Shown one piece after another: positions 1-64,000 of a DNA stretch of 64,000 bases. Position 1 is the first letter of the stretch; each line of letters opens with the position of its first letter. The stretch covers positions 1 to 64,000 of the forward strand of contig CANQJC010000004.1 in the NCBI GenBank assembly GCA_947624165.1. The letters run 5' to 3'. This DNA comes from an uncultured Clostridia bacterium (GTDB lineage Bacteria; Bacillota; Clostridia; UBA1381). Both the position numbers and the translations under genes were made by a program. The notes below the pieces were generated by a model, which did no database searches, was not told where the DNA came from, and was given only the letters and a program-made list of their open reading frames with translations.

Positions 1-7
1 AAAAACA

Positions 8-36
8 GGATAGGGTCGCATAATGCGACTCTATCC
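8..36. terminator. Hairpin, probable terminator
   Basis: A 13-bp stem (8-20 with 24-36, one G-U pair, 3-nt loop) has five T on the minus-strand side (complement of 1-5), so it would work best as a terminator for minus-strand transcription leaving the window. It could also end a plus-strand gene lying to the left. A second T7 tract at 84-91 follows a weak GCTCT/AGAGC dyad. No gene is seen in 1-139. Confidence 0.45.
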
Positions 37-139
37 CGCAAAAACAAATCTTACTGTTTTATGTGAACGGCTCTAAGAGCGGTCTTTTTTTAACGCGCCG
101 CGCACAGTTTATTCTTTCAATAAATAATATAATTTACTG

Positions 140-168
140 TTGATATTTCAGGAAATTTATAATATAAT
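140..168 (+). promoter_or_regulatory. Sigma-A promoter of HD-GYP regulator
   Basis: TTGATA (140-145), a 17-nt spacer and a perfect TATAAT (163-168). Transcription would begin near 175, which rules out translation starts upstream of that point and supports the ATG at 206. Confidence 0.75.
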
Positions 169-205
169 AGTCTCGTGTATTATAACAAATTCGGAGGTAG
201 ATACA

Positions 206-1723
206 ATGCCGGACAGACAAAAGATATTGATTGCCGATGACTCTGAGATGAACAGAGCGATACTTTCGGGTATGCTCGGCGATGAATTTGAAATTATAGA
301 GGTTAGCGACGGAGTGGAAGCCGTAGCCGTTTTAAGACAGTACGGCAACGAGCTGTCGCTGCTTCTTCTCGATATCGTAATGCCGAATATGGACGGCTTC
401 GAGGTGTTGGCGGCGATGAACAAATATAAGCTCATCGAGGACATACCCGTCATTATGATTTCCGCGGAAAATACGCCGTCGTATATCGAGCGCGCATACG
501 ATTTGGGAGTGGTCGACTATATCAGCCGTCCTTTTGACGCGCGTATCGTTCATACGAGAGTAATCAATACTATCATGCTTTACGCAAAGAACAAGCGTCT
601 TGTTTCCATGGTCTCCGACCAGATCTTCGAAAAGGAGAGAAGCAACAATCTCATGATTGCCATTCTCAGTCATATAGTCGAATTTCGTAACGGAGAAAGC
701 GGTCTGCACGTCCTGCACGTACAGACAATAACGGAAATTCTTTTAAGATCTCTTATGCATAAAACCGATAAATATCATATTAAAAATTCGGACATTTCGA
801 TTATTTCCATGGCGTCCGCTCTGCACGATATCGGAAAAATCGCCATACCGAGCGAGATACTCAACAAGCCCGGCAGATTGACCGATGAGGAATTTGCAGT
901 CATGAAAACACATTCGATGATAGGCGCGTCCATGCTCGATCAATTGCCGGACTACAAGAACGAACAGCTTGTCAAGGTGGCGTATGAGATTTGCCGCTGG
1001 CATCATGAGCGTTACGACGGCAGGGGTTATCCCGACGGGCTGAAGGGCGAGGAAATTCCGATCTCCGCTCAGATCGTTTCACTGGCGGACGTTTATGACG
1101 CGCTCACGAGCGAACGCGTATACAAGAAAGCGTTTTCACACGAAAAAGCTATGGAAATGATTTTGAACGGCGAATGCGGCACATTTAATCCGCTTTTGCT
1201 CGAGTGTCTCAAGGAATCCGCCGACACTCTTCGCGAGGAGCTTAAGATAAATTCTATCACAGGCCGAGGTACGCGCGGAAAGATGAACAGTATTCTGGAG
1301 GAGATGAAACAACACGAGGAGCTGTCCGCGTCGGAAAGAACGCTCCGCATTATGGAGCACGAGCGCGAAAAGTACGAATTTTTCTCATCCGTGACGCACG
1401 AAATACGCTTCGAGTACATTAACGAACCTCCGATGCTTATCATGTCTCCTTTCGCGGCGAGCTTGCTGGGTACGGGCGAAGCGTTGAAAAGTCCCCGCAA
1501 GAACGAGCTTATTCTTGAAATTCTCGGCGAAGAGAATATAAAGAATATAGCGCGCGCCGTCGGCGGTACGGAATTTGACGATCCCGATTTCACTTATGAG
1601 TGTGATTTGAACATTGACGGCACGCCGAAGAAATATAAACTTATATGCCGCACTGTTTATTCTGAGAAAAACCATTCGAGAAAAACGGGGGTAATGGGGA
1701 TCGCCGTTCCAGTTACGGAATAG
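206..1723 (+). CDS. Response regulator with HD-GYP domain (c-di-GMP phosphodiesterase)
   Basis: A 505-residue protein. Residues about 6-125 form a receiver domain with acidic pocket D11/D12 and phosphoacceptor D56; the usual conserved Lys before Pro-Phe is Arg108 here. Residues about 150-345 are an HD-GYP domain with HDIGK (H207, D208), the H266-H267 pair and DGRGYP (271-276), the signature of cyclic di-GMP hydrolases with a metal centre. Residues about 385-505 form an extra C-terminal region, possibly PAS-like, that I cannot name. The ATG at 206 is chosen because GGAGG lies at 193-197 and the promoter at 140-168 makes the longer frame from 140 impossible. It is monocistronic, ending in a strong terminator. 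The partner kinase is not nearby. Family assignment is firm; actual hydrolysis is inferred from the intact motifs. Confidence 0.93.
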   Translation: MPDRQKILIADDSEMNRAILSGMLGDEFEIIEVSDGVEAVAVLRQYGNELSLLLLDIVMPNMDGFEVLAAMNKYKLIEDIPVIMISAENTPSYIERAYDLGVVDYISRPFDARIVHTRVINTIMLYAKNKRLVSMVSDQIFEKERSNNLMIAILSHIVEFRNGESGLHVLHVQTITEILLRSLMHKTDKYHIKNSDISIISMASALHDIGKIAIPSEILNKPGRLTDEEFAVMKTHSMIGASMLDQLPDYKNEQLVKVAYEICRWHHERYDGRGYPDGLKGEEIPISAQIVSLADVYDALTSERVYKKAFSHEKAMEMILNGECGTFNPLLLECLKESADTLREELKINSITGRGTRGKMNSILEEMKQHEELSASERTLRIMEHEREKYEFFSSVTHEIRFEYINEPPMLIMSPFAASLLGTGEALKSPRKNELILEILGEENIKNIARAVGGTEFDDPDFTYECDLNIDGTPKKYKLICRTVYSEKNHSRKTGVMGIAVPVTE

Positions 1724-1748
1724 ACGAACCGACACGACAAATCTAAAG

Positions 1749-1770
1749 AACCGCCTTCGGGCGGTTTTTT
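1749..1770 (+). terminator. Rho-independent terminator
   Basis: Stem AACCGCC/GGCGGTT around a TTCG loop followed by T6, 25 nt after the HD-GYP gene. Confidence 0.9.
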
Positions 1771-1838
1771 CCGATAAGTTTGATTTCGTTTGGGGCGTTT
1801 GATGCGATCGTCCTTACAAGTACACGGAGGTAAAAAAT

Positions 1839-4250
1839 ATGGCGAAGATGATCAACATAGATAAGGATTGGAAATTCCGCGAAGAAGACTTATCTCCCCG
1901 CGACCCCGCGGAGGGGTGGGGCGGCGCGAAAGCGCGCGCATATTCTCAGGGTGCGGCGGCGGTCGATTTTGACGATTCCGCATGGCGCACCGTAACTCTT
2001 CCGCATGACTTCGTATCCGAAAAGGCGTATTGCTTCAACGCGCCGCAATGCTCCGAAATGCGCGACATACCCGAAATGGAAAGCATCGGGAGCAGACTGT
2101 TCGCCGGCGGGTGCTTGGAGGGCGGCGTCGCGTGGTACAGAAAAAAATTCACGCTCGGCGATTTGCCGGACGGCAAGCGCGTGTACATTTATTTTGACGG
2201 AGTATACCGCAGCAGCACCCTTTACTTAAATCAGTATTACGTAGGCAGCCGCGCGGGAGGATACGGCGGGTTTTATTACGACGTTACCGACTTCATAAAC
2301 ATGAGCGGCGAAAACGTCCTCGCGATGCGCGTGGACGCGTCCGAACGAGAGGGCTGGTGGTACGAGGGCGGCGGTATTTACCGTCACGTTCGTCTTGAGA
2401 TCGCCGACAGCGTGCATATCGCGCCGTGGGGCGTTTCCGTATGCGCCGCGCCCGATTTAAGCAACAATACGGCTTTGATAAAAATAAAAGCCGATATATT
2501 GAATAAAAGTCTTGAAAAGAAAAATATCCGCGTTTCGGTTGAGATTAAGGACCGTAACGGACGCGTGCTCTCACAAACCGATTCGCACGTGACCGCAGAC
2601 GCGTGGGGCGAGGGAAAATATTCGGGAGAGATCGTCCAAAAGGACGTTGTATTGTGGGAGCCGGACGATCCGTATCTTTACAGCGCGGTCGTGCGGCTGT
2701 GCTCGGACGGGGAAATTTGTGACGAATCATGCGTCAGCTTCGGAATAAGAGATATTCGTTTTGACGCCGCCGGCGGATTTTATCTGAACGGAAAGCATAT
2801 CCGTATCCAAGGATTATGCTGTCATCACGACCATGCGGGAGTAGGCATAGGCGTTCCCGACAGCGTACATGAATACAGGGTGCGTAAAATGAAAAGTATG
2901 GGCGCGAACGCCCTGAGAAGCTCTCATTATCCCGCTCCGCCCGAATTGCTTGACATATGCGACAGGCTCGGTATGCTCGTTTTTGACGAAACGCGGCGTA
3001 TGTCGTCCGCGCCGGAGGATATCGAAATACTGAAGTCGATGGTAAAACGCGACAGAAACCACCCTTCGATTTTCCTATGGGGAATAGGAAACGAGGAAAT
3101 ATTTTCGCAGCACCGCGCGGAAACGGCGCGCGCCACGCTTACGATGAAGGCCGAGATACATAAGCTCGACCCGACGCGCCCCGTCGCGTCGGCAGTCACC
3201 TGCTGGGACGGGGAGCGGCGTTACGACGACGCGGAGCCGTACATAGACGTCACAAAGCATCTTGACGTTATGGGATTCAATTACAGCGAGAGCGCGTGGG
3301 ACGACTATCATAAGCGTATGCCGAACCAGCCGATAATCATAAGCGAGGATTCGTCAAACAGCGGCACGCGCGGCTGCTGCTCGACCGATGAATCGAAGGG
3401 GTGGTATTATATCCTCGACGAAAATAATAAGAACAAGGTCGCAAGCAGGGAAAAGGCGGTAAAGAAAGATTTGGGAGAGAACGTGTGGAAATACTTTGCC
3501 GAGCGTCCGTACCTCGCGGGTATATTTCTCTGGACGGGATTCGATTACAGAGGAGAACCCACTCCGCTCGGCCGTCCGGCTGTGTATTCCCAATTCGGAA
3601 TATTTGATTACTGCGGATTCCCCAAGGATAATTACTACTATTATAAATCATGGTGGAGCGGCGAGGACGTGCTTCACGTTTTCCCGCACTGGAATTATCC
3701 CGTCGGCGAAGGCGAAAAATTGAATGTGTATTGTTACACCAATCTTGACGAAGCGGAGCTTTTTGTAAACGGAAAAAGTTACGGTAAAAAACGCGCGGAG
3801 AAAAATTGGTACATAACATGGGAGAACGTTATTTACGAGCCTGGCGAATTGAAAGCCGTCGGCTTCAAAAACGGTGAAAAAGCCGAGGAGGACGTTGTGA
3901 AAACGACCCTGCCGCCCTTCGCCGTGCGGCTCGGCGCGTACAAGGACGAAATAGAGGTTGGGGAAACGGCGATAATAACCGTCGACATAGTCGATAAAAA
4001 CGGCGACGTCGTACCGACCGCCGATAATACGGTTCGATTTGAAATAACGGGCGCGGGCGAATTTGTCGGCACGGGCAACGGCGACCCGGGCGACCATGAC
4101 AGCGAGAAGATCCCCGTGCGCCGCGCGTTTAACGGTAAATGTATGCTGCTTGCGGCAGCGTCGCGCGTGGGTGAAATAAAGATAACGGCTCAAAGCGATA
4201 CGCTTGCCGGAGCGCGGTGCGTGATAAGATCCGTAAAGACGTTGATTTAA
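1839..4250 (+). CDS. Glycoside hydrolase family 2 beta-galactosidase-like enzyme
   Basis: An 803-residue GH2 enzyme. The order is an N-terminal sugar-binding jelly-roll (about 1-180), an immunoglobulin-like domain (about 190-300), a TIM-barrel catalytic domain (about 305-600) and a C-terminal beta domain (about 610-803). The acid/base Glu is E419 in the WGIGNEE motif; the probable nucleophile is E503 in the segment IIISEDSS. There is no signal peptide, so it should act in the cytoplasm on imported oligosaccharides. The start ATG has CGGAGG at 1825-1830. It is followed 13 nt later by a surface GH5 gene, so the two form an operon for glycan use. Beta-galactosidase is the commonest activity in this subgroup, but beta-glucuronidase or beta-mannosidase activity cannot be excluded from sequence. 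Confidence 0.9.
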   Translation: MAKMINIDKDWKFREEDLSPRDPAEGWGGAKARAYSQGAAAVDFDDSAWRTVTLPHDFVSEKAYCFNAPQCSEMRDIPEMESIGSRLFAGGCLEGGVAWYRKKFTLGDLPDGKRVYIYFDGVYRSSTLYLNQYYVGSRAGGYGGFYYDVTDFINMSGENVLAMRVDASEREGWWYEGGGIYRHVRLEIADSVHIAPWGVSVCAAPDLSNNTALIKIKADILNKSLEKKNIRVSVEIKDRNGRVLSQTDSHVTADAWGEGKYSGEIVQKDVVLWEPDDPYLYSAVVRLCSDGEICDESCVSFGIRDIRFDAAGGFYLNGKHIRIQGLCCHHDHAGVGIGVPDSVHEYRVRKMKSMGANALRSSHYPAPPELLDICDRLGMLVFDETRRMSSAPEDIEILKSMVKRDRNHPSIFLWGIGNEEIFSQHRAETARATLTMKAEIHKLDPTRPVASAVTCWDGERRYDDAEPYIDVTKHLDVMGFNYSESAWDDYHKRMPNQPIIISEDSSNSGTRGCCSTDESKGWYYILDENNKNKVASREKAVKKDLGENVWKYFAERPYLAGIFLWTGFDYRGEPTPLGRPAVYSQFGIFDYCGFPKDNYYYYKSWWSGEDVLHVFPHWNYPVGEGEKLNVYCYTNLDEAELFVNGKSYGKKRAEKNWYITWENVIYEPGELKAVGFKNGEKAEEDVVKTTLPPFAVRLGAYKDEIEVGETAIITVDIVDKNGDVVPTADNTVRFEITGAGEFVGTGNGDPGDHDSEKIPVRRAFNGKCMLLAAASRVGEIKITAQSDTLAGARCVIRSVKTLI

Positions 4251-4263
4251 GGAGGGGCTGAAT

Positions 4264-5802
4264 ATGAAAAAGAAATTATTTGTTTTTGCATTTATGCTGT
4301 CTATGCTTTTTTGCTCGTGCGCTTACGGTTTTTCGGACGTAAACGACGGGGACTGGTTTTACGGCGATGTGACGCGCATGACGGACAGCGGATATCTCGC
4401 GGGGTATGAGGACGGTACGTTTCGTCCGTCAGGAATAATAACGAAAGCGGAGCTTGTCAGCATCGTCGGCAGAGTTAACGGTCTGAGCGAAAAAAACAAA
4501 TCCTCGCATTGGGCTTCGGGTATGGTAAACGCCGCGCTTGACGCGCAGTATTTTGACTGGGACGAGATACCTCCCACGGGAGAAAGCTTTGACGAGCCTA
4601 TCACGCGTCAGCTCGCGATAAAGATAGTGATGAAGGCTTTTCTGCCGACCGCGCAGGGCGATTATAATGCGGTTTCGTCCTCCGTAAAGGATTTTTCACA
4701 GCTTGACGGGCGTTATTACGACACGGTGATCGCGGCGTATTCGTCCGGCGTGGTATACGGCGACGACGCCGGCAAGCTGAATCCGAAGTCGTCGATCACG
4801 CGCGCGGAAGCCTGCGCGATAATTATGCGCGCGGCGGACAAAAAGGGCGGTCTTAAGCCGTACGAACAACCCGCAGCGACGCAGCCGCCGTCGTCGGCTC
4901 CGCCCGTAAACGTCACGGCGCGCAGCGGCGGCGTGAGCGAAAACGGACGGCTGCGCGTTGAAGGCACGCGCCTTCTCAATGAACGCGGCGAACCGATCGC
5001 GCTTCACGGAATGTCGTCCCACGGTTTACAGTGGTTTCCTCAGTACGCGTCGGAAGCGGCGATAAAATCGACCGCAGATTACGGCGCGAACCTTTTCCGC
5101 TGCGCGATGTACACGGCGGAGGGCGGCTATACGGCAAACCGAGCCGTTAAGGACACGCTGATCGCGGCTGTCGACGCGGCGATACGTCAGGATATGTACG
5201 TGATAGTCGACTGGCATATCCTGTCCGACGGTGACCCGCTCTTACACGCCGACGAAGCCGCCGAGTTTTTTGCGGAAATATCGGCGCGTTACGCGGACAG
5301 TCCGGCTGTTTTGTATGAGATTTGCAATGAGCCGAACGGCGGCGTGACATGGGAAAACAACGTAAAGCCGTATGCGGAAAGGATGATCCCGATTATACGC
5401 GCGAATACCGACGGTATAATATTGGTCGGAAGCCCGACGTGGAGCCAGGATCTGCATGAAGCCGCAAAGTCTCCGCTTGAAGGCGGGAATATAATGTATA
5501 CATGTCATTTCTATGCCGGAACTCATACGGATTGGCTCAGACAGCGTATAGCCGACTGCGGTCTGCCGGTGTTTGTGACCGAATGGGGAACGAGCGCGGC
5601 TGACGGAAACGGAGGAGTATTCCTCGACGAAGCGCGAAGGTGGATCGATTTTATGAACGAGAGAGGAATAAGCTGGGCGAACTGGTCGCTGTGCGATAAG
5701 GAGGAATCGAGTGCCGCGCTTCGCGGCGGCGCGGACGTGAGCGACGGAATAAGCGAAAACGAGCTTAGCGAAAGCGGTAAATTTGTTTTTTCAAATTTTT
5801 GA
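4264..5802 (+). CDS. SLH-anchored GH5 endoglucanase
   Basis: A 512-residue exported enzyme. A signal peptide occupies residues 1 to about 22. Three S-layer homology repeats follow (about 23-75, 80-130, 140-192; the second is diverged), which normally bind pyruvylated cell-wall polymer. A Pro/Ala/Thr-rich linker lies at about 199-222. Residues 225-512 form a GH5 catalytic domain (subfamily 2-like) with acid/base E356 in CNEPN and nucleophile E440 in VTEWGTS. The expected substrate is beta-1,4-glucan such as cellulose. AAGGAGG stands before the ATG. The gene is cotranscribed with the cytosolic GH2 enzyme, suggesting that the surface enzyme makes oligosaccharides which are then trimmed inside. 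The SLH-first, catalytic-last order is less common than SLH at the C-terminus. Confidence 0.93.
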   Translation: MKKKLFVFAFMLSMLFCSCAYGFSDVNDGDWFYGDVTRMTDSGYLAGYEDGTFRPSGIITKAELVSIVGRVNGLSEKNKSSHWASGMVNAALDAQYFDWDEIPPTGESFDEPITRQLAIKIVMKAFLPTAQGDYNAVSSSVKDFSQLDGRYYDTVIAAYSSGVVYGDDAGKLNPKSSITRAEACAIIMRAADKKGGLKPYEQPAATQPPSSAPPVNVTARSGGVSENGRLRVEGTRLLNERGEPIALHGMSSHGLQWFPQYASEAAIKSTADYGANLFRCAMYTAEGGYTANRAVKDTLIAAVDAAIRQDMYVIVDWHILSDGDPLLHADEAAEFFAEISARYADSPAVLYEICNEPNGGVTWENNVKPYAERMIPIIRANTDGIILVGSPTWSQDLHEAAKSPLEGGNIMYTCHFYAGTHTDWLRQRIADCGLPVFVTEWGTSAADGNGGVFLDEARRWIDFMNERGISWANWSLCDKEESSAALRGGADVSDGISENELSESGKFVFSNF

Positions 5803-5872
5803 AAAATGTTTTAAACCCGATAAACAGTGGTATATATAATATACAGTTGTCAGTATGGGGAGGAGGATAATT

Positions 5873-6421
5873 ATGAAAACCGTTGTTACGATCGCCAGGA
5901 GCTACGGCAGCGGCGGCAAGGAAATAGGAAAGGCACTTGCCAAATCGCTCGACGTGCCTTATTACGGACGCGAGATTTTTGAAATATCCCGCGGAGACGA
6001 AACGGGGATTTTTTCCGGCGACGACGAAAGCATCAATAAATCCTCCTTTGAAGAAGCGGACGAGGCGTTTAAACAGCAGGCGCAGACTATCAGGGAAATC
6101 GCCGGACGCGGCGGCTGCGTCATTGTCGGACGCTGCGCCGATTACGTTCTGCGGGATATGGATAACGTCGTAAGAATTTATCTTTACGCGCCGCTGCGCG
6201 ATTGTATGCGCCGCGTGATACGCTTGTACGAGCTTAATCCCGAGGACGCGAAAAGTCTCATTCATTCTATGAACAAGACGCGCGGAGATTACTATTTCCA
6301 CAATACGGGTCTTGTCTGGTCGGATCCCGTGCATTACGATATGTGCCTTAATACCGCCGGACTTGATACGAAACAGTGCGTCAAGATAATTACCGATTTC
6401 GTGAATACAAAGCTGGAATGA
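5873..6421 (+). CDS. Cytidylate kinase-like family protein
   Basis: A 182-residue protein of the cytidylate-kinase-like family (AAA_26 type). The N-terminus carries a P-loop-like segment with Ser-Tyr-Gly-Ser-Gly-Gly-Lys, and residues about 83-88 (IVGRCADYV region) match the conserved GR motif of this family. These proteins are common in Clostridia as paralogues of Cmk; their substrate is mostly undetermined. The ATG at 5873 is preferred over 5855 because AGGAGG lies at 5861-5866, between the two. A possible -10 TATAAT is at 5835-5840, with no good -35. The gene is followed by a strong bidirectional terminator. Confidence 0.8.
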   Translation: MKTVVTIARSYGSGGKEIGKALAKSLDVPYYGREIFEISRGDETGIFSGDDESINKSSFEEADEAFKQQAQTIREIAGRGGCVIVGRCADYVLRDMDNVVRIYLYAPLRDCMRRVIRLYELNPEDAKSLIHSMNKTRGDYYFHNTGLVWSDPVHYDMCLNTAGLDTKQCVKIITDFVNTKLE

Positions 6422-6433
6422 TTTTCTGTATAT

Positions 6434-6460
6434 AAAAAGAGCGTATCGTGCGATACGCTC
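6434..6460. terminator. Bidirectional terminator
   Basis: A perfect 10-bp stem (6439-6448 with 6451-6460) with a 2-nt centre. Five A lie on its left (T5 for the minus strand) and a short T run on its right. It separates the convergent kinase-like and DUF378 genes. Confidence 0.85.
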
Positions 6461-6493
6461 CTTTTCATGCCCGTTCTTTTATGAACGGTCGAT

Positions 6494-6706
6494 TTAGGCG
6501 TTGCTGTGCTGACGCTTGGGGATTTTATCCTTGAACAGCAGACTGATACACCAAAGACCGGCAAGACCGACTATGATATAAACGATTCTGCTTATCCATG
6601 ACGTCTGACCGCCGAACACGGCGGCGACAAGGTCAAACTTAAAAAGTCCCACAAGTAGCCAGTTGATCGCGCCAATGATGGTTATGACCAAAGAAGTGTT
6701 ATCCAT
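6494..6706 (-). CDS. DUF378 family small membrane protein
   Basis: A 70-residue protein with two membrane spans (about 6-28 and 38-58) separated by a short Gly-Gly loop. The pattern Gly-Ala-Ile-Asn-Trp-Leu-Leu-Val-Gly-Leu near the start is characteristic of DUF378 (Bacillus YuzA-like). The function is unknown. AAGGAGAGAG precedes the ATG. It is a single gene, convergent with the kinase-like gene. Confidence 0.85.
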   Translation of the reverse strand: MDNTSLVITIIGAINWLLVGLFKFDLVAAVFGGQTSWISRIVYIIVGLAGLWCISLLFKDKIPKRQHSNA

Positions 6707-6834
6707 AAATCTCTCTCCTTATTTATATAGTACGTTTTTAGTTTTAAGCCGTTTGCCGTGTTTTAAACATGGTAATTTTTCCCAAATAAAAAACATACTA
6801 TAATATACGGGGTGAGATGATGGGGAGAAGAGGT

Positions 6835-7242
6835 ATGATGTATTTTGCGGCGGTTGCCGTCATAATTGCCACGACGCTCGCGTTTGTGTTGTTCGCAAGC
6901 GGAGAATCGGACGTGAAGAACATTGAGTTTTTAAAAAACTACGGCTGGGAAACCGATACGCGCGCCGTCGAGCGCGAGGAGATCACGATTCCCTGTCCGC
7001 TTGACAGAGTGTACGAGAATTACAATGAAATACAGCTTCGCGCGGGTCTTGATATATCGCGGTATGCCGGAAAAGATGCGGTGAGGTTTACGTATATCGT
7101 GAAAAACTATCCCTGCGACGTGGGCGAGGAGGTACGCGCCAATGTGATATGCGTCGGCGGCGAGCCGGTCGCGGGCGATATTATGACGGTCAGCGTGAAC
7201 GGATTTATGCATTCGCTCCGATTTGACGACGCGAAGAAATAA
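6835..7242 (+). CDS. DUF4830-like membrane-anchored protein
   Basis: About 135 residues: one N-terminal membrane span (about 3-23) and an extracytoplasmic domain starting with a region Leu-Lys-Asn-Tyr-Gly-Trp that resembles DUF4830 proteins of Clostridia. No function is known. In-frame ATGs occur at 6817, 6820, 6835 and 6838. A TATAAT at 6799-6804 places the transcript start near 6811, leaving only 6 nt before 6817, while GGGGAG at 6822-6827 fits 6835; I therefore choose 6835, without a recognisable -35. Confidence 0.65.
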   Translation: MMYFAAVAVIIATTLAFVLFASGESDVKNIEFLKNYGWETDTRAVEREEITIPCPLDRVYENYNEIQLRAGLDISRYAGKDAVRFTYIVKNYPCDVGEEVRANVICVGGEPVAGDIMTVSVNGFMHSLRFDDAKK

Positions 7243-7300
7243 AAATTGCCCGATTTAATATTTTTAACCGTATCAAAAAAATATACTGAAAATATGCACA

Positions 7301-7354
7301 AAAATTTCATTGGAATTTCTACAAATTTGTAGAAATTTTAATGAAATTTTTTTC
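7301..7354. terminator. AT-rich 25-bp palindromic terminator
   Basis: The arms 7301-7325 and 7326-7350 pair along their full length (two G-U pairs) to give an almost perfect 50-nt hairpin, followed by T7 in total on the plus strand and with A-rich sequence on the other side. It should end transcription of the DUF4830-like gene just before the S10 promoter. Confidence 0.75.
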
Positions 7355-7363
7355 TTGAAAAGC

Positions 7364-7392
7364 TTGCCAAACGGCTTGAAATCATGTATAAT
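7364..7392 (+). promoter_or_regulatory. Sigma-A promoter of the S10 operon
   Basis: TTGCCA (7364-7369), exactly 17 nt, then TATAAT (7387-7392). No other promoter this good is seen up to rplQ, so it may drive the whole 16-kb block, possibly with internal help. The expected start is near 7399. Confidence 0.85.
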
Positions 7393-7398
7393 AGTCGT

Positions 7399-7767
7399 GT
7401 TGTGACCTTACGCGGGTGAAATGCGCCCCGCGTAACAGGACTGATAAACGATGAAACGGGAGGTTGCGGCGGAAGGGTTTCAAAAAGCCCGACGAAGCCG
7501 GTTTTTCCGCGGAGTGAGTCCGATTCATGAAACCGGGCGGCAGTTAAGTATTCGTGCGCTTTAGGTGTTTTGCGCCCGCGGCTCTGACGCGGAGCGCGGC
7601 GATGAAGCGCGCGGTGAAAATTGACTAACTTTGCCCGAATATACGATAAAAAACGATATTCGGGTTTTATTAAAGGGTGATGCGAAACACCCGGCGGTGT
7701 GTGCAATTTTCTTTATGCGCTGTCGTGCAGAACTACAACACAATAAAATTTTCAAGGAGGGAAAAGT
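7399..7767 (+). promoter_or_regulatory. Structured leader of the S10 operon with attenuator-like hairpin
   Basis: About 370 nt of untranslated leader. It contains a 9-bp hairpin (7408-7416 with 7427-7435), a CCGGTTT/AAACCGG long-range stem, and a 9-bp hairpin (7634-7642 with 7656-7664) followed by TTTTATT that looks like an intrinsic terminator about 100 nt before rpsJ. Near 7688-7691 a CACC can pair either with GGTG of 7676-7679 upstream or GGTG at 7696-7699 downstream. Ribosomal leaders often bind a product of their own operon (L4 in E. coli); which ligand acts here is unknown. Confidence 0.55.
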
Positions 7768-8082
7768 ATGGCAGCAAACCAGAAAATCAGAATTAAGCTT
7801 AAGGCTTATGACCATGTAGTGCTTGACCAGAGCGCGGAGAAGATCGTTGAGATCGCAAAGAGAACGGGTGCCAAGGTATCGGGTCCCATTCCCCTGCCCA
7901 CGGACAAGGAGATCATAACGATTCTGAGAGCGGTCCATAAGTACAAGGACTCGCGTGAGCAGTTCGAAAGAAGAACTCACAAAAGACTGATCGATATAGT
8001 TGTTCCTGGTGCAAAGACCATGGAATCGCTTATCAAAATAGATTTACCGGCCGGCGTAGAAATAGACGTTATCCAGAAGTAA
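7768..8082 (+). CDS. rpsJ: 30S ribosomal protein S10
   Basis: 104 residues, the family's usual length, with the conserved RIKLKAYDH start and the VDIVVPG-type end region (residues about 78-84). S10 sits in the 30S head, binds 16S rRNA and in many bacteria also pairs with NusB in antitermination. AAGGAGGG precedes the ATG. First gene of the S10 operon. Confidence 0.98.
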
Positions 8083-8120
8083 TCGCTTAGGAGCGGGACG
8101 TGTAGATCAAACACTCATAT

Positions 8121-8177
8121 CGCAGTAGCGTGCAAACGCTATGATGCGGGTCAAGTTTCCGTTTGCTTTTCGGAAAC
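8121..8177 (+). other. Two hairpins between rpsJ and rplC
   Basis: In the 122-nt gap, CGCA/TGCG plus TAGCGT/ACGCTA close a GCAA tetraloop (8121-8148), and GTTTCCG/CGGAAAC forms a second hairpin (8155-8161 with 8171-8177). No T tract follows, so they are not intrinsic terminators. They may be processing or protein-binding sites. Confidence 0.5.
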
Positions 8178-8204
8178 CAATAACTGAATAAGGAGGAAAA
8201 AACA

Positions 8205-8831
8205 ATGAAAAAAGCAATTTTAGGCACAAAGATAGGTATGACGCAGATCTTTGGCGAAGGCGGAGTAGTTATCCCCGTAACCGTCGTTTTGGCGGGACCG
8301 TGTGTCGTAACACAGAAAAAAACGGTTGACACGGACGGCTACGACGCTGTACAGGTAGGCTTCGGCGACGTTAAGGAAAAGCATCTTAACAAGCCCCAGC
8401 TCGGTCATTTCAAAAAGGCGGACATCGCAAATAAAAAGTATGTCAGAGAGTTCAGACTTGAGGACATTTCGGAGCTTAATGTCGGCGACGAAATCAAATC
8501 TGACATTTTCGCTGCCGGAGAAAAGGTCGACGTCACGGGTATTTCAAAGGGTAAAGGCTTTGCCGGCCCGATGAAACACGGTCTCCACAGAGGTCCCATG
8601 ACGCACGGTTCCAAGAGTAAGAGAGTATCCGGCTCAATGGGTATGTGCTCTAATCCCGGAAGAGTTTTCAAGGGTAAGGTACTGCCGGGACACATGGGTG
8701 TTCAGAGGGTTACAGTCCAGAATCTTGAGGTTGTCAAAATCGACGCTGACCAGAATTTGATTCTCGTTAAGGGAGCAATTCCCGGCGCAAAGGGCGGACT
8801 TGTTACAATCAGAAACAGCGTAAAGGCATAA
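8205..8831 (+). CDS. rplC: 50S ribosomal protein L3
   Basis: 208 residues with the N-terminal Gly-Thr-Lys-Ile-Gly-Met-Thr-Gln motif and the central Lys/Gly/His-rich loop (about residues 120-165) that reaches towards the peptidyl transferase centre. L3 starts 50S assembly. AAGGAGG precedes the ATG; it follows rpsJ after a 122-nt structured gap. Confidence 0.98.
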
Positions 8832-8859
8832 TCGGGATTATTGGAAAGGAGGAAATATA

Positions 8860-9483
8860 ATGGCTAAAGTGGCTTTATATAACATGGAAGGCGCAAAGAC
8901 CGGCACCATGGAGGTTTCGGATGCTGTCTTTGCCGCTGAAGTGAATGAATCGGTGCTGCATCAGGTAGTTGTCAACCATCTTGCAAACCGGAGACAGGGT
9001 ACGCAGAGTACCAAAACACGCACGGAAGTCCGCGGCGGCGGCGTCAAGCCCTGGAGACAGAAGGATACGGGTCACGCGAGACAGGGAAGCATACGCGCTC
9101 CTCAGTGGACCGGCGGCGGAGTAGCTCTGGGACCTAAGCCCAGAAGTTACAGATTCAGCGTTAACAAGAAGGTAAAGAAAATCGCTTTAAGAAGCGCGCT
9201 TTCGGTTAAATACGCGGATTATAAGGTATTCGTTATAGACGAATTGAAGCTTGACGAAATAAAAACGGCAAAGATCGCAAATCTTTTAAAAGGTCTTGAG
9301 GTCAGCACAAAGGCTCTTATTGTTACAGCCGACGCCGACGAGACGATCTATAAGTCCGCAAGAAACATAAAGAACGTTACCCCGACGCACGTGGGTACGC
9401 TCAACACATACGACGTAATGAACAATGATGTGTTTATCGTTTCCAAGGACGCCGTTGCAAAGATTGAGGAGGTGCTTGCGTAA
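8860..9483 (+). CDS. rplD: 50S ribosomal protein L4
   Basis: 207 residues, with the extended basic loop (about residues 45-95, containing TRTEVRGGG and KPWRQKGTGHARQG-like sequence) that lines the exit tunnel. In E. coli L4 represses its own operon through the S10 leader; whether that holds in this Clostridium-like leader is not known. Its stop codon shares one base with the rplW start, so the pair is translationally coupled. Confidence 0.98.
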
Positions 9484-9785
9484 TGAATTCATACGATATT
9501 CTTAAAAGACCCGTCATCTCTGAGCGCAGTATGGATAAGATCTACGACAGAGAGGGTAACGAAATCAAGAAGTACACCTTCGAGGTTCCCAAAACCGTAA
9601 ACAAGGTTGAAATAAAGAAAGCTGTCGAGGAGGTATTCGGCGTAAAGGTTGCAAAGGTCAATACGATGAACGTGCTCGGCAAGGTAAAGAGAATGGGCAG
9701 ATACGAGGGCAGACGCGCCTCGTGGAAAAAAGCGATAGTAACTCTTACCGACGACAGCAAAACGATTGAGTTCTTCGAAATTTAA
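9483..9785 (+). CDS. rplW: 50S ribosomal protein L23
   Basis: 100 residues. Contains the family start ([13 protein letters not shown]) and the basic loop around residues 65-80. L23 surrounds the tunnel exit and is the docking point for trigger factor and SRP. The ATG overlaps the rplD stop (TAATG). Confidence 0.98.
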
Positions 9786-9819
9786 TCGCAAATTTAGAGA
9801 ATAAGGAGAGTAAAGGATC

Positions 9820-10653
9820 ATGGCACTTAAAAAGTATAATCCTACTTCGCCTGCAAGAAGATTCATGACGGTTTCTGACTTCTCCGAGATTACGAAGAAG
9901 TCGCCCGAACGCTCGCTCCTCGCAAAGAAGGACAAGAACGCCGGAAGAAACTCATACGGAAGAATTACCGTTCGTCACAGAGGCGGAGGAAACAGAAGAA
10001 AGTACAGAATTATTGACTTTAAAAGAAACAAGGACGGCATGAACGCTACCGTTATCGGTATCGAGTACGATCCGAACAGAAGCGCGAATATCGCTCTTAT
10101 TCAGTACGAGGACGGCGAAAAGGCTTATATTATCGCTCCCGTAGGTCTTACCGACGGCGACGTAGTCGTTTCGGGCGAGGGCGCGGATATCAAGCCCGGT
10201 AACGCGCTGTTCATAAAGGACATTCCCGTAGGTACGCTCATTCACAATATCGAGCTTTATCCGGGCAAGGGCGCGCAGCTCGTAAGAAGCGCGGGCAACA
10301 GCGCGCAGCTTATGGCTAAGGAAGGCAAGTATGCGCAGGTCAAGCTCCCTTCGGGAGAGGTAAGAATGATTCGTCTTGACTGTAAGGCGACGATCGGCGT
10401 TATAGGCAATCAGGAACATTCGAACATCTCGATAGGTAAGGCGGGCAGAAAGCGTCACATGGGTTGGAGACCGACCGTTCGAGGCGTTGTTATGAACCCG
10501 AACGACCACCCGCACGGCGGTGGTGAAGGTAAGTCGCCTATCGGACGTCCCGCACCTGTTACCCCGTGGGGTAAACCCGCTCTCGGTCTCAAGACCAGAA
10601 AGCATAAGAACAGAACAGATAAGTTTATCGTAAAGAGAAGAAACGCTAAATAA
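9820..10653 (+). CDS. rplB: 50S ribosomal protein L2
   Basis: 277 residues, typical for bacterial L2. The N-terminal [10 protein letters not shown] motif, two beta-barrel domains and the C-terminal region with the conserved [11 protein letters not shown] segment (His nearby at the HPHGGG motif) are all present. L2 is essential for subunit joining and peptidyl transfer. AAGGAGAG precedes the ATG. Confidence 0.98.
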
Positions 10654-10679
10654 TCGTATATTGAAAGGAGGAAGATTTA

Positions 10680-10952
10680 ATGGGCAGATCACTTAAAAAG
10701 GGACCTTTCGTTGAAGAAAGTCTTATGAAGAGAATTGACGCTATGAACGCGGCAAACGAAAAAAAGGTCGTTAAAACATGGTCGAGAGCTTCCACAATTT
10801 TCCCTGAAATGGTTGGACACACAATCGCCGTTCATGACGGCAGAAAGCATGTCCCCGTATTTATCAGCGAGGATATGGTAGGTCACAGACTCGGCGAGTT
10901 CGCACCCACGAGAACCTTTAGGGGTCACGCAGGAGCGAAAACCTCTAAATAA
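10680..10952 (+). CDS. rpsS: 30S ribosomal protein S19
   Basis: 90 residues beginning [10 protein letters not shown], with the conserved [11 protein letters not shown] and [10 protein letters not shown] segments. S19 lies in the 30S head next to S13. GAAAGGAGG precedes the ATG. Confidence 0.98.
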
Positions 10953-11031
10953 TAGCTGAGGTCAGAATAACAGGATTTACAGAGGGGAGTAAAATCCCCG
11001 TTCGAGAATATTGCAAAAGGAGGATTCCGAA

Positions 11032-11370
11032 ATGGAAGCACGCGCAGTTTTAAGATATGCTCGTATTTCGCCGAGAAAGGTGAAGATAGTGCTTGACTTA
11101 ATAAGGAACAAGCCTGTAAACGTCGCGAAGGGTATTTTGGACAATACTCCGAAAGCGGCAAGCGAGTATTTGTTAAAGCTTCTCGCGTCTGCGGTAGCAA
11201 ACGCGGAGAACAATCATGATATGGATAAAGATAAACTATACGTTGCCGAATGTTACGCAACGCAAGGTCCTACTTTAAAGAGAATACAGCCCCACTCACA
11301 TGGCAGAGCGTTCAAGATTTTAAAGAGAACCAGCCATATCACCTTAGTATTAAAGGAAATGGAAAAGTAA
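11032..11370 (+). CDS. rplV: 50S ribosomal protein L22
   Basis: 112 residues with the [18 protein letters not shown] start and the C-terminal tunnel hairpin region ending in HITLVLKE. An ATG further up at 11011 is in frame, but AAAGGAGG at 11017-11023 fits 11032. A small GGGGA/TCCCC hairpin lies in the gap after rpsS. Confidence 0.97.
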
Positions 11371-11389
11371 TCGCAAAGGAGGTTCACAA

Positions 11390-12115
11390 ATGGGACAAAA
11401 GGTTAATCCGCACGGACTTAGAGTCGGTGTTATAAAGGACTGGGATTCAACATGGATTGCCGGTAAGAAGGATTTCGGAGACCAGTTGGTTGAAGATTAC
11501 AATATAAGAAAATTTGTTAAAAAGACCTGCTTTGACGCAGGAGTTGCCAAAATAGGCATCGAGAGAAAGCAGAATAAGGTTTTCATCACGATTCACGCGG
11601 CGAAGCCCGGTATAATAATCGGACGCGGCGGCGCGGAGATCGACAAGCTTAAGGCGCAGATAGAAAAGCTCACGTCAAGAGCGGTGAGCGTGAACATTAT
11701 GGAGGTTAAGTCTCCTGATACAAACGCGCAGCTCGTTGCCGAAAATATCGCGGCACAGCTTGAAAGACGTATTTCGTTCAGACGCGCCATGAAGCAGGTT
11801 ATGGGCAGAGCGATGCGTCTTGGCATAAAGGGTATCAAGACGGCGGTTGCCGGTCGTGTGGGCGGCGCGGAAATCGCAAGAACCGAACAGTATCACGAGG
11901 GTACAATTCCTCTTCAGACCTTGAGAGCGGACATTGACTACGGTTTCGCCGAAGCGCACACGACATACGGAATTTTGGGCGTTAAGGTCTGGATTTACAA
12001 GGGTGAGATCCTCAACGTCGCTGACGGCAGAAAGAAGGAAGCCGCGGCACAGGCCGCAGATTCTTCAAGACGCGATAACCGCCGTCGTGACAGAAGACCG
12101 AAGGGAGGCAGATAA
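11390..12115 (+). CDS. rpsC: 30S ribosomal protein S3
   Basis: 241 residues: N-terminal domain, KH domain with the GRGGAEID-type loop (about residues 70-85), and C-terminal domain ending in a very basic Arg-rich tail. S3 is part of the mRNA entry helicase. AAAGGAGG precedes the ATG. Confidence 0.98.
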
Positions 12116-12117
12116 TC

Positions 12118-12540
12118 ATGTTGTTACCTAAAAGAGTTAAATACAGACGCGTTATGCGCGGCAGAATGAAGGGTAAGGCAACACGCGGCAACGTTGTATC
12201 AAACGGCGAGTTTGGATTGCAGGCACTTGAGCCGGCATGGATAACGTCGAGACAGATAGAGGCTGCCCGTATAGCTATGACGAGATACACGCGCAGAGGC
12301 GGTCAGGTATGGATCAAGATATTCCCCGATAAGCCGGTGACAAGAAAGCCTGCCGAGACCCGAATGGGTTCAGGTAAGGGTGCTCCCGAATATTGGGTAG
12401 CGGTTGTAAAGCCCGGAAGAGTTTTATTCGAAATGGCAGGCGTAAGCGAAGATATCGCAAGAGAAGCTATGCGTCTTGCTATGCACAAGCTGCCCATCAA
12501 GTGCAAGTTTGTGACACGTCAAGCAGAGGATGGTGAATAA
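12118..12540 (+). CDS. rplP: 50S ribosomal protein L16
   Basis: 140 residues, beginning [10 protein letters not shown] and with the conserved [17 protein letters not shown] region (about 81-97). L16 binds near the A-site tRNA elbow. It starts 2 nt after rpsC, with the Shine-Dalgarno inside the rpsC end. Confidence 0.98.
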
Positions 12541-12542
12541 GA

Positions 12543-12746
12543 ATGAAAGTAAATGAGCTAAGAGATTTATCGACACCTGAATTAGAGGAAAAGCTTGCGG
12601 ACAGCAAGCAGGAATTGTTCAATCTGAGATTTCAGCACGCCATTAACCAGTTGGAGAACCCCAAAAGGATTGGCGAGGTAAAGAAAACTATCGCTCGTAT
12701 TTTAACCATCATTCATGAAAGAGAACTGCAAGGCAGTGCGATGTAA
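12543..12746 (+). CDS. rpmC: 50S ribosomal protein L29
   Basis: 67 residues, two-helix coiled protein with the ELFNLRFQ and [11 protein letters not shown] signatures. It lies by the tunnel exit next to L23. Starts 2 nt after the rplP stop. Confidence 0.97.
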
Positions 12747-12856
12747 TAGGCCGGCGAATGTACGGATATATTCTTCCGCGGTGCGGACGGGATATAGAAG
12801 CGTCGGAAAGAGCAGATAGAATTTTATGAAGAATGTGCGGAAGGAGGCACTTATCT

Positions 12857-13114
12857 GTGGAAGAAAGAAACAGCCGTAAGGTTAAGATCGGTAAGGTTAT
12901 AAGCAACAAGATGGACAAGACAATCGTTGTTGCCATTGAAGAGAACAGAAAGCACGCGCTTTATGGCAAAATTGTAAAGAACACTTACAAGCTGAAGGCG
13001 CATGATGAAGAAAACGCTTGCTCCATAGGCGATAAGGTAAAAGTAATGGAAACAAGACCCTTGTCAAAGGACAAGAGATGGAGATTAGTGGAAATTGTTG
13101 AAAAGGTTAAGTAA
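12857..13114 (+). CDS. rpsQ: 30S ribosomal protein S17
   Basis: 85 residues from a GTG start (MEERNSRK). AAGGAGG at 12841-12847 lies between the upstream in-frame ATG at 12833 and this GTG, so the longer form is not used. An OB-fold primary 16S rRNA binder with the conserved [10 protein letters not shown] segment. The 110-nt gap before it shows no clear feature. Confidence 0.95.
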
Positions 13115-13144
13115 GTCGACATTTCCCGGAAGGAGGAAGTTTTA

Positions 13145-13513
13145 ATGATTCAACAACAAACACTTTTAAAAGTGGCTGACAATACAGGAGCCAAAGAAGT
13201 TATGTGTATACGCGTAATGGGCGGCAGCAGAAAGAGATATGCCGCCGTGGGCGACGAAATCATTTGCAGCGTTAAAAAGGCAACGCCGGGCGGCGTTGTA
13301 AAGAAGGGTGACGTTGTGAAGGCTGTTGTGGTCAGAACGGTTAAAGAGTCAAAGCGCGCCGACGGCTCGTACATCAGATTTGACGAGAACGCGGCGGTTA
13401 TCGTAAGAGACGACAAGAACCCAAGAGGTACCCGTATCTTCGGTCCTGTGGCAAGAGAGCTAAGAGACAAAGAGTATATGAAGATACTATCATTGGCTCC
13501 GGAAGTTCTTTAA
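13145..13513 (+). CDS. rplN: 50S ribosomal protein L14
   Basis: 122 residues starting MIQQQT, with the conserved ADNTGAKE and [13 protein letters not shown] motifs. L14 forms inter-subunit bridges and is the docking site of RsfS. AAGGAGG precedes the ATG. Confidence 0.98.
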
Positions 13514-13534
13514 TTAAGGAGGATAATTGGTACA

Positions 13535-13858
13535 ATGAAAAAAATGCATGTTAAAAGAGGCGATATCGTTAAGGTCATCGCCGGTAAGGATAAGGGCAAG
13601 GAAGGCAAAATCATTACGGCTATCCCGGCTGCCAACAAGGTAATTGTTGAAGGTGTCGCCGTTGCGAAGAGACATCAAAAGGCGAGAGTGCAGGGACAGG
13701 AAAGCGGTATTATCCATAAGGAAATGCCGATCGACGCTTCAAACGTAATGAGGATCTGCTCAAAATGCGGAAAGCCGTCGAGAACGGGCGTAAGAGTGCT
13801 TGCCGACGGTTCAAAAATAAGATACTGCAAGAAATGTGACGCAGAGATTAGCGATTGA
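13535..13858 (+). CDS. rplX: 50S ribosomal protein L24
   Basis: 107 residues. A KOW motif occupies residues about 5-35 ([19 protein letters not shown]). The C-terminus holds two Cys-X2-Cys pairs (CSKC and CKKC), a zinc-ribbon-like extension seen in L24 of many anaerobes. L24 starts 50S assembly. Confidence 0.98.
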
Positions 13859-13884
13859 TTTTCGAGAGGAGGAAAATTCTTACA

Positions 13885-14424
13885 ATGAGTAGAATGGAAG
13901 AAAAGTATAATAAAGAAGTTGCTCCGGCTCTCATGGAGAAGTTCGGTTACAAAAGCATAATGCAAATTCCCAAGCTCGACAAAATCGTTGTAAATATCGG
14001 TATGGGCGAAGCGAAGGACAATCCGAAGGCTATTGAAGCGGCTTGTTCGGATTTGGCTGCAATCACGGGTCAGAAGCCCATTATTACAAAGGCAAAGAAA
14101 TCGGTTGCGAATTTTAAACTGAGAGAAGGCATGAATATCGGCTGCAAGGTAACGCTGAGATCCGATAAGATGTACGAATTCTTAGACAGATTTTTCAACG
14201 TCGCGCTTCCGCGAGTACGCGATTTCAGAGGAATCAACCCGAACGGCTTCGACGGCAGAGGAAATTACAGCGTCGGCGTGAAGGAACAGCTTATATTCCC
14301 TGAAATTGACTACGACAAGATTGACAAAATCAGAGGTATGGACATAAACATTGTCACAACCGCAAAGACGGATGAGGAAGCACGCGAGCTTCTGAGCCTT
14401 ATGGGCGCGCCGTTTCGTTCGTAA
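13885..14424 (+). CDS. rplE: 50S ribosomal protein L5
   Basis: 179 residues; conserved [11 protein letters not shown] and [18 protein letters not shown] segments. L5 binds 5S rRNA and contacts P-site tRNA. GAGGAGG (13866-13872) fixes the ATG at 13885 rather than the upstream in-frame codon. Confidence 0.97.
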
Positions 14425-14446
14425 TTGAGAAGGAGGATATATAACG

Positions 14447-14632
14447 ATGGCAAGAAAAGCAATGGTTATAAAACAGCAGAAGAAACCTAAGTATTCTACA
14501 CAAGCTTACACAAGATGCAAGATTTGCGGCAGACCGCACGCGTATCTGAGAAAGTTCGGTATTTGCCGTATATGCTTCAGAGAGCTGGCTTACAAGGGTC
14601 AGATCCCCGGCGTAAGAAAAGCAAGCTGGTAA
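14447..14632 (+). CDS. rpsN: 30S ribosomal protein S14, zinc-binding type
   Basis: 61 residues, the short zinc form, with two Cys-X2-Cys pairs in CKICGRP and CRICFREL. This is the zinc-dependent (C+) paralogue; a zinc-free copy, if any, is not in this window. Relevant because a zinc transporter and Fur-family regulator lie at 35.8-38.6 kb. Confidence 0.98.
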
Positions 14633-14712
14633 AATCGGGACTTTTCGGTCTGTTTTTAAGATATTAGATAGAGTACGATTTCTTTTGAAGATTTCGGAAG
14701 GAGGTAAATTAA

Positions 14713-15111
14713 ATGCAAATAACTGATCCTATCGCAGATTTGCTTACAAGAATCAGAAACGCAAGCTCATCGAAGCACGACACGGTTGACGTTCCCGCTT
14801 CAAACATGAAAACGGCAATTGTGAAAATTCTTAACGATGAGGGTTATATAAACGGCTATCAGGTAATGGAGGACGGCAAGCAGGGCGTTATCAGAATCAA
14901 CCTGAAGTACGGTCCTAACAAGGAAAAGGTTATCAGCGGTCTTAAAAGAATTTCCAAGCCCGGTTTGAGATTTTATGCCGGCGCGGACGAAATCCCCAGA
15001 GTTCTCAAGGGACTCGGTATTGCAATAGTATCCACATCAAAGGGTATTATGACCGATAAAGAAGCGAGAAAGCAGAACATAGGCGGAGAGGTTCTCGCTT
15101 TTGTATGGTAA
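14713..15111 (+). CDS. rpsH: 30S ribosomal protein S8
   Basis: 132 residues starting [17 protein letters not shown] with the conserved C-terminal [13 protein letters not shown] motif. In E. coli S8 represses the spc operon by binding a helix mimic upstream in the mRNA. Followed here by a 209-nt gap with a long inverted repeat. Confidence 0.98.
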
Positions 15112-15118
15112 TAAGGAA

Positions 15119-15241
15119 GAATTTTTAATCATTCAGCCTGATTTTCCGTCTCTCGTCGTTAAAGCCGCTCGCCGTACAGGAGTACTGTCTTCGCGGCTTT
15201 GCCTTGACAGACGAAAAATCAAATCTGAATTCTAAAAATTC
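15119..15241 (+). repeat. Long imperfect inverted repeat between rpsH and rplF
   Basis: Arms pair in blocks from outside to inside: 15119-15126 with 15234-15241 (8 bp), 15131-15135 with 15226-15230, 15139-15145 with 15215-15221 (7 bp), 15147-15151 with 15209-15213, 15161-15168 with 15193-15200 (AAAGCCGC/GCGGCTTT), and 15176-15179 with 15185-15188. About 37 bp in all over 123 nt. Its ends do not carry a T tract, so it is not a plain terminator. It may be a processing site, a binding site for a ribosomal protein, or a MITE-like insertion. Confidence 0.75.
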
Positions 15242-15320
15242 ATGCCGAGTTTTTATAAAGGAACTAAAGTAACTGAAAACTTACTGAGCTAAGAAAATTT
15301 AAGTTAAGGAGGAAAATCCT

Positions 15321-15869
15321 ATGTCAAGAATAGGTAAAATGCCTATCACTGTCCCGGCAGGCGTCGAGGTAAAAATCAGTGATACAAACGAAATTACTGT
15401 AAAAGGTAAGAACGGAACTCTTTCGAGACGGCTCCACCCCGATATGATAGTAAAGAACGAGGGCGGAGTTATAACGGTAGAGCGTCCGTCGGAAGATAAA
15501 ATGCACAAGTCGCTGCACGGTCTTACAAGAACACTTGTAAACAACATGGTTGTCGGCGTCACCGAAGGATTCACAAAGGAGCTTGAGATCAACGGCGTTG
15601 GTTACAGAGCGTCAATGCAGGGCAAAACGCTCAATCTCAGCCTTGGATACTCTCATCCTGTGCTTTATGAAGCAAAGGAAGGAGTAACGATCGAGGTTCC
15701 CGCTCCCAACAGGATCATAGTAAAGGGCGCGAACAAGGAAGACGTCGGAGCTACCGCTGCGAAGATAAGAGAGTTCAGACAGCCCGAACCTTATAAGGGC
15801 AAGGGTATCAAGTACCTGAACGAGCATATCAGACGCAAAGAAGGAAAAGCGGGAGCTAAGAAGAAATAA
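15321..15869 (+). CDS. rplF: 50S ribosomal protein L6
   Basis: 182 residues, two alpha/beta repeats, start MSRIGKMPI and end region [12 protein letters not shown]6 lies near the sarcin-ricin loop. AAGGAGG precedes the ATG. Confidence 0.98.
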
Positions 15870-15888
15870 TTGAAAGGAGTGTTCTTAA

Positions 15889-16248
15889 ATGATTAAGAAG
15901 GTAGATACAAAAACGGCGAGAATTCGTCGCCATAAAAGAGTTAGAAAGAACATCTCCGGAACAGCGGAGAGACCCCGCCTGAACGTGTTCAGAAGCGCGA
16001 GACACATTTATGCACAGATCATAGATGATTCAAAGGGTGTTACGCTTGTGGCAGCGTCAAGCATGGATAAGGATTTTGACGGCTACGGCGGCAACGTCGA
16101 GGGCGCGAAGAACGTCGGAAAGAAAATTGCCGAAAAGGCTGCCGCGGCAGGTATAAAAGCGGTAGTATTCGACAGAGGCGGATATGTATATCACGGCAGA
16201 GTGGAGGCTCTCGCAGAGGGTGCCAGAGAAGCCGGATTGGAATTCTAA
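15889..16248 (+). CDS. rplR: 50S ribosomal protein L18
   Basis: 119 residues with the basic N-terminus and the conserved [16 protein letters not shown] and [12 protein letters not shown] segments. It binds 5S rRNA with L5. GAAAGGAG precedes the ATG. Confidence 0.98.
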
Positions 16249-16266
16249 CAGAAGGAGGACGAATAA

Positions 16267-16770
16267 GTGACTGACAGATTAGACGTAGAAGCTATTGAGC
16301 TTGAAGAAAATGTCGTAGCAATAAACCGTGTCGCCAAAACAGTTAAGGGCGGCAGAACCATGAGATTCAGCGCATTGGTCGTTGTAGGTGACAGAAACGG
16401 TCACGTAGGTTTCGGTCAGGGCAAGGCTGCTGAAATTCCCGACGCGATAAGAAAGGGTATTGACAGTGCTAAGAAAAACCTTATAAGCGTTCCTCTTGTG
16501 GGTACAACGATTCCTCATGAGGTAACAGGTATCGCGGGAGCAGGTAAGGTTCTCCTTAAACCCGCTTCACAGGGTACCGGCGTTATCGCGGGCGGCGCGG
16601 CGCGTGCCGTATTGGAGCTTGCCGGCGTTAAGGATATCAGAGCGAAGAGCTTGCGCTCGAACAATAAGAGAAACGTGGTCAGTGCTACTGTACAGGGCTT
16701 GTCCGAGCTGAAGCAGATCGAAGAAGTCGCAAGACTTCGCGGCAAGACCGTAGACCAAATCAGAGGTTAA
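16267..16770 (+). CDS. rpsE: 30S ribosomal protein S5
   Basis: 167 residues from a GTG start, with GAAGGAGG at 16252-16259. Double-stranded-RNA-binding-like N-terminal domain ([10 protein letters not shown]) and C-terminal domain ([20 protein letters not shown]). S5 takes part in decoding accuracy and mRNA entry. Confidence 0.98.
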
Positions 16771-16787
16771 TAAGGAGGTATGCGGTA

Positions 16788-16967
16788 ATGGCTAAGTTAA
16801 AGGTTACATTGGTAAGGAGCACGATCGGCAGAAAAAAGGATCAGATCGCCACTGTCGAAGCTCTCGGACTTAAAAAGATAAGAAGTGTTGTTGAGCATAA
16901 CGACACACCTCAGATAAGAGGAATGATAAACAAGGTTTCTCACCTTGTTACAGTTGAAGAAATCTAA
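16788..16967 (+). CDS. rpmD: 50S ribosomal protein L30
   Basis: 59 residues, with the family pattern [12 protein letters not shown], the alternating [18 protein letters not shown] segment and C-terminal HLVTVEE. TAAGGAGG precedes the ATG, and it sits in its usual place between rpsE and rplO. Confidence 0.97.
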
Positions 16968-16986
16968 AGTAAGGAGGTGCAGCAAG

Positions 16987-17427
16987 ATGAACTTAAACGA
17001 ATTAAAGCCTGCTGAAGGTTCCAAGTTCACACGCAAGAGAGTGGGCAGAGGTATCGGAAGCGGAACAGGTAAAACTTCGGGAAAAGGTCATAAAGGACAA
17101 AACGCACGTTCGGGCGGCGGTGTAAGACCGGGCTTTGAAGGCGGACAGATGCCGCTTTACAGAAGACTTCCTAAACGTGGTTTTAAGAATATATTTGCTA
17201 AGCAGTACGTTGCCGTAAACGTTGAGCTGCTCAACAAGTTTGAGGACGGCAGCGACGTGACGGCGCAGACGCTCAAGGAGAACGGCATTATAAGCAAAAC
17301 TCTTGACGGCGTTAAAATTCTCGGCAGAGGAGAGATCACAAAGAAGCTCAACGTCAAGGTTGCTAAAATCAGCGCGTCAGCCAAGGAAAAGATAGAAAAG
17401 GCGGGCGGAAAGGCAGAGGTGATATAA
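16987..17427 (+). CDS. rplO: 50S ribosomal protein L15
   Basis: 146 residues starting [12 protein letters not shown], with the Gly/Arg/Lys-rich tail ([20 protein letters not shown] region, residues 18 onward). AAGGAGGTG at 16971-16979 fixes the start. L15 is a late 50S assembly protein; it precedes secY as in most bacteria. Confidence 0.98.
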
Positions 17428-17428
17428 A

Positions 17429-18751
17429 ATGCTTCAGACTTTAAGAAACGCATGGAAAATTCCCGACCTTCGCCGCAGAATACTTTTTACGCTGATGATG
17501 CTTATAGTATTCAGATTCGGAGCGCATATCCCCGTGCCGTTTTTAAGCTCGGAAGCTATGCAGGCATTTTTGGGCAACGGCGGAACGGACTTGTTCAGCT
17601 TGTTTGATGTATTCACGGGCGGTGCGTTCTCAAACGCCACGGTTATGGCGATGGGTGTTTCACCGTACATCAACGCGTCGATCATCGTACAGCTTCTGAC
17701 TGTTGCGATTCCTTCTCTTGAGCGTCTCGCCAAGGAAGGACTTGAAGGAAGAAAGAAGATAAACAAAATAACGAGATACCTCGGTATCGCGCTTGCGTTT
17801 ATACAGGGCGCGGGACTTTACGTAACGCTCTACAACATGGGCAGCGCGATAACAGATCCGAGCGTGCTTACGTTCTTTGTAATCGTCCTGACATTTACCG
17901 CGGGTACCGCGTTCATTATCTGGCTGGGCGAGCTTATAACGGAAAAGGGTCTCGGAAACGGCGTATCTATGATCATCTTCGCCGGTATCGTTTCAAGAAT
18001 ACCGACTGCCGCTTACAATCTGTATAACCAGAAGCTCGGAAGCGGTATTACGGCGGGCGGACTTATCTTCGTCGCGGCTGTTGTAATAGTGGCTGTCGCC
18101 GCTATAACGTTCGTTGTATTCTTCTCCGACGCGGAAAGAAGAATACCCGTTCAGTATGCAAAGAGAGTTGTCGGACGTAAGATGTACGGCGGTCAGAGTA
18201 CGAATATTCCGATCAAGGTTGCCGCGGGCGGCGTTATGCCGATAATCTTCGCGTCATCTATAATGGCGTTCCCCGCGACGATAGTAAGATTGCTTTCGGG
18301 CGGCAATATGCCCCAAAGCCCCAGTTTGGGATATTATATCCTCGGCTGTCTTTCGGCGGGCTTCGCTTCAGAATGGTGGACCAGCGTTGTATATGCTGTT
18401 ATATATGCGCTGCTTATCCTCTTCTTCACGTATTTCTATTCTTCGATCCAGTTCAACCCCGTTGAGCTTGCGAACAACATGAAGAAGAGCGGCGGATATA
18501 TCCCCGGTATCAGACCCGGTAAACCGACAAGCGAATATATTCACAAGATATCTTCAAGACTGAATCTTGTGGGTGCGTTCTTCCTTGCGGTCGTTGCGAT
18601 ACTGCCGGTAGTTGTCGGCGCGGTATTTAATATCACATCGCTCCAGATAGGCGGTACGTCGCTGCTTATTATGGAAGGCGTCGCGCTTGAAACCGTAAGA
18701 CAGATAGAATCGCAGATGACCATGCGTCACTACAAAGGTTTTCTTGAGTAA
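17429..18751 (+). CDS. secY: Preprotein translocase subunit SecY
   Basis: 440 residues with ten predicted membrane spans; the channel of the Sec system. The plug region follows span 1, and the conserved cytoplasmic loops (ERLAKEGLEGRKKI; AERRIPVQYAKRVVGRKMYGG) that contact ribosome and SecA are present. It starts one base after the rplO stop, so translation is coupled. Confidence 0.98.
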   Translation: MLQTLRNAWKIPDLRRRILFTLMMLIVFRFGAHIPVPFLSSEAMQAFLGNGGTDLFSLFDVFTGGAFSNATVMAMGVSPYINASIIVQLLTVAIPSLERLAKEGLEGRKKINKITRYLGIALAFIQGAGLYVTLYNMGSAITDPSVLTFFVIVLTFTAGTAFIIWLGELITEKGLGNGVSMIIFAGIVSRIPTAAYNLYNQKLGSGITAGGLIFVAAVVIVAVAAITFVVFFSDAERRIPVQYAKRVVGRKMYGGQSTNIPIKVAAGGVMPIIFASSIMAFPATIVRLLSGGNMPQSPSLGYYILGCLSAGFASEWWTSVVYAVIYALLILFFTYFYSSIQFNPVELANNMKKSGGYIPGIRPGKPTSEYIHKISSRLNLVGAFFLAVVAILPVVVGAVFNITSLQIGGTSLLIMEGVALETVRQIESQMTMRHYKGFLE

Positions 18752-18765
18752 AGGCGGTATTTAAT

Positions 18766-19404
18766 ATGAATTTGGTATTGATGGGACCGCCGGGAGCGGG
18801 AAAAGGTACTCAGGGCGAGATTTTATCGAAGAGACTCGAAATAAACACGATCTCGACCGGCGTCATGCTGAGAAACGCTATAAAGGAACAGACCGACGTC
18901 GGCAAGCTCGCCGAAAAATATATCAATGAGGGAAAACTTGTTCCCGACGACGTAATGGTTAAAATTATACAGGAGAGACTCGCCAAGCCTGACTGCGCGA
19001 ACGGATTTATACTTGACGGATTCCCGCGCACAACGGCGCAGGCCGAGGCACTCACCGCTTCGGGAGTAAAAATAGATAAGGTACTGTCGCTTGAAGTGGA
19101 CGACAACAAAATAGTTGAACGTCTGTCATCGAGACGCGAATGTTCACAGTGCGGCGCGCCGTACAACGTTATTTCAAACAAACCCAAAACCGAGGGCAAG
19201 TGCGATAAATGCGGCGGCGAGCTTATACAGCGGGCAGACGATAATCCCGAAACGATAAAGAACAGACTTAACGTTTATCACGAACAAACAGAGCCTATAA
19301 AGGCATATTACGAGAAGGAAGGACTTCTCGTAACAGCCAAAGGCGAGGAAAAGCTCGAAGATACGACCGCGAACGTCGCCAAGGCTCTGGGACTTGAGGT
19401 GTAA
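18766..19404 (+). CDS. adk: Adenylate kinase
   Basis: 212 residues. P-loop GPPGAGKGT at 7-15, NMP-binding domain, DGFPRT at 84-89, and a zinc-type LID with Cys126, Cys129, Cys146, Cys149. It interconverts AMP, ADP and ATP. It follows secY by 14 nt, the standard Firmicute arrangement. Confidence 0.98.
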   Translation: MNLVLMGPPGAGKGTQGEILSKRLEINTISTGVMLRNAIKEQTDVGKLAEKYINEGKLVPDDVMVKIIQERLAKPDCANGFILDGFPRTTAQAEALTASGVKIDKVLSLEVDDNKIVERLSSRRECSQCGAPYNVISNKPKTEGKCDKCGGELIQRADDNPETIKNRLNVYHEQTEPIKAYYEKEGLLVTAKGEEKLEDTTANVAKALGLEV

Positions 19405-19409
19405 GTTTT

Positions 19410-20156
19410 ATGATTACCATAAAATCAGCAAAGCAGGTCGAAAAAATGCGTGCGTCGGCAAAGGTCACAAAGGAAGCACTGGAGCTTCTCGAAAAGCATA
19501 TAAAACCCGGCGTGACCACGGCGCAGCTTGATAAAATAGCATATGATTTTATCGTATCAAAAGGTGCTAAACCTAATTTCCTCAATTATAACGGCTTCCC
19601 CGGAAGTATATGCACATCGGTCAACGATGAGGTGGTACACGGAATACCGAGCCAAAGAACGGTACTTCGGGAGGGCGATATAATAAGCATAGATATGGGC
19701 GCGGTACTTGACGGGTGGCACAGCGACGCGGCAAGGACGTTCGGCGTCGGCAGGATAAGCGGCGAAGCGCAGCGTCTTATCGACGTAACGCGCGAGAGTT
19801 TCTTTGAGGGAATTAAGTATTTGAAGCATGGTGCCAAATTAGGCGATGTTTCGTCGGCTATACAGAATTATGTTGAAGCGCGCGGCTACGGCGTTGTCCG
19901 CGACCTTGTCGGTCACGGTATAGGTCAAAATCTTCATGAGGACCCGAGCGTGCCGAATTTCGGCAGAGCGGGTCACGGCGTGAAGCTTGCCGCGGGTATG
20001 ACGCTCGCAATTGAGCCCATGGTCAACGAGGGCAGCTACAAGGTGGCGGTACTCGACGACGACTGGACTGTTGTGACCGACGACGGAAGCTTGTCCGCCC
20101 ACTATGAAAACACCGTATTGATTACGAAAGACGGTTATGAAATATTAACGTTGTAG
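19410..20156 (+). CDS. map: Methionine aminopeptidase, type I
   Basis: 248 residues, pita-bread fold. Metal ligands D95, D106, H169, E202 and E233 and substrate-side H77 are all visible. It removes initiator Met from nascent proteins. No N-terminal zinc finger, as usual for type Ia. Five nt after adk. Confidence 0.97.
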   Translation: MITIKSAKQVEKMRASAKVTKEALELLEKHIKPGVTTAQLDKIAYDFIVSKGAKPNFLNYNGFPGSICTSVNDEVVHGIPSQRTVLREGDIISIDMGAVLDGWHSDAARTFGVGRISGEAQRLIDVTRESFFEGIKYLKHGAKLGDVSSAIQNYVEARGYGVVRDLVGHGIGQNLHEDPSVPNFGRAGHGVKLAAGMTLAIEPMVNEGSYKVAVLDDDWTVVTDDGSLSAHYENTVLITKDGYEILTL

Positions 20157-20165
20157 GAGTAAGGT

Positions 20166-20423
20166 ATGGAAATTATAGAGGGTTCGATAGTCCGTTCCAT
20201 AGCGGGACGCGACAAGGGAGATCTGTTTATAGTTCTTTCACGCGAGGGCGACTTTGCATATCTCGCGAACGGAGAGCTTCGAAAAGTAGACCGTCCCAAA
20301 AAGAAAAAGCTCAAGCACTTGCAGGGAACCAATTCCGTATCGGAATTTATACACAATAAACTGGAAACAGCGGGAAAGGTTACCAATGCCGAGGTGCGAA
20401 AAGCATTGTCGGAGTTTAATTAA
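20166..20423 (+). CDS. KOW-domain RNA-binding protein (L14e-like)
   Basis: 85 residues with a KOW/SH3-like fold: residues about 5-45 ([19 protein letters not shown]) followed by a basic KKKKLKHL stretch. Proteins like this lie between map and infA in many Clostridia and Bacilli and are assigned to the L14e-like group; their role is unknown but the context suggests ribosome association. GGAGTAAGG precedes the ATG. Confidence 0.85.
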
Positions 20424-20463
20424 GGCTTCTTTACAAGCGTATCACGGAATAGGAGGATATAAC

Positions 20464-20682
20464 GTGGCTAAGGACGATGTATTAGAATTAGAAGGCAAGG
20501 TCGTGGAAAACCTGCCGAACGCAATGTTTAAAGTAGAGCTTGAAAATGGGCATCAAGTGCTGGCACATATTTCAGGCAAGCTGAGAATGAATTTCATAAA
20601 GATTTTGCCGGGAGACACGGTGACTATTGAAATGAGCCCTTACGATCTCACGCGCGGCAGAATCACCTGGAGATCCAAGTAA
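20464..20682 (+). CDS. infA: Translation initiation factor IF-1
   Basis: 72 residues from a GTG start with AGGAGG at 20451-20456. Single OB fold, with the conserved [26 protein letters not shown] and LTRGRITWR segments. Occludes the A site during initiation. Confidence 0.98.
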
Positions 20683-20712
20683 TAAACCTGAACAGAGACG
20701 ACAAGGAGGTAA

Positions 20713-20832
<120 letters not shown>

Positions 20833-20952
20833 AGCATTATTAAATTTGTTCATGACTTATTCAAGCGACAAGCGGCTGCGTAGCTTGACTGAGCAAAAGT
20901 AAAACAACACATAAATTTTTTGATGATATCTTATTTGGAGGTGTAGAAAAGT

Positions 20953-21321
20953 ATGGCAAGAATAGCAGGTGTTGACTTACCGAGAGAAAAAAGAGTAGAA
21001 GTTGGTCTTACCTATATATACGGCATTGGACTTAAAAGCTCACAGAAAATTCTTTCCAAGACAGGGGTTGACCCCGACACAAGAGTAAAGGATCTTACGG
21101 AATCCGACGTAAGTAAGCTCAGAGAGGTTATCGACTCCGAGTATACCGTTGAAGGAGATCTTCGCCGTCAGATCGCTCTTGACATCAAGAGACTGATGGA
21201 AATCGGATGCTATCGCGGTATCCGTCACAGAAAGGGTCTTCCCGTAAGAGGACAGAATACAAAGAACAATGCGAGAACCCGTAAGGGACCGGCGAGAACG
21301 ATCGCAGGTAAGAAGAAATAA
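20953..21321 (+). CDS. rpsM: 30S ribosomal protein S13
   Basis: 122 residues beginning [16 protein letters not shown], with helix-hairpin-helix LTYIYGIG and the basic tail [15 protein letters not shown]. It contacts P-site tRNA. TTTGGAGG precedes the ATG. The 120-nt gap before it holds only a weak CAAGC/GCTTG dyad. Confidence 0.98.
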
Positions 21322-21338
21322 AGGAGGGACTAAACTAA

Positions 21339-21737
21339 ATGGCTAAGGTAGCAAGAAAAACTACGCGTACAAGACGCCGCGACAGAAAGAACGTTGAAAA
21401 GGGTGCGGCTCATATCCGTTCAACCTTTAACAATACAATCGTTACAATTACAGATACGGCAGGAAACGCTATATCGTGGGCAAGTGCCGGCGGTTTAGGC
21501 TTCCGCGGTTCGAGAAAGAGTACGCCGTTCGCAGCTCAGACGGCTGCCGAAACGGCTGCAAAGGCGGCAATGGAGCATGGAATGAAGACCGTTGAGGTTT
21601 ACGTAAAGGGTCCCGGCGCGGGACGTGAAGCGGCGATCCGCGCGCTTCAGGCAACAGGTCTTGACGTTACGATGATAAAAGACGTAACGCCCATTCCTCA
21701 TAACGGATGCAGACCGCCAAAGAGAAGAAGAGTCTGA
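21339..21737 (+). CDS. rpsK: 30S ribosomal protein S11
   Basis: 132 residues with the conserved [15 protein letters not shown] and [13 protein letters not shown] segments and the Arg-rich C-terminus CRPPKRRRV. Part of the 30S platform. AAAGGAGG precedes the ATG. Confidence 0.98.
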
Positions 21738-21767
21738 TTGTATTATTTTGTAAAGGAGGAAAAGAGC

Positions 21768-22361
21768 ATGGCAGTAAACAGACAGCCGGTTTTAAAGAGA
21801 TGCAAGACATTGGGCATCAACCCCGCGACAATGGGTATCGACAAGTCGACGAACAGAAACCCGAAGCAGGGAAGAAGAAAGCAGTCGGAGTACGGCTTAC
21901 AGCTTAACGAAAAGCAGAAGGTTAAGTTCATATACGGCGTACTGGAGAAGCAGTTCAGAAAATACTATGTTATGGCGACGAAGAGACAGGGCATCACAGG
22001 TGAGATGCTTCTTCAGATTCTTGAGTCCAGACTTGACAATGTTATTTTCAGATTGGGCTTGGCAAATACAAGAAGAGAGGCAAGACAGATCGTTAATCAC
22101 GGTCACATTACCGTAAACGGTCAGAAGGTGGATATTCCCTCATATCTCGTTAAGGCGGGCGACGTGATTTCCGTAAGAGAAAAGAGCAGGAACTCAGCGA
22201 GAATCAAGGAAATCGTTGAAACAAACGCAAACAGAAGTATTCCAAAGTGGCTTTCAATGGACAAGAACACGCTTACAGGCAAAGTTCTTGCGTTGGCGGC
22301 AAGAGAAGACATTGATTATGAAGTAGAGGAACACCTTATCGTCGAGCTTTATTCTAAGTAA
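21768..22361 (+). CDS. rpsD: 30S ribosomal protein S4
   Basis: 197 residues. The S4 domain (about 87-150: [34 protein letters not shown]) is intact. The N-terminus begins [16 protein letters not shown] with only one Cys, so this is the zinc-free form. AAAGGAGG at 21752-21759 selects this ATG. S4 is a primary 16S rRNA binder. Confidence 0.97.
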
Positions 22362-22471
22362 TCTGATGTCACCCTCGGTAAGTGGATATATATACGTTTT
22401 GATGAGTTGCTTCGGAGCGGAATGTACAAGCCGCTTCGGGCATATCTCGAATTTTAAAGGAGGGTTCCCAA

Positions 22472-23422
22472 ATGATAGAAATGGAAAAGCCTAATATAGA
22501 ATGTGCCGAAATGAGCGAGGACGGAAGATACGGTAAGTTCGTCGTATCGCCCCTCGAACGCGGATACGGTACCACTCTCGGAAACTCACTTCGCAGGATC
22601 TTGCTTTCGTCCTTACCGGGCGCGGCTGCGACGTCGATAAAAATCGACGGCGTACAGCATGAATTCTCAACGGTGCCGGGAGTAACGGAGGACGTCACGG
22701 AAATTATCCTTAACATCAAGAAGCTTGCTCTTAAAATTCACGGAGATCTTCCGAAAACCGTTTATATTGAGGCAAAGGGCGCGCAGGAAATCACGGCGGC
22801 TGATATAAAGCGTGACGACGATGTTGAGATATTCAATCCCGATCTTCATATTGCGACGCTCAACGATGATGCTAATCTTTATATTGAGATTACTCTGTCA
22901 AAGGGCAGGGGCTATGTGAGTGCGGAAAGAAACAAGCAGAGCATGCAGCCCATAATCGGAGTAATCCCTGTGGATTCTATCTATACTCCTGTAACTAAGG
23001 TGAATTACACAGTAGAGAATACCCGTGTAGGTCAGTACACGGATAGGGAAGAGCTTGTGGTTGAGGTTTGGACAAACGGTACCATAAAGCCCGACGAGGC
23101 GGTATCGCTCGCAGCCAAGATAATGAACGAGCTGCTTTCATTGTTCGTGAATCTTTCGGACGACGCGAAGAACGCGGAAATCATAGTCGAGAAGGAAGAG
23201 AACAAGAAGGAAAAGGTTCTGGAGATGACGATTGAAGAGCTGGATTTGTCGGTCCGCTCTTACAACTGCTTGAAACGCGCGGCTATCAACACGGTGGAGG
23301 ACCTCACCAACAAGTCCGAGGAGGACATGATGAAGGTGAGAAATCTTGGAAGAAAGTCGCTTGAGGAAGTCATAAACAAATTGAATGGTTTAGGTCTTTA
23401 CCTTAAAAAAGAAGAAGATTAA
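22472..23422 (+). CDS. rpoA: DNA-directed RNA polymerase subunit alpha
   Basis: 316 residues. N-terminal dimerisation domain ([20 protein letters not shown] region at about 29-48) and C-terminal domain from about 240 with the helix-hairpin-helix segment [23 protein letters not shown] used for UP-element and activator contact. AAAGGAGGG precedes the ATG. Confidence 0.98.
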
Positions 23423-23438
23423 ATAGGAGGTAACGGTT

Positions 23439-23783
23439 ATGCCGGGAACAAGAAAGTTAAATCGCCCAACAAGCCAGAGAAAAGCTATGCTGCGTAATCT
23501 CGTAACAAGCTTTCTGGAGACGGGTAGAATTGAAACTACTCTGACGAGAGCAAAAGAAACTCAGAGCATGGCGGAAAAGATGATCACTCTTGGAAAAGCC
23601 AACACATTACATTCCCGTCGTCAGGCATTGGAGTTCATCACAAAGGAAGACGTTGTAACAAAGGTTTTTACTGAGATTGCTCCCAAGTATGCCGAAAGAA
23701 ACGGCGGCTACACAAGAATTTATCAGACGGGACCGCGCCGCGGAGACAGCGCGCCCATGGCGATTCTTGAGCTTGTAGACTAA
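23439..23783 (+). CDS. rplQ: 50S ribosomal protein L17
   Basis: 114 residues, short bacterial form, with [20 protein letters not shown] near the start and the conserved [20 protein letters not shown] end. Last gene of the ribosomal block; a strong terminator follows. Confidence 0.98.
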
Positions 23784-23790
23784 AATATAA

Positions 23791-23819
23791 AAAACGGCTT
23801 TCAATAAAGCCGTTTTTTT
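23791..23819 (+). terminator. Terminator of the ribosomal block
   Basis: AAAACGGCTT pairs with AAGCCGTTTT around a TCAATA loop, followed by T7 overall. Confidence 0.93.
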
Positions 23820-23831
23820 GTTTCCGCGCTA

Positions 23832-23860
23832 TTGCGTTTTAAAGCATAACGGTATATAAT
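23832..23860 (+). promoter_or_regulatory. Promoter of nitroreductase gene
   Basis: TTGCGT (23832-23837), 17-nt spacer, TATAAT (23855-23860), 27 nt before the ATG. Confidence 0.65.
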
Positions 23861-23886
23861 GTAAGAAAAAACGGGAGGTAACGATA

Positions 23887-24390
23887 ATGAACGTAACGGA
23901 AGCGATAAGAGCGAGACGAAGCGTGCGCAAATACAAGGACGCGCAGATACCCGACGAGGACGTCAAAACCATACTGGAAGCGGCGATGTGCGCGCCGAGC
24001 GCGTGCAATACGCGCCCGTGGGAATTTGTTGTTCTGAAAAGCGACGCGGCAAAGCAAAAAGCACTTGATATCCATCCTTACGCGAAGCATCTCGCGCAAG
24101 CATCGATAGGTATTCTCGTATGCGGCAGACCCGATTTGCAGGAAGGTATAGCATCGGGCTTCTTCCCGCAGGACTGCGGCGCGGCGATTGAAAATATCCT
24201 GCTTCAATGCACGGAGCTTGGTTACGGTTCCTGCTGGTGCGGAATATATCCGGGAGAAGAAAGAACGCCGAAGTTTAAGGAAGCGTTCGGTCTCACAAGC
24301 ACGCCGGTCGCGCTGATAGTTGTCGGCGTGCCGGACGAAGCACCCGCCATGCGCGGCTTTTACGACGAAGAACGCGTGACGGTATTGTAA
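23887..24390 (+). CDS. Nitroreductase family protein
   Basis: 167 residues of the FMN-dependent nitroreductase fold. The N-terminal RRSVRKYKD motif and the CAPSACNTRPWEFVV segment (about 38-52) bind FMN; the CxxLGYGSCWCGIYPGE-like region (about 108-125) is typical of the Clostridial branch. Substrate unknown; flavin-dependent NAD(P)H oxidoreductase is the safe call. GGGAGGT precedes the ATG. Single gene between two terminators. Confidence 0.92.
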   Translation: MNVTEAIRARRSVRKYKDAQIPDEDVKTILEAAMCAPSACNTRPWEFVVLKSDAAKQKALDIHPYAKHLAQASIGILVCGRPDLQEGIASGFFPQDCGAAIENILLQCTELGYGSCWCGIYPGEERTPKFKEAFGLTSTPVALIVVGVPDEAPAMRGFYDEERVTVL

Positions 24391-24393
24391 ATA

Positions 24394-24420
24394 AAAAAAA
24401 CGGCGTAAAGCCGTTTTTTT
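24394..24420. terminator. Bidirectional terminator
   Basis: CGGC/GCCG stem extended by A/T pairs, with A8 on the left and T7 on the right; shared by the convergent nitroreductase and isocitrate dehydrogenase genes. Confidence 0.88.
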
Positions 24421-24430
24421 ATGGAATAAT

Positions 24431-25642
24431 TTATATCATTTTCTTCAATCTCTCATCCACGGCGCGGAGGAAGGATTCCGTATCGACCGTCTGTTTATTC
24501 GGGAGCGTTGACAGAGCGGCGAGGTCGCCGGTCATTACGCCGTCCTCGATCGTCTGTATTGTGGCTTTTTCGAGACTGTCGGCAAACGTCACAAGGTCGT
24601 TCAATCCGTCCAACTCGCCGCGTTTACGAAGCGCGCCCGTCCACGCGAAAAGCGTCGCGACGGAGTTCGTCGATGTCTTTTCACCCTTTAAATGCTTGTA
24701 ATAATGACGCTGGACCGTGCCGTGAGCCGCTTCATATTCATATATGCCGTCGGGCGAAACGAGCACCGACGTCATCATCGCAAGCGAACCGTAAGCCGTC
24801 GCGACCATGTCCGACATCACGTCCCCGTCATAATTTTTGCAAGCCCATATGTAACCGCCGTTTGAACGCACAACTCTTGCCACAGCGTCGTCTATGAGCG
24901 TATAGAAGTATTCAATGCCGGCAGCGTCGAATTTTTTCTTGTACTCCGCGTCAAAAATTTCTTGGAAAATATCCTTGAAGCGGTGGTCGTACTTTTTGGA
25001 AATCGTATCCTTTGTCGCGAACCAAATATCCTGTTTCATATCGAGCGCGTAATTGAAGCACGCTCTCGCGAAGCTCGCGATCGACTTGTCGCGGTTGTGA
25101 ACGCCCTGAATGATGCCGTCCTCGTCCGCGAAATCATATATAAGCTCGCGCGTCTCGTTACCGTCCTTATCGGTCGTTACAAGCTCCGCCTTGCTTCCCG
25201 CCTTGACCTGCATTTCGACGTTCTTGTAAATATCTCCGTATGCGTGACGCGCTATTGTGATAGGCTTTGTCCATGTGGGGATGTACGGCGTGATGCCCTT
25301 TACAAGAATGGGAGTTCTGAATACCGTGCCGTCGAGCATAGCTCTTATAGTACCGTTCGGCGATTTCCACATTTCCTTTAAGTCGTATTCGTCCATTCTT
25401 GCGGCGTTGGGAGTGATCGTAGCGCACTTTACCGCTACGCCGTATTTCTTCGTTGCGTTCGCGCTGTCGATAGTTACCTGGTCGTTTGTCGCATTTCTGT
25501 ATTCGAGACCGAGATCGTAATATTCGGTTTTAAGATCGATATAAGGCGTAAGAAGTATATCCTTGATCATCTTCCATATGATTCTTGTCATTTCATCTCC
25601 GTCCATCTCAACGAGCGGCGTTTTCATTTGAATTTTTGGCAT
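24431..25642 (-). CDS. icd: NADP-dependent isocitrate dehydrogenase (eukaryote-like class)
   Basis: 403 residues. It belongs to the homodimeric class related to mitochondrial and cytosolic IDP: the start [15 protein letters not shown], the metal/substrate region [20 protein letters not shown] and the cofactor region [15 protein letters not shown] are characteristic. It converts isocitrate to 2-oxoglutarate, here probably for glutamate synthesis. The frame is open further upstream, but AAAGGAA at 25651-25657 selects the ATG at 25642. No other TCA-cycle gene is adjacent. The promoter at 25701-25729 would put a GC-rich hairpin in the leader. Confidence 0.96.
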
Positions 25643-25664
25643 TATAATCATTCCTTTCATTTTT

Positions 25665-25690
25665 AAAACGGGGCTGAATCCAGCCCCGTT
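25665..25690 (-). terminator. GC-rich hairpin: terminator of EAL gene and/or icd attenuator
   Basis: Perfect 10-bp stem AACGGGGCTG/CAGCCCCGTT with a 4-nt loop, followed on the minus strand by TTTT. It lies 42 nt after the upstream gene's stop but downstream of a candidate icd promoter, so it can be read as terminator or as a leader hairpin. Confidence 0.75.
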
Positions 25691-25700
25691 GCTTACATAT

Positions 25701-25729
25701 ATGCTATCATAAAATACTTGTAATGTCAA
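25701..25729 (-). promoter_or_regulatory. Candidate icd promoter
   Basis: On the minus strand: a perfect TTGACA (25729-25724), 17-nt spacer, then TAGCAT (25706-25701), four of six matches. Confidence 0.5.
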
Positions 25730-25731
25730 TA

Positions 25732-28572
25732 TTATTTTGAGCTGTCGAGCAGCGATTCGAAATCGGAGCAAGGCAGAGGTCTCGAATAGAAGAAGCCCTG
25801 TACCATATCGCAGCCCGCGTCCTTGAGGAAGTCACGCTGCGCTTTCGTCTCCACGCCCTCGCATATTGTTTTAAGCTGTATTTTTGATGCCATTGTAATT
25901 ATCGCTTCGACAATTACCCTGCCGCGCACATCCGTTTCCGCGTTGTCGATGAAAACCTTATCGATTTTAAGAGTGTCGATCGGCACTTTACGCAGCAGAT
26001 TGAGCGATGAATATCCGCTTCCGAAATCGTCCATGGAAATACTGAAACCGCGTTTTTTCAGGTCGTATATAAGCTCTATCGCGCTGCTGTCGGCTTCGCT
26101 GAATATACTTTCGGTAATTTCCATTTCTATGTACTCTTTCGGGATCTGATATTTGCTCACGAGAGAGTCAAGCTTTTCCGCGAATTTTTTGTCGCCCAAA
26201 TGACAGCGCGACACGTTCATGGATACCGGCACGACAGGCAGACCGCGGCGCAAGCGTTCCTTCAGCGTCTTGAACACGGATTCATATACGTAAAAATCAA
26301 GATTTATGATAAATCCGTTCTGTTCAAACAGCGGCACGAACAGTCCGGGAGAAATCAGACCCTTCTCCCTGTGGTTCCAGCGCACGAGTGCTTCCGCGCC
26401 GATAATTTTGTCGCTCGAAAGCTCGTACTTGGGCTGATAGAATACGACGAACTCACCCCTGTGCAGCGCGTGTACCATCTCCACCTCGATATTGTTCTTT
26501 GTGTCTAACTGCGCCGCCATCTCGTCTGTAAAATACCGCAGATAATTTGTGCTTCTGCCGGGCGTTTCGTCCTTTGCGATATTCGCCTTATCTATATAGC
26601 TTGACAGCGGGATCTTCGGGTCGTAAGACGGTATCGGACACACGCCCGTCTTTATCGGTACGCGATATTCCGACGAATCGTGTATATGTATGTCTATATG
26701 CTCGAGAGAATCAAGCAAAACGCGGTTTTCCGCTGTATCCTCCACAAGGATAATAAAATTATCGCTTTGCAGTCTGGCATACAGTCCGTTATCCTTGAAT
26801 ATCTTTGCAATCTCGTTTGATATGCTCACAAGCGTTTGGTCGCCGATTATGTGACCGAATCTGTCGTTTATGAGCTTAAAATTCCTTGCGTCGACAGACG
26901 CGAGCAGGAAAGGCTTATCGGGATTTTTCGCGAGCATTTTCTCAGCCGTTTTATAGAAATACTGACTGTTATGTATGTTGGTGAGAGAATCGCTTTGCGC
27001 GAGCATCTTAAAATACCTTTCGCGAAGCTTGAACACGGCTATTATCGCGATCAAAGCGAGCAGCGCGGCGATAAGCAGCCATTTGTGGCGGTAAAGCATA
27101 TCCCTTACGTTATACACGTAGGAATTGCTCATCGCGTACATTTCGATACCGTCCTCCGCGCCTTTGAGCGGCGTATATGAAATAGAATCGTTTATAAGAT
27201 TTACCACGTCCTGCGGACATGTAACCTTTGAAATTCCGAGACTTACGGGTATCGTCATGGTTTCGTCGCCGAGTGCTTTCAGACGCGGATGCGTCGACAG
27301 GCTTGTTTTTGTGTGCATATCTATCGACGAGATGAGCGCGCCGTCCACCGAACCGAATTCAGCGGCGCGTATAAGCGAGTTTACCGAGCGGTACTGCTTT
27401 ACGGTCCATGACGGATATTCCTCGGCAAGATAATTTTCGATCCATACGTCGTCCTTTAATACGCCGATTTTATGCTCCGCGCCGTCCGAAAGCGTCTCGA
27501 CGCTTTCCTTCACTATCGGAACGAAATCGAGCGACGTATACGGCTTTGACGCTTCTATCAGTCCCTGCGTCGAGCCTGAGACGGTAAGAATAATATCCGC
27601 TCTGCCTATAATGATGCTGTTCATCGTTATATCTTCCTGTTCGCCGGGTACGTACACAAGCTCCAGGTTACAGTTTTGAGCAATTTTTTTAAGCTCCTCA
27701 ACATAAATTCCCGTATATTCCGAAGTCTCCTGGTCGAGGTAAGCCAAAGGATAATGATTGTTCGATACGAAAACGCGCAGCTTCTGCTGCGTCTTTGACG
27801 CGCGGTTGGCTTCGGGCGTAAGTGGAAGCATATTCGCATACGGTATATTAAAATAATTTTGATAAAGATCCGACATGAAGAACGGAGCGACCGCTTCATA
27901 ATCGGTCAGTACGGAATTAAGGAATGAAAGCATCTGCGCGTCGCCTTTTTTAACGGCGCAGTAATAGTCGAACTGTCCGCATTTAGCCGCAATACGCAGT
28001 CCGTCCGGCGCGGATGTCGCCGGAGTGAGTATCGCCGAAACGCTCTGCGACTTTGCCGCTTCATAGAGCGCGTCTATATCGTTAAAATAAATCGGAGTAA
28101 AAGTAAAATTGTTTTTCGCCGCGTATCGGGATAAATCGGGGAGGAAGTAAGAATCCTTAAGCATACCGATCTTCATGCCCGTGAAATTGGCAAAATCCTC
28201 AAAATATATGTCGCTTTCCGTTGAAGTAAGCAGGGTAAGGAACCCCGTAGCCATTGGCTTTGAGGTGTAGTCGAGCACGGACGCGAGAGCGTCGCTTTTC
28301 GGCACCATGCAAAGGAAATTCACCGCACCCGAATTAAGCGCGCCAAGCCCCTCGGAGAGGTTGAAATCCTTTACGATGTTAAGGGCGGTATTGTCCGCTT
28401 CGGTGAATACGTCCTTGATGCTCGAACGCGCGTAGTCCGATATGTTGTTCCCCAAAAATTCATAGTCGGCGAGTATACCCGCATTATACGTTTTTTCCGC
28501 GTAAACGGTGAATGATGAAAGCACAGGTATAATCACGAAAAAAGCGAATAAAAGCTTTTTAATGTTCTTCAT
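25732..28572 (-). CDS. Dual solute-binding sensor with degenerate GGDEF and EAL domains
   Basis: 946 residues. Signal/anchor segment at about 4-25. Two extracytoplasmic periplasmic-binding-type sensor domains follow (about 30-250 and 262-480, the second clearly SBP_bac_3-like: [16 protein letters not shown]). A membrane span lies at about 498-516, then a GGDEF domain (about 525-670) and an EAL domain (about 685-946). The GGDEF signature is replaced by QSDNF near 602-606, so cyclase activity is unlikely. The EAL motif (EALVRW, about 727-732) and [10 protein letters not shown] are intact, predicting c-di-GMP hydrolysis controlled by an extracellular small ligand. The ATG at 28572 has GAGG just upstream; an in-frame ATG at 28587 has none. 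A TATAAT at 28616-28611 is the likely -10. Confidence 0.92.
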
Positions 28573-28674
28573 TCGGTCAATCCTCATTTAATAATTTTTT
28601 TCTACAAAATATTATATAACATTTTGTACAAATAAGCAAACATTATTTTAAAAAAATGTTATTTTTTTTTCAAT

Positions 28675-28703
28675 ACATATTGAGACGAAAAGCGCATATA
28701 CAT
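28675..28703 (+). promoter_or_regulatory. Candidate sigma-E promoter of spoIVA
   Basis: ACATATT (28675-28681), 13 nt, then CATATACAT (28695-28703), similar to the mother-cell sigma-E pattern (ATATT and CATACAAT with 14-15 nt). Spacing is one short. spoIVA is a sigma-E gene in Bacillus, which supports but does not prove the site. Confidence 0.35.
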
Positions 28704-28741
28704 ATAACATATATTTTGGACAAAAGGAGGAGACGTAAAAA

Positions 28742-30220
28742 GTGGAGGAGTATAACATTTACAATGATATAGCGCAAAGGAGCCAGGGCGACGTGTACAT
28801 AGGCGTTGTCGGTCCCGTGCGCACAGGCAAATCCACATTTATAAAGAAATTCATGGACTTGCTGGTGATACCCAATATTGAGAACGTGTATCGGGCGGAA
28901 CGCGCGCGCGACGAGCTGCCCCAGTCCGCGGCGGGCAGGACGATAATGACCACCGAACCGAAATTCATACCGAACGAGGCGGTCGAGATCACGCTCGGCG
29001 ACAACGCGCACCTAAAGGTACGCATGATAGACTGCGTGGGATATATTGTCGACAGCTCTCTCGGTTACGTTGAGGACGGCGAGCCGAGAATGGTTACGAC
29101 GCCGTGGTTTGACGAGCCTATCGCATTCAACGAAGCAGCTGAGATAGGTACAAAAAAAGTTATTACCGAACATTCCACAATAGGACTTGTCGTCACGACC
29201 GACGGAACTATTACGGACATCGAGCGTGAAGACTACGTGGAAGCGGAGAACAAAGTAATAAACGAACTCAAGGCGATAAATAAGCCGTTTATCGTACTTC
29301 TCAACTCGACCGCGCCGCGTTCGCAGCGGGCGCAGAGCCTGAGGAACGAGCTGAGCGCACGCCACGGCGTTCCTGTTATTGCCGTGGACTGTGAGGAGCT
29401 TACCGCATCGGACATACATGATATAATAGAAACGGTGCTGTTTGAATTCCCGCTCCGCGAGATAAACATTCGTATTCCCGACTGGATAGGGGACCTTGAC
29501 AGCGACCACTGGCTCAGACAGGATATCTACGGCGCGGTCATGGATAACATAGGCGGCGTAAACCGCATACGCGACGTAAGAGATCTGTCGTCCGGCATAG
29601 ACAGCCGCGAATTTATAAAACGCGCGTATATCGAGGGCATGGATCTGGGAAGCGGCAACGTCAAAATGTGTATCGAGCTGCCGCAGCCGTTGTTTTACAG
29701 GGTGCTGGGCGAAACGTCGGGGTTTGAAATCGACAGCGAACACCAGCTCATGACGCTTATGGAGGAGCTGGCTTCGATAAAAGCCGAGTACGATAAGGTC
29801 GCGTTCGCGCTCCATGAAGTTATGGAAAAGGGTTACGGGATAGTTTCGCCGTCTACCGATGAACTTTCCCTCAACGAGCCGAAAATCGTCAAGCAGGGCG
29901 GTAAATTCGGCGTGAAGCTGAAGGCGTCCGCGCCGTCCATACATATGATACGCGCCGATATCGAAACTGAGGTAAGTCCGATAGTCGGCACGGAGAAACA
30001 GTCGGAGGAGCTCGTGCATTACCTTCTCTCAGAATTTGAGTCCGACCCGACAAAAATATGGCAGTCAAATATATTCGGCAAATCTCTCTACGAGCTTGTA
30101 AACGAGGGACTGCACAATAAACTGTCGCGTATGCCCGAGTCGGCGAGAATGAAGCTGCGCGAGACGCTTCAGAGGATCATAAACGACGGCAGCAACGGAC
30201 TTATCTGTATAATTTTATGA
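28742..30220 (+). CDS. spoIVA: Stage IV sporulation protein A (spore coat ATPase)
   Basis: 492 residues, the usual SpoIVA length, from a GTG start with AAAAGGAGG at 28722-28730. The N-terminal NTPase domain has Walker A GPVRTGKST (24-32) and a DCVGY-type switch near residue 97; the middle and C-terminal domains follow, ending in the conserved hydrophobic tail SNGLICIIL used for spore-surface localisation. In Bacillus the protein polymerises with ATP on the forespore to form the coat base. It shows that the organism is at least descended from endospore formers. A lipoprotein gene follows 22 nt later. Confidence 0.97.
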   Translation: MEEYNIYNDIAQRSQGDVYIGVVGPVRTGKSTFIKKFMDLLVIPNIENVYRAERARDELPQSAAGRTIMTTEPKFIPNEAVEITLGDNAHLKVRMIDCVGYIVDSSLGYVEDGEPRMVTTPWFDEPIAFNEAAEIGTKKVITEHSTIGLVVTTDGTITDIEREDYVEAENKVINELKAINKPFIVLLNSTAPRSQRAQSLRNELSARHGVPVIAVDCEELTASDIHDIIETVLFEFPLREINIRIPDWIGDLDSDHWLRQDIYGAVMDNIGGVNRIRDVRDLSSGIDSREFIKRAYIEGMDLGSGNVKMCIELPQPLFYRVLGETSGFEIDSEHQLMTLMEELASIKAEYDKVAFALHEVMEKGYGIVSPSTDELSLNEPKIVKQGGKFGVKLKASAPSIHMIRADIETEVSPIVGTEKQSEELVHYLLSEFESDPTKIWQSNIFGKSLYELVNEGLHNKLSRMPESARMKLRETLQRIINDGSNGLICIIL

Positions 30221-30242
30221 CAAATACGGGGAGGCGGAGGGA

Positions 30243-30947
30243 ATGTTAAGACGTTTGTTTATTCTCGGCGCGGCGGCGTTATGCCTGTGCGGCTGCGCCG
30301 TCGGCGGTATACGCTCGGAGAAGGGCATGAAGGAATATGAAACCGATTATTCGAGCGTCCGCGCCGAGGTCATAAGCTTTGACGGCATGGAGGACGAGGA
30401 GTTTGAGGACGCGCTCAACGAAAAAATCGAGCAGAGCGTCGAAAGCGATATGATCGCATTTGACAGCGAAGCGTCCGACAGCTCGGAAAACGTGCGTATG
30501 GGGAATAAATGCATAATGGAAATAAACTGGAACGAGGAATATAATAAAAACGGATTTCTGAGCATTGTGGAGGAAAAGTATACATACACCGGCGGCGCGC
30601 ACGGCGCGACGGTACGCATACCGAGGAACATTGACGTTTCCGGCTCAAAGGAGATTGAATTGAAGGATCTGTTCGAAAACGACGCTTATGTAAACACGCT
30701 CAACAGAATGATAAACGAGCTTGTGAACGAACACCCCGAAGAATACAAAGATTTGTGGGCAAAGCCGGAGATACAGCAGTCGCATCAGACCGACTTTTAT
30801 ATAAACGATGACGATAAGCTTGTGATTTTTTTTCAGCCCTACGAGCTTTCCTATTATGCGCGCGGCTTTGTTGAATTTCCGTTGTCTCTCGAGGAGCTTG
30901 GCGGATACATGAAAGAAGAATACAGAAGATTGGCTGTCAGAGAATAA
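30243..30947 (+). CDS. Lipoprotein with DUF4163/DUF3298 (RsiV-like) domains
   Basis: 234 residues. A lipobox LCGC ends at Cys18, predicting lipid anchoring outside the membrane. Residues about 30-110 resemble DUF4163 and 125-225 DUF3298 (motif TGGAHG at about 116-121 and the LKDLF segment), the pair found in the extracellular part of anti-sigma factor RsiV and in PdaC. It lacks any cytoplasmic anti-sigma part, so it is not RsiV itself; lysozyme or peptidoglycan binding is a possibility only. The start has two possible GGAGG sites. It is probably cotranscribed with spoIVA. Confidence 0.75.
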   Translation: MLRRLFILGAAALCLCGCAVGGIRSEKGMKEYETDYSSVRAEVISFDGMEDEEFEDALNEKIEQSVESDMIAFDSEASDSSENVRMGNKCIMEINWNEEYNKNGFLSIVEEKYTYTGGAHGATVRIPRNIDVSGSKEIELKDLFENDAYVNTLNRMINELVNEHPEEYKDLWAKPEIQQSHQTDFYINDDDKLVIFFQPYELSYYARGFVEFPLSLEELGGYMKEEYRRLAVRE

Positions 30948-30963
30948 GCGACAGCCTTTTTTT
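30932..30963 (+). terminator. Terminator overlapping the lipoprotein stop
   Basis: GGCTGTC (30932-30938) pairs with GACAGCC (30950-30956), followed by T7; the stem's left arm is inside the coding end. Confidence 0.88.
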
Positions 30964-30993
30964 CGTGCGGACGGTACCTGCGCGTCCGTTTCA

Positions 30994-31027
30994 TAAAAAA
31001 ATACGCCGTTCCTTAACGGAACGGCGT
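30994..31027 (-). terminator. Terminator for htrA-side transcription
   Basis: Perfect 10-bp stem ACGCCGTTCC/GGAACGGCGT (31003-31012 with 31018-31027), followed on the minus strand by T A T7 (complement of 30994-31002). It lies 200 nt after the htrA stop, so the htrA transcript would carry a long 3-prime region. Confidence 0.88.
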
Positions 31028-31228
31028 CAAAACAAATACATTTTGGAGGTAGATGTTTTTATTGGGGGGGTTATACGGCGCGGCGCGCCGTATTTTATAC
31101 AGCAACAAATATCTGAGCGATATTTGTAAGCTTCGGGGGGACCCTTGCCTTTGGGGAAAGGCAAGGGCATATGAAAAAAAGGATGGTATAGGCTGCCTTG
31201 CGACAGCCGTCAAGTAAAACTGTATTGC
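31028..31228 (-). other. Hairpin array with C-rich gaps, candidate 3-prime-end sRNA of htrA
   Basis: Read on the minus strand after htrA: a 5-bp hairpin (31208-31204 with 31195-31191) with T7 some 10 nt later, an 11-bp hairpin (31142-31152/31157-31167), a 9-bp hairpin (31105-31113/31119-31127), an 8-bp hairpin (31073-31080/31086-31093), then the terminator. The unpaired segments between them hold C6 (31135-31140), C7 (31064-31070) and CTACCTCC (31045-31052), all able to pair with Shine-Dalgarno sequences. Whether it is expressed as a separate RNA is unknown. Confidence 0.35.
31053..31217 (+). CDS. Possible 54-residue small protein
   Basis: An open frame on the opposite strand of the hairpin array. 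ATG at 31053 follows GGAGG (31045-31049) by only three bases. The predicted peptide has three Cys (residues about 25, 32, 48) and a basic centre; I recognise no family. The frame runs through four hairpins, which is unusual for coding DNA and argues for chance. No promoter is seen. Kept only as a low-confidence call. Confidence 0.15.
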   Translation: MFLLGGLYGAARRILYSNKYLSDICKLRGDPCLWGKARAYEKKDGIGCLATAVK

Positions 31229-32470
31229 TTATTTATTATTGCCGGAGTCCTCCATCAGGCGAACCTGAATCTCCATTGTTTCTCCGTCGCGCAGTATCTT
31301 GAAGGTAAGGTAGTCGCCCGCCTTCTTCTTGTCGCGTATCTCGTTTACCTCCTGTTTCGACGATACCTTCTGACCGTCGACCTCGATGATCATATCGTAC
31401 ATTTTCAGTCCGGCTTCTTCCGCGCCGCTTCCTTTAACGACGCTTTCTATAAACAAGCCGTAGCCGGTGTCTTTTATATTTATGCCCACGAGCGGTCTGC
31501 CCGTAACGTAGCCTGACGACATAAGGTCGTCTATTATCGGCTTTGCTTCCGAAATGGCTATCGCAAATCCCATACCCTCGATACCTGTCGAGGAAAGCTT
31601 TACGGAGTTGATTCCTATAACCTCGCCGTACTGGTTGATGAGCGCGCCGCCCGAATTGCCGGAATTTATCGCCGCATCCGTCTGGATAAGATTGTACGTT
31701 CTGCTCTCTATCGTCATCGTTCTGTTCAGCGCGCTTATGATACCCGCCGTGACGCTTCCCGAAAACTCCTGTCCCATAGGATTACCTATTGCGACAGCAA
31801 GCTCTCCGACTTGAATAGCCGTGGAATCGCCGAGCGTCGCCGCAGTAAGATTGGTGCTGCCCGGGTCGATTTTGAGTACCGCAAGGTCAGTCTTTGTATC
31901 CTGACCGACAAGCTTCGCCGCGAATTCTTCGCCTGTATTAAGTATTACCGAAATTTCCGACGCGCCGTCTATAACGTGCTGATTGGTTACTATATATCCG
32001 TCCTTGCGGAAGATGATGCCGGAACCGCTGCCCTGCTCGACTGTTTCTCCGGCGTCGTTGTTGTTGTCCGCATAGTAGAAGTATCTGCCCGAAAACGGGT
32101 CGTAGTACCTCTGCTTTATCGTAGCTTTATTTATAACGCCGACAACGCTCGGTCCGACCTGCTCCGCGATTTCGGGAACGGTAAGGACCTTCTTGCCGTT
32201 CTTGTACGCGGTAAGCTGCGCTTCGCCGCCGTCAGAACCCGAATCGCTGCTCTGCTGCGTTACCGCCGCGTTTGTCGGGGCTTGCTGCAGCGCGGACATG
32301 TTATTTTTCGAAGTGATATACATACCCGCCGTGAATATGCCGGCCGTGAACACGCTCGCTGCAAGCGCGGAGCATACGGCGGTGAGCCATATCTTGGGTT
32401 TTTTGTTCTTTTTCGGCTTTTGATTGTAAACAATCAGGTCTGTCGATTCCGTATAAGGATACTTTTTCAT
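31229..32470 (-). CDS. htrA: Membrane-anchored serine protease HtrA/DegP-like
   Basis: 413 residues: cytoplasmic tail, one membrane span (about 27-51), Ser/Gly-rich linker, trypsin-like domain with catalytic H165, D195 and S273 (NSGNSGGA), and one PDZ domain (about 315-405). This is the Firmicute S1C type that degrades misfolded exported proteins. CGGAGG precedes the ATG. The spacer to polA is divergent. The 3-prime region up to the terminator at 31.0 kb is unusually long and structured. Confidence 0.96.
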   Translation of the reverse strand: MKKYPYTESTDLIVYNQKPKKNKKPKIWLTAVCSALAASVFTAGIFTAGMYITSKNNMSALQQAPTNAAVTQQSSDSGSDGGEAQLTAYKNGKKVLTVPEIAEQVGPSVVGVINKATIKQRYYDPFSGRYFYYADNNNDAGETVEQGSGSGIIFRKDGYIVTNQHVIDGASEISVILNTGEEFAAKLVGQDTKTDLAVLKIDPGSTNLTAATLGDSTAIQVGELAVAIGNPMGQEFSGSVTAGIISALNRTMTIESRTYNLIQTDAAINSGNSGGALINQYGEVIGINSVKLSSTGIEGMGFAIAISEAKPIIDDLMSSGYVTGRPLVGINIKDTGYGLFIESVVKGSGAEEAGLKMYDMIIEVDGQKVSSKQEVNEIRDKKKAGDYLTFKILRDGETMEIQVRLMEDSGNNK

Positions 32471-32631
32471 GATTTTCCGCCTCCGGTATCATTATTGTCA
32501 AAATAGTATAAATTCATACTTGAACAAGCATTTCATTTACGATACATCTATGATACAGCACACTTTTGACATTGGTATGAATTAAATGTAAACAGAAATC
32601 ACATATTTTGTGAACAAATTATTAACAAGTA

Positions 32632-32660
32632 TTGACAAACGGGTATAATAGGAATAGAAT
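32632..32660 (+). promoter_or_regulatory. Promoter of polA
   Basis: Perfect TTGACA (32632-32637), 17-nt spacer, TAGAAT (32655-32660). Confidence 0.8.
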
Positions 32661-32715
32661 AGGAAAGAGTAGATGCAAATGATTTGCAATTAAATCCAAA
32701 AAGAAAGGAACAGTC

Positions 32716-35334
32716 ATGAAAAAACTGCTTATTCTCGATTCGAACAGCATATTGAACCGCGCCTTTTACGGAGTGCGTTACCTGAGCGCGAAGGACGGCA
32801 CGCCCACCAACGCCATATACGGTTTTTTGAATATTCTGATAAAGCTTATAAACGAGCGTCAGCCGGACTATATTTGCGCGGCTTTCGACCTTAAGGCACC
32901 GACGTTTCGTCATCTGCGTTACGACGGCTATAAGGCGCAGCGTAAGCCGATGCCCGAGGATCTGGCGACACAGATGCCGATTGCTAAGGATATACTACGC
33001 GCGATGAACGTCACGATCCTTGAAAAAGAGGGCTATGAAGCGGACGACGTCATAGGCACGGTGGCGCGGATATGCGAGGAGAGCGGTGTGGAGTGTTTTA
33101 TCGCGACGGGCGACAAGGACGACTTGCAGCTTGTGAGCGACAAGACGAAGGTCATACTGACCGTCTCGAAACAGGGCTATAACGAAACCACCGTGTACGA
33201 TAACGATGCGGTCAAGGAGCGTTACCGCGTCACGCCCGAGGAATTTATCGACGTTAAAGCTCTCATGGGCGACGCGTCCGACAATATCCCCGGCGTTAAG
33301 GGCATAGGCGAAAAAACGGCGATGAGCCTTATAGAACAATTCCACTCGATAGAATATATTTACGATAATATTGACAGCGTGGGACTTAAGGGAGCGACGC
33401 TGCAAAAAATGAAGGACGGCAGGGATATGGCGTTTTTGTCAAAGGAGCTTGCGACGATCGTGCGCGATGTGCCTATCGAGCTTGATTTTGACGCGTGCGC
33501 GTGGAACGGCTACGGTAACGACGCCGAGCTTTATAATCTTCTGCACGGTCTGGAACTGAACAGCGTTATTAAGAAAATGGAGCTTACGCCGCAAAGCGTC
33601 GCGGTCGTGACGGAGGACGAGGATATTCTGGGCGGCATGACTTATGAGGTGATCGACAGCGCGGCGGCGGTCGGAGTTGTCGGCGGCACGGCTGCGGTCG
33701 TGCTCGAAACGGACGGTCCGCGCGTTACGGCTATGGCTGCCGCGGCGGGTAAAAAGGCGTTCGTTATCACCGGCGCGGATATTACGGACACGGTCAAGCC
33801 GTTTCTGGAGGACGAAAATATAAAGAAAATCACGTTCGATATAAAGGAAGCGATCGTAGCTCTCAACGGACGCGTGCAGATAAAGGGTATAACGGACGAT
33901 ACTGCGATAGGCGCGTATCTCGTCGACCCCGCGAAAAGCAAGTATGAGATAGAGTCGCTCGCCGAGGAATATTTCGGCGCGGAGATAGAGAAGCCGGAAG
34001 CGAAGCAGATGTCGCTGCTTGACGGTGACGACGAGGGACGCGAGGAATATCTCGCGAAATGCGCCGTCGCGCTCGGCGCGCTCAATGAACGCGTCGCGAA
34101 AAAAATGGAGGAGAACGGTCAGACGGAGCTTTACCGTGAGGTGGAGCTTCCGCTCGTCGAGGTTCTGGCGCACCTTGAAATAAACGGCTTCCTCGTGGAC
34201 GATAAGCAGCTGCGCGAGTTTGCGGCGACGCTCGGCGCGCAGATAGACACGCTCACAGCAATGATTTACGAAACGGCGGGCGAGACGTTCAACATAAACT
34301 CGCCGAAGCAGCTCGGCGTTATACTGTATGAAAATCTCGGCTTAAAGCCCGTGAAAAAGACAAAGACGGGTTATTCCACCAACGCGGACGCGCTCGAAAA
34401 ACTGAGTCACCCGATTATAGATATGATTTTGGAGTACCGCAGCCTGACGAAGCTCAAAAGCACGTACTGCGATGGTCTCTCGGCGGTCGTAAATCCCGAA
34501 ACGCACCGTATACACTCGGTGTTCACACAGACGGTGACGGTCACGGGCAGGCTTTCGTCAACGGAACCGAATTTGCAGAATATCCCGACGAGGACGGCTC
34601 TCGGACGCGAGATACGCAAGATGTTCGTCGCAAAAGACGGTTACACGCTCGTGGACGCGGATTATTCGCAGATAGAGCTTAGAGTTCTCGCGCATATAGC
34701 GAACGACGAAACCATGATAAACGCGTTCAAAAACGACGAGGATATTCACGCCGTAACGGCGTCGCAGGTGCTCGGTATACCGCTCGATGAGGTGACGAAG
34801 GAGCAGCGTTCGAGCGCGAAGGCGGTAAATTTCGGTATCGTGTACGGTATCGGCGAGTTCTCGCTTGCGAAGGATCTGCATATAAGCGTAAAAGAGGCGA
34901 AGGCGTATATAGACGGCTACCTCGAAAAGTACCACGGCGTACGTAATTATATGGAAGAAATCAAAGAACGCGCGAAAAAGGACGGGTACGTTAAGACGAT
35001 GATGAACCGCATACGGTATATTCCGGAATTGAAGTCGCCGAATTACAACGTGCGTAAATTCGGCGAGCGCGTCGCGCTGAACACGCCGATACAGGGCAGC
35101 GCGGCTGATATTATAAAGCTCGCGATGGTGCGCGTGGACAGGCGGCTCATAAGCGAGGGACTGCGGTCGCGGCTGATACTTCAGGTACACGACGAGCTTA
35201 TTGTTGAAACGCACAAGGACGAGGTCGACGAGGTAAAGCGCATACTGCTTGAGGAAATGCAGGGCGCGGCTGATCTGCGCGTCCCGCTTAAAGCGGATAT
35301 TTCCGTGGGACATAGCTGGTATGACGCGAAATAA
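32716..35334 (+). CDS. polA: DNA polymerase I
   Basis: 872 residues. The 5-prime nuclease domain (about 1-290) has the YEADDVIGT and GDKDDLQLV motifs and H3TH region GVKGIGEKTA. The middle domain (about 300-470) is 3-prime exonuclease-like but lacks an obvious DED triad, as in many Gram-positives, so proofreading is doubtful. The polymerase domain (about 480-872) has motif A DADYSQIELRV, motif B RSSAKAVNFGIVYGIG and motif C QVHDELIVE. It fills gaps in repair and Okazaki-fragment processing. AAAGGAA precedes the ATG. Confidence 0.97.
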   Translation: MKKLLILDSNSILNRAFYGVRYLSAKDGTPTNAIYGFLNILIKLINERQPDYICAAFDLKAPTFRHLRYDGYKAQRKPMPEDLATQMPIAKDILRAMNVTILEKEGYEADDVIGTVARICEESGVECFIATGDKDDLQLVSDKTKVILTVSKQGYNETTVYDNDAVKERYRVTPEEFIDVKALMGDASDNIPGVKGIGEKTAMSLIEQFHSIEYIYDNIDSVGLKGATLQKMKDGRDMAFLSKELATIVRDVPIELDFDACAWNGYGNDAELYNLLHGLELNSVIKKMELTPQSVAVVTEDEDILGGMTYEVIDSAAAVGVVGGTAAVVLETDGPRVTAMAAAAGKKAFVITGADITDTVKPFLEDENIKKITFDIKEAIVALNGRVQIKGITDDTAIGAYLVDPAKSKYEIESLAEEYFGAEIEKPEAKQMSLLDGDDEGREEYLAKCAVALGALNERVAKKMEENGQTELYREVELPLVEVLAHLEINGFLVDDKQLREFAATLGAQIDTLTAMIYETAGETFNINSPKQLGVILYENLGLKPVKKTKTGYSTNADALEKLSHPIIDMILEYRSLTKLKSTYCDGLSAVVNPETHRIHSVFTQTVTVTGRLSSTEPNLQNIPTRTALGREIRKMFVAKDGYTLVDADYSQIELRVLAHIANDETMINAFKNDEDIHAVTASQVLGIPLDEVTKEQRSSAKAVNFGIVYGIGEFSLAKDLHISVKEAKAYIDGYLEKYHGVRNYMEEIKERAKKDGYVKTMMNRIRYIPELKSPNYNVRKFGERVALNTPIQGSAADIIKLAMVRVDRRLISEGLRSRLILQVHDELIVETHKDEVDEVKRILLEEMQGAADLRVPLKADISVGHSWYDAK

Positions 35335-35339
35335 ATTAT

Positions 35340-35427
35340 GGCGTGCGCATCCGCACGCCGTCTGAAAGCTACGCTTTCAGCCAATTTTGAACAGAGCGGA
35401 TAAAAAAGTTCCCAAGAAAACTTTTTT
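35340..35427 (+). terminator. Hairpin cluster ending polA transcription
   Basis: Three hairpins follow the stop: GGCGTGCG/CGCACGCC (35340-35359), CTGAAAGC/GCTTTCAG (35362-35380) and AAAAAAGTT/AACTTTTTT (35402-35410 with 35419-35427). The last resembles a terminator with its T run in the stem. Confidence 0.5.
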
Positions 35428-35513
35428 ATCGTTGATGTTTACTGACGCACATGTCGTCAGCAAACCATACGAAACGGCATAAAGCCGTTCCGTACACGCG
35501 CAATCTTGCGTTT

Positions 35514-35728
35514 GTAGGGGCGACCCTTGCGGTCGCCCGTCTCCGACAACCCGATGTCGACGGCACCGTAGGGGCGGTCATCGGCCGCCTGTTAAAACCC
35601 CTCAGTCACACTGCGTGTGACAGCTCCTTTGCTACGGCATACGAGCAAAGCTCTATGCCTACGATGCTAAAGCATCGTTCACCTATTGGGGGAGCCTTAC
35701 GTAGGGGCGACCCTTGCGGTCGCCCGTC
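35514..35728. repeat. Cluster of GTAGGGGCGACC-type repeats with a hairpin-rich core
   Basis: A 27-base unit starting GTAGGGGCGACCCTTGCGG, internally palindromic (GGGCGACC/GGTCGCCC), is present at 35514-35540 and again, identical, at 35701-35727; a diverged copy GTAGGGGCGGTCATCGG lies at 35568-35590. Between them (about 35598-35696) are hairpins TCACAC/GTGTGA, GGCATA-GAGC/GCTC-TATGCC and ACGATGC/GCATCGT, flanked by CCCCTCAG and GGGGGAGCC. From memory, similar intergenic repeats occur in many copies in gut Clostridia. The 450-nt gap holds no gene. Confidence 0.75.
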
Positions 35729-35745
35729 CACGCCGTAAACACACC

Positions 35746-35760
35746 TATAAATCATAATTT
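35746..35760 (+). promoter_or_regulatory. Weak candidate metal-regulator operator
   Basis: A short AT-rich dyad TAAAT-CATA-ATTTA about 25 nt before the transporter ATG. It resembles half of a Firmicute Zur/Fur box but is too short to assign. Confidence 0.2.
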
Positions 35761-35784
35761 ACTGTTCAAGGAAAGGATATAACG

Positions 35785-36627
35785 ATGAAAAAAATACTCA
35801 TATTAACCGCCGCGCTTATAATGCTCGCGTCATGCGGGGCGCAGAAGACGGATGACAACGGTAAAATCAACGTTTACGCGTCGTTCTACCCCGTGTACGA
35901 CTTTGCGCGCACAATAGGCGGCGACGATATAGAGCTTACGTGCGTCGTGCCGTCGGGCAGCGAGCCGCACGACTTCGAGCCGAGCGCGTCGGATATGGCG
36001 CGTATGAGTGAAGCTGACGTGTTCCTCTACCACGGCGGCGGCACGGACGCGTGGGCTGAAAAAATCGCCGAAACGCTCCCCGACAGCGTTATGAAGGTAC
36101 GCGTTGCCGACGCGGACGTCGTATGCAAATTCGACGCGCACACATGGCTCAGTCCGCAAAACGCGGAAAACGAGATCGAAGCGGTGTATAACGCGCTTAC
36201 CGCCGCCGATGAAAACGGTGAAAATGACGAAAAGTATTCAGACCGTCTGAACGATTACACGGCGAAGCTCGACGCGCTCAAAACGGAATACGAAGCGGCG
36301 GGACTTTTGGGTATGCCGCTTGCCGTGTCGCACGGCGCGTACAAGGCTCTGTGCGCGGAGTTCGGTATGAATCAGCTTCCGATAGACGGCGCGGCCGGCA
36401 GCGACCCGTCGCCCGCACAGCTTGCCGAGGTGGTAAAGAGCATAAAGGATAAAGGCGCGAAGTACATTTTCTACGACCCGATAGACGGCGATAAGCTCGC
36501 GAACAGCGCGGCGCGCGAGACCGGCATAGAGACGGCTGAGCTTTACGCTTTTGAGGGCGACGCGGAAAACCGCGACTACCTGACGATTATGAGCCTAAAT
36601 CTTGAACAGCTTAAAAAAGCCCGTTAA
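35785..36627 (+). CDS. Zinc/manganese ABC transporter substrate-binding lipoprotein
   Basis: 280 residues, cluster A-I metal-binding protein (ZnuA/AdcA/TroA family). Lipobox LASC with Cys17. Metal ligands are the His in GSEPHDFEPS (about 60), the His in AHTWLSPQN (about 118), the His in VSHGAYKAL (about 178) and a late Asp. There is no His-rich loop; an acidic DENGENDEKYSD stretch (about 138-150) stands in its place. First gene of a four-gene operon ending with a Fur-family regulator, so zinc is the likeliest metal; manganese remains possible. Confidence 0.92.
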   Translation: MKKILILTAALIMLASCGAQKTDDNGKINVYASFYPVYDFARTIGGDDIELTCVVPSGSEPHDFEPSASDMARMSEADVFLYHGGGTDAWAEKIAETLPDSVMKVRVADADVVCKFDAHTWLSPQNAENEIEAVYNALTAADENGENDEKYSDRLNDYTAKLDALKTEYEAAGLLGMPLAVSHGAYKALCAEFGMNQLPIDGAAGSDPSPAQLAEVVKSIKDKGAKYIFYDPIDGDKLANSAARETGIETAELYAFEGDAENRDYLTIMSLNLEQLKKAR

Positions 36628-36636
36628 GGAGAAAAA

Positions 36637-37377
36637 ATGGAACAGGAAATTTTAAAGGTTGAAAATCTTAGCTTCGAATACCCCGATACGCCCGTACTGC
36701 GCGACGTCAATTTCACGCTGTACAAGGGTGATTTTCTCGGCATTATCGGCGAGAACGGCGCGGGTAAAAGCACGCTGATAAAAATAATATTGAAGCTTCT
36801 TCCTTTTTCAAAAGGACGGATAACCCTTTTCGGGGAGGATCTGGCAAAATTCAGAGACAATTACAGAATAGGGTATGTGTCTCAGAAGGCAAATTCGTTC
36901 AACAGCCGTTTTCCGGCGACCGTAAAGGAAGTCGTTATGGCGAATCTTTACGGACGGAAAGGATTTTTGAGCCGATTTACACGTGCCGACGAGGATAAAA
37001 TGCGCGCCGCGCTCGCGAAGGTCGGTATGGAGGGGTACGAGAACAAGCTTATAGGTTCTCTGTCGGGCGGACAGCAGCAGCGTATATTTATCGCGCGCGC
37101 TCTGATAAGCGAGCCGGAGCTTCTTCTCATGGACGAACCGACGGTCGGTGTTGACGCGCGTTCGGTGGAGCTTATAACGGACATAATAAGCAAGCTTAAC
37201 GAGCGCGGCATGACGATAATCATGACGAATCACGATACGCCGTCTCTTGTACGCGCTGCTGATAAGCTGCTGATATTCTGCGAGCACGGCAACGGCGAAT
37301 TTGTACGCCGCCGCGACCTCACAATGGAGCAAATAAACGATATTTTTGCTGGAAAGAGGGTGCATCATCATGCCTGA
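36637..37377 (+). CDS. Metal ABC transporter ATP-binding protein
   Basis: 246 residues with Walker A GENGAGKST (about 35-43), Q-loop, signature LSGGQQQR, Walker B LLLMDEPTVGVD and switch His (NHD). ZnuC type. AAGGAG lies 8 nt upstream; the stop overlaps the permease start. It ends in a His triplet encoded where the overlap occurs. Confidence 0.95.
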   Translation: MEQEILKVENLSFEYPDTPVLRDVNFTLYKGDFLGIIGENGAGKSTLIKIILKLLPFSKGRITLFGEDLAKFRDNYRIGYVSQKANSFNSRFPATVKEVVMANLYGRKGFLSRFTRADEDKMRAALAKVGMEGYENKLIGSLSGGQQQRIFIARALISEPELLLMDEPTVGVDARSVELITDIISKLNERGMTIIMTNHDTPSLVRAADKLLIFCEHGNGEFVRRRDLTMEQINDIFAGKRVHHHA

Positions 37378-38176
37378 AATCTTTGCTTACGCGTTTATGC
37401 GCCGCGCGTTTCTCGCTGCGGCGTTGATAGCTGTGATCGCTCCTTGTATGGGTATGCCGCTCGTCCTCAAGCGTCTTTCGGCAATAGGCGACGCCGCGTC
37501 TCACTCCGCGCTTGCCGGTATCGCGCTCGGACTTTTGATACATATCAATCCGATACTCGGCGCGGTTGCTTTTTCAATTGCGGCGGTACTCGGTATCGAG
37601 GGTTTGAGAAAGGTTTTCGGCGGATACTCCGAGATCGCGCCCGTTGTCGTAATGTCTGCGGGGATCGGATTAACGGCGGTGCTGTCGGGATTTATACAAG
37701 GCGGTTCCGCGAATCTTTCCGGCTTTTTGTTCGGCTCGATCGTGGCGATATCCGATTTTGAGATGTGTCTCACAATAGGTCTGTGCGCTGTCGTCATAGT
37801 CGTAACGCTTCTTTTATACAAGGAATTGTTTTTTGTGACGTTCGACGAGGAAGCCGCGCGTCTTTCGGGTATGCCGGTCGGCGCGGTAAATTTTGTGATT
37901 ATGATACTTACTGCCGTGACCGTTTCCGTCGCGTCGAGAATAGTCGGCGCGCTGATGATTTCGTCGCTGCTTGTCATTCCCGTCGCGGCGGCGATGATGA
38001 TAGCGAAAAGCTATAAGCAGACGATGATTTTGTCGGTCGTTTTTGCCGAAATATTCACAATGTCGGGACTTTTCGCGTCATATTATCTGGATTTAAGCTC
38101 CGGCGGCACGATAGTGCTTATCGGCGTTGTATTTTTGATTGCCGCCGCCGCGCTGACGGCGAAAAGAAGAAGGTGA
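37370..38176 (+). CDS. Metal ABC transporter permease
   Basis: 268 residues, ABC-3 family (ZnuB type), about eight membrane spans, with the conserved PLVLKRLSAIGDAASHSALAG segment near residues 24-45. The ATG at 37370 overlaps the ATPase stop and has AGAGGG at 37355-37360; the longer frame starting at 37346 lacks a ribosome site. Confidence 0.93.
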   Translation: MPEIFAYAFMRRAFLAAALIAVIAPCMGMPLVLKRLSAIGDAASHSALAGIALGLLIHINPILGAVAFSIAAVLGIEGLRKVFGGYSEIAPVVVMSAGIGLTAVLSGFIQGGSANLSGFLFGSIVAISDFEMCLTIGLCAVVIVVTLLLYKELFFVTFDEEAARLSGMPVGAVNFVIMILTAVTVSVASRIVGALMISSLLVIPVAAAMMIAKSYKQTMILSVVFAEIFTMSGLFASYYLDLSSGGTIVLIGVVFLIAAAALTAKRRR

Positions 38177-38181
38177 ACGAT

Positions 38182-38598
38182 GTGGAAATAAACAAAATTC
38201 TTTCGAATGCCGGACTGAAATGCACGGGACAGAGAATCAAGGTCATGGAAATACTTACCGCGGCGGATCTGCCGATGAGTGCCGAAAATATACACGCGCT
38301 CACGGACGGAATGTCGCTTTCGACGGTATACCGCATCGCGGAGAAGCTGTGCGAAAAGGGTATATTAAGCAAAAATACGATACGCGACAGCGACAAGTTT
38401 TATTACGAGCTTATCGGCGGCGCGCACCGTCATTACGCAATCTGCTTAAGCTGCGGGCAGATGCGCCGCGTAAACGTATGCCCCGTCGCCGCGCCCGATA
38501 TAGACGGCTTCACGGTAACGGGACATAAGCTTGAAATATACGGCTACTGCGCCGAATGTGAAAGACAGAAACAAACAGCAAAAAAACGCGTCCTATGA
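38182..38598 (+). CDS. Fur-family transcriptional regulator (probably Zur)
   Basis: 138 residues from a GTG start; AGAAGG at 38167-38172 fits 38182, though a GTG at 38173 is also in frame. N-terminal winged helix (LKCTGQRIKVMEILTAADLPMSAENIHAL) and C-terminal metal domain with HRHYAICLSC and YCAEC, the structural zinc Cys pairs. Overlap with the permease makes it the last gene of the transporter operon, so it likely represses that operon when metal is plentiful. PerR is less likely from context. Confidence 0.88.
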   Translation: MEINKILSNAGLKCTGQRIKVMEILTAADLPMSAENIHALTDGMSLSTVYRIAEKLCEKGILSKNTIRDSDKFYYELIGGAHRHYAICLSCGQMRRVNVCPVAAPDIDGFTVTGHKLEIYGYCAECERQKQTAKKRVL

Positions 38599-38608
38599 CG
38601 CGTTTTTT
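38581..38608. terminator. Bidirectional terminator
   Basis: AAAAAACGCGTC pairs with GACGCGTTTTTT around a 4-nt loop; it includes the regulator's stop codon and also serves the convergent membrane-protein gene. Confidence 0.9.
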
Positions 38609-38619
38609 AATATTCCGAA

Positions 38620-39417
38620 TTACAGCTTCGCACCGCATTTCATGCAGAATTTTTTATCGGGCGGGTTTTTGTTGCCGCATACTCCGCATACGTTTTCGTT
38701 CCCGTTATCGGCGGCTTTTATGAGCTTGGGAGCCGTCTTCTTAACGGGCTTCTTGCCGTATTCGTAAAATCCCGCGCTTACAAGCCCGAAGAACATCGGA
38801 GCGAATAAGCCGTAAACGAGCGATACGATTATATTGATGATCAAGAATACTATTCCCGCGTAAGGGATCAACGAAAGCAGCGACAGTATTCCCGACAAAA
38901 CCGCAAACGCGGCGGCGGGGAGGACGATCGCGATAAACATATATCCCTTCAGTCCCTTTGTGTCCGTCATGGATTTCTTGAGCGCGTCGGTTGCGCCGAC
39001 GTTCTTTTCCTCGTTTAATATATACGGTGTGAACGAATACGAAAGCGATTTTACTATCGCTATAAATGGTCCCGCGATGGGGATAATGAACCATAAAAAC
39101 GTCCACAGAGTGCGCCAGCACATACCGCCCGCCGTGCGCTTAAACGTCTTGAGGTCCGCGAAGGGCGAAAAGAGCGTTTTCGTGTCCGCTTCGCCGCCGT
39201 TATACACCTTGAAGAACACGGACGCGATACCGGCACTGAGCGCGGCGACGATCGGTATCGTTACTATCGGCACGTTTATGCCCAAAATCGCTGTCAAAAA
39301 CGCGAGCAGTCCGCTTAAAAGCGAAATGCCCCACAGCCTGAACGGCAGTTTTCCCATAATCGTAAATGTTCTTGAGTAAATTCCTTTGATCATAATTTCT
39401 GAATATGCTCCTTTCAT
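38620..39417 (-). CDS. Polytopic membrane protein with C-terminal zinc ribbon
   Basis: Up to 265 residues with six or so membrane spans (about residues 28-225; arrangement resembling DUF975 proteins) and a C-terminal zinc ribbon CGVCGNKNPPDKKFCMKCG. The function is unknown. The start is uncertain: 39417 has no ribosome site, while the ATG at 39393 has AAAGGAG 14 nt upstream, longer than usual. It lies 20 nt after the epimerase gene on the same strand without a terminator, so it may be a third gene of the arabinose operon. Confidence 0.7.
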   Translation of the reverse strand: MKGAYSEIMIKGIYSRTFTIMGKLPFRLWGISLLSGLLAFLTAILGINVPIVTIPIVAALSAGIASVFFKVYNGGEADTKTLFSPFADLKTFKRTAGGMCWRTLWTFLWFIIPIAGPFIAIVKSLSYSFTPYILNEEKNVGATDALKKSMTDTKGLKGYMFIAIVLPAAAFAVLSGILSLLSLIPYAGIVFLIINIIVSLVYGLFAPMFFGLVSAGFYEYGKKPVKKTAPKLIKAADNGNENVCGVCGNKNPPDKKFCMKCGAKL

Positions 39418-39437
39418 TGGATAGCCGTACGACGGAT

Positions 39438-40130
39438 TTATTTTCCCTGTCCGTAATACGCGTTTTCTCCATGCTTTCTGTAATAGTGCTTGTCCTGAAG
39501 CTCCTGCGGCGCGCTGTTTACGTCGGGGTTGATCATTTCGGTGCGGACCGCCATTTTCGCGACCTCCTCCAAAACGACCGCGTTATGGACAGCTTCGTGA
39601 CCGTCCTTTCCCCATGTAAACGGACCGTGATTTTTGCACAGTACCGCAGGTACGGCTTCGTAATCCTTATCTTTAAAGAAATCAACGATCAGCACGCCTG
39701 TGTTACGCTCGTAGCCGTCGTCTATTTCCTCTTTTGTCAGATTTCTTACGCACGGTATCTCACCGTACATATAATCGGCGTGGGTCGTGCCGTAGCAGGG
39801 GATCGCGCGTCCCGCCTGCGCCCAGCTTGTCGCCCACGGAGAATGTGTATGAACGATACCGCCGATTTTCGAGAACGCCTTGTACAGCTCGATATGCGTC
39901 GCCGTGTCGGAGGACGGGTTGTATTTTCCTTCGATTTTATTTCCGTTCAAATCGACGATGACCATATCGTCGGGCGTGAGCTTGTCATAATCCACGCCTG
40001 ACGGCTTTATCGCGAAATACCCGCTTTCTCTGTCTATTTCGCTGACGTTGCCCCAAGTAAAGGTGACAAGCCCGTGTTTCGGGAGAAGCATATTTGCTTC
40101 GTAAACTCTTTTTTTCAATTCTTCCAGCAT
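39438..40130 (-). CDS. araD: L-ribulose-5-phosphate 4-epimerase
   Basis: 230 residues, class II aldolase/epimerase fold. TWGNVSE (about 25-31), [24 protein letters not shown] and the metal-binding [14 protein letters not shown] and [10 protein letters not shown] motifs identify AraD. It converts L-ribulose 5-phosphate to D-xylulose 5-phosphate. AAAGGAG precedes the ATG, 13 nt after the kinase gene. Confidence 0.95.
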
Positions 40131-40143
40131 AACGTTTTCTCCT

Positions 40144-41739
40144 TTATATTTTCATAGTCTCCACAGCCGCTCTCTCAACGGGGAGCGCGTCCACATACCT
40201 CGCGGTATACGCTTTGAAGCCCTCAACGTCCTTGCCGTCCGGCTCGAGCGTATAAACGCTTGCGTCTTTAAAGACCTTGTTGTTAAGAAAATCGGTGAGA
40301 GTCTCGCCGTTTTCTTTGTTCTTCATATACGACGCGAGCAAAGCTATGCCCCATGCGCCGCCTTCTCCGGCGGTTTCCATGAGCGATACGCTCGTGTTTA
40401 TCGCCGCCGCCATAAATTTTTGCCCCACGTCCTTAGTCTTAAAGAGACCGCCGTGACCGAACATTTTGTCTATTTTAACATTCTCGTCAGCAAGAATATC
40501 CATACCTATTTTAAGCGTCGCGAGCGATGAATACAGGTGCGCGCGCATCATGTTCGCGAGATTGAATTCGGCGTCGGGAGTACGCGCGAACAGGGGTCGT
40601 CCCTCGGTCATACGCGTGATGTTTTCGCCCGAGAAATAATTGTAGGAAATAAGACCGCCGCAGTCCGCTTTACCTTCGAGTGCCTTGAAATAAAGCGTGT
40701 CATAAAGCTTGGGCGTGCTTATCTCAACGCCAAGCTCCGCTGCGAACTCACGGAATATATTGACCCACGCGTTTAAATCCGACGTGCAGTTGTTAACATG
40801 AACCATAGCCACGTCGTCTCCGGCGGGAGTGGTTACTATGTCAATTTCGGGATACGCTTTTTCGAGCGGCTTTTCAAGCACGACCATTGCGAACACCGAC
40901 GTACCGGCGGACACGTTTCCCGTGCGCTTTGTTATACTGTTTGTCGCGGTCATGCCCGTACCCGCGTCGCCTTCGGGCGGACACAGGGGTACGCCCGGTT
41001 TGAGCGTTCCCGACGGGTCGAGGAAACGCGCGCCGTCCTCGGTGAGCGTACCGGCGTTTTCGCCGGCTGTAAGTATCCTCGGCATGATGTTCTGAGCCTT
41101 TATACCGTGCGCTTTGACCGCGGGGATATTATTGAACTTTTCGAGCATTTCCGCGTTATAGCTTTTTGACGCGCTGTCTATCGGGAACATTCCCGACGCT
41201 TCGCCTACGCCCAGTACGAACTCTCCCGTGAGCAGCCAGTGTATGTAGCCCGCGAGCGTCGTAAGATATTTTACCGACGGTATATGCTCTTCCTTGTTTA
41301 AAACGGCTTGATACAAATGCGCTATGCTCCATCTTTCGGGAATATTAAAGCCGAAAAGCTTCGTCAGCTCCGCCGCCGCGTCGGCGGTTATGCTGTTGCG
41401 CCATGTCCTGAACGGAACGAGCAGATTTTTGTCCTTGTCAAACGCCATATAGCCGTGCATCATCGCGCTTATGCCTATCGCGCCGAAGGTTTCGAGCTTC
41501 GCGCCGTACCGCTTCGCAACGTCGTCGGACAAAGAACGATAGCAGCTTTGCAGCCCTGTGCGTATATCTTCGAGCGAATACGTCCATATACCGTTTTCCA
41601 GACGGTTTTCCCACTCGTGGCTGCCCGACGCTATGGGAGAGTTGTCCTCATCCACAAGCACAGCCTTTATACGCGTGGAACCGAATTCGATACCGAGCGA
41701 CGTTTTGCCGTTCGCAACGGCTTTTGTTATATCTTTCAT
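40144..41739 (-). CDS. FGGY-family carbohydrate kinase, probable L-ribulokinase
   Basis: 531 residues of the FGGY sugar-kinase family: N-terminal phosphate-binding [17 protein letters not shown] (about 14-30) and C-terminal [17 protein letters not shown] (about 438-454). It differs from the classic AraB sequence but lies directly before araD, so L-ribulose is the expected substrate; xylulose is the main alternative. AAAGGAG precedes the ATG. Confidence 0.85.
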
Positions 41740-41774
41740 AGCTTTCTCCTTTTTTATATTAAATCATCATGAAT

Positions 41775-41811
41775 ATTATATAACATATTTTGGGTAATTT
41801 GCAATACAAAT
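41775..41811 (-). promoter_or_regulatory. Promoter with AraR-like operator before the arabinose genes
   Basis: On the minus strand TTGCAA (41804-41799), 18-nt spacer, TATAAT (41780-41775). A dyad ATTTG-TATTG-CAAAT (41797-41811) overlaps the -35 and resembles the Bacillus AraR operator ATTTGTACGTACAAAT. Overlap with -35 would suit repression. No araR gene is seen here. Confidence 0.5.
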
Positions 41812-41852
41812 CTATGAAAAAGTTCAAGAAAATGCTCGTAAAAACATAGAGG

Positions 41853-41881
41853 TTGCAATTCAAGGCAAAATGTGATAAAAT
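41853..41881 (+). promoter_or_regulatory. Promoter of AAA+ ATPase gene
   Basis: TTGCAA (41853-41858), 17-nt spacer, TAAAAT (41876-41881); divergent from the arabinose promoter. Confidence 0.6.
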
Positions 41882-41912
41882 ATTAAGGAAGATACCGATA
41901 TTGGAGGATACA

Positions 41913-43079
41913 ATGGATTTACTTATATTTAATAACATAGAGCGGGATACGTGTATAAAAGCCGTCGCGGAAAAGGATAACATAACCGTGCTCAGAGAAA
42001 TAATCGATTTCTCCGAGACGTGCGGCGTCACGAACAACGCCGTGAGGGAGTATACCGCGTCGCTTCTTGCCGACGACGACAATATACTTTCCCGCCTTGC
42101 CTGCGCGGGAAAGCGCATAGGCGACGATTTGTACCGTCTCGCTCTTATGGACGCGGAACAGATTTATAAGAAGCTGTTCGCCATTCAGATAAAATACTCG
42201 CCGTCCGGCAACGATACCGGCTTTTCCGAAGCCTATACCGAATCCATAAAAGCCATAACGAACGCGTCAAGCGCGAAGGAAATGCTCGATTCGCTGATAC
42301 GTCATTACGGCACGCTCGGCTGCGGCACGCTCGCCAAGTATATAGCCTTTAAATACGACGGCGCGCTCACGGGAGTGAGTATGCTGGATTCTATCACGTT
42401 TGACGATCTTGTGGGCATAGAATATCAGAAACGCACGATAATTGATAATACCCGTGAATTTCTGGAGGGCAAAGCGGCGAACAACGTTTTGCTTTTCGGC
42501 GACAGAGGTACGGGAAAATCATCTTCCGTAAAGGCTCTTATCAACATGTTCGGGAACGACGGACTACGCATGATAGAAATGCCGAAAAGCTGCATAAAGG
42601 ATATCCCCGCGCTTTCGAAAGCTCTTTCGTCAAGCCCGAACAAATACATAATTTTTCTCGACGACCTGACGTTCGAAAAGCACGAAACGGAATACCGCGC
42701 GTTGAAGGTCGCCATGGAAGGGCAGCTTCAGGCGAACGCCGAGAATGTTCTTATCTACGCAACGTCAAACAGACGGCATCTCATCCGCGAGAATTGGTCG
42801 GACCGCGAAGGAGGAGAAGTGCATGTGAACGACCAAATACAGGAGACGATGTCGCTGTCGGAGCGTTTCGGAATAAGTCTCGTGTTCTCGGCTCCGACGC
42901 AAAAGGAATATCTGAACATCGTCGCCGAACTTCTCAAAAAACGCGGAGTGGAGATAAACGGCGATATAGAAAAGCAGGCGGTCGTATGGGAAATGAATTA
43001 CGGAGGAAAAAGCGCGAGATGCGCCAAGCAATTTGTAAATTCATATATGGCTAAGCAAAACGGAAAGGAAGATTTGTGA
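41913..43079 (+). CDS. DUF815 family AAA+ ATPase
   Basis: 388 residues. An N-terminal helical region of about 160 residues precedes an AAA+ domain with Walker A GDRGTGKS (196-203), Walker B IIFLDDLTF and an Arg-rich sensor segment YATSNRRHLI. DUF815 ATPases are widespread in Firmicutes and Proteobacteria with no settled role. GGAGG precedes the ATG at 41913; the frame open from 41853 overlaps the promoter. The stop overlaps the next start (TGATG), so it is coupled to a secreted protein. Confidence 0.9.
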   Translation: MDLLIFNNIERDTCIKAVAEKDNITVLREIIDFSETCGVTNNAVREYTASLLADDDNILSRLACAGKRIGDDLYRLALMDAEQIYKKLFAIQIKYSPSGNDTGFSEAYTESIKAITNASSAKEMLDSLIRHYGTLGCGTLAKYIAFKYDGALTGVSMLDSITFDDLVGIEYQKRTIIDNTREFLEGKAANNVLLFGDRGTGKSSSVKALINMFGNDGLRMIEMPKSCIKDIPALSKALSSSPNKYIIFLDDLTFEKHETEYRALKVAMEGQLQANAENVLIYATSNRRHLIRENWSDREGGEVHVNDQIQETMSLSERFGISLVFSAPTQKEYLNIVAELLKKRGVEINGDIEKQAVVWEMNYGGKSARCAKQFVNSYMAKQNGKEDL

Positions 43080-44212
43080 TGAAAAAAAAGCTGATATCAT
43101 TTTTGTTGGCTGTATCGGCACTTGGAAGCACGGCGTTCGCCGAGACGCTTACGGCCGATTACGGCGCGTCCGGCGCGTCGTTTAAATCGGAGGGCGACGA
43201 CAGAGCCGTGATCATGTGTTATGACGACGAAGGAAAGCTGTGTTACAGCAATATGTATAAATCCGAAAACGGCGAATTTACCGCCGCCGTCCCCGACGAA
43301 TACATGAACGCCAAGAAGAAAATATATTTCGCCGCCACCGGCAGACTTATGGACTTTGAAATCAAGCAGGAGGAAACGCCCTCCCCGACGGCGTCTCCCG
43401 AACCTACTCCGGCACCGTCTCCCGAAGCTTCCGCGAAGCCCTCGGAGACCGCTGAACCTCAAAAGACTTTACCGTCCGTGTACGAGAAGGAATCCGACAG
43501 GATCTACGCTCCCGCGATGGTCAAGGAGGTTTCGGTAAGCACGGGCGCGAACGGCGACGACGTTTACGCGCTGACGCTCTTCTATGCGGGAGAGGAAATA
43601 TCCGTGGGTGTGGAAACCGATCTGACGATCGCTACCGCGCCCGAAGCGTATTCGTACATGAAGGGAGAGACGGTCAACGCGCTCCGCGAAGGAGATGTGA
43701 TTTGTCTCACGGCGAATATATCGGGCGACAGAATACGCACCGTCGATTTTATATTCAGACCGACAGACGAGGATATCGTCACGGGCGGTACGGATTACGG
43801 CGTGAATTTTGAAAAGCTTGTGACGGACGGCGGCATGGTTGCCGGCAAGTGGGCGTATATGAATTACGGCTCCCATACCCCGACCGACAGATACGCGTAC
43901 GCTTTCGGCATTATCGGCAGATCGGATTCTAATTCGTTTATGCTGATAAATAAAAACGGTCTTGAGGACGACGGGATCGAATTTGACCTTGCGCGCGACA
44001 CGATAGTGTATTCGTGCGACGTCGGCGCGAAGGATTACGAGCTTGAGATAACCGACAGAGCTGCGGTAAGGACGACGCTTCCGCGCAGCGCGTTCAACAA
44101 CGACGAAGCGAAAGCGGAGCTTACCGACGATTACAGCTATAATTACGCGCTTGTAAGGATCGTAGACGGTACTGCCGCCGACGTAATACTTTATAATAAT
44201 TATAACGAATGA
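43079..44212 (+). CDS. Secreted protein of unknown function with Pro-rich linker
   Basis: 377 residues: signal peptide (about 1-22, cleavage after AFA), an N-terminal beta-type domain, a Pro/Glu/Ser/Thr-rich linker (about 98-135) and a larger C-terminal domain of alternating strands (140-377). I recognise no family. The ATG shares one base with the DUF815 stop. The linker suggests a cell-wall-exposed two-domain protein. Confidence 0.8.
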   Translation: MKKKLISFLLAVSALGSTAFAETLTADYGASGASFKSEGDDRAVIMCYDDEGKLCYSNMYKSENGEFTAAVPDEYMNAKKKIYFAATGRLMDFEIKQEETPSPTASPEPTPAPSPEASAKPSETAEPQKTLPSVYEKESDRIYAPAMVKEVSVSTGANGDDVYALTLFYAGEEISVGVETDLTIATAPEAYSYMKGETVNALREGDVICLTANISGDRIRTVDFIFRPTDEDIVTGGTDYGVNFEKLVTDGGMVAGKWAYMNYGSHTPTDRYAYAFGIIGRSDSNSFMLINKNGLEDDGIEFDLARDTIVYSCDVGAKDYELEITDRAAVRTTLPRSAFNNDEAKAELTDDYSYNYALVRIVDGTAADVILYNNYNE

Positions 44213-44252
44213 ATTTAACATCGGCGAATGATTAACTCAACAAATCCGATAC

Positions 44253-44271
44253 AGCCGCTTTCGGCGGCTGC
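44253..44271 (+). other. Hairpin without T tract
   Basis: CAGCCGC/GCGGCTG stem with a 5-nt loop between the secreted-protein gene and the 3D-domain gene. No T run follows, so termination is doubtful; an RNA processing or stability element is possible. Confidence 0.4.
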
Positions 44272-44297
44272 GTAAGAAAGTAGGAGGAAATTACGAT

Positions 44298-45332
44298 ATG
44301 AATATCTTAAGAAGGACTGCCGCGGCGGCATTGTTCGCCGTCCTGACGGCAGCGTGTCTTAGGGGAGTATACGCTGCGGATATATCCGTAAAGATGGAAT
44401 CGGTAGCGTCCGAGGGCTCACAGTACGTAAGCTTCGGGGACGTGAAACCGATTATTATTGAGGACCGAACACTTGTTTCCGCAAGGGATATGGCGGAAGC
44501 GGCGGGTATGCAGGTCGCTTGGGATCAGCCCACTCAGACCGCTCTCCTTACGCTCACTCCCAACGCTTATTCCGACAAACCGATAGAGCGTTACGCCGCG
44601 GAGGTAATAAGCCGTATAAACGGATTCGGACTTGATTTGACGCCGGTAAGCATCACCGCCGCGTTAAGACTTTACGACGACAACGCCGTTATAAGGTATA
44701 ATTTTATTGATACAGACGGAGACGTTGTCGCGATAGGAAAAAAATACCCGCTCGATTCGCAGGCGGCTCTTGTGAACGACGGTACGCTCGTGATACCGAT
44801 ACGTCACTCGATGGAGATGTTCGGCTTGACGGTAGACTGGAATCAGGACGAACGCTGTGCGTATGTTTCGATACCCGACGACCCGAAGCCGTTCGAGGAC
44901 ATAGCCATAATAGCGAATCCGGGCGAGGGCGAATATTCATACGCTCTCGAAGCCCCCGAAAATGCGGGGATCATATACATACCGACCGAAGAAACGCCCG
45001 ATCAATCGTATGCTGTGGATAGCAGCGGTATGAATATAGGCGAATACATAGGCAATTTTAAAATAACGCATTACTGTCCTTGCGCGATCTGCAACGGCGG
45101 TCACGGCGGCAATACCGCGTGGGCGGGCAAGCTTATCCCCGGACAGACTATCGCCGTAAATCCGAACACGATACCTAAGCTCAGCTGGGTATATGTCGAT
45201 GGGTACGGTTTTCGCCGCGCAGAAGATACGGGCGGCGGAATAGAGGAGTACCATATCGATATGGCGGTGCCTACGCACGCCATGGCTATGGAGCTCGGAG
45301 TGGTATACAGAGACGTATATTTCGCATATTAA
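44298..45332 (+). CDS. Secreted 3D-domain protein with copper-amine-oxidase-like stalk domain
   Basis: 344 residues. Signal peptide (about 1-26), two copies of the amine-oxidase N-terminal-like domain (about 45-92 and 130-190; VSARDMAEAAGMQVAWD), a spacer, then a 3D domain (about 248-344) with FKITHYCPCAICNGG and the Asp triad in YVDGYGF, EDTGG and HIDMAVPTH. 3D domains form the double-psi barrel of MltA/RpfB-type peptidoglycan lytic transglycosylases. Likely cuts or remodels cell wall. TAGGAGG precedes the ATG. Confidence 0.9.
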   Translation: MNILRRTAAAALFAVLTAACLRGVYAADISVKMESVASEGSQYVSFGDVKPIIIEDRTLVSARDMAEAAGMQVAWDQPTQTALLTLTPNAYSDKPIERYAAEVISRINGFGLDLTPVSITAALRLYDDNAVIRYNFIDTDGDVVAIGKKYPLDSQAALVNDGTLVIPIRHSMEMFGLTVDWNQDERCAYVSIPDDPKPFEDIAIIANPGEGEYSYALEAPENAGIIYIPTEETPDQSYAVDSSGMNIGEYIGNFKITHYCPCAICNGGHGGNTAWAGKLIPGQTIAVNPNTIPKLSWVYVDGYGFRRAEDTGGGIEEYHIDMAVPTHAMAMELGVVYRDVYFAY

Positions 45333-45337
45333 AATAA

Positions 45338-45361
45338 AAAAACGGCGCGAGCCGTTTTTTT
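45338..45361. terminator. Bidirectional terminator
   Basis: AAAAACGGC/GCCGTTTTT stem with a GCGA loop between the convergent 3D-domain and amylase genes. Confidence 0.92.
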
Positions 45362-45376
45362 ATTTGCGTTTTTCGA

Positions 45377-46687
45377 TTATCTTTCCGTTTTCCAGAAACG
45401 TACCGTGTAAGGCGGGATCTCGCTTCCGCCGCCGAAATCATGTTCTTCGCCCGTTATCAGATCCGTCGCTCTGCCGCAGCCGGCGTCGAAATGCGCCGTG
45501 ACAGGTTCGCTGTCCGCGTTGATCGCCACAAGCACGCGTTCTCCGTTATATTTTCTTTCAAAAATACAATGCTTATTTTGAAGCACTACGGAACGGAAAT
45601 CGCCGTATGAGAGTGCGCGGCACTGTTTGCGCGCGGCTGCGAGCTTGGATATAAAATCCGTAAGCTCGTTTTCTGTCGGCTCGTCAAAGCAGGCGCGCAG
45701 AGCAGGATCGCCTTCGCTTTTGTCAGCCTTCGCGCCCCATTCGCTTCCGTAGTATACGCATGGAATACCCGGCATACCGAAAATCATACCGTAGGCGAGA
45801 GGAATATGCTTTTCGTTCGTCAGAATACTCGCTATTCTTGTCACGTCATGGTTGTCGACAAAGCTCAGAAGATGCTTTCCCTTGTAAAGCGTCCAGCCCT
45901 CGGGACCGAACTGACGCAGGAGCGAATGGACTATTTCAAACATATTCATACTGTTAAAGCTTGAATAAACGCCCTTGTAACATTCATAATTTGTACAGCT
46001 GTGACACATCTCATCGTTTACGAATTGATTGTAATCGCCGTGGAGCAGCTCGCCTATGAGGACGAAATCGCTTTTGAGACTGTTCGTAAACGAGCGCAGA
46101 CGTTTCAGAAAATCCTTGTCGAGACAGTACGCCACATCGAGACGCAGACCGTCTATTTCAAATTCGTCGATCCAGTATTTTACCGCGTCAAATATATGAC
46201 CTATCACTTCCTCGTTCCTGAGATTAAGCTTCACGAGGTCATAATTACCCTCCCAGCCTTCGTACCAAAGACCGTCGTTGTATTGTGAGTTGCCGCTGAA
46301 GTTAATAAAAAACCAATCGCGGTAGCGTGAGCTTTCGCGGTTCAAAAGAACGTCCCGAAAAGCCCAGAATCCTCTTCCGACATGGTTAAACACACCGTCC
46401 AGCACGACTTTTATGCCGTTTTTGTGAAGCGTGTCGACGACCGATTTGAAATCCTCGTTCGTACCGAGACGGCAGTCTATTTTCTTGTAGTCGCGCGTGT
46501 TGTAGCCGTGAGTGTCGCTCTCAAACACGGGAGAGAAATAAATCGCGTCCGCACCCAGATCCTTTATATGTCCTATCCATTCGTTGACTTTTTTGATCCT
46601 GCTTTTCAAAACGCCGTCGTTCTCGTACGGCGCGCCGCAGAAGCCCAAAGGATAGATTTGATAAAACACACTTTCATATGCCCACAT
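45377..46687 (-). CDS. GH13 alpha-amylase family enzyme
   Basis: 436 residues without a signal peptide. GH13 regions are seen in order: DGVFNHVG (98-105), GLRLDVAYC with nucleophile D184, IGELLH with acid/base E213, and FVDNHD with D281. The length and the N-terminal FYQIYPLGFCGAP are those of intracellular cyclomaltodextrinase/neopullulanase-like or maltogenic enzymes. Acts on alpha-1,4-glucans or maltodextrins. TAAGGAGG precedes the ATG. Confidence 0.93.
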   Translation of the reverse strand: MWAYESVFYQIYPLGFCGAPYENDGVLKSRIKKVNEWIGHIKDLGADAIYFSPVFESDTHGYNTRDYKKIDCRLGTNEDFKSVVDTLHKNGIKVVLDGVFNHVGRGFWAFRDVLLNRESSRYRDWFFINFSGNSQYNDGLWYEGWEGNYDLVKLNLRNEEVIGHIFDAVKYWIDEFEIDGLRLDVAYCLDKDFLKRLRSFTNSLKSDFVLIGELLHGDYNQFVNDEMCHSCTNYECYKGVYSSFNSMNMFEIVHSLLRQFGPEGWTLYKGKHLLSFVDNHDVTRIASILTNEKHIPLAYGMIFGMPGIPCVYYGSEWGAKADKSEGDPALRACFDEPTENELTDFISKLAAARKQCRALSYGDFRSVVLQNKHCIFERKYNGERVLVAINADSEPVTAHFDAGCGRATDLITGEEHDFGGGSEIPPYTVRFWKTER

Positions 46688-46718
46688 ATTTTTTCCTCCT
46701 TACCGATTATACTTAAAC

Positions 46719-46748
46719 AGTATATCATTATTTTACGCAAAAAGTCAA
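46719..46748 (-). promoter_or_regulatory. Promoter of amylase gene
   Basis: Minus strand: TTGACT (46748-46743), 18-nt spacer, TATACT (46724-46719). Confidence 0.65.
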
Positions 46749-46786
46749 TATTTATCTTATTTGCGCCGTTCTTTTTGAAGAATATG

Positions 46787-46815
46787 TTTACAAACCGTTC
46801 CAGATATGTTAGAAT
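46787..46815 (+). promoter_or_regulatory. Promoter of acyltransferase gene
   Basis: TTTACA (46787-46792), 17-nt spacer, TAGAAT (46810-46815); start near 46822. Confidence 0.7.
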
Positions 46816-46816
46816 A

Positions 46817-46956
46817 TAAGCGGACGCGATACGGCTCGGCTTTGAAGGATCGCGGAACGCGCTCTTGCTTTTCGCTTTATGGGGAAAGCCGCCGCGCCGA
46901 ACGACGCAGCCGTCCGCTCATTCAATGCGGAAATTAAAGAAAAGGACTGAAATACT
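46817..46956 (+). promoter_or_regulatory. Structured leader of acyltransferase gene
   Basis: A GC-rich 135-nt leader. AGCGGACG near its start pairs with CGTCCGCT (46912-46919); inside, CGGCTTT pairs with AAAGCCG, and CGCG-GAA-CGCG forms a short hairpin. This nested arrangement resembles a cis-regulatory RNA, but it matches no riboswitch class whose consensus I remember. Confidence 0.35.
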
Positions 46957-48033
46957 ATGGCACAAGCAGCGGTATCGGCCGCAATAGCGGTATTTTCTCT
47001 GTTCATGCTGCTGTGGAGAATAAAGATATCACCCAACGGACAATTTTACGACGACTATTTCTCGATAGATCAAACCCGCAGCATCAAGGGAATGTGCGCG
47101 GTATTCATTTTGTTCAGCCACGTCTGCACATATCTCGGCGACGTTTTCAAGTCGCTTTACATATTCAAATACGTGGGCGCGATCATGGTCGCGGGGTTTT
47201 TCTTTGTATCGGGCTACGGGCTTCAATACGGCGTTATGAACAAAAAGGATTATCTCAGCGGATTCTTTAAAAAGAGGATCCTTTCGCTTGCGGTGCCGTA
47301 TTATATCATAAATATTTTTTATATTGTAACAAACAATATGGATATGAGATCGGCTCTTATCTCGCTCACGGGATATAATTTGTGGTTCGTGATGGCGATA
47401 GCTATATTTTATATAGGATTCTATATATGCGCGAAGCTTTTCGTGCCGAAAAGACTTTGCGCCGCGATGACCGTGTTCGTATTGGCGTATATGGCTGTAA
47501 TGAATCGGCTCGGCTTCGGATTCTGGTGGTACAATTCCTGTCTCGCGTTCCCCGCGGGAATGTGGCTGTGCCGCTATAAAGACCGCTTCCGCGATTTCTT
47601 CTCGCGTCATTACGCGGTCAAAATGTTCCTCATGCTGCTTGTGTTTGCCGCGAGCTACGCGTACTACTGTATTCACGCAAACGACAGGACGCTCGCGCTC
47701 TTTCTGATGTCCGTGCTGAGTACGACGCTGTTCGCCGTTATCCTCGCGCTGCTGTCGATGAAAGTACGGATAAAGAATCCGATACTGCATTTCTGCGGAG
47801 GGATGTCGCTCGAGCTTTACCTGACGCACGCGCTATGGATATCGTGGCTGCGTATGGGCTTCTGGTATAATCTCGCGCCGAAGCTTTTGGATAAGGACGC
47901 CGTGTACTTTGCCGCCATTATCGCGGGAACGGTGATAATGTCGTTCCTCGTACATACGGCGTCGGGATATATACTTAAATTATTAAGATATAAACCGCGC
48001 GATAAAAGTATTGAAAAAAGCGTGCGGATGTGA
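46957..48033 (+). CDS. Acyltransferase 3 family membrane protein
   Basis: 358 residues with about ten membrane spans. The segment SIDQTRSIKGMCAVFILFSHVCTYLG (about 29-54) carries the conserved Arg and His of acyltransferase 3 (OafA/OatA type) in the first cytoplasm-facing loop. Transfers acetyl or another acyl group to a sugar of an exported polymer; the acceptor is unknown. AAAGGA precedes the ATG. Confidence 0.9.
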   Translation: MAQAAVSAAIAVFSLFMLLWRIKISPNGQFYDDYFSIDQTRSIKGMCAVFILFSHVCTYLGDVFKSLYIFKYVGAIMVAGFFFVSGYGLQYGVMNKKDYLSGFFKKRILSLAVPYYIINIFYIVTNNMDMRSALISLTGYNLWFVMAIAIFYIGFYICAKLFVPKRLCAAMTVFVLAYMAVMNRLGFGFWWYNSCLAFPAGMWLCRYKDRFRDFFSRHYAVKMFLMLLVFAASYAYYCIHANDRTLALFLMSVLSTTLFAVILALLSMKVRIKNPILHFCGGMSLELYLTHALWISWLRMGFWYNLAPKLLDKDAVYFAAIIAGTVIMSFLVHTASGYILKLLRYKPRDKSIEKSVRM

Positions 48034-48039
48034 TAAAAT
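48011..48039 (+). promoter_or_regulatory. Promoter of yebC inside the acyltransferase end
   Basis: TTGAAA (48011-48016), 17-nt spacer, TAAAAT (48034-48039); most of it is in the 3-prime coding end of the preceding gene. Confidence 0.6.
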
Positions 48040-48075
48040 AATCAGGATATGAACAAATAAAAAGGAGTTTTAATT

Positions 48076-48807
48076 ATGTCAGGACATTCAAAATGGAGTA
48101 CGATCAAACGTAAAAAGGGCGCGAACGACGCGCAGAGAGCGAAGATATTCACAAAAATAGCGCGTGAAATAATCGTTGCGGTAAAGTCGGGCGGTCCCGA
48201 CCCGGACAACAATTCGAGCCTGAAGGACGCTATCGCGAAGGCGCGTTCGAACAATATGCCCAACGACAACATAAACAGAACGATAAAGAAAGCCGCGGGC
48301 GATACGGAAAGCGACAACTACGAAAGCATCACATACGAGGGATACGGTCCCGCCGGCGTCGCGGTAATAGTGGACGCGCTGACCGACAACAGGAACAGAA
48401 CGGCGGCGGACGTGCGCCATGCGTTCGACAAGAACGGCGGCAACATGGGTCAGACGGGCTGCGTAAGCTTTATGTTTGACCGCAAGGGTGTTATCATCAT
48501 CGAGAATGACAATATAGACGAGGAAGAAATAACGATGGACGCGCTCGAAGCCGGAGCGGACGATGTGGACGCAGACGACGAGGTTATCGAGATAACGACC
48601 GAACCCGCCGATATGGGCGCGGTGCGCGACGCGCTCGCGGAAAAGTATACGATTTCTTCCGCCGAGGTAAGCATGGTTCCTCAGACCATGACCCAGCTTA
48701 CCGACGAAGCTCAGATCGCTTCGATGACCAGACTTCTCGATATGCTTGAAGATAACGACGACGTTCAGAACGTATATCATAACTGGGATATGCCCGACGA
48801 AGAATAA
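48076..48807 (+). CDS. YebC/PmpR family protein
   Basis: 243 residues beginning [25 protein letters not shown], the family hallmark, with the central [23 protein letters not shown] segment. The family was described as transcriptional regulators; some members help ribosomes at proline stretches. AAAGGAG precedes the ATG. Confidence 0.96.
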
Positions 48808-48844
48808 AAGCGTTTGCGCCGCATAAGGAACGGAAAGGAAGAAA

Positions 48845-49147
48845 ATGAACAAACAAATTATAAAGCTTCTGCAAAATACATGGGGACTGCTTGTGTTCGC
48901 GCTGCTCAGCGGCTGCGCCTATTATGCCGTCGTCCTGAAATTTATTTACGCGAACACGAACGCGGGAGGAAATCTGCTGGGATTTTTCTTTTTGCCGCTG
49001 ATAGTATGCGGTGCCGCGCTCGTGATCATAAAACTTGTGAAGCAATGCATGGAAAACGGCCGCGAAGGCGCGGCTGCGGCGATATTCTGGGCGCACGCTG
49101 CGTTTATCGTAATTGCCGCCGTGACTGCGGCTTCGATGTTTGTTTAA
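48845..49147 (+). CDS. Small membrane protein, function unknown
   Basis: 100 residues with three predicted membrane spans (about 13-33, 42-62, 77-99). No family recognised. CGGAAAGGAAG precedes the ATG; it is 37 nt after yebC and probably cotranscribed. Confidence 0.65.
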   Translation: MNKQIIKLLQNTWGLLVFALLSGCAYYAVVLKFIYANTNAGGNLLGFFFLPLIVCGAALVIIKLVKQCMENGREGAAAAIFWAHAAFIVIAAVTAASMFV

Positions 49148-49150
49148 TAA

Positions 49151-49173
49151 AAAAACGGCTTAACGCCGTTTTT
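49151..49173. terminator. Bidirectional terminator
   Basis: AAAAACGGC/GCCGTTTTT with a 5-nt loop, between convergent genes. Confidence 0.92.
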
Positions 49174-49182
49174 ATTTTGCTT

Positions 49183-50946
49183 TTAAAGTGAAGAATACAT
49201 ACTGTACAGCTCGTAATACAAGCCTCCTTTTTCGATAAGCTCCTTGTGAGAGCCCTGCTCCTCGATACCGTTTTCGGTAAGAACGAGGATCACATTGGCG
49301 TTGCGGATAGTCGTCAGCCTGTGCGCGATTGTAAAGACGGTCCTTCCCTTAGCGAGCTTCTCCAGCGATTCCTGAACAAGCCGCTCGCTTTCGTTGTCGA
49401 GCGCGCTCGTCGCTTCGTCAAGTATGAGTATAGGCGGGTTTTTCAGGAATACGCGCGCTATACTGATGCGCTGTTTCTGACCGCCGGACAGCTTGACGCC
49501 GCGTTCGCCCACGTATGTATCGTAGCCGTGTTCGAGTGCCGTTATAAATCCGTGCGCTCCGGCAAGCTTTGCAGCTTCGATAACGGCTTCGCGGCTCGCG
49601 CCGGGCATGCCGTACGAGATGTTTTCATATACGGTGCCGGAAAAGAGGTATACGTCCTGCTGTACCACGCCTATCGAATCGCGCAGCGATTTAAGCGTCA
49701 CGTCGCGTATGTCGACGCCGTCGATGAGTATGCGTCCCTCCGTCACGTCGTAAAAGCGCGGGATCAGATTGCAAAGCGTGGTTTTACCGCCGCCGGACGG
49801 ACCGACCAGCGCGATGCTGTCACCTTTGTTTATCTTGAGATTTATGTGCGAAAGCACTTCGGACTTGTCGCCGCTGTAATGGAATCCAACGTTGTCGAAC
49901 GTGATATCGCCGCGCACGTTTTTCAGCTCCTTCGCGTCCTCTTTTTCCGTTATGTCGGCGGGCGAATCCATGATCTCAAGAAATCTTTCTATGCCCGTCA
50001 TACCGCGCTGGAACTGTTCTGTAAACTGTATAATGGTGCGCAGCGTGGCGAGCAGCGTGCTCACATACAGTAAATAAGCCGTCAAATCGGCGGGATTTAT
50101 TTTGCCGTTTATCATAAATATCGCGCCCGCAACGACGACAATAAGATACATTACGCCTTCGAACGCTCTGTTTGAGGTTTGGAAGCCCGCCATATAAAAA
50201 TAGCCGAGCTTTTTTGTGTCGAGGAATTTTGCGTTTCCGTCCTCAAATTTTTCCGCTTCGATGTCCTCGTTTGCGAATGACTTCACGACGCGTATACCCA
50301 GAAGCGAATCCTCTACCTGTGAATTTATTTCGCCTATTTGATTACGCTGCCGCTTAAAGGCGCGCCGCATACGCGTATTGAAGAATTTTACAAATACGAA
50401 TATAAGCGGGAGCGACGCGAACATTATAATCGTAAGAGGTACATTGACGCCGCACAGGATTATAAACGACGCTATTATTTTAACTCCGGCTATAAAAAAT
50501 TCTTCGGGACAGTGGTGCGCAAATTCCGTTATATCAAATAAATCGCTCGTGATCCTCGCCATGATCTGACCAACCTTGTGGTCGGAATAATACGAGTGAG
50601 AGAGCGTTTCGAGATGCGCGAACAAATCCCGCCGCATATCCGTTTCTATTTTCGCGCCCATAACGTGTCCGTTGTCCGCCATATAGAAATTCGCCGCCGA
50701 ATCTATAATACGCAGCACAAGATAGAAAAGACCGATCTTCAGTATCAGTCCCACCGTAAGCGAAGCGATATCGTTTATACCCATATCGGTTATGTACCGC
50801 ACGAGCATTGGGAAAACAAGCTCGCAGAGCGTTGTGAGCGACGCGCATATTAGATCGAGCGCGAGTATCCCTTTATATTTTTTAAAATACGGAATAAACC
50901 TTTTTATAAGGTATCCCATTTTCATCTGTTTTTCTTCACGTACCAT
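49183..50946 (-). CDS. ABC exporter, fused permease and ATPase
   Basis: 587 residues from the ATG at 50946. Six membrane spans (about 20-310) then an ATPase domain (about 335-585) with Walker A GPSGGGKTT, signature LSGGQKQR, Walker B ILILDEATSALD and switch His. Type IV exporter (MsbA/LmrA-like half-transporter); substrate unknown, lipid or drug possible. The start is uncertain: the promoter at 51031-51003 puts the transcript start near 50996, so GTG 50988 lacks room for a ribosome site; ATG 50946 or 50928 is likelier. Confidence 0.9.
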   Translation of the reverse strand: MVREEKQMKMGYLIKRFIPYFKKYKGILALDLICASLTTLCELVFPMLVRYITDMGINDIASLTVGLILKIGLFYLVLRIIDSAANFYMADNGHVMGAKIETDMRRDLFAHLETLSHSYYSDHKVGQIMARITSDLFDITEFAHHCPEEFFIAGVKIIASFIILCGVNVPLTIIMFASLPLIFVFVKFFNTRMRRAFKRQRNQIGEINSQVEDSLLGIRVVKSFANEDIEAEKFEDGNAKFLDTKKLGYFYMAGFQTSNRAFEGVMYLIVVVAGAIFMINGKINPADLTAYLLYVSTLLATLRTIIQFTEQFQRGMTGIERFLEIMDSPADITEKEDAKELKNVRGDITFDNVGFHYSGDKSEVLSHINLKINKGDSIALVGPSGGGKTTLCNLIPRFYDVTEGRILIDGVDIRDVTLKSLRDSIGVVQQDVYLFSGTVYENISYGMPGASREAVIEAAKLAGAHGFITALEHGYDTYVGERGVKLSGGQKQRISIARVFLKNPPILILDEATSALDNESERLVQESLEKLAKGRTVFTIAHRLTTIRNANVILVLTENGIEEQGSHKELIEKGGLYYELYSMYSSL

Positions 50947-51002
50947 AGCAAAATACCCTAAGGCGCGTTTGCGTCCTTCCTTTACCACAATGTCTTGTTA
51001 AT

Positions 51003-51031
51003 ATTTTATAATAATAAAAAAGTAAAGTCAA
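51003..51031 (-). promoter_or_regulatory. Promoter of ABC exporter gene
   Basis: Minus strand: TTGACT (51031-51026), 17-nt spacer, TAAAAT (51008-51003). Confidence 0.65.
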
Positions 51032-51053
51032 TATAAAATATAAAGTATTCCTA

Positions 51054-51082
51054 TTGAAATACCATTCTTCTTATTATATAAT
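51054..51082 (+). promoter_or_regulatory. Promoter of MATE gene
   Basis: TTGAAA (51054-51059), 17-nt spacer, TATAAT (51077-51082), divergent from the ABC exporter promoter 22 nt away. Confidence 0.75.
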
Positions 51083-51108
51083 ACAGTCCGAGAGGTGTAT
51101 ATTTAAAA

Positions 51109-52479
51109 ATGGAAGAAATAAGAGAAAACAAAATGGGCGTTATGCCCATAAACAGACTGCTTATAACCATGTCGCTGCCAATGGTCATATCAATGCTCGT
51201 GCAGGCTTTGTATAATGTTGTTGACAGCGTCTTTGTTTCAAGACTTTCGGAGAACGCTCTTACCGCCGTGTCAATGGCGTTCCCCATGCAGAATCTTATG
51301 ATTGCGGTAGCGTCCGGACTTGGTGTCGGCATGAACGCGCTTTTGTCAAGGTCGCTCGGCGAAAAGAATTTCAAAGCGGCGAACAAAGCGGCGATGAACG
51401 GTCTTTTCCTTGAGATAATCGGTTACGTTGTTTTTTTGCTTATAGGGATTTTTGTGACGAGACTGTATTTTGTCGCTCAGGCGGGAAACGGCGAAATAAC
51501 CGATTTGGGAGTTGCGTATACAAGAGTATGTCTTATCATGTCCTTCGGCATATTTATGCAGTTTACCTTTGAACGTATGCTTCAGTCCACGGGACGGACG
51601 TTCTTAACTATGATAACGCAGACGACAGGAGCCTTGATAAACATTATCTTAGACCCCATACTGATATTCGGGTTGTTCGGAATGCCGAAATTAGGCGTTG
51701 CCGGAGCCGCGTGGGCGACCGTTACGGGTCAGATAATCGCGGCGGTGCTCGCGCTTATCCTTAATATCAAGAAAAATCCCGATGTGACGATAAAGGTAAA
51801 GGGATTCAAGCCCGAGAGCAAGTATGTCAAAATAATTCTTTCGGTGGGTATCCCGTCCATCATAATGGCTTCCGTCGGCTCGGTGATGACGTTCGGAATG
51901 AACAAAATACTGATTGCCTTTTCATCAACCGCCGTCGCTGTATTCGGCGTATATTTCAAGCTCAACAGCTTTATCTTTATGCCGGTATTCGGGCTTAACA
52001 ACGGCATGGTTCCGATCGTGTCCTACAATTACGGCGCGCGCAAGAAGACGCGTATGACGAAAACGATCAAATTTGCGGTAGTATACGCCGTTGCGATAAT
52101 GATTATCGGACTTATCATGTTCCAAACGATACCCGATACGCTGCTGCGCTTCTTCGACGCGTCCGACAATATGCTTGAAATAGGCATACCCGCGCTTCGG
52201 ATAATAAGTCTCAGTTTCGCGTTTGCCGGAGTATGTATAGTGCTTTCGTCATGCTTCCAGGCACTCGGACACGGATTTTTGAGCATGTTCGTATCTATAA
52301 CGCGTCAGCTTATAGTTCTTCTGCCGTCGGCATACATCCTGTCAAAGATAGGCGGGCTTCACGCGGTATGGTGGTCGTATAACATAGCGGAGATATTCTC
52401 CCTCGCTCTGAGCCTTATCTTCTATCGTTATATATATTATAAGATAATTAAACCGCTCGAAATGCCGCAATTGGAGTAA
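51109..52479 (+). CDS. MATE family efflux transporter
   Basis: 456 residues, twelve membrane spans in two six-span halves. The N-terminal PMVISMLVQALYNVVDSVFVSRL segment and the repeat of that pattern after residue 240 are typical of the DinF/NorM-like MATE branch in Clostridia. Exports cationic compounds by Na or H antiport. GAGAGGTG precedes the ATG. Confidence 0.93.
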   Translation: MEEIRENKMGVMPINRLLITMSLPMVISMLVQALYNVVDSVFVSRLSENALTAVSMAFPMQNLMIAVASGLGVGMNALLSRSLGEKNFKAANKAAMNGLFLEIIGYVVFLLIGIFVTRLYFVAQAGNGEITDLGVAYTRVCLIMSFGIFMQFTFERMLQSTGRTFLTMITQTTGALINIILDPILIFGLFGMPKLGVAGAAWATVTGQIIAAVLALILNIKKNPDVTIKVKGFKPESKYVKIILSVGIPSIIMASVGSVMTFGMNKILIAFSSTAVAVFGVYFKLNSFIFMPVFGLNNGMVPIVSYNYGARKKTRMTKTIKFAVVYAVAIMIIGLIMFQTIPDTLLRFFDASDNMLEIGIPALRIISLSFAFAGVCIVLSSCFQALGHGFLSMFVSITRQLIVLLPSAYILSKIGGLHAVWWSYNIAEIFSLALSLIFYRYIYYKIIKPLEMPQLE

Positions 52480-52524
52480 ATGTCCGATATGCGGCGCATC
52501 GAGTGAAAAATTTATATCTTATAC

Positions 52525-52553
52525 TTGACTTTTGATTGAAGATGTGTTAAAAT
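52525..52553 (+). promoter_or_regulatory. Promoter of tRNA-Ser
   Basis: TTGACT (52525-52530), 17-nt spacer, TAAAAT (52548-52553), 15 nt before the tRNA. Confidence 0.75.
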
Positions 52554-52568
52554 ACAATGGTGCTGTTC

Positions 52569-52659
52569 GGAAGAGTATCGAAGTGGTTATAACGGCCCGC
52601 ACTCGAAATGCGGTGTACCCTAACGGGTACCGTGGGTTCGAATCCCACCTCTTCCGCCA
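52569..52659 (+). tRNA. tRNA-Ser (anticodon CGA)
   Basis: Acceptor GGAAGAG pairs with CTCTTCC, then G and encoded CCA. The anticodon arm CCGCA/TGCGG holds loop CTCGAAA with anticodon CGA at 52604-52606. A long variable arm (GTACCC/GGGTAC) marks a class II tRNA, and the T loop TTCGAAT is present. It decodes UCG. Confidence 0.96.
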
Positions 52660-52664
52660 GAATA

Positions 52665-52710
52665 AAAACCGCGTAAATGCTTAGGAAATAAAGCGTTTAC
52701 GCGGTTTTTT
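52665..52710 (+). terminator. Terminator of tRNA-Ser
   Basis: AAAACCGCGTAAA pairs with TTTACGCGGTTTT, with T6 at the end. Confidence 0.9.
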
Positions 52711-52738
52711 CTTGTTTTTGATGTCTGCAAATTGTGGT

Positions 52739-52807
52739 AAATTATTGCAAATTATTGCACAAAATTATTAGTCAGACGTGTAAAAGTTAGTCAAATGTTA
52801 GTCAAAT
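52739..52807. repeat. Short direct repeats beside the integrase relic
   Basis: AAATTATTGC occurs twice in tandem (52739-52758). GTTAGTCAAAT occurs twice in tandem (52786-52796, 52797-52807), with a third TTAGTCA at 52768. Their position beside a decayed integrase and a tRNA suggests remains of an integration region. Confidence 0.55.
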
Positions 52808-52959
52808 TTTCGGCTGTGTAGGCGTTTAATTTATTCGCGGTATCGTGCATACGATTAGCGCGGATATGCGTGTAAATGTTTTGTGTGACCGTTCGTTATA
52901 TCACTGTGTCCCATTAAATGTTGCGCGTCCTTAACTCCGTATATCCTTTATCAAATGCG
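52791..52959 (-). pseudogene. Decayed C-terminus of a tyrosine integrase
   Basis: On the minus strand the motif GVKDAQHLMGHSDIT (from about 52938) is the box II region of phage-type tyrosine recombinases, with the catalytic His. After a 4-base tandem duplication (AACG AACG) the frame changes and continues TVTQNIYTHIRANRMHD, containing the catalytic Tyr, then ends with NAYTAENLTNI and TGA at 52791-52793. A second 2-base duplication (TATAC for TAC) breaks the frame upstream of GVKDAQ. The rest of the gene is missing, replaced by the end of the transglutaminase gene. It lies 132 nt from the 3-prime end of tRNA-Ser, a usual integration site. Confidence 0.85.
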
Positions 52960-52963
52960 AATT

Positions 52964-55078
52964 TTAAGTCTCTTCTGAGGGAGGAACGTTTTCATTCTCT
53001 TGACGCGACAGTATTTTCGATGTACATAAAGGCGTTATATCATCGTGCCAAGCGAATATTTTATAAACCGTGCCGTCGCCGCAGGCTATGTTGTCCTCGG
53101 CGGTAAATTCAAACGTACCGTCCGTATTGCTTTTCAGACCCGACAGCAAGCCGTCGTTATATACAGCGATAATGTATTTAAACGTCTGATAAGCGGGATC
53201 CGCGCCTTTGATTTCAGCCGTTACCGCGCCGGTAAGCAAACCGTTTTCATCTGCGGCGAGCGTATTCGCGCCGTCCTCGACGCTTATCTCCGCTTCGGCG
53301 GTTACGGCGTAAAGCTCCAGTTCGTCCTCCGTGACAGCGTCGTTTTCAAAATCCCACAGCGTTTCTGCTTCAAGAGATTCCTTCCAGCCGGTTACGATAT
53401 ATCCGTATTTAACGTAATCGGGTATTTCGGATATCGTTCTGTTTCTCGGAACGACCACAGATTTTATAAGCGTTTTGTTCTCTTCGCCCTCCGTACCTTC
53501 CGCGTCCTCGGCGTCGTAGAAGTTGACCGTACAGGGATCTATTATTTTCGAGTGGATCTCATTGTTCACAAACGATACCTCGAAATTTTCCACAACAATA
53601 TCCGCGCTTTCGTAGTTAAGAACGCTTGACGCGTCCGTTCCGAAAAGACAGTTTAAGTTTTCACTTTCCTCCGGCTCGTATGTGAGCACCTCGGTCGCTT
53701 CGATCGGCTGCTGTGCCGGATCGATACAGTATATTTTCCGGGGCGAGTTGAAATACAGTTTGCCGCCGTACATGCTTAAACCGCCGTGGTAGCCGGACAC
53801 GTACAAGCGAGACCCCGATGTTTCACGGTCAATGTACCATACTCCGTCGTCGATCGAATAAATTTCCTCTGTATTCGTTTCCAAATCCGCGCCGCATTTG
53901 TATATTACGGAACGTATTTCCTCAGAGTCAAACGCCGCGTAATATCTGTCTTTTTTATTGAATATAATCGCGGTCGATATATTTCCGCGCTTCCATTCGC
54001 GCGTCGTCTCACCGTTTTCGTCCGTGACCGTCTTCCATACGGCGTGCCACTCCTTGCCTTCGTATGCGTCGCCGAAGCTTCTCGGCTCGTTTTCGTCGGT
54101 CGCTTCGGTGATATATCCGTCTTTGTGGGTACCGCCGCCGAGCAGCTCGTCTTGTGTGACGAGGAAGAAGTCGTGAGGAACAACGCCCAGCTCATCGCTG
54201 TCGTCCTGCGTCGTATCAACATAATACCACTCGCCGCCGATTTTAACTGCGGACCATTCGTGCGCATCGGTATCGCTGTAAACGTTTACACATTCCATTC
54301 CCATGGCGTTAAGCAGGTATTTATACGCGTTCGAGTAGCCCTGGCATACCGTGTAGTGATCGAGAAGCGCGGCGGTAAGTCTGCGATCCGCTTTTGCTTG
54401 TTCTTCTTTGTCGTGAGAAGTTCCGCGCGGGTCGTAGGTAACGGTTTTTACAAGATAATCATGTACCCATAACGCTCTGTCAAAATCAGCCTGCGCTCTT
54501 TCTTCGGGGGACCCCTCCGTACCCTCGGGGTCAACGCCGTCCGCGCTCATTTGTTCGAATATAGCTTCGACAGTTTTGTCGAGCTTCCGCTGCGTGGCTT
54601 CTATACCCTCCTCGCTGTCGTTCATCTCAAGCATGAACGAGTACAACCTGTTCGTCGTTGTGCTTCTGACAGTTATACGCTGACCCAAATAAAAATATTC
54701 CGGCGTATCGGATAAAAGATTTATGATTATACCGTGCGCCGCTTCGGCTCTCGCCGTAAACTCGCTGCGCGTCTCAGGATCATTGTAAGCTTCAATGGTA
54801 ACTTGGTCGGGTATTTTTATTTCTATGTATTTTTCCGCTTGATCCATATTTTCGGGATGTACGCGGTTTTCTATCGCGTTCGCCGCCTCCGCGGCGATCA
54901 GATCCGCTTCCTCCGCCGTCAAGGTGTTTTCACCGTTGCCTATTATGCTTTCTACCGGCGTAGCGGTAAGCTCCATTCCGTTGTCCGGCGTGTCGCTTCC
55001 GTGATTCATATCGGCGTACGCTATATTACATGACGCGATGATCGTTACAGCCGTAAGCATACATATCAGTTTTTTCAT
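52964..55078 (-). CDS. Secreted transglutaminase-like protein
   Basis: 704 residues. Signal peptide about 1-22. A transglutaminase-like domain (about 190-300) has the Cys-His-Asp triad C245 (VCQGYSNAYKYLLN), H273 (DAHEWSAVKI) and D288 (WYYVDTT). The remaining part includes a beta-rich region with an InlB-repeat-like segment (about 520-595; GYIVTGWKE). Probably a cell-surface cysteine protease or crosslinking enzyme. GGAGG at 55085-55089 selects the ATG at 55078; the in-frame TTG at 55093 overlaps that site. Its 3-prime end abuts the integrase relic. Confidence 0.9.
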   Translation of the reverse strand: MKKLICMLTAVTIIASCNIAYADMNHGSDTPDNGMELTATPVESIIGNGENTLTAEEADLIAAEAANAIENRVHPENMDQAEKYIEIKIPDQVTIEAYNDPETRSEFTARAEAAHGIIINLLSDTPEYFYLGQRITVRSTTTNRLYSFMLEMNDSEEGIEATQRKLDKTVEAIFEQMSADGVDPEGTEGSPEERAQADFDRALWVHDYLVKTVTYDPRGTSHDKEEQAKADRRLTAALLDHYTVCQGYSNAYKYLLNAMGMECVNVYSDTDAHEWSAVKIGGEWYYVDTTQDDSDELGVVPHDFFLVTQDELLGGGTHKDGYITEATDENEPRSFGDAYEGKEWHAVWKTVTDENGETTREWKRGNISTAIIFNKKDRYYAAFDSEEIRSVIYKCGADLETNTEEIYSIDDGVWYIDRETSGSRLYVSGYHGGLSMYGGKLYFNSPRKIYCIDPAQQPIEATEVLTYEPEESENLNCLFGTDASSVLNYESADIVVENFEVSFVNNEIHSKIIDPCTVNFYDAEDAEGTEGEENKTLIKSVVVPRNRTISEIPDYVKYGYIVTGWKESLEAETLWDFENDAVTEDELELYAVTAEAEISVEDGANTLAADENGLLTGAVTAEIKGADPAYQTFKYIIAVYNDGLLSGLKSNTDGTFEFTAEDNIACGDGTVYKIFAWHDDITPLCTSKILSRQENENVPPSEET

Positions 55079-55104
55079 ACTATGAACCTCCAATCTGCCG
55101 CCCG

Positions 55105-55126
55105 TGAAAAAACCGTTTTTTCACGC
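55105..55126 (-). other. Hairpin in the transglutaminase leader
   Basis: GTGAAAAAA pairs with TTTTTTCAC around a 3-nt loop. Downstream of the promoter at 55143-55171, so it lies in the 5-prime leader, just before the ribosome site. Confidence 0.5.
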
Positions 55127-55142
55127 GGCGTACACGATAATT

Positions 55143-55171
55143 ATTATATACCAATTATACATTCAAGTCAA
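55143..55171 (-). promoter_or_regulatory. Promoter of transglutaminase gene
   Basis: Minus strand: TTGACT (55171-55166), 17-nt spacer, TATAAT (55148-55143). Confidence 0.75.
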
Positions 55172-55182
55172 TATTATTTCAT

Positions 55183-55202
55183 AAAAACCGCGTGAAACGC
55201 AG
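55183..55202 (-). terminator. Weak terminator of the DHHW gene
   Basis: Minus strand: CTGCG-TTTCA-CGCGG (one G-U pair) followed by T5, 20 nt past the DHHW gene stop. Confidence 0.45.
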
Positions 55203-55221
55203 CTTTGGCGACGTTTTTTCA

Positions 55222-56403
55222 TTACATTTTTTTGAGAATATCGCAATAATCGGCAAAGTTGGTCGTGAATATGTAATTCAAAATCAGCACATCGTCGGGC
55301 GAGTACGTATCCATGATATAGTCGAAGCCGCCCTTATATATACGCGGATCGACGAGGATAACTTTATTGTAGCTCTGTATGAGCCACGGCGCGAGGACGT
55401 TCGCATACGATTCTTTGATCACGGCGATCGTGCCGCCGTCGGGGTTTGCGTCGTTGACCATTTCCACGACCGCGTGATCGCTGCCGAAGAAAAACTGATA
55501 CGTGGCTTTGGTACGGTCGTACATCGTACCCTTATACGGAGAGGGAACGTTATTCTTGTCAAAGCTGTACATTGTGATTTTGAGCTTGTTTTCAGGGTCG
55601 GTGTCATACCATTGTATAGTGTCGGGCAAAACGCTGAAATCGGAGGAATCCGTACGATCGTACAGATAACCGAGCACATTCGGTATATCGTTCACTTCGA
55701 AAGCCGCTTTGTCGGCGGCTTTTGCGCCCGTTATCTTCATCATCTCGCGGTACGCGTAGTACGCTCCCAGCTGCGTCCAGTGGTGATCCGTATGAAAATA
55801 TACATATTCGTCCGCGTGCGGCTCGATCGCGCCGTATGCGTCGATCGTTTTTATTCGTCCGTCAAGCTTTTCGTATATTGAATTTATCGCGTCCTCCTGA
55901 TCGTCCTGAAGATTTTTGTATACGGGGTCTTTGAAGGCGAGCTGTGTCGGAACGACCATGCTGTAAATGTTTACGTCTTCGGGCAGAGTACGCGCAAAAT
56001 GATTTACTGCGTCCGCGTAATTTTTTTCCTGCTCGGTATTGCGCATAAACATTTCCATAACGGAACCGTCGGCGACGAGCAGATTTTGCTTCTGCGTCGT
56101 GCCTGTGCCGATGTCCTTTGTGGTAGATATTATTTTCCCCGTATCGGGAGTAAAGCCCTTGGCTCGTTCCGCGCGCTTGTTCGCTTCCAGGAAAACGGAA
56201 CGGAACGCCGCGCTGTCGCCCAGAAAGCTTTCAAACGATGAGGTAAATTCGCCGGAGAATACCGTGTCGGCGTTAAAATCGCTTATCTGCGACATCGTTC
56301 TGTTTTCACTCTCAAAGCTCGCTTTATCCGCAGGCATAAGAAGCACGAATATAAACGATGCGCACATGAGCGCGAAAACGCCGATTACAAGCTTGTTTTT
56401 CAT
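55222..56403 (-). CDS. DHHW protein (AlgX/AlgJ-like acetylation factor)
   Basis: 393 residues: N-terminal membrane anchor (about 5-23) and an extracytoplasmic SGNH-type domain with the DHHW motif at 206-209. DHHW proteins partner with MBOAT acyltransferases to O-acetylate exported polysaccharide. GGAGGTGA precedes the ATG at 56403; an in-frame GTG at 56412 overlaps that site. It follows the MBOAT gene by 14 nt. Confidence 0.92.
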   Translation of the reverse strand: MKNKLVIGVFALMCASFIFVLLMPADKASFESENRTMSQISDFNADTVFSGEFTSSFESFLGDSAAFRSVFLEANKRAERAKGFTPDTGKIISTTKDIGTGTTQKQNLLVADGSVMEMFMRNTEQEKNYADAVNHFARTLPEDVNIYSMVVPTQLAFKDPVYKNLQDDQEDAINSIYEKLDGRIKTIDAYGAIEPHADEYVYFHTDHHWTQLGAYYAYREMMKITGAKAADKAAFEVNDIPNVLGYLYDRTDSSDFSVLPDTIQWYDTDPENKLKITMYSFDKNNVPSPYKGTMYDRTKATYQFFFGSDHAVVEMVNDANPDGGTIAVIKESYANVLAPWLIQSYNKVILVDPRIYKGGFDYIMDTYSPDDVLILNYIFTTNFADYCDILKKM

Positions 56404-56417
56404 GCGTGTCACCTCCG

Positions 56418-57806
56418 TCAGAATCTGAAATAAAGGAACGGATTATATGTTTGTCCCATAAGCAGGACGAAGCATAAGCCCATCCCCGCCGCAACGAGCA
56501 GCGGCTCGGAAATCGCCGCGAATACCTCCGATTTTTTGCGGAGATAACCGTATACGATCGACGGTACGGGCGTTGACGCGGCCGCGCACAGAATTATGAG
56601 CCACACGTTTGTACAGAACGCCGAAACCGTTGTGAGATCGTAGAGCGGCGCGCCGAAACCGAACGCGCATTTGAAAAAATTCCAAAGCGCGCCCATATCC
56701 GTAAAGTAGAAAAGTCCCCAGCCGAGAACTATGAAAAACAGCGCGTATATATGGCAGAACGGCGGCGGTATTTTTTGAAGCCTGCCCTTAAACAATTTTT
56801 TTTCCGCAAGAAGCAGCAGCCCGTAAAAAAGTCCCCACAATATAAAATTCCAGCTCGCGCCGTGCCAAAGTCCCGTGAGCAGCCAGACGACAAGAATGTT
56901 GCGCGCGGCTCTGTATCGGTTGCCGCCGAGAGGTATGTATACATAGTCTCTGAAAAACGAGCCGAGCGATATGTGCCACCTGCGCCAGAATTCGGTGACA
57001 GACCGCGATATATACGGATAACGGAAGTTTTCTCCGAAGCCGAAACCCAGCATACGCCCCATGCCTATCGCCATGTCGCTGTAACCCGAGAAGTCAAAAT
57101 ATATCTGAAAGGAATACATTATGATCCCAAGCCATGAGGACGCGACCGTCAGTCTCGTGCCGTCAAGCAGCATCGACGCCGCCTGACCGGCGTTGTTCGC
57201 AAGGATAACTTTTTTGCAAAGCCCCGCGGTAAAGCGCAGCACGCCGCGCGAAAAGTCAGCCGCGGTAACGGTTCTTGAACCGAGCGAGCTCTCGATTTCA
57301 CTGTAACGCACGATCGGTCCGGCGACAAGCTGCGGGAACATGGACACATACGTCAGGAAATTTAAAAATGATTTCTGTACCCTCACGCGTCCTCGGTACA
57401 TATCAATGGTATAAGAAAGGGTCTGAAAAGTGTAAAACGATATACCGATAGGCAGCGTGACCTTCGGAGCAGGTATCTGTACGCGCAGGAGCGCGCTCAG
57501 GTTTTCCGTTATAAAGCCCGAATATTTGAAAACGCATAAAAGTCCCAGGTTTATGACAAGCGACGCGATAAGCGCGGCTTTTGCCGCTCCGCGCGCGTAG
57601 AAACGATCTATAACGCGTCCGTTTACGTAATCCACAAACGCGCTGAAAATGAGCAGGATAACCCATATCGGCTCACCCCAGGCGTAGAAAAACAGAGAGG
57701 CGACCGCAAGCACGATATTTTTGTACGTAACGTTTTTCGACAGGTTGTAAAGCACAAGCACGGACGGTAAAAATATGCAAAGAAAAACAAAGCTTGAAAA
57801 TACCAA
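56418..57806 (-). CDS. MBOAT family O-acyltransferase (AlgI-like)
   Basis: 462 residues with about eleven membrane spans. The catalytic His is H315 in TGLWHGASWNF; a second conserved His is H278 in RRWHISLGSFFRDYVYIPLGG. It moves acyl groups across the membrane for the DHHW partner. The only start that fits GGAGGGG (57812-57818) is TTG at 57806. The acceptor polymer is unknown. Confidence 0.93.
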   Translation of the reverse strand: MVFSSFVFLCIFLPSVLVLYNLSKNVTYKNIVLAVASLFFYAWGEPIWVILLIFSAFVDYVNGRVIDRFYARGAAKAALIASLVINLGLLCVFKYSGFITENLSALLRVQIPAPKVTLPIGISFYTFQTLSYTIDMYRGRVRVQKSFLNFLTYVSMFPQLVAGPIVRYSEIESSLGSRTVTAADFSRGVLRFTAGLCKKVILANNAGQAASMLLDGTRLTVASSWLGIIMYSFQIYFDFSGYSDMAIGMGRMLGFGFGENFRYPYISRSVTEFWRRWHISLGSFFRDYVYIPLGGNRYRAARNILVVWLLTGLWHGASWNFILWGLFYGLLLLAEKKLFKGRLQKIPPPFCHIYALFFIVLGWGLFYFTDMGALWNFFKCAFGFGAPLYDLTTVSAFCTNVWLIILCAAASTPVPSIVYGYLRKKSEVFAAISEPLLVAAGMGLCFVLLMGQTYNPFLYFRF

Positions 57807-57878
57807 AAATATCCCCTCCGTTATGATTCAATCGTAGATTACCATTGTATCATAAAAGAGGGGATATGTCAAAACAGA

Positions 57879-58985
57879 TTATTTAAATATTTCCGAAATT
57901 TTGCTCATGTGCGAGCTTATTTCGATACTCTGCGGACAAACGCTTTCACATTTTCTGCATTTTCTGCATTTATCCGCGCCCGTTTCAAGCTCGGAATATA
58001 TTTTTCTCGCTCTGTCCATGCCGAGCGACGCCGTCGCGTTGTACGCTTCGAAGGTTTTCGGTATGTCCAGTCCGAACGGACACGGCATACAGTACGCGCA
58101 TTTCGTACACGGTACGAGAGCCATTTTGTCGAATACCTCCTTCGTTTTAAGGAGCATATCGAGGTCGTCGTCCGTAAGCATACCGACGCGCGCCTTGTCG
58201 GCGTAGCCGATATTGTCCCTGACCTGCTGCATCGTATTCATGCCGCTCAGTATAAGAGAGACCTCTTCTTTGTTCCATAAGAAGTCCATAGCCCATTCCA
58301 CGGGAGTTTTTGCGTCGGAAAGCGTCTTTGCGACCTGCGGCGACGGATTCGCGAGCTTGCCGCCCAGGAGCGGCTCCATGATTATAACGTCCACGCCTTT
58401 TTTATGCGCGTATTCAAGCCCTTCCGTACCCGCCTGATAATTAAGATTTATGTAATTAAACTGTACCTGACAGAACTCCCACAAATCGCTTGCGTCGAGT
58501 ATGCGTTTAAACGTTTCGCAGTCGTCGTGGAAGGAAAAGCCTATGTGCTTTATTTTCCCTTTGGCTTTTGCTTCGGCAAGCTTATCGAGTATACCGTATT
58601 TCATAACTATATTGTCGAAACGGTTCTTGTCGAGCGCGTGCATAAGATAGAAGTCTATATAGTCTGTACGCAGTCGTTTTAACTGCTCGTCAAGCATTCT
58701 GTCAAAATCCCCGCTGCTTTTAACATGCCAGGTCGGACACTTTGTTGCGAATTTAATTTTATCGCGGTACGGTGCGAGTGCTTCGCCGATAAAGCCCTCG
58801 CTTTTTTCATCGTGATAAACATACGCGCTGTCAAAATAGTTTATTCCGTTTTCTGCGGCGAAACGAAGCATTTCGGTCGATTTTTCGCGATCTATATCGC
58901 CTGCCTTACCCGTGGTAGTGGGGAAACGCATACACCCGAATCCGAGCACCGATACTTTTTCGCCCGCAAGCGTTCTGTACTGCAT
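57879..58985 (-). CDS. Aldo/keto reductase with C-terminal 4Fe-4S ferredoxin region
   Basis: 368 residues. AKR barrel with catalytic D52, Y57, K82 and H116. The C-terminus carries CTKCAYCMPCPFG and CRKCRKCESVCPQ, two cysteine groups for iron-sulfur clusters. This fusion is common in anaerobes and points to ferredoxin-linked reduction; substrate unknown. AAAGGAA precedes the ATG at 58985. It is 88 nt after the V-ATPase subunit D gene on the same strand. Confidence 0.92.
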   Translation of the reverse strand: MQYRTLAGEKVSVLGFGCMRFPTTTGKAGDIDREKSTEMLRFAAENGINYFDSAYVYHDEKSEGFIGEALAPYRDKIKFATKCPTWHVKSSGDFDRMLDEQLKRLRTDYIDFYLMHALDKNRFDNIVMKYGILDKLAEAKAKGKIKHIGFSFHDDCETFKRILDASDLWEFCQVQFNYINLNYQAGTEGLEYAHKKGVDVIIMEPLLGGKLANPSPQVAKTLSDAKTPVEWAMDFLWNKEEVSLILSGMNTMQQVRDNIGYADKARVGMLTDDDLDMLLKTKEVFDKMALVPCTKCAYCMPCPFGLDIPKTFEAYNATASLGMDRARKIYSELETGADKCRKCRKCESVCPQSIEISSHMSKISEIFK

Positions 58986-59073
58986 ATTATCATTCCTTTC
59001 TTTTTTGTATAAGAAACTTGCCTGTGCGTTTGTTGATTCGAATTTTGTCCGCGCACACTTATACGCGCGGACA

Positions 59074-59736
59074 TTATGTTTCGGCATGTTTCGCGTCGTA
59101 ATTTTTCTTTATGACCATATCCTTGACCTTTAAAAGTCTTATTTGAGTGCTTCGTTCGTTTTCGTCGAGCTTCATGCTGATATAGTGGATTTTTTCCATG
59201 TAATCCGGGATCATAACGTGCTCGAGCGCGTTCACGCGTCTGCGCGTTTTTTCAATTTCCGCCGCCATCAGCGCGCATGATTTTTCCGTCTCCGCAAGAC
59301 GGAGCATATCGGGGAATACGTCCGACAGCGACCGCACGGCAGCGTCCAGATCCGGCGATGTGGAAACATAACCGTAGGAAAAAATATCGCTTTGATCCGG
59401 CGTGCGCGTCTTATAGTCAAACACGGGAATATTCACGCTCATGACGTTTTTGCTGCCCGCCTCGACTGATACGGATTGTTTGGACGCGAGCAGAGCCGTT
59501 TTCACCGCTTCGCTGCCCGAAACGGCTTCGGCAAGAGCGAAGTTACGATTCGCGTTCGCGATCCCTTCCTCGACCTTTTGTCTAAGCTCTTTGTTTTCCT
59601 TGACGAGCTCCAAAAATCTGCGCATCAGCTCGTCGCGCTTATCCTTCAGCAGCTTATGTCCGCGTCTTGCGGTCACGAGCTTCTTTTTCAGACGCGTAAG
59701 CTCCATACGGGTAGGATTTACGTGTGTTGACGGCAT
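59074..59736 (-). CDS. ntpD: V-type ATP synthase subunit D
   Basis: 220 residues, long antiparallel coiled coil forming the central rotor shaft. The N-terminal VNPTRMELTRLKKKL and C-terminal RRVNALEHVMIPDY motifs are those of subunit D. AAGGAGGGGG precedes the ATG. Last gene of the visible V-ATPase set. Confidence 0.95.
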   Translation of the reverse strand: MPSTHVNPTRMELTRLKKKLVTARRGHKLLKDKRDELMRRFLELVKENKELRQKVEEGIANANRNFALAEAVSGSEAVKTALLASKQSVSVEAGSKNVMSVNIPVFDYKTRTPDQSDIFSYGYVSTSPDLDAAVRSLSDVFPDMLRLAETEKSCALMAAEIEKTRRRVNALEHVMIPDYMEKIHYISMKLDENERSTQIRLLKVKDMVIKKNYDAKHAET

Positions 59737-59748
59737 GACGCCCCCTCC

Positions 59749-61119
59749 TTACTCCTCATAATATTTGTCCAGATATTCGTCCTTGATACGCTTCAATTCC
59801 GCTCTCGGCAGTATTCTCAAAAGCTTCCAGCCTATTTCGAGCGTTTCCTCTATGCTGCGGTTCGTGTTATAGCCCTGTGAAACGTATTCTTTTTCAAACT
59901 CGTCGGCGAATTTCGCGTATTTTTTATCTGTTTCCGTAAGAGCCGCTTCGCCCAGGATAACCATTAACTCCTTTGCGTCTTTGCCGCGCGCGTAAGCGGA
60001 AAAGAGCTGGTTCATCGTGTCGGCATGGTCGGCGCGTGTTTTGCCCTCACCAATGCCCTTGTCCTTAAGACGCGAAAGCGACGGCAAAACGTCTATTGGC
60101 GGCGAGATGTTCTTTCTGTATAACTCACGCGAAAGGATTATCTGTCCTTCGGTGATGTATCCCGTCAAGTCGGGGATCGGATGCGTTTTGTCGTCCTCCG
60201 GCATTGTGAGGATAGGTATCATCGTTATAGAGCCTGATTTGCCGCGCTGTCTGCCCGCTCTTTCGTAAAGCGTCGCAAGGTCGGTATACATGTAACCCGG
60301 ATAGCCGCGGCGTGACGGAACTTCCTTGCGAGCCGCCGACACCTCTCTGAGCGCGTCGGCATAGTTTGTGATATCCGTCATGATTACAAGCACGTGCATA
60401 TTCTGCTCGAACGCCAGATATTCCGCTGCCGTCAAAGCCATACGCGGCGTCGCTATACGCTCCACGGCGGGGTCGTTCGCAAGATTTATGAAAAGAACGG
60501 TTCTGTCTATCGCGCCGGTTTCGCGGAACGACTGAATAAAGTAATCCGCTTCCTCATACGTGATTCCGAGCGCGGCGAACACAACGGCGAACGCTTCGTC
60601 GGTACCGCGCACCCTTGCCTGACGCGCGATCTGTGCCGCAAGCTGCGCGTGCGGAAGCCCCGAAGCCGAGAAAATCGGCAGCTTCTGTCCTCTTACGAGC
60701 GTGTTCAGACCGTCTATCGCGCTTACTCCCGTTTGGATAAATTCCTGCGGATAGTTTCGCGCCGCCGGATTCATCGGCAAGCCGTTTATATCCATTCTCT
60801 TTTCGGGCAGGATCTCGGGTCCGTTGTCTATGGGACGACCGAGACCGTCAAAGACACGCGAAAGCATATCGGCGGATACGCCAAGCTCCATAACGCGTCC
60901 CGAAAAACGTACCTTCGAGGTTTCGGGGTTGATACCCGTCGCGCTGTCGAACAACTGAACGAGCGCGTTCGAGCCGTCGACCTCAAGCACTTTGCAGCGG
61001 CGTTTTTCGCCGTTTTCCAATTCAATTTCACCAAGCTCATTATAGGTGACGCCGTCCACATCGCGCACAAGCATCAGAGGACCTGCCACCTCTTCTATCG
61101 TTTTATATTCTCTGGGCAT
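59749..61119 (-). CDS. ntpB: V-type ATP synthase subunit B
   Basis: 456 residues, the non-catalytic nucleotide-binding subunit; begins [18 protein letters not shown] and contains [17 protein letters not shown] instead of a P-loop, plus the SLSRL motif. Its ATG overlaps the subunit A stop by one base. Confidence 0.97.
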
Positions 61120-62879
61120 TATTCATCACTCCCCGCAATTATTTCATCAGCCTGACGCTTAAGCTCCGCGCTGATACGCTCGAAGCCCGATTCGATATCT
61201 TCGGTCGGCAGGTACTTGAAACGTCCTACCTCCTCGCGCGCCGCCATTGACGACAGTGCTTCGACGTTCGCGCCCTTCTCGATTGCCGCCGAGCATACGT
61301 CATAGTATGTCAGGATCAGCTTCATCATAAGATACTGCTTTCTCGGCGACGTGTAGGTGTCGATTTCATGGAACGCGTTCTGATGCAGATAATCCTCGCG
61401 GATAGACCGCGCCGCTTCAAGCTTCATTCTGTCGGCGGGCGACAGCGCGTCCATACCTACCATTTTCACGATTTCATCAAGCTCCGCTTCCTCCTGCAAA
61501 AGCAGCATCAGACGCGCGCGAAGCTCCATCCAGTCGGGAGCGACGTTCTTCACGAACCAGCCCTCGACGGTATCCGTATATAACGAGTATGAATTGAGCC
61601 AGTTTATGGCGGGGAAGTGACGCTTGTACGCAAGCTCCGAATCAAGACCCCAGAATACCTTTACAATTCTTAACGTCGCCTGTGAGACGGGTTCCGAAAT
61701 ATCTCCGCCCGGCGGCGACACCGCGCCTATAACGGAAAGCGCGCCCTCCTCGCCGTTAAGGCTTGTTACGCGTCCGGCGCGCTCATAGAATTGAGCAAGA
61801 CGCGAACCGAGATACGCGGGATATCCTTCCTCACCCGGCATTTCCTCAAGTCGTCCCGACATTTCTCTCAGGGCTTCAGCCCAGCGCGAAGTTGAATCCG
61901 CCATAAGCGCGACGGAATACCCCATGTCTCGGAAATACTCCGCGATAGTGATGCCGGTATAAATCGAAGCTTCACGCGCCGCGACCGGCATATCGGACGT
62001 GTTCGCGATAAGCACCGTTCTTTCCATAAGCGATTTACCCGTTTTCGGGTCGACAAGCTCAGGGAACTCGTTTAAAACGTCGGTCATTTCGTTGCCGCGC
62101 TCGCCGCAGCCGATGTATACGACTATGTCCGCTTCCGCCCACTTTGCAAGCTGATGCTGAACGACCGTTTTTCCGCTTCCGAACGGCCCGGGTACGGATG
62201 CGACGCCGCCCTTCGCGATGGGAAAGAGCGTGTCTATAACGCGCTGACCCGTTACGAGCGGCATATTCGGCGAGAGCTTGCTCTTGTACGGTCTGCCCGT
62301 ACGCACTGGCCACTTCTGCATCAGTGTAAGCTCATGCTTTACGCCGTCCGCGTCGAGTACGCAGACGATCTCGTCAACCTTGAAGCCGCCGCTTTTTATT
62401 TCCTCGACAGTGCCGGAAACGTTCGGCGGTACGAGTATTTTCTGCGTCACGATCTCCGTTTCCTCGACGGTGCCTATAACGCTGCCGCCCGAGACCTTAT
62501 CGCCTTTTTTTACTGTCGGCTTAAATTCCCATACTTTGTCGCGTTTTAATGACGCGACCTCGATCCCGCGCGCCAAATTATTGCCCGAGATCTTCATTAT
62601 ATCGTCCAAGGGACGCTGTATGCCGTCAAAAATACTGCCGATAAGACCGGGACCAAGCTCGACCGACAAAGGCATACCCGTGGAAACGACCTCCTCGCCC
62701 GGACCCAAGCCCGATGTTTCCTCGTACACCTGAACCGACGCAAGGTCTCCGTGTATTTCAATTATTTCTCCTATAAGCCTTTCCTTTGAAACGCGGACCA
62801 CGTCGAACATATTCGCGTCCTTCATGCCCTCCGCGATGACAAGCGGTCCGGCTACTTTTTTTATAATCCCGTTGCTCAT
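61119..62879 (-). CDS. ntpA: V-type ATP synthase subunit A (catalytic)
   Basis: 586 residues. P-loop GPFGSGKT at 231-238, catalytic Glu in GERGNE, and the bulge domain (about 115-195) that distinguishes V/A-type from F-type. Together with B it forms the hexamer. AAGGAG precedes the ATG. Ion specificity (Na or H) cannot be told without subunit K. Confidence 0.98.
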
Positions 62880-62942
62880 AGCCTACTCCTTCTATATATT
62901 TCACAAAAGATTTTTCGAAAATACCTGTCGGAACGCGTTACG

Positions 62943-63251
62943 CTATACGATATCGCTTCCGACCGCCTTGATGACCGACTCGTTGACGGCGTTTCTGCCC
63001 ATTCCGGTGTTTCCGTACACTCCCGGGATAGGGATCACAGCCGGCAGCGGCAGCGCACTGATACGCTCCAACTCGTCTCGTACCTGTTCCGCAAGCTGCT
63101 CGGTTATATAAATAACGGCATAGCTTTCGTTTTCCAGCCGCCTGAGCAACACCTTTGCTTCGTCGGCGTCCGTAACAAAGAATGTGTCAAGCCCAAGAGC
63201 CGCAAAGCCGTATACCGAAGTCCTGTCGCCGATTGCCGCAATTTTATACAT
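62943..63251 (-). CDS. ntpF: V-type ATP synthase subunit F
   Basis: 102 residues, small Rossmann-like subunit on the central stalk; start MYKIAAIGDRTSVYGFAALGL is typical. It overlaps subunit C by 8 nt. Confidence 0.95.
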   Translation of the reverse strand: MYKIAAIGDRTSVYGFAALGLDTFFVTDADEAKVLLRRLENESYAVIYITEQLAEQVRDELERISALPLPAVIPIPGVYGNTGMGRNAVNESVIKAVGSDIV

Positions 63252-64000
63252 ATATTTCCGGCACCCTCTCTCTGATTATATCTTTGTCAAGATGGTTGAG
63301 CTTTCCCGAAAGGATAAGCCGAACCGTGTTGATTTCAGCCGATTTTAAATAATAGTACGCGATTATCGGCGCGCATGAAAGAGTTTCAAACTGCGCTTCC
63401 TTCGCCAATTTTATCATTTCGTCCGCGCACCACTTTTCAAACGCCGCCGCGCCGGAACGCATCGCCGCCGCGCCGCTGTCATATGAAGTGGATCCAACAT
63501 ATCTGTACAGCGAATCCATACCGCCGGAGGCGGCTTTTGCGAGCGCGTCCGCAGACAGAGAACCGCCGTCGTACAAAGCGTTTTCGATAAACGAAAGACT
63601 GCGCTGTGAAAGCGCGCAGCGATACGCCGCTCCGAGATTCGCCGTGTCGGCGTGAAGCCGCGCGCAGCGAACCATAAAATCTTCGCCGCTTTCTTTCGCC
63701 GCGTCCTCTTCGGCGCGGAGCATCGCGCGGTCGATATAAATATCGCAGAGCTGACCGTCCTGCGTCCGAAGCAGGATAGACGTGGCTTCGGAGCAAACAG
63801 CCGCAAGGCTCGGTTCAAGCTCGCCGTATTCGCGCTGCTTTACGCTTTCGTAAATTGTTTCCGCGTCGGCAGTCCCGCCACCGAGCAGCAAGTCGGACGC
63901 GTCTGTGTCGGAAAAAACAGCCTTGACCGAAGCCTTGATATTGTGATAATCTATCGGGATACGAAGCGTTTTGAGAACGTCCGCGCCGGCAAGCTCCTCC
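63244..64000 (-). CDS. ntpC: V-type ATP synthase subunit C (partial)
   Basis: The frame is open from the window edge to the stop at 63244 (251 codons plus stop seen; the N-terminus lies outside). RIPIDYHNIKASVKA near the start and the helical body match the V-ATPase C/AC39 subunit, the socket joining rotor ring to shaft. Gene order C-F-A-B-D agrees with the ntp operon of Clostridia. Confidence 0.93.
   Translation of the reverse strand, partial: EELAGADVLKTLRIPIDYHNIKASVKAVFSDTDASDLLLGGGTADAETIYESVKQREYGELEPSLAAVCSEATSILLRTQDGQLCDIYIDRAMLRAEEDAAKESGEDFMVRCARLHADTANLGAAYRCALSQRSLSFIENALYDGGSLSADALAKAASGGMDSLYRYVGSTSYDSGAAAMRSGAAAFEKWCADEMIKLAKEAQFETLSCAPIIAYYYLKSAEINTVRLILSGKLNHLDKDIIRERVPEIYV

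Follow-up and report, generated by a model that had tools for sequence, protein, structure and literature searches.

The described RNA closest to the leader analysed here is the S10-Clostridia r-leader, Rfam family RF03136. In the searched part of the paper by Eckert and Weinberg (PMC7247131) it is listed as not novel and as fundamentally the Firmicutes S10 r-leader, which the paper attributes to Yao et al. 2007. In Escherichia coli the S10 operon is controlled by L4 through attenuation together with translational control; according to the passages searched (PMC10931766) the E. coli-like L4 site is not widely conserved, and has a late origin in the gamma-proteobacteria. The corresponding passages of a Clostridium difficile proteome study describe data that do not support an E. 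coli-like control by L4 (PMC3933415). The L10(L12)4 attenuator of Bacillus subtilis rplJL comprises an anti-antiterminator, an antiterminator and a terminator, and in the passages searched mutations, competitor oligonucleotides and binding assays are used to test these three structures (PMC4538822). No experimental demonstration of S10-operon control was found for this lineage or for the Firmicutes in the literature passages searched.

The leader studied here lies in a window of 64,000 nt, this being the whole stretch of DNA analysed. It has in common with RF03136 the sequence and structure of the core, the position before rpsJ and the presumed r-protein ligand. It differs in that the 81-position match to the family stops at 7542, short of the terminator, of the 3′ strand of a long-range helix (P5) and of an element containing ACRC, and in that the core has an extra loop insertion and a 5′ hairpin of a type belonging to the genus. 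No description of the parts beyond RF03136 was found in the open-access passages and listings searched, and an earlier description is possible. This leader shares with that of E. coli, as described in the passages searched (PMC10931766), the operon and a terminator inside a long leader rich in structure; control at two levels operates there and is proposed here. An intrinsic terminator within the leader, as in the E. coli L4-controlled type, is predicted in the window. The anti-antiterminator, antiterminator and terminator plan of rplJL is proposed here by analogy, the operon, the protein and the RNA being different in that system (PMC4538822, in the part searched). Judged from folding and comparison, we hold with moderate confidence that the S10-operon leader would act as a three-state autogenous attenuator responding to an r-protein, built around the RF03136 core and followed by a second structured domain.

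Loci from 60 relatives, 80 named records and 86 class-level entries were compared with the window. The S10 gene was used to orient 224 leaders (the window, 58 relatives, 80 named records and 85 class-level leaders); L126, L147 and L177 are without an S10 match and were left out. The 224 were chosen for their position before rpsJ, and thus do not exclude sites elsewhere. Pattern anchoring was achieved for 131 of them. Of the 93 that were not anchored, 31 are Bacilli leaders whose core contains the element; the element can also be seen in many of the remaining 62. Following removal of L124 and L251 as mis-anchored, the remaining 129 collapse to 77 non-redundant leaders. The 31 records are those that we take to be from Bacilli on the basis of the genus names in their titles. 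The initial annotation had suggested comparative folding of rpsJ leaders in Clostridia. Comparison of the leaders supports a conserved core, a terminator in 49 of the 77, the element and P5.

Upstream of the leader, between a DUF4830 gene and the rpsJ promoter, there is an AT-rich palindrome (7303–7348) followed by TTTTTT. This is probably the terminator of the DUF4830 gene, and four members of the genus (L113, L114, L116 and L122) have a similar sequence at the equivalent place. The promoter is of the sigma-70 type, TTGCCA-17-TATAAT (7364–7392, forward strand), with 11 of 12 consensus matches. It is the sole match between 7000 and 8300 when both strands are scanned; by itself it is within chance, because shuffled sequence yields a mean of 2.1 matches of equal quality. 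It recurs in the nearest leaders, where TATAAT is followed 3–12 nt on by GTTGTGAC in 34 of 59 (window counted). This arrangement is rarer elsewhere, occurring in 4/49 other non-Bacilli named records and 6/85 class-level leaders. From the TATAAT at 7387–7392 we infer a leader of 369 nt on the forward strand (7399–7767). Its folding energy is −132.7 kcal/mol (z = −2.95), and none of 100 shuffled sequences folds as low. The promoter and the structured leader that had been annotated before S10 are both borne out by these results. Close to its 3′ end the leader carries the ribosome-binding site GGAGGG (7756–7761, forward strand, read from the sequence), and passes into rpsJ itself (7768–8082, forward strand; S10, Pfam PF00338), the first gene of a block that continues with L3, L4, L23, L2 and S19.

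Starting at the 5′ terminus, the RNA forms a hairpin (7407–7436, forward strand) in the window fold. By eye this appears to be genus-specific, no such hairpin being apparent in the remaining family members inspected in that way. The GGACT that follows (7438–7442) can pair with AGTCC at 7517–7521, in competition with the 3′ hairpin of the core; by eye this too is confined to the genus.

The core (7442–7542, forward strand) occupies the first half of the leader and is a member of RF03136, which the initial annotation had overlooked. The leader class is therefore already catalogued and is not new. The score of 36.0 bits exceeds the gathering threshold of 35.1 narrowly, while relatives reach 53.8 bits. 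As in the family, the match is placed directly upstream of rpsJ, and no other site in its own genome scores over the RF03136 cut-off. Among 101 genomes (own included) RF03136 is found in 85 at E ≤ 1 and over the cut-off in 77; a class-level search finds it at E ≤ 0.01 in 134 of 196 genomes, and over the cut-off in 96. S10 lies near the match in 58/60 loci of relatives, the other two being interrupted by the end of the contig. One genome (G030) has two matches over the cut-off, C63:3377-3459 (52.7 bits) and C15:217-297 (44.8 bits), which may reflect an additional S10 leader or else a contig that is a contaminant. A scan of the window against Rfam at gathering returns RF03136 and one tRNA only; a tRNA gene is located at 52569–52656 (forward strand).

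The 3′ hairpin of the core (7518–7538, forward strand), formed by GTCCGATT and AACCGGGC, is the proposed anti-antiterminator. It was examined by a permutation test on 66 distinct hairpins, 18 of them from Bacilli, selected for GTC...GRC ends. In the minimum-energy fold all 66 pair these ends, and the fourth pair is C-G in 51, U-A in 7, U-G in 5 and A.G in 3. With Bacilli ending in AGGC included, the pairing within leaders was reached by none of 10,000 permutations; before these were added it was reached by 598 of 10,000. With Clostridia alone and ungapped, the 8-bp hairpin falls short of significance on three of the four measures.

Further along the strand, the RNA forms a predicted intrinsic terminator (7633–7671, forward strand), identified from the fold and by comparison within the family. 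The stem comprises 9 bp between CCCGAATAT (7634–7642) and ATATTCGGG (7656–7664), extended by G7633–T7665 and two inner pairs. The hairpin has an energy of −14.4 kcal/mol and is followed by TTTTATT (7665–7671), so that the 9-bp hairpin with its T-rich tail is just as originally described. A terminator scanner limited to loops of 3–8 nt did not list the hairpin at 7633–7665. Defining a terminator as a hairpin of −6 kcal/mol or better with a T-rich tail, located between core and element, we find one in 49 of the 77 non-redundant leaders, compared with a mean of 12.1 and a maximum of 16 in 10 rounds of dinucleotide shuffling. The place of the terminator is close to fixed. In 47 of the 49 leaders the tail starts 18–25 nt before ACRC, with a mode of 22 (21 leaders); the two outlying distances are 28 and 65 nt. 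Shuffled sequences have a spacing of 15–25 in a mean of 1.2 leaders (maximum 4). The distance of ~22 nt from tail to element is held across very different lineages. The stem sequences vary widely, with the stem and the T-rich tail retained. For an RNA ending at the U-tract the terminator state has a probability of 0.89 in the window, and a median of 0.95 over 43 leaders. In several class members with a short leader (L201, L203, L205, L224, L229, L241 and L250) a run of at least six A, seen by eye, stands shortly upstream of ACRC, at the place of the U-tract in others.

The 5′ arm of the terminator is predicted to pair with CGGGC (7534–7538, forward strand), the proposed antiterminator strand, in the core. 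When the transcript of the window is cut before the 3′ arm, the first six bases of the 5′ arm pair with the GGGC region of the core with a mean probability of 0.83. The energy and spacing limits left 43 of the 49 terminator leaders for prediction of pairing, and 45 for counting complementarity. The pairing is predicted at a probability above 0.3 in 24 of the 43, and not in the remaining 19. Complementarity of at least 4 bp between the arm and the core strand is present in 41/45 leaders vs 98/170 other terminators matched for GC; when at least 5 bp are required the two sets differ little (27% vs 21%). GCCC occurs among the first six bases of the arm in 33% of leaders and 6% of other terminators. 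The Fisher value of 1.6e-5 and the permutation values overstate the case, because the compared leaders are related, and the core strand hardly varies, so that the GGGC/GCCC pairing offers no covariation to weigh. The putative antiterminator rests on this enrichment, and the predicted terminator and core hairpin are supported.

It is conceivable, and in our judgement rather unlikely, that the terminator is constitutive or partly efficient and simply fixes the fraction of read-through, any regulation being translational and operating via the core and the element. In keeping with this, the terminator is the stable state at the U-tract by the probabilities given above, 28 of the 77 leaders have the core and the element but no terminator by the rule, and in Bacilli the core is close before the ribosome-binding site. 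Regulation can evidently do without a terminator, given those 28 leaders and the arrangement in Bacilli, and by the same 28 attenuation is not class-wide. Set against this, 5′ arms that complement 4 bp of the core strand are over-represented, and the terminator has a place relative to the element that is fixed beyond the needs of an unregulated stop.

Following the U-tract the RNA enters a region that can fold in two ways. Hairpin H1 (7675–7692, forward strand) is based upon GGGTG and CACCC, and was seen in the family by folding and comparison. The conserved element ACRCnnGG...GUGU (7687–7702, forward strand) can form hairpin H2; it was defined by pattern counts and alignment. In the ensemble of the full leader CACC (7688–7691) pairs with GGTG at 7676–7679, inside GGGTG/CACCC, with a probability of 0.66–0.68, and with GGTG at 7696–7699 with a probability of 0.32. 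The CACC can thus pair with either GGTG, as the initial annotation had noted. What it missed is that both pairings sit downstream of the U-tract. The CACC is transcribed only after the polymerase has cleared the terminator, and its assigned role as the attenuation switch is not supported. Like the switch, the element and the P5 3′ strand exist only in transcripts that have read through, so that none of them can decide termination. The attenuation proposed for the S10 block has comparative support, from a terminator that keeps its place in 49 of 77 leaders and from a core upstream of it; the CACC switch is reassigned to a second domain, which would act after read-through.

The element was counted in 140 core-anchored non-Bacilli leaders having enough sequence. 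Downstream of the core a loose pattern is found in 129 of these (7.3 in shuffles, maximum 11), and a strict pattern in 99 (0.2 in shuffles, maximum 1). A 17-base pattern of the element is found in 37 of the 61 genomes searched, a single time in each, and the same pattern reversed matches in 4 of 61. Thirty-five of the 37 matches lie just downstream of an RF03136 match that shares their contig and strand; the contigs of the remaining two (G034 and G069) have no RF03136 match. A model of the 3′ domain built from sequence only (R1) has matches at E ≤ 0.01 in 9 of 199 genomes of the phylum, weak save in its own genome, and is uninformative on distribution; at E ≤ 1 it matches this locus only in its own genome. 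In Bacilli the element is located differently. It is within the hairpin loop of the core in 31/31 Bacilli-titled records and 0/49 other named records, and the element word stands after GGTTGC or GGTTAC. Two leaders (L160 and L245) appeared to have the element both in the core and downstream; this was rejected, since the downstream element merely follows a chance GGTTGC or AGTTAC.

Alignment A1 comprises 30 leaders hand-chosen for the words of the element and TGTCG, so that conservation at these places is not independent; for the element the counts of pattern against shuffle serve as the control. The best register for H2 is +2, with 96.6% of cells paired, corresponding to ACAC 7687–7690 with GTGT 7699–7702. 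No covariation was found for ACRC/GUGU, and the test of H1 for covariation in the alignment was not significant. Covariation of H1 among 23 hand-picked leaders of the family and order was dropped, the full 5-bp helix being present in 15 against a permuted mean of 12.5 and maximum of 15 (1,000 rounds). Three of the 15 helices are GGGCG/CGCCC, and 12 have GGGTG with CACCC or CACCT. A pairing of CACCC with GGGT of the terminator was also rejected, as by eye L132, L138 and L146 carry GAGCTTTT there yet retain the element.

Beyond the element the strand can pair back to the core. Helix P5 is formed between CGGCAG (7538–7543, forward strand), comprising the last bases of the core (CGRC) and those following, and CTGTCG (7720–7725, forward strand), and encloses the terminator hairpin. 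Both strands derive from duplex permutation and shuffle tests. The mean duplex energy within leaders is −12.61 kcal/mol, compared with −10.19 (sd 0.27) with permuted partners and −10.12 when the leader's own partner strand is shuffled; not one permutation in 10,000 gives so low a mean. Helices of at least 6 bp anchored at the end of the core are found in 50 of the 77 leaders; the corresponding number is 17.6 (maximum 24) when the own strand is shuffled, and 27.8 (maximum 39) when strands are taken from other leaders. In only 14 of the 77 does the own partner rank within the top 5% of all partners. P5 also occurs with differing sequence, for example CGACTGGGTTCC with GGAACCGGGTCG in L241 and CAATTACTGT with ACAGTAATTG in L250. 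A second helix (P5b) is formed between GAAAATTG (7616–7623, forward strand) and its complement CAATTTTC (7704–7711, forward strand) in the window fold; by eye and without statistics, it is a family-level helix. P5 and P5b have probabilities of merely 0.13–0.14 in the full-length ensemble of the window, and because they are so minor there they rest on comparison and not on energy. In L204 and L206, as seen by eye, a GURCGU after the P5 strand is complementary to an ACGUAC immediately upstream of the ribosome-binding site, and other Clostridia may have a translational switch here.

With the hairpin enclosed by P5, its main function could be that of a structural arm in one large protein-binding RNA comprising core, P5 and ACRC, with termination a minor matter. 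We regard this as improbable. The near-constant distance from hairpin to element across distant lineages would suit such an arm, and the U-tract is weak in some leaders (e.g. TTTAATAT in L039, from Acetivibrio straminisolvens); the stems diverge while a stem and T-rich tail are kept, and a structural arm has no need of a U-tract. We consider it most improbable that the ligand is something other than an r-protein, such as a small molecule or tRNA: the initial annotation allowed for another ligand and AAGGGTG resembles a T-box sequence, against which no riboswitch or T-box matches the window at gathering or 7200–7800 at E ≤ 5, and the sole over-cut-off RF03136 match in the genome is the one at rpsJ. 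That the ligand is an r-protein is the usual inference for such leaders, with L4 merely a candidate.

Three further candidates were rejected. A T-box leader is discounted by those same searches of the window and of 7200–7800. For a leader peptide, the conserved GAAACRCCCGG could be read as E-T-P-G with some changes synonymous; in the window an in-frame TGA lies just upstream, separated by a single TGC, and 30 of 49 leaders have a core loop whose length is not divisible by three (19/15/15). In a coarse test for rRNA mimicry two 23S loci of the genus contained neither the core pieces nor the element with its GUG, and had only bare ACRCnnGG words. The word GCTGTCGT is presumably also a 16S rRNA word, for which P5 pairing is the simpler explanation.

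The three-state attenuator could operate as follows. The core folds into two hairpins, as in the Rfam model, the 3′ hairpin having the support of comparison. When the r-protein is scarce, the GGGC of the core (7535–7538) would pair with the GCCC of the terminator (7633–7636), so that no terminator forms and the polymerase reads through. When it is in excess, the protein would keep the core 3′ hairpin (GUCC.../...GGGC) shut, leaving GCCC free, and transcription would stop before rpsJ. In this way the core hairpin, antiterminator and terminator are proposed to be the three states of an attenuator as in rplJL. In the read-through RNA CUGUCG pairs with CGGCAG of the core as P5, a pairing for which there is comparative support, and this may place the ACRCnnGG...GUGU hairpin beside the core. 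The read-through RNA may thereby rebuild a complete protein site, giving a second level of control, over translation or RNA decay. Such a site is proposed because in Bacilli the element hairpin belongs to the core itself, and control from the completed site would resemble that by L4 in E. coli. More tentatively, the Firmicutes S10 r-leader may have a two-part protein site in general outline of this kind, with the same protein acting at termination and then on the read-through RNA.

The analysis suggests that the leader is larger than the catalogued motif, with a built-in terminator and a piece beyond it that pairs back. The enlarged model specifies the strands (GGGC/GCCC, CGGCAG/CUGUCG and ACRC/GUGU), and from roughly two thirds of the compared leaders (49/77) it predicts a short transcript ended by termination. 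Between two bacterial classes one regulatory module appears to change its position, being found to either side of a terminator or within the core. If the two-part site is correct, ACRCnnGG...GUGU would be held within the core in Bacilli, and in Clostridia would lie past the terminator and be returned via P5. The entire S10 block would then be under a two-checkpoint autoregulator, reading a half-site first and the completed site second.

Follow-up and report, generated by a model that had tools for sequence, protein, structure and literature searches.

The htrA locus

The stretch of DNA analysed here, 64 kb long and referred to as the window, carries on its minus strand a gene for the serine protease HtrA (Table 1). 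The protein matches the Pfam families Trypsin_2 (2e-35) and PDZ_2 (7e-15); it also matches the NCBIfam model degP_htrA_DO at 4e-87, which is under the cut-off of that model. A hairpin array starts at the htrA stop codon (31231-31229, minus strand) and comprises five hairpins and an intrinsic terminator, the whole element occupying 30995-31228. On the other side, a PdaC/DUF3298 gene (30243-30947) converges on htrA. Judged by eye, a terminator hairpin of its own (GGCTGTC...GACAGCC TTTTTTT, 30931-30963) seems to overlap the stop codon of this gene, so that the convergent intergenic interval after htrA would be clean.

Elsewhere in the window, spoIVA is complete (28742-30220, three Pfam domains), a sign that sporulation genes are kept in the lineage. 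A 951-aa protein encoded at 25732-28587 appears, from inspection of the ORF translation by eye, to have substrate-binding domains, a membrane segment and GGDEF/EAL-like domains, and an S10-Clostridia ribosomal protein leader (Rfam RF03136) at 7442-7542 scores just over the gathering score.

Table 1. Features of htrA and of the downstream RNA element, in window positions.
Feature	Positions	Strand	Basis or remark
htrA, membrane-anchored trypsin-like serine protease with PDZ domain, 413 aa	31229-32470	-	ORF
AU-rich conserved 5' element GCAAUACAGUUUUACUUGA, directly 5' of H1	31210-31228	-	Similar sequence before H1 in htrA- and recQ-linked copies
H1 hairpin, GGCUGUC-GCAA-GGCAGCC	31191-31208	-	Fold; covariation
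Near-invariant single-stranded linker ACCAUCCUUUUUUUCAUA	31170-31187	-	Almost invariant among 25 diverse family members
H2 hairpin, GCCCUUGCCUUU-CCCC-AAAGGCAAGGGU	31141-31168	-	C4 in loop (31153-31156); compensatory changes
Unpaired C6 immediately 3' of H2	31135-31140	-	C4-C7 in nearly all members
H3 hairpin, ACAAAUAUC-GCUCA-GAUAUUUGU	31105-31127	-	Compensatory changes
H4 hairpin, AUACGGCGCG-C-CGCGCCGUAU	31073-31093	-	Fold; equivalent helix with compensatory changes
Unpaired C7	31064-31070	-	Fold; unpairedness across units
H5 hairpin with C-rich loop	31029-31059	-	CUACCUCC in loop (31045-31052); helix nearly invariant within genus
Intrinsic terminator, 10-bp stem then AUUUUUUU	30995-31027	-	U-tract on same strand in congeners

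An earlier note on this DNA had described four hairpins on the minus strand, separated by unpaired C6, C7 and CTACCTCC and closed by a strong T7 terminator. The array is real, but the count is five plus the terminator; all three C-rich segments are unpaired, but CTACCTCC (31052-31045) is part of the H5 loop; and the T7 run is present at 31001-30995, just beyond the region that had been delimited. The most conserved part, the linker, was absent from that description. C6 and C7 are the sole G/C runs of at least six in the window, and 464 kb of the source genome contain 13 of at least six and one of at least seven. In the H5 loop, most congeners have ACUCCCCC, versus CUACCUCC in the source genome.

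Structure and strand of the RNA

The predicted fold has an energy of -87.4 kcal/mol, compared with -48.4 +/- 3.9 for 200 dinucleotide shuffles (z = -10.0), none of which was as good. Among 25 diverse sequences, 97.3% of the H2 cells are paired and seven of its nine pairs show compensatory double changes; no shuffle matched its covariation score, and slid versions of the helix pair at only 34-57%. For H1 to H5 in 14 congeners, 99.2% of cells are paired, with double changes in nine pairs and no shuffle as high in score. Individually, H1 covaries in three of seven pairs (99% of cells paired; 14 species), H3 has compensatory changes in four of six and the helix equivalent to H4 in two, the latter two helices being 100% paired in the 14 congeners. 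H5 and, within the genus, H2 are nearly invariant and thus neutral for covariation there. Across 47 units, a set that includes the probable coding false positive L104, C-runs of at least four are 90% unpaired versus 31% for other Cs, and the linker is 79% unpaired on average. A linker-terminator pairing proposed by RNAalifold was set aside as a product of poorly aligned terminator columns.

The strand of the RNA is that of htrA, fixed by U-G/G-U pairs and by the side on which the U-tract of the terminator lies. Plus-strand hairpins do have GGGGGGACC and GGAGG in or near them, and an RNA read in that direction might offer GGA motifs to a CsrA-like protein. We consider this very improbable: the U-G/G-U pairs preserve the helices on the htrA strand, the U-tract terminators of the congeners are on the minus strand, and the promoter of recQ-linked copies (see below) reads the same strand as the htrA-sense RNA.

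Conservation and distribution

A DNA search found the same DNA in all 15 of 15 congeners and also, within the family, beyond this genus. Fetching the htrA orthologues placed the element just downstream of htrA and in the same sense across species, a linkage that holds in most other genera of the family. Across copies, between 42 and 244 nt separate the htrA stop from the core while the unit stays intact; the unit is therefore separable from htrA. The consensus order is an AU-rich 5' element (AGUUUUAAUUG-like), H1, ACCAUCCUUUUUUUCAUA, H2, a C4-C7 run, lineage-specific hairpins with C-rich loops and the terminator. In the source genus these lineage-specific modules are H3, H4, a C-run and H5 with its ACUCCCCC loop; in the genus g15 the module is a terminator with a short C-run in its loop (AUCCCCG).

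The earlier note had proposed a covariance search against other Clostridia, and such a search yields a conserved, covarying family: models built on the linker, H2 and the C-run (A2, R1) match 45 of 70 family genomes at E <= 0.001, the weakest of these including chance or coding matches. In a class-wide sample of 391 genomes, matches at E <= 1e-5 are confined to family members. When about 85,000 species genomes were scanned with a pattern, 44 stretches were returned, of which 40 score 48.9 bits or more; the remaining four are weak and unrelated. Model matches beyond the family (Desulfuromonadales, Mucilaginibacter and two others) were rejected, being weak, within open frames and without the hairpin-C-run unit; neither the class sample nor the species-wide pattern scan gave a convincing match outside the family. 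By record title, the carriers are Candidatus Ornithomonoglobus, Ca. Avimonoglobus, uncultured Clostridia and Oscillospiraceae MAGs, and Lachnospiraceae bacterium MD329, which has no MAG label and may be a cultured isolate. Rfam 15 has no match at gathering score in the region of the element, and when seven family members were compared with Rfam, the best overlapping match was GcvB, at 25.3 bits versus a threshold of 42. We are highly confident that the element is a real, structurally conserved RNA family.

Sequence of a different nature lies at 35350-35780 of the window: a hairpin-rich repeat, dispersed and REP-like (GTAG plus hairpin), with GTAGGGGCGACCCTTGCGGTCGCCC units and 12 genome matches. 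An ORF that spans this repeat (35451-35738) is probably spurious. Since both stretches combine G/C runs with hairpins and have similar short words, the earlier note had entertained the alternative that the element is a degenerate dispersed repeat of this type, and had named multiple copies in the genome as grounds for giving up the regulatory RNA. The source genome (1.76 Mb in 40 contigs, 82% complete) holds one copy, by DNA search (which adds short word matches) and by covariance model, as opposed to 12 matches for the 35.5-kb repeat; the synteny with htrA across species and the covarying helices also argue against a dispersed repeat or mobile hairpin element, which we regard as next to excluded. 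Copies elsewhere in the family have a promoter and a terminator of their own (see below), so the element is very probably a genuine regulatory RNA.

Copies linked to recQ and the probable origin of the RNA

Several species of the sister genus g15 have a second copy, located upstream of recQ instead of after htrA. Seven of these recQ-linked copies were examined over their whole length: they have a sigma-A promoter (e.g. TTGCAT-N17-TATAAT) roughly 110-150 nt ahead of the core, and in most of them a hairpin and T-run follow before recQ; in one (L123), recQ seems to have a further promoter past that terminator. In another of the seven (L141), recQ was not found adjacent: at L141 1-600 (G068:C7) the autonomous copy is followed, in place of recQ, by sequence that by eye resembles the start of a group II intron. 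A short ORF ending in the AU-rich element of recQ-linked copies was dismissed on inspection of the reading frames, as the frame is not conserved.

The consensus promoter scan detected no consistent promoter upstream of htrA-linked copies. These copies have the marks of a 3'-UTR-derived RNA, lying at the mRNA 3' end, sharing its terminator and, in that scan, being devoid of a promoter of their own. A promoter inside the AU-rich element was considered and rejected: a transcript starting there would lack the 5' strand of H1, a helix that covaries, and there is no conserved -35.

The lack of a consistent promoter and the invariable sense orientation of htrA-linked copies would also suit a cis-acting 3' UTR whose hairpins just protect or terminate the htrA mRNA as an exonuclease barrier, the C-runs being incidental. 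Such a role alone is rather improbable, given that the recQ-linked paralogues have their own promoter and terminator and are unrelated to htrA, that the unpaired C-runs and linker are conserved beyond the needs of a barrier, and that the unit stays intact over the whole range of htrA spacings. Since the paralogues upstream of recQ have their own promoter, the RNA need not depend on htrA expression. The simplest reading of these arrangements is an RNA that would act in trans and that would derive from the mRNA 3' end after htrA and from a gene of its own upstream of recQ. The 3'-end-derived regulatory RNA of the earlier note is partly supported: the element is conserved, covarying, htrA-sense and linked to the 3' end across most of the family, its C-runs are unpaired, and its expression, its release from the htrA mRNA and its pairing with Shine-Dalgarno sites would be consistent with this; the amendment is the promoter of the recQ paralogues.

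Predicted pairing with Shine-Dalgarno regions

The targeting statistics cover 464 kb of the source genome, sampled in stretches, and pattern searches. Start codons were picked without using the Shine-Dalgarno sequence, and 320 first ATGs were compared with 1060 internal ATGs. GGGGG precedes nine of the former versus one of the latter, and GGGG 26 versus 17; with G-runs so enriched in initiation regions, C-rich loops would favour Shine-Dalgarno sites. For the linker, C7 and the H5 loop, duplex energies are better at initiation regions than around internal ATGs, a preference absent from the H3 and 5'-element controls and not significant for the C6 segment alone (p = 0.2). Shuffled pyrimidine-rich controls likewise favour initiation regions, so the signal is one of suitability and not of specificity for the exact sequence. 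Pairing with Shine-Dalgarno sequences is a likely mechanism.

GGATG, which is exactly complementary to a portion of the linker, occurs in none of the 320 initiation regions, and near-full linker complements are no commoner in the genome than those of a reversed control; long perfect targets of the linker, showing no excess over control, were discarded. As the invariance of the linker goes beyond what generic Shine-Dalgarno pairing needs and its complement is not enriched, either one conserved target or a bound protein may hold it invariant. The scarcity of exact complements and an invariance greater than mixed Shine-Dalgarno pairing would require both suit an RNA in which ACCAUCCUUUUUUUCAUA and the C-runs bind or sponge an RNA chaperone or cold-shock-like protein instead of mRNAs. 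We think this rather improbable, given that the separate C-runs and C-rich loops shift position as in known mRNA-pairing sRNAs (PMC9410917).

Two species were found to have genes with a G6 run ahead of the start codon, and one pair of these genes is orthologous. It encodes a 217-aa protein (G000:C12:8694-9347; L261:115-768) that has no NCBIfam match and, by eye, two transmembrane stretches. Its GGGGG Shine-Dalgarno is kept in 15 of 16 congeners. The control pyrB, likewise chosen for a G6 site, keeps its site in 10 of 16, which suggests that G-rich Shine-Dalgarnos can be conserved by descent. The predicted pairing of the sRNA with the 217-aa protein gene is weakly better within its own species than across swapped species (p = 0.04, without phylogeny correction), and we regard this gene as a candidate target.

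In most congeners the linker reads GAUACCAUCCUUUUUUU, which by eye resembles the 3' tail of 16S rRNA, GAUCACCUCCUUUCU. A molecule with three to five anti-Shine-Dalgarno segments might conceivably mimic the ribosome tail at several sites and capture several mRNAs at once, a doubtful proposal for which we see only a slim chance. If it were true, the message of a stress protease would also bear a general brake on translation initiation, and this brake would have been duplicated as a free-standing gene in one genus.

Comparison with known small RNAs

Conserved C-rich regions that are predicted to be single-stranded among hairpins, together with a terminator, characterize the C-rich sRNAs of Gram-positive bacteria, and the element has them all. 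It is a new, previously uncatalogued RNA family of a known kind. By analogy, its architecture is closest to that of IsrR, an iron-sparing sRNA of Staphylococcus with three stem-loops and a terminator, whose three C-rich single-stranded regions, in loops or beside stems, pair with Shine-Dalgarno regions (PMC9410917). Both consist of hairpins and a terminator with several unpaired C-rich regions, one of which is 4-7 C long in IsrR (PMC9410917). However, IsrR is Fur-regulated and free-standing, and has its synteny in Staphylococcus, whereas the element is mostly at the htrA 3' end in another class, its hosts being Clostridia, and has the invariant linker CCAUCCUUUUUUUCAU. FsrA of Bacillus also pairs with Shine-Dalgarno sequences through a C-rich motif (PMC9410917), as predicted for the element; it differs in being iron-regulated and dependent on Fbp chaperones, and no sequence match with the element was found.

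RNAs released from mRNA 3' ends are few in Gram-positive bacteria; in S. aureus, RsaC is produced via RNase III and RsaG via RNase J (PMC9438474). The predicted release of the element would be similar, but the parent genes differ, as would the nucleases, and a promoter-driven paralogue elsewhere, which the element has, is not reported for either in that review (PMC9438474).

The csRNAs of Streptococcus belong to the CiaRH regulon and have an unpaired anti-Shine-Dalgarno/anti-AUG segment between hairpins (PMC3091779). The element, too, has an unpaired anti-Shine-Dalgarno-like segment between hairpins, from which a functional resemblance is predicted, but it has more hairpins. Streptococcal htrA is controlled by the same regulator, CiaRH, as the csRNAs. 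Identity with csRNAs was ruled out: the CiaR direct repeat NTTAAG-N5-TTTAAG was found upstream of 0 of 46 units and the csRNA core UCCUAAA in 1 of 46.

Proposed mechanism and biological meaning

The reading we favour, and hold to be reasonably probable, is that of a trans-acting C-rich sRNA predicted to pair with Shine-Dalgarno sites and repress translation. In the source genome the htrA mRNA would carry the RNA at its 3' end, and a nuclease, most likely RNase Y, would release it by cutting within the AU-rich element directly ahead of H1. This element is a candidate RNase Y processing site because the G/A step directly before H1 fits the weak consensus of the B. subtilis enzyme, a G/A within an AU-rich stretch that is followed by structure (PMC11780869). 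H1 and the terminator would stabilise the RNA, which would use the linker and the C-rich segments to pair with G-rich Shine-Dalgarno sequences, blocking ribosome binding. Envelope stress, by inducing htrA, would then lead to the repression of a set of proteins, possibly of the envelope.

The element would add a structurally supported sRNA family, outside all Rfam families, to a poorly studied group of gut Clostridia. If the proposed mechanism is true, the htrA locus would be dual-function, encoding a protease and a regulator. The two genomic contexts would allow production of an sRNA from an mRNA 3' end to be compared, in nature, with production of the same sRNA from its own promoter, which bears on the origin of 3'-UTR-derived sRNAs. 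Lachnospiraceae bacterium MD329, if cultured, may make the sRNA idea directly testable.
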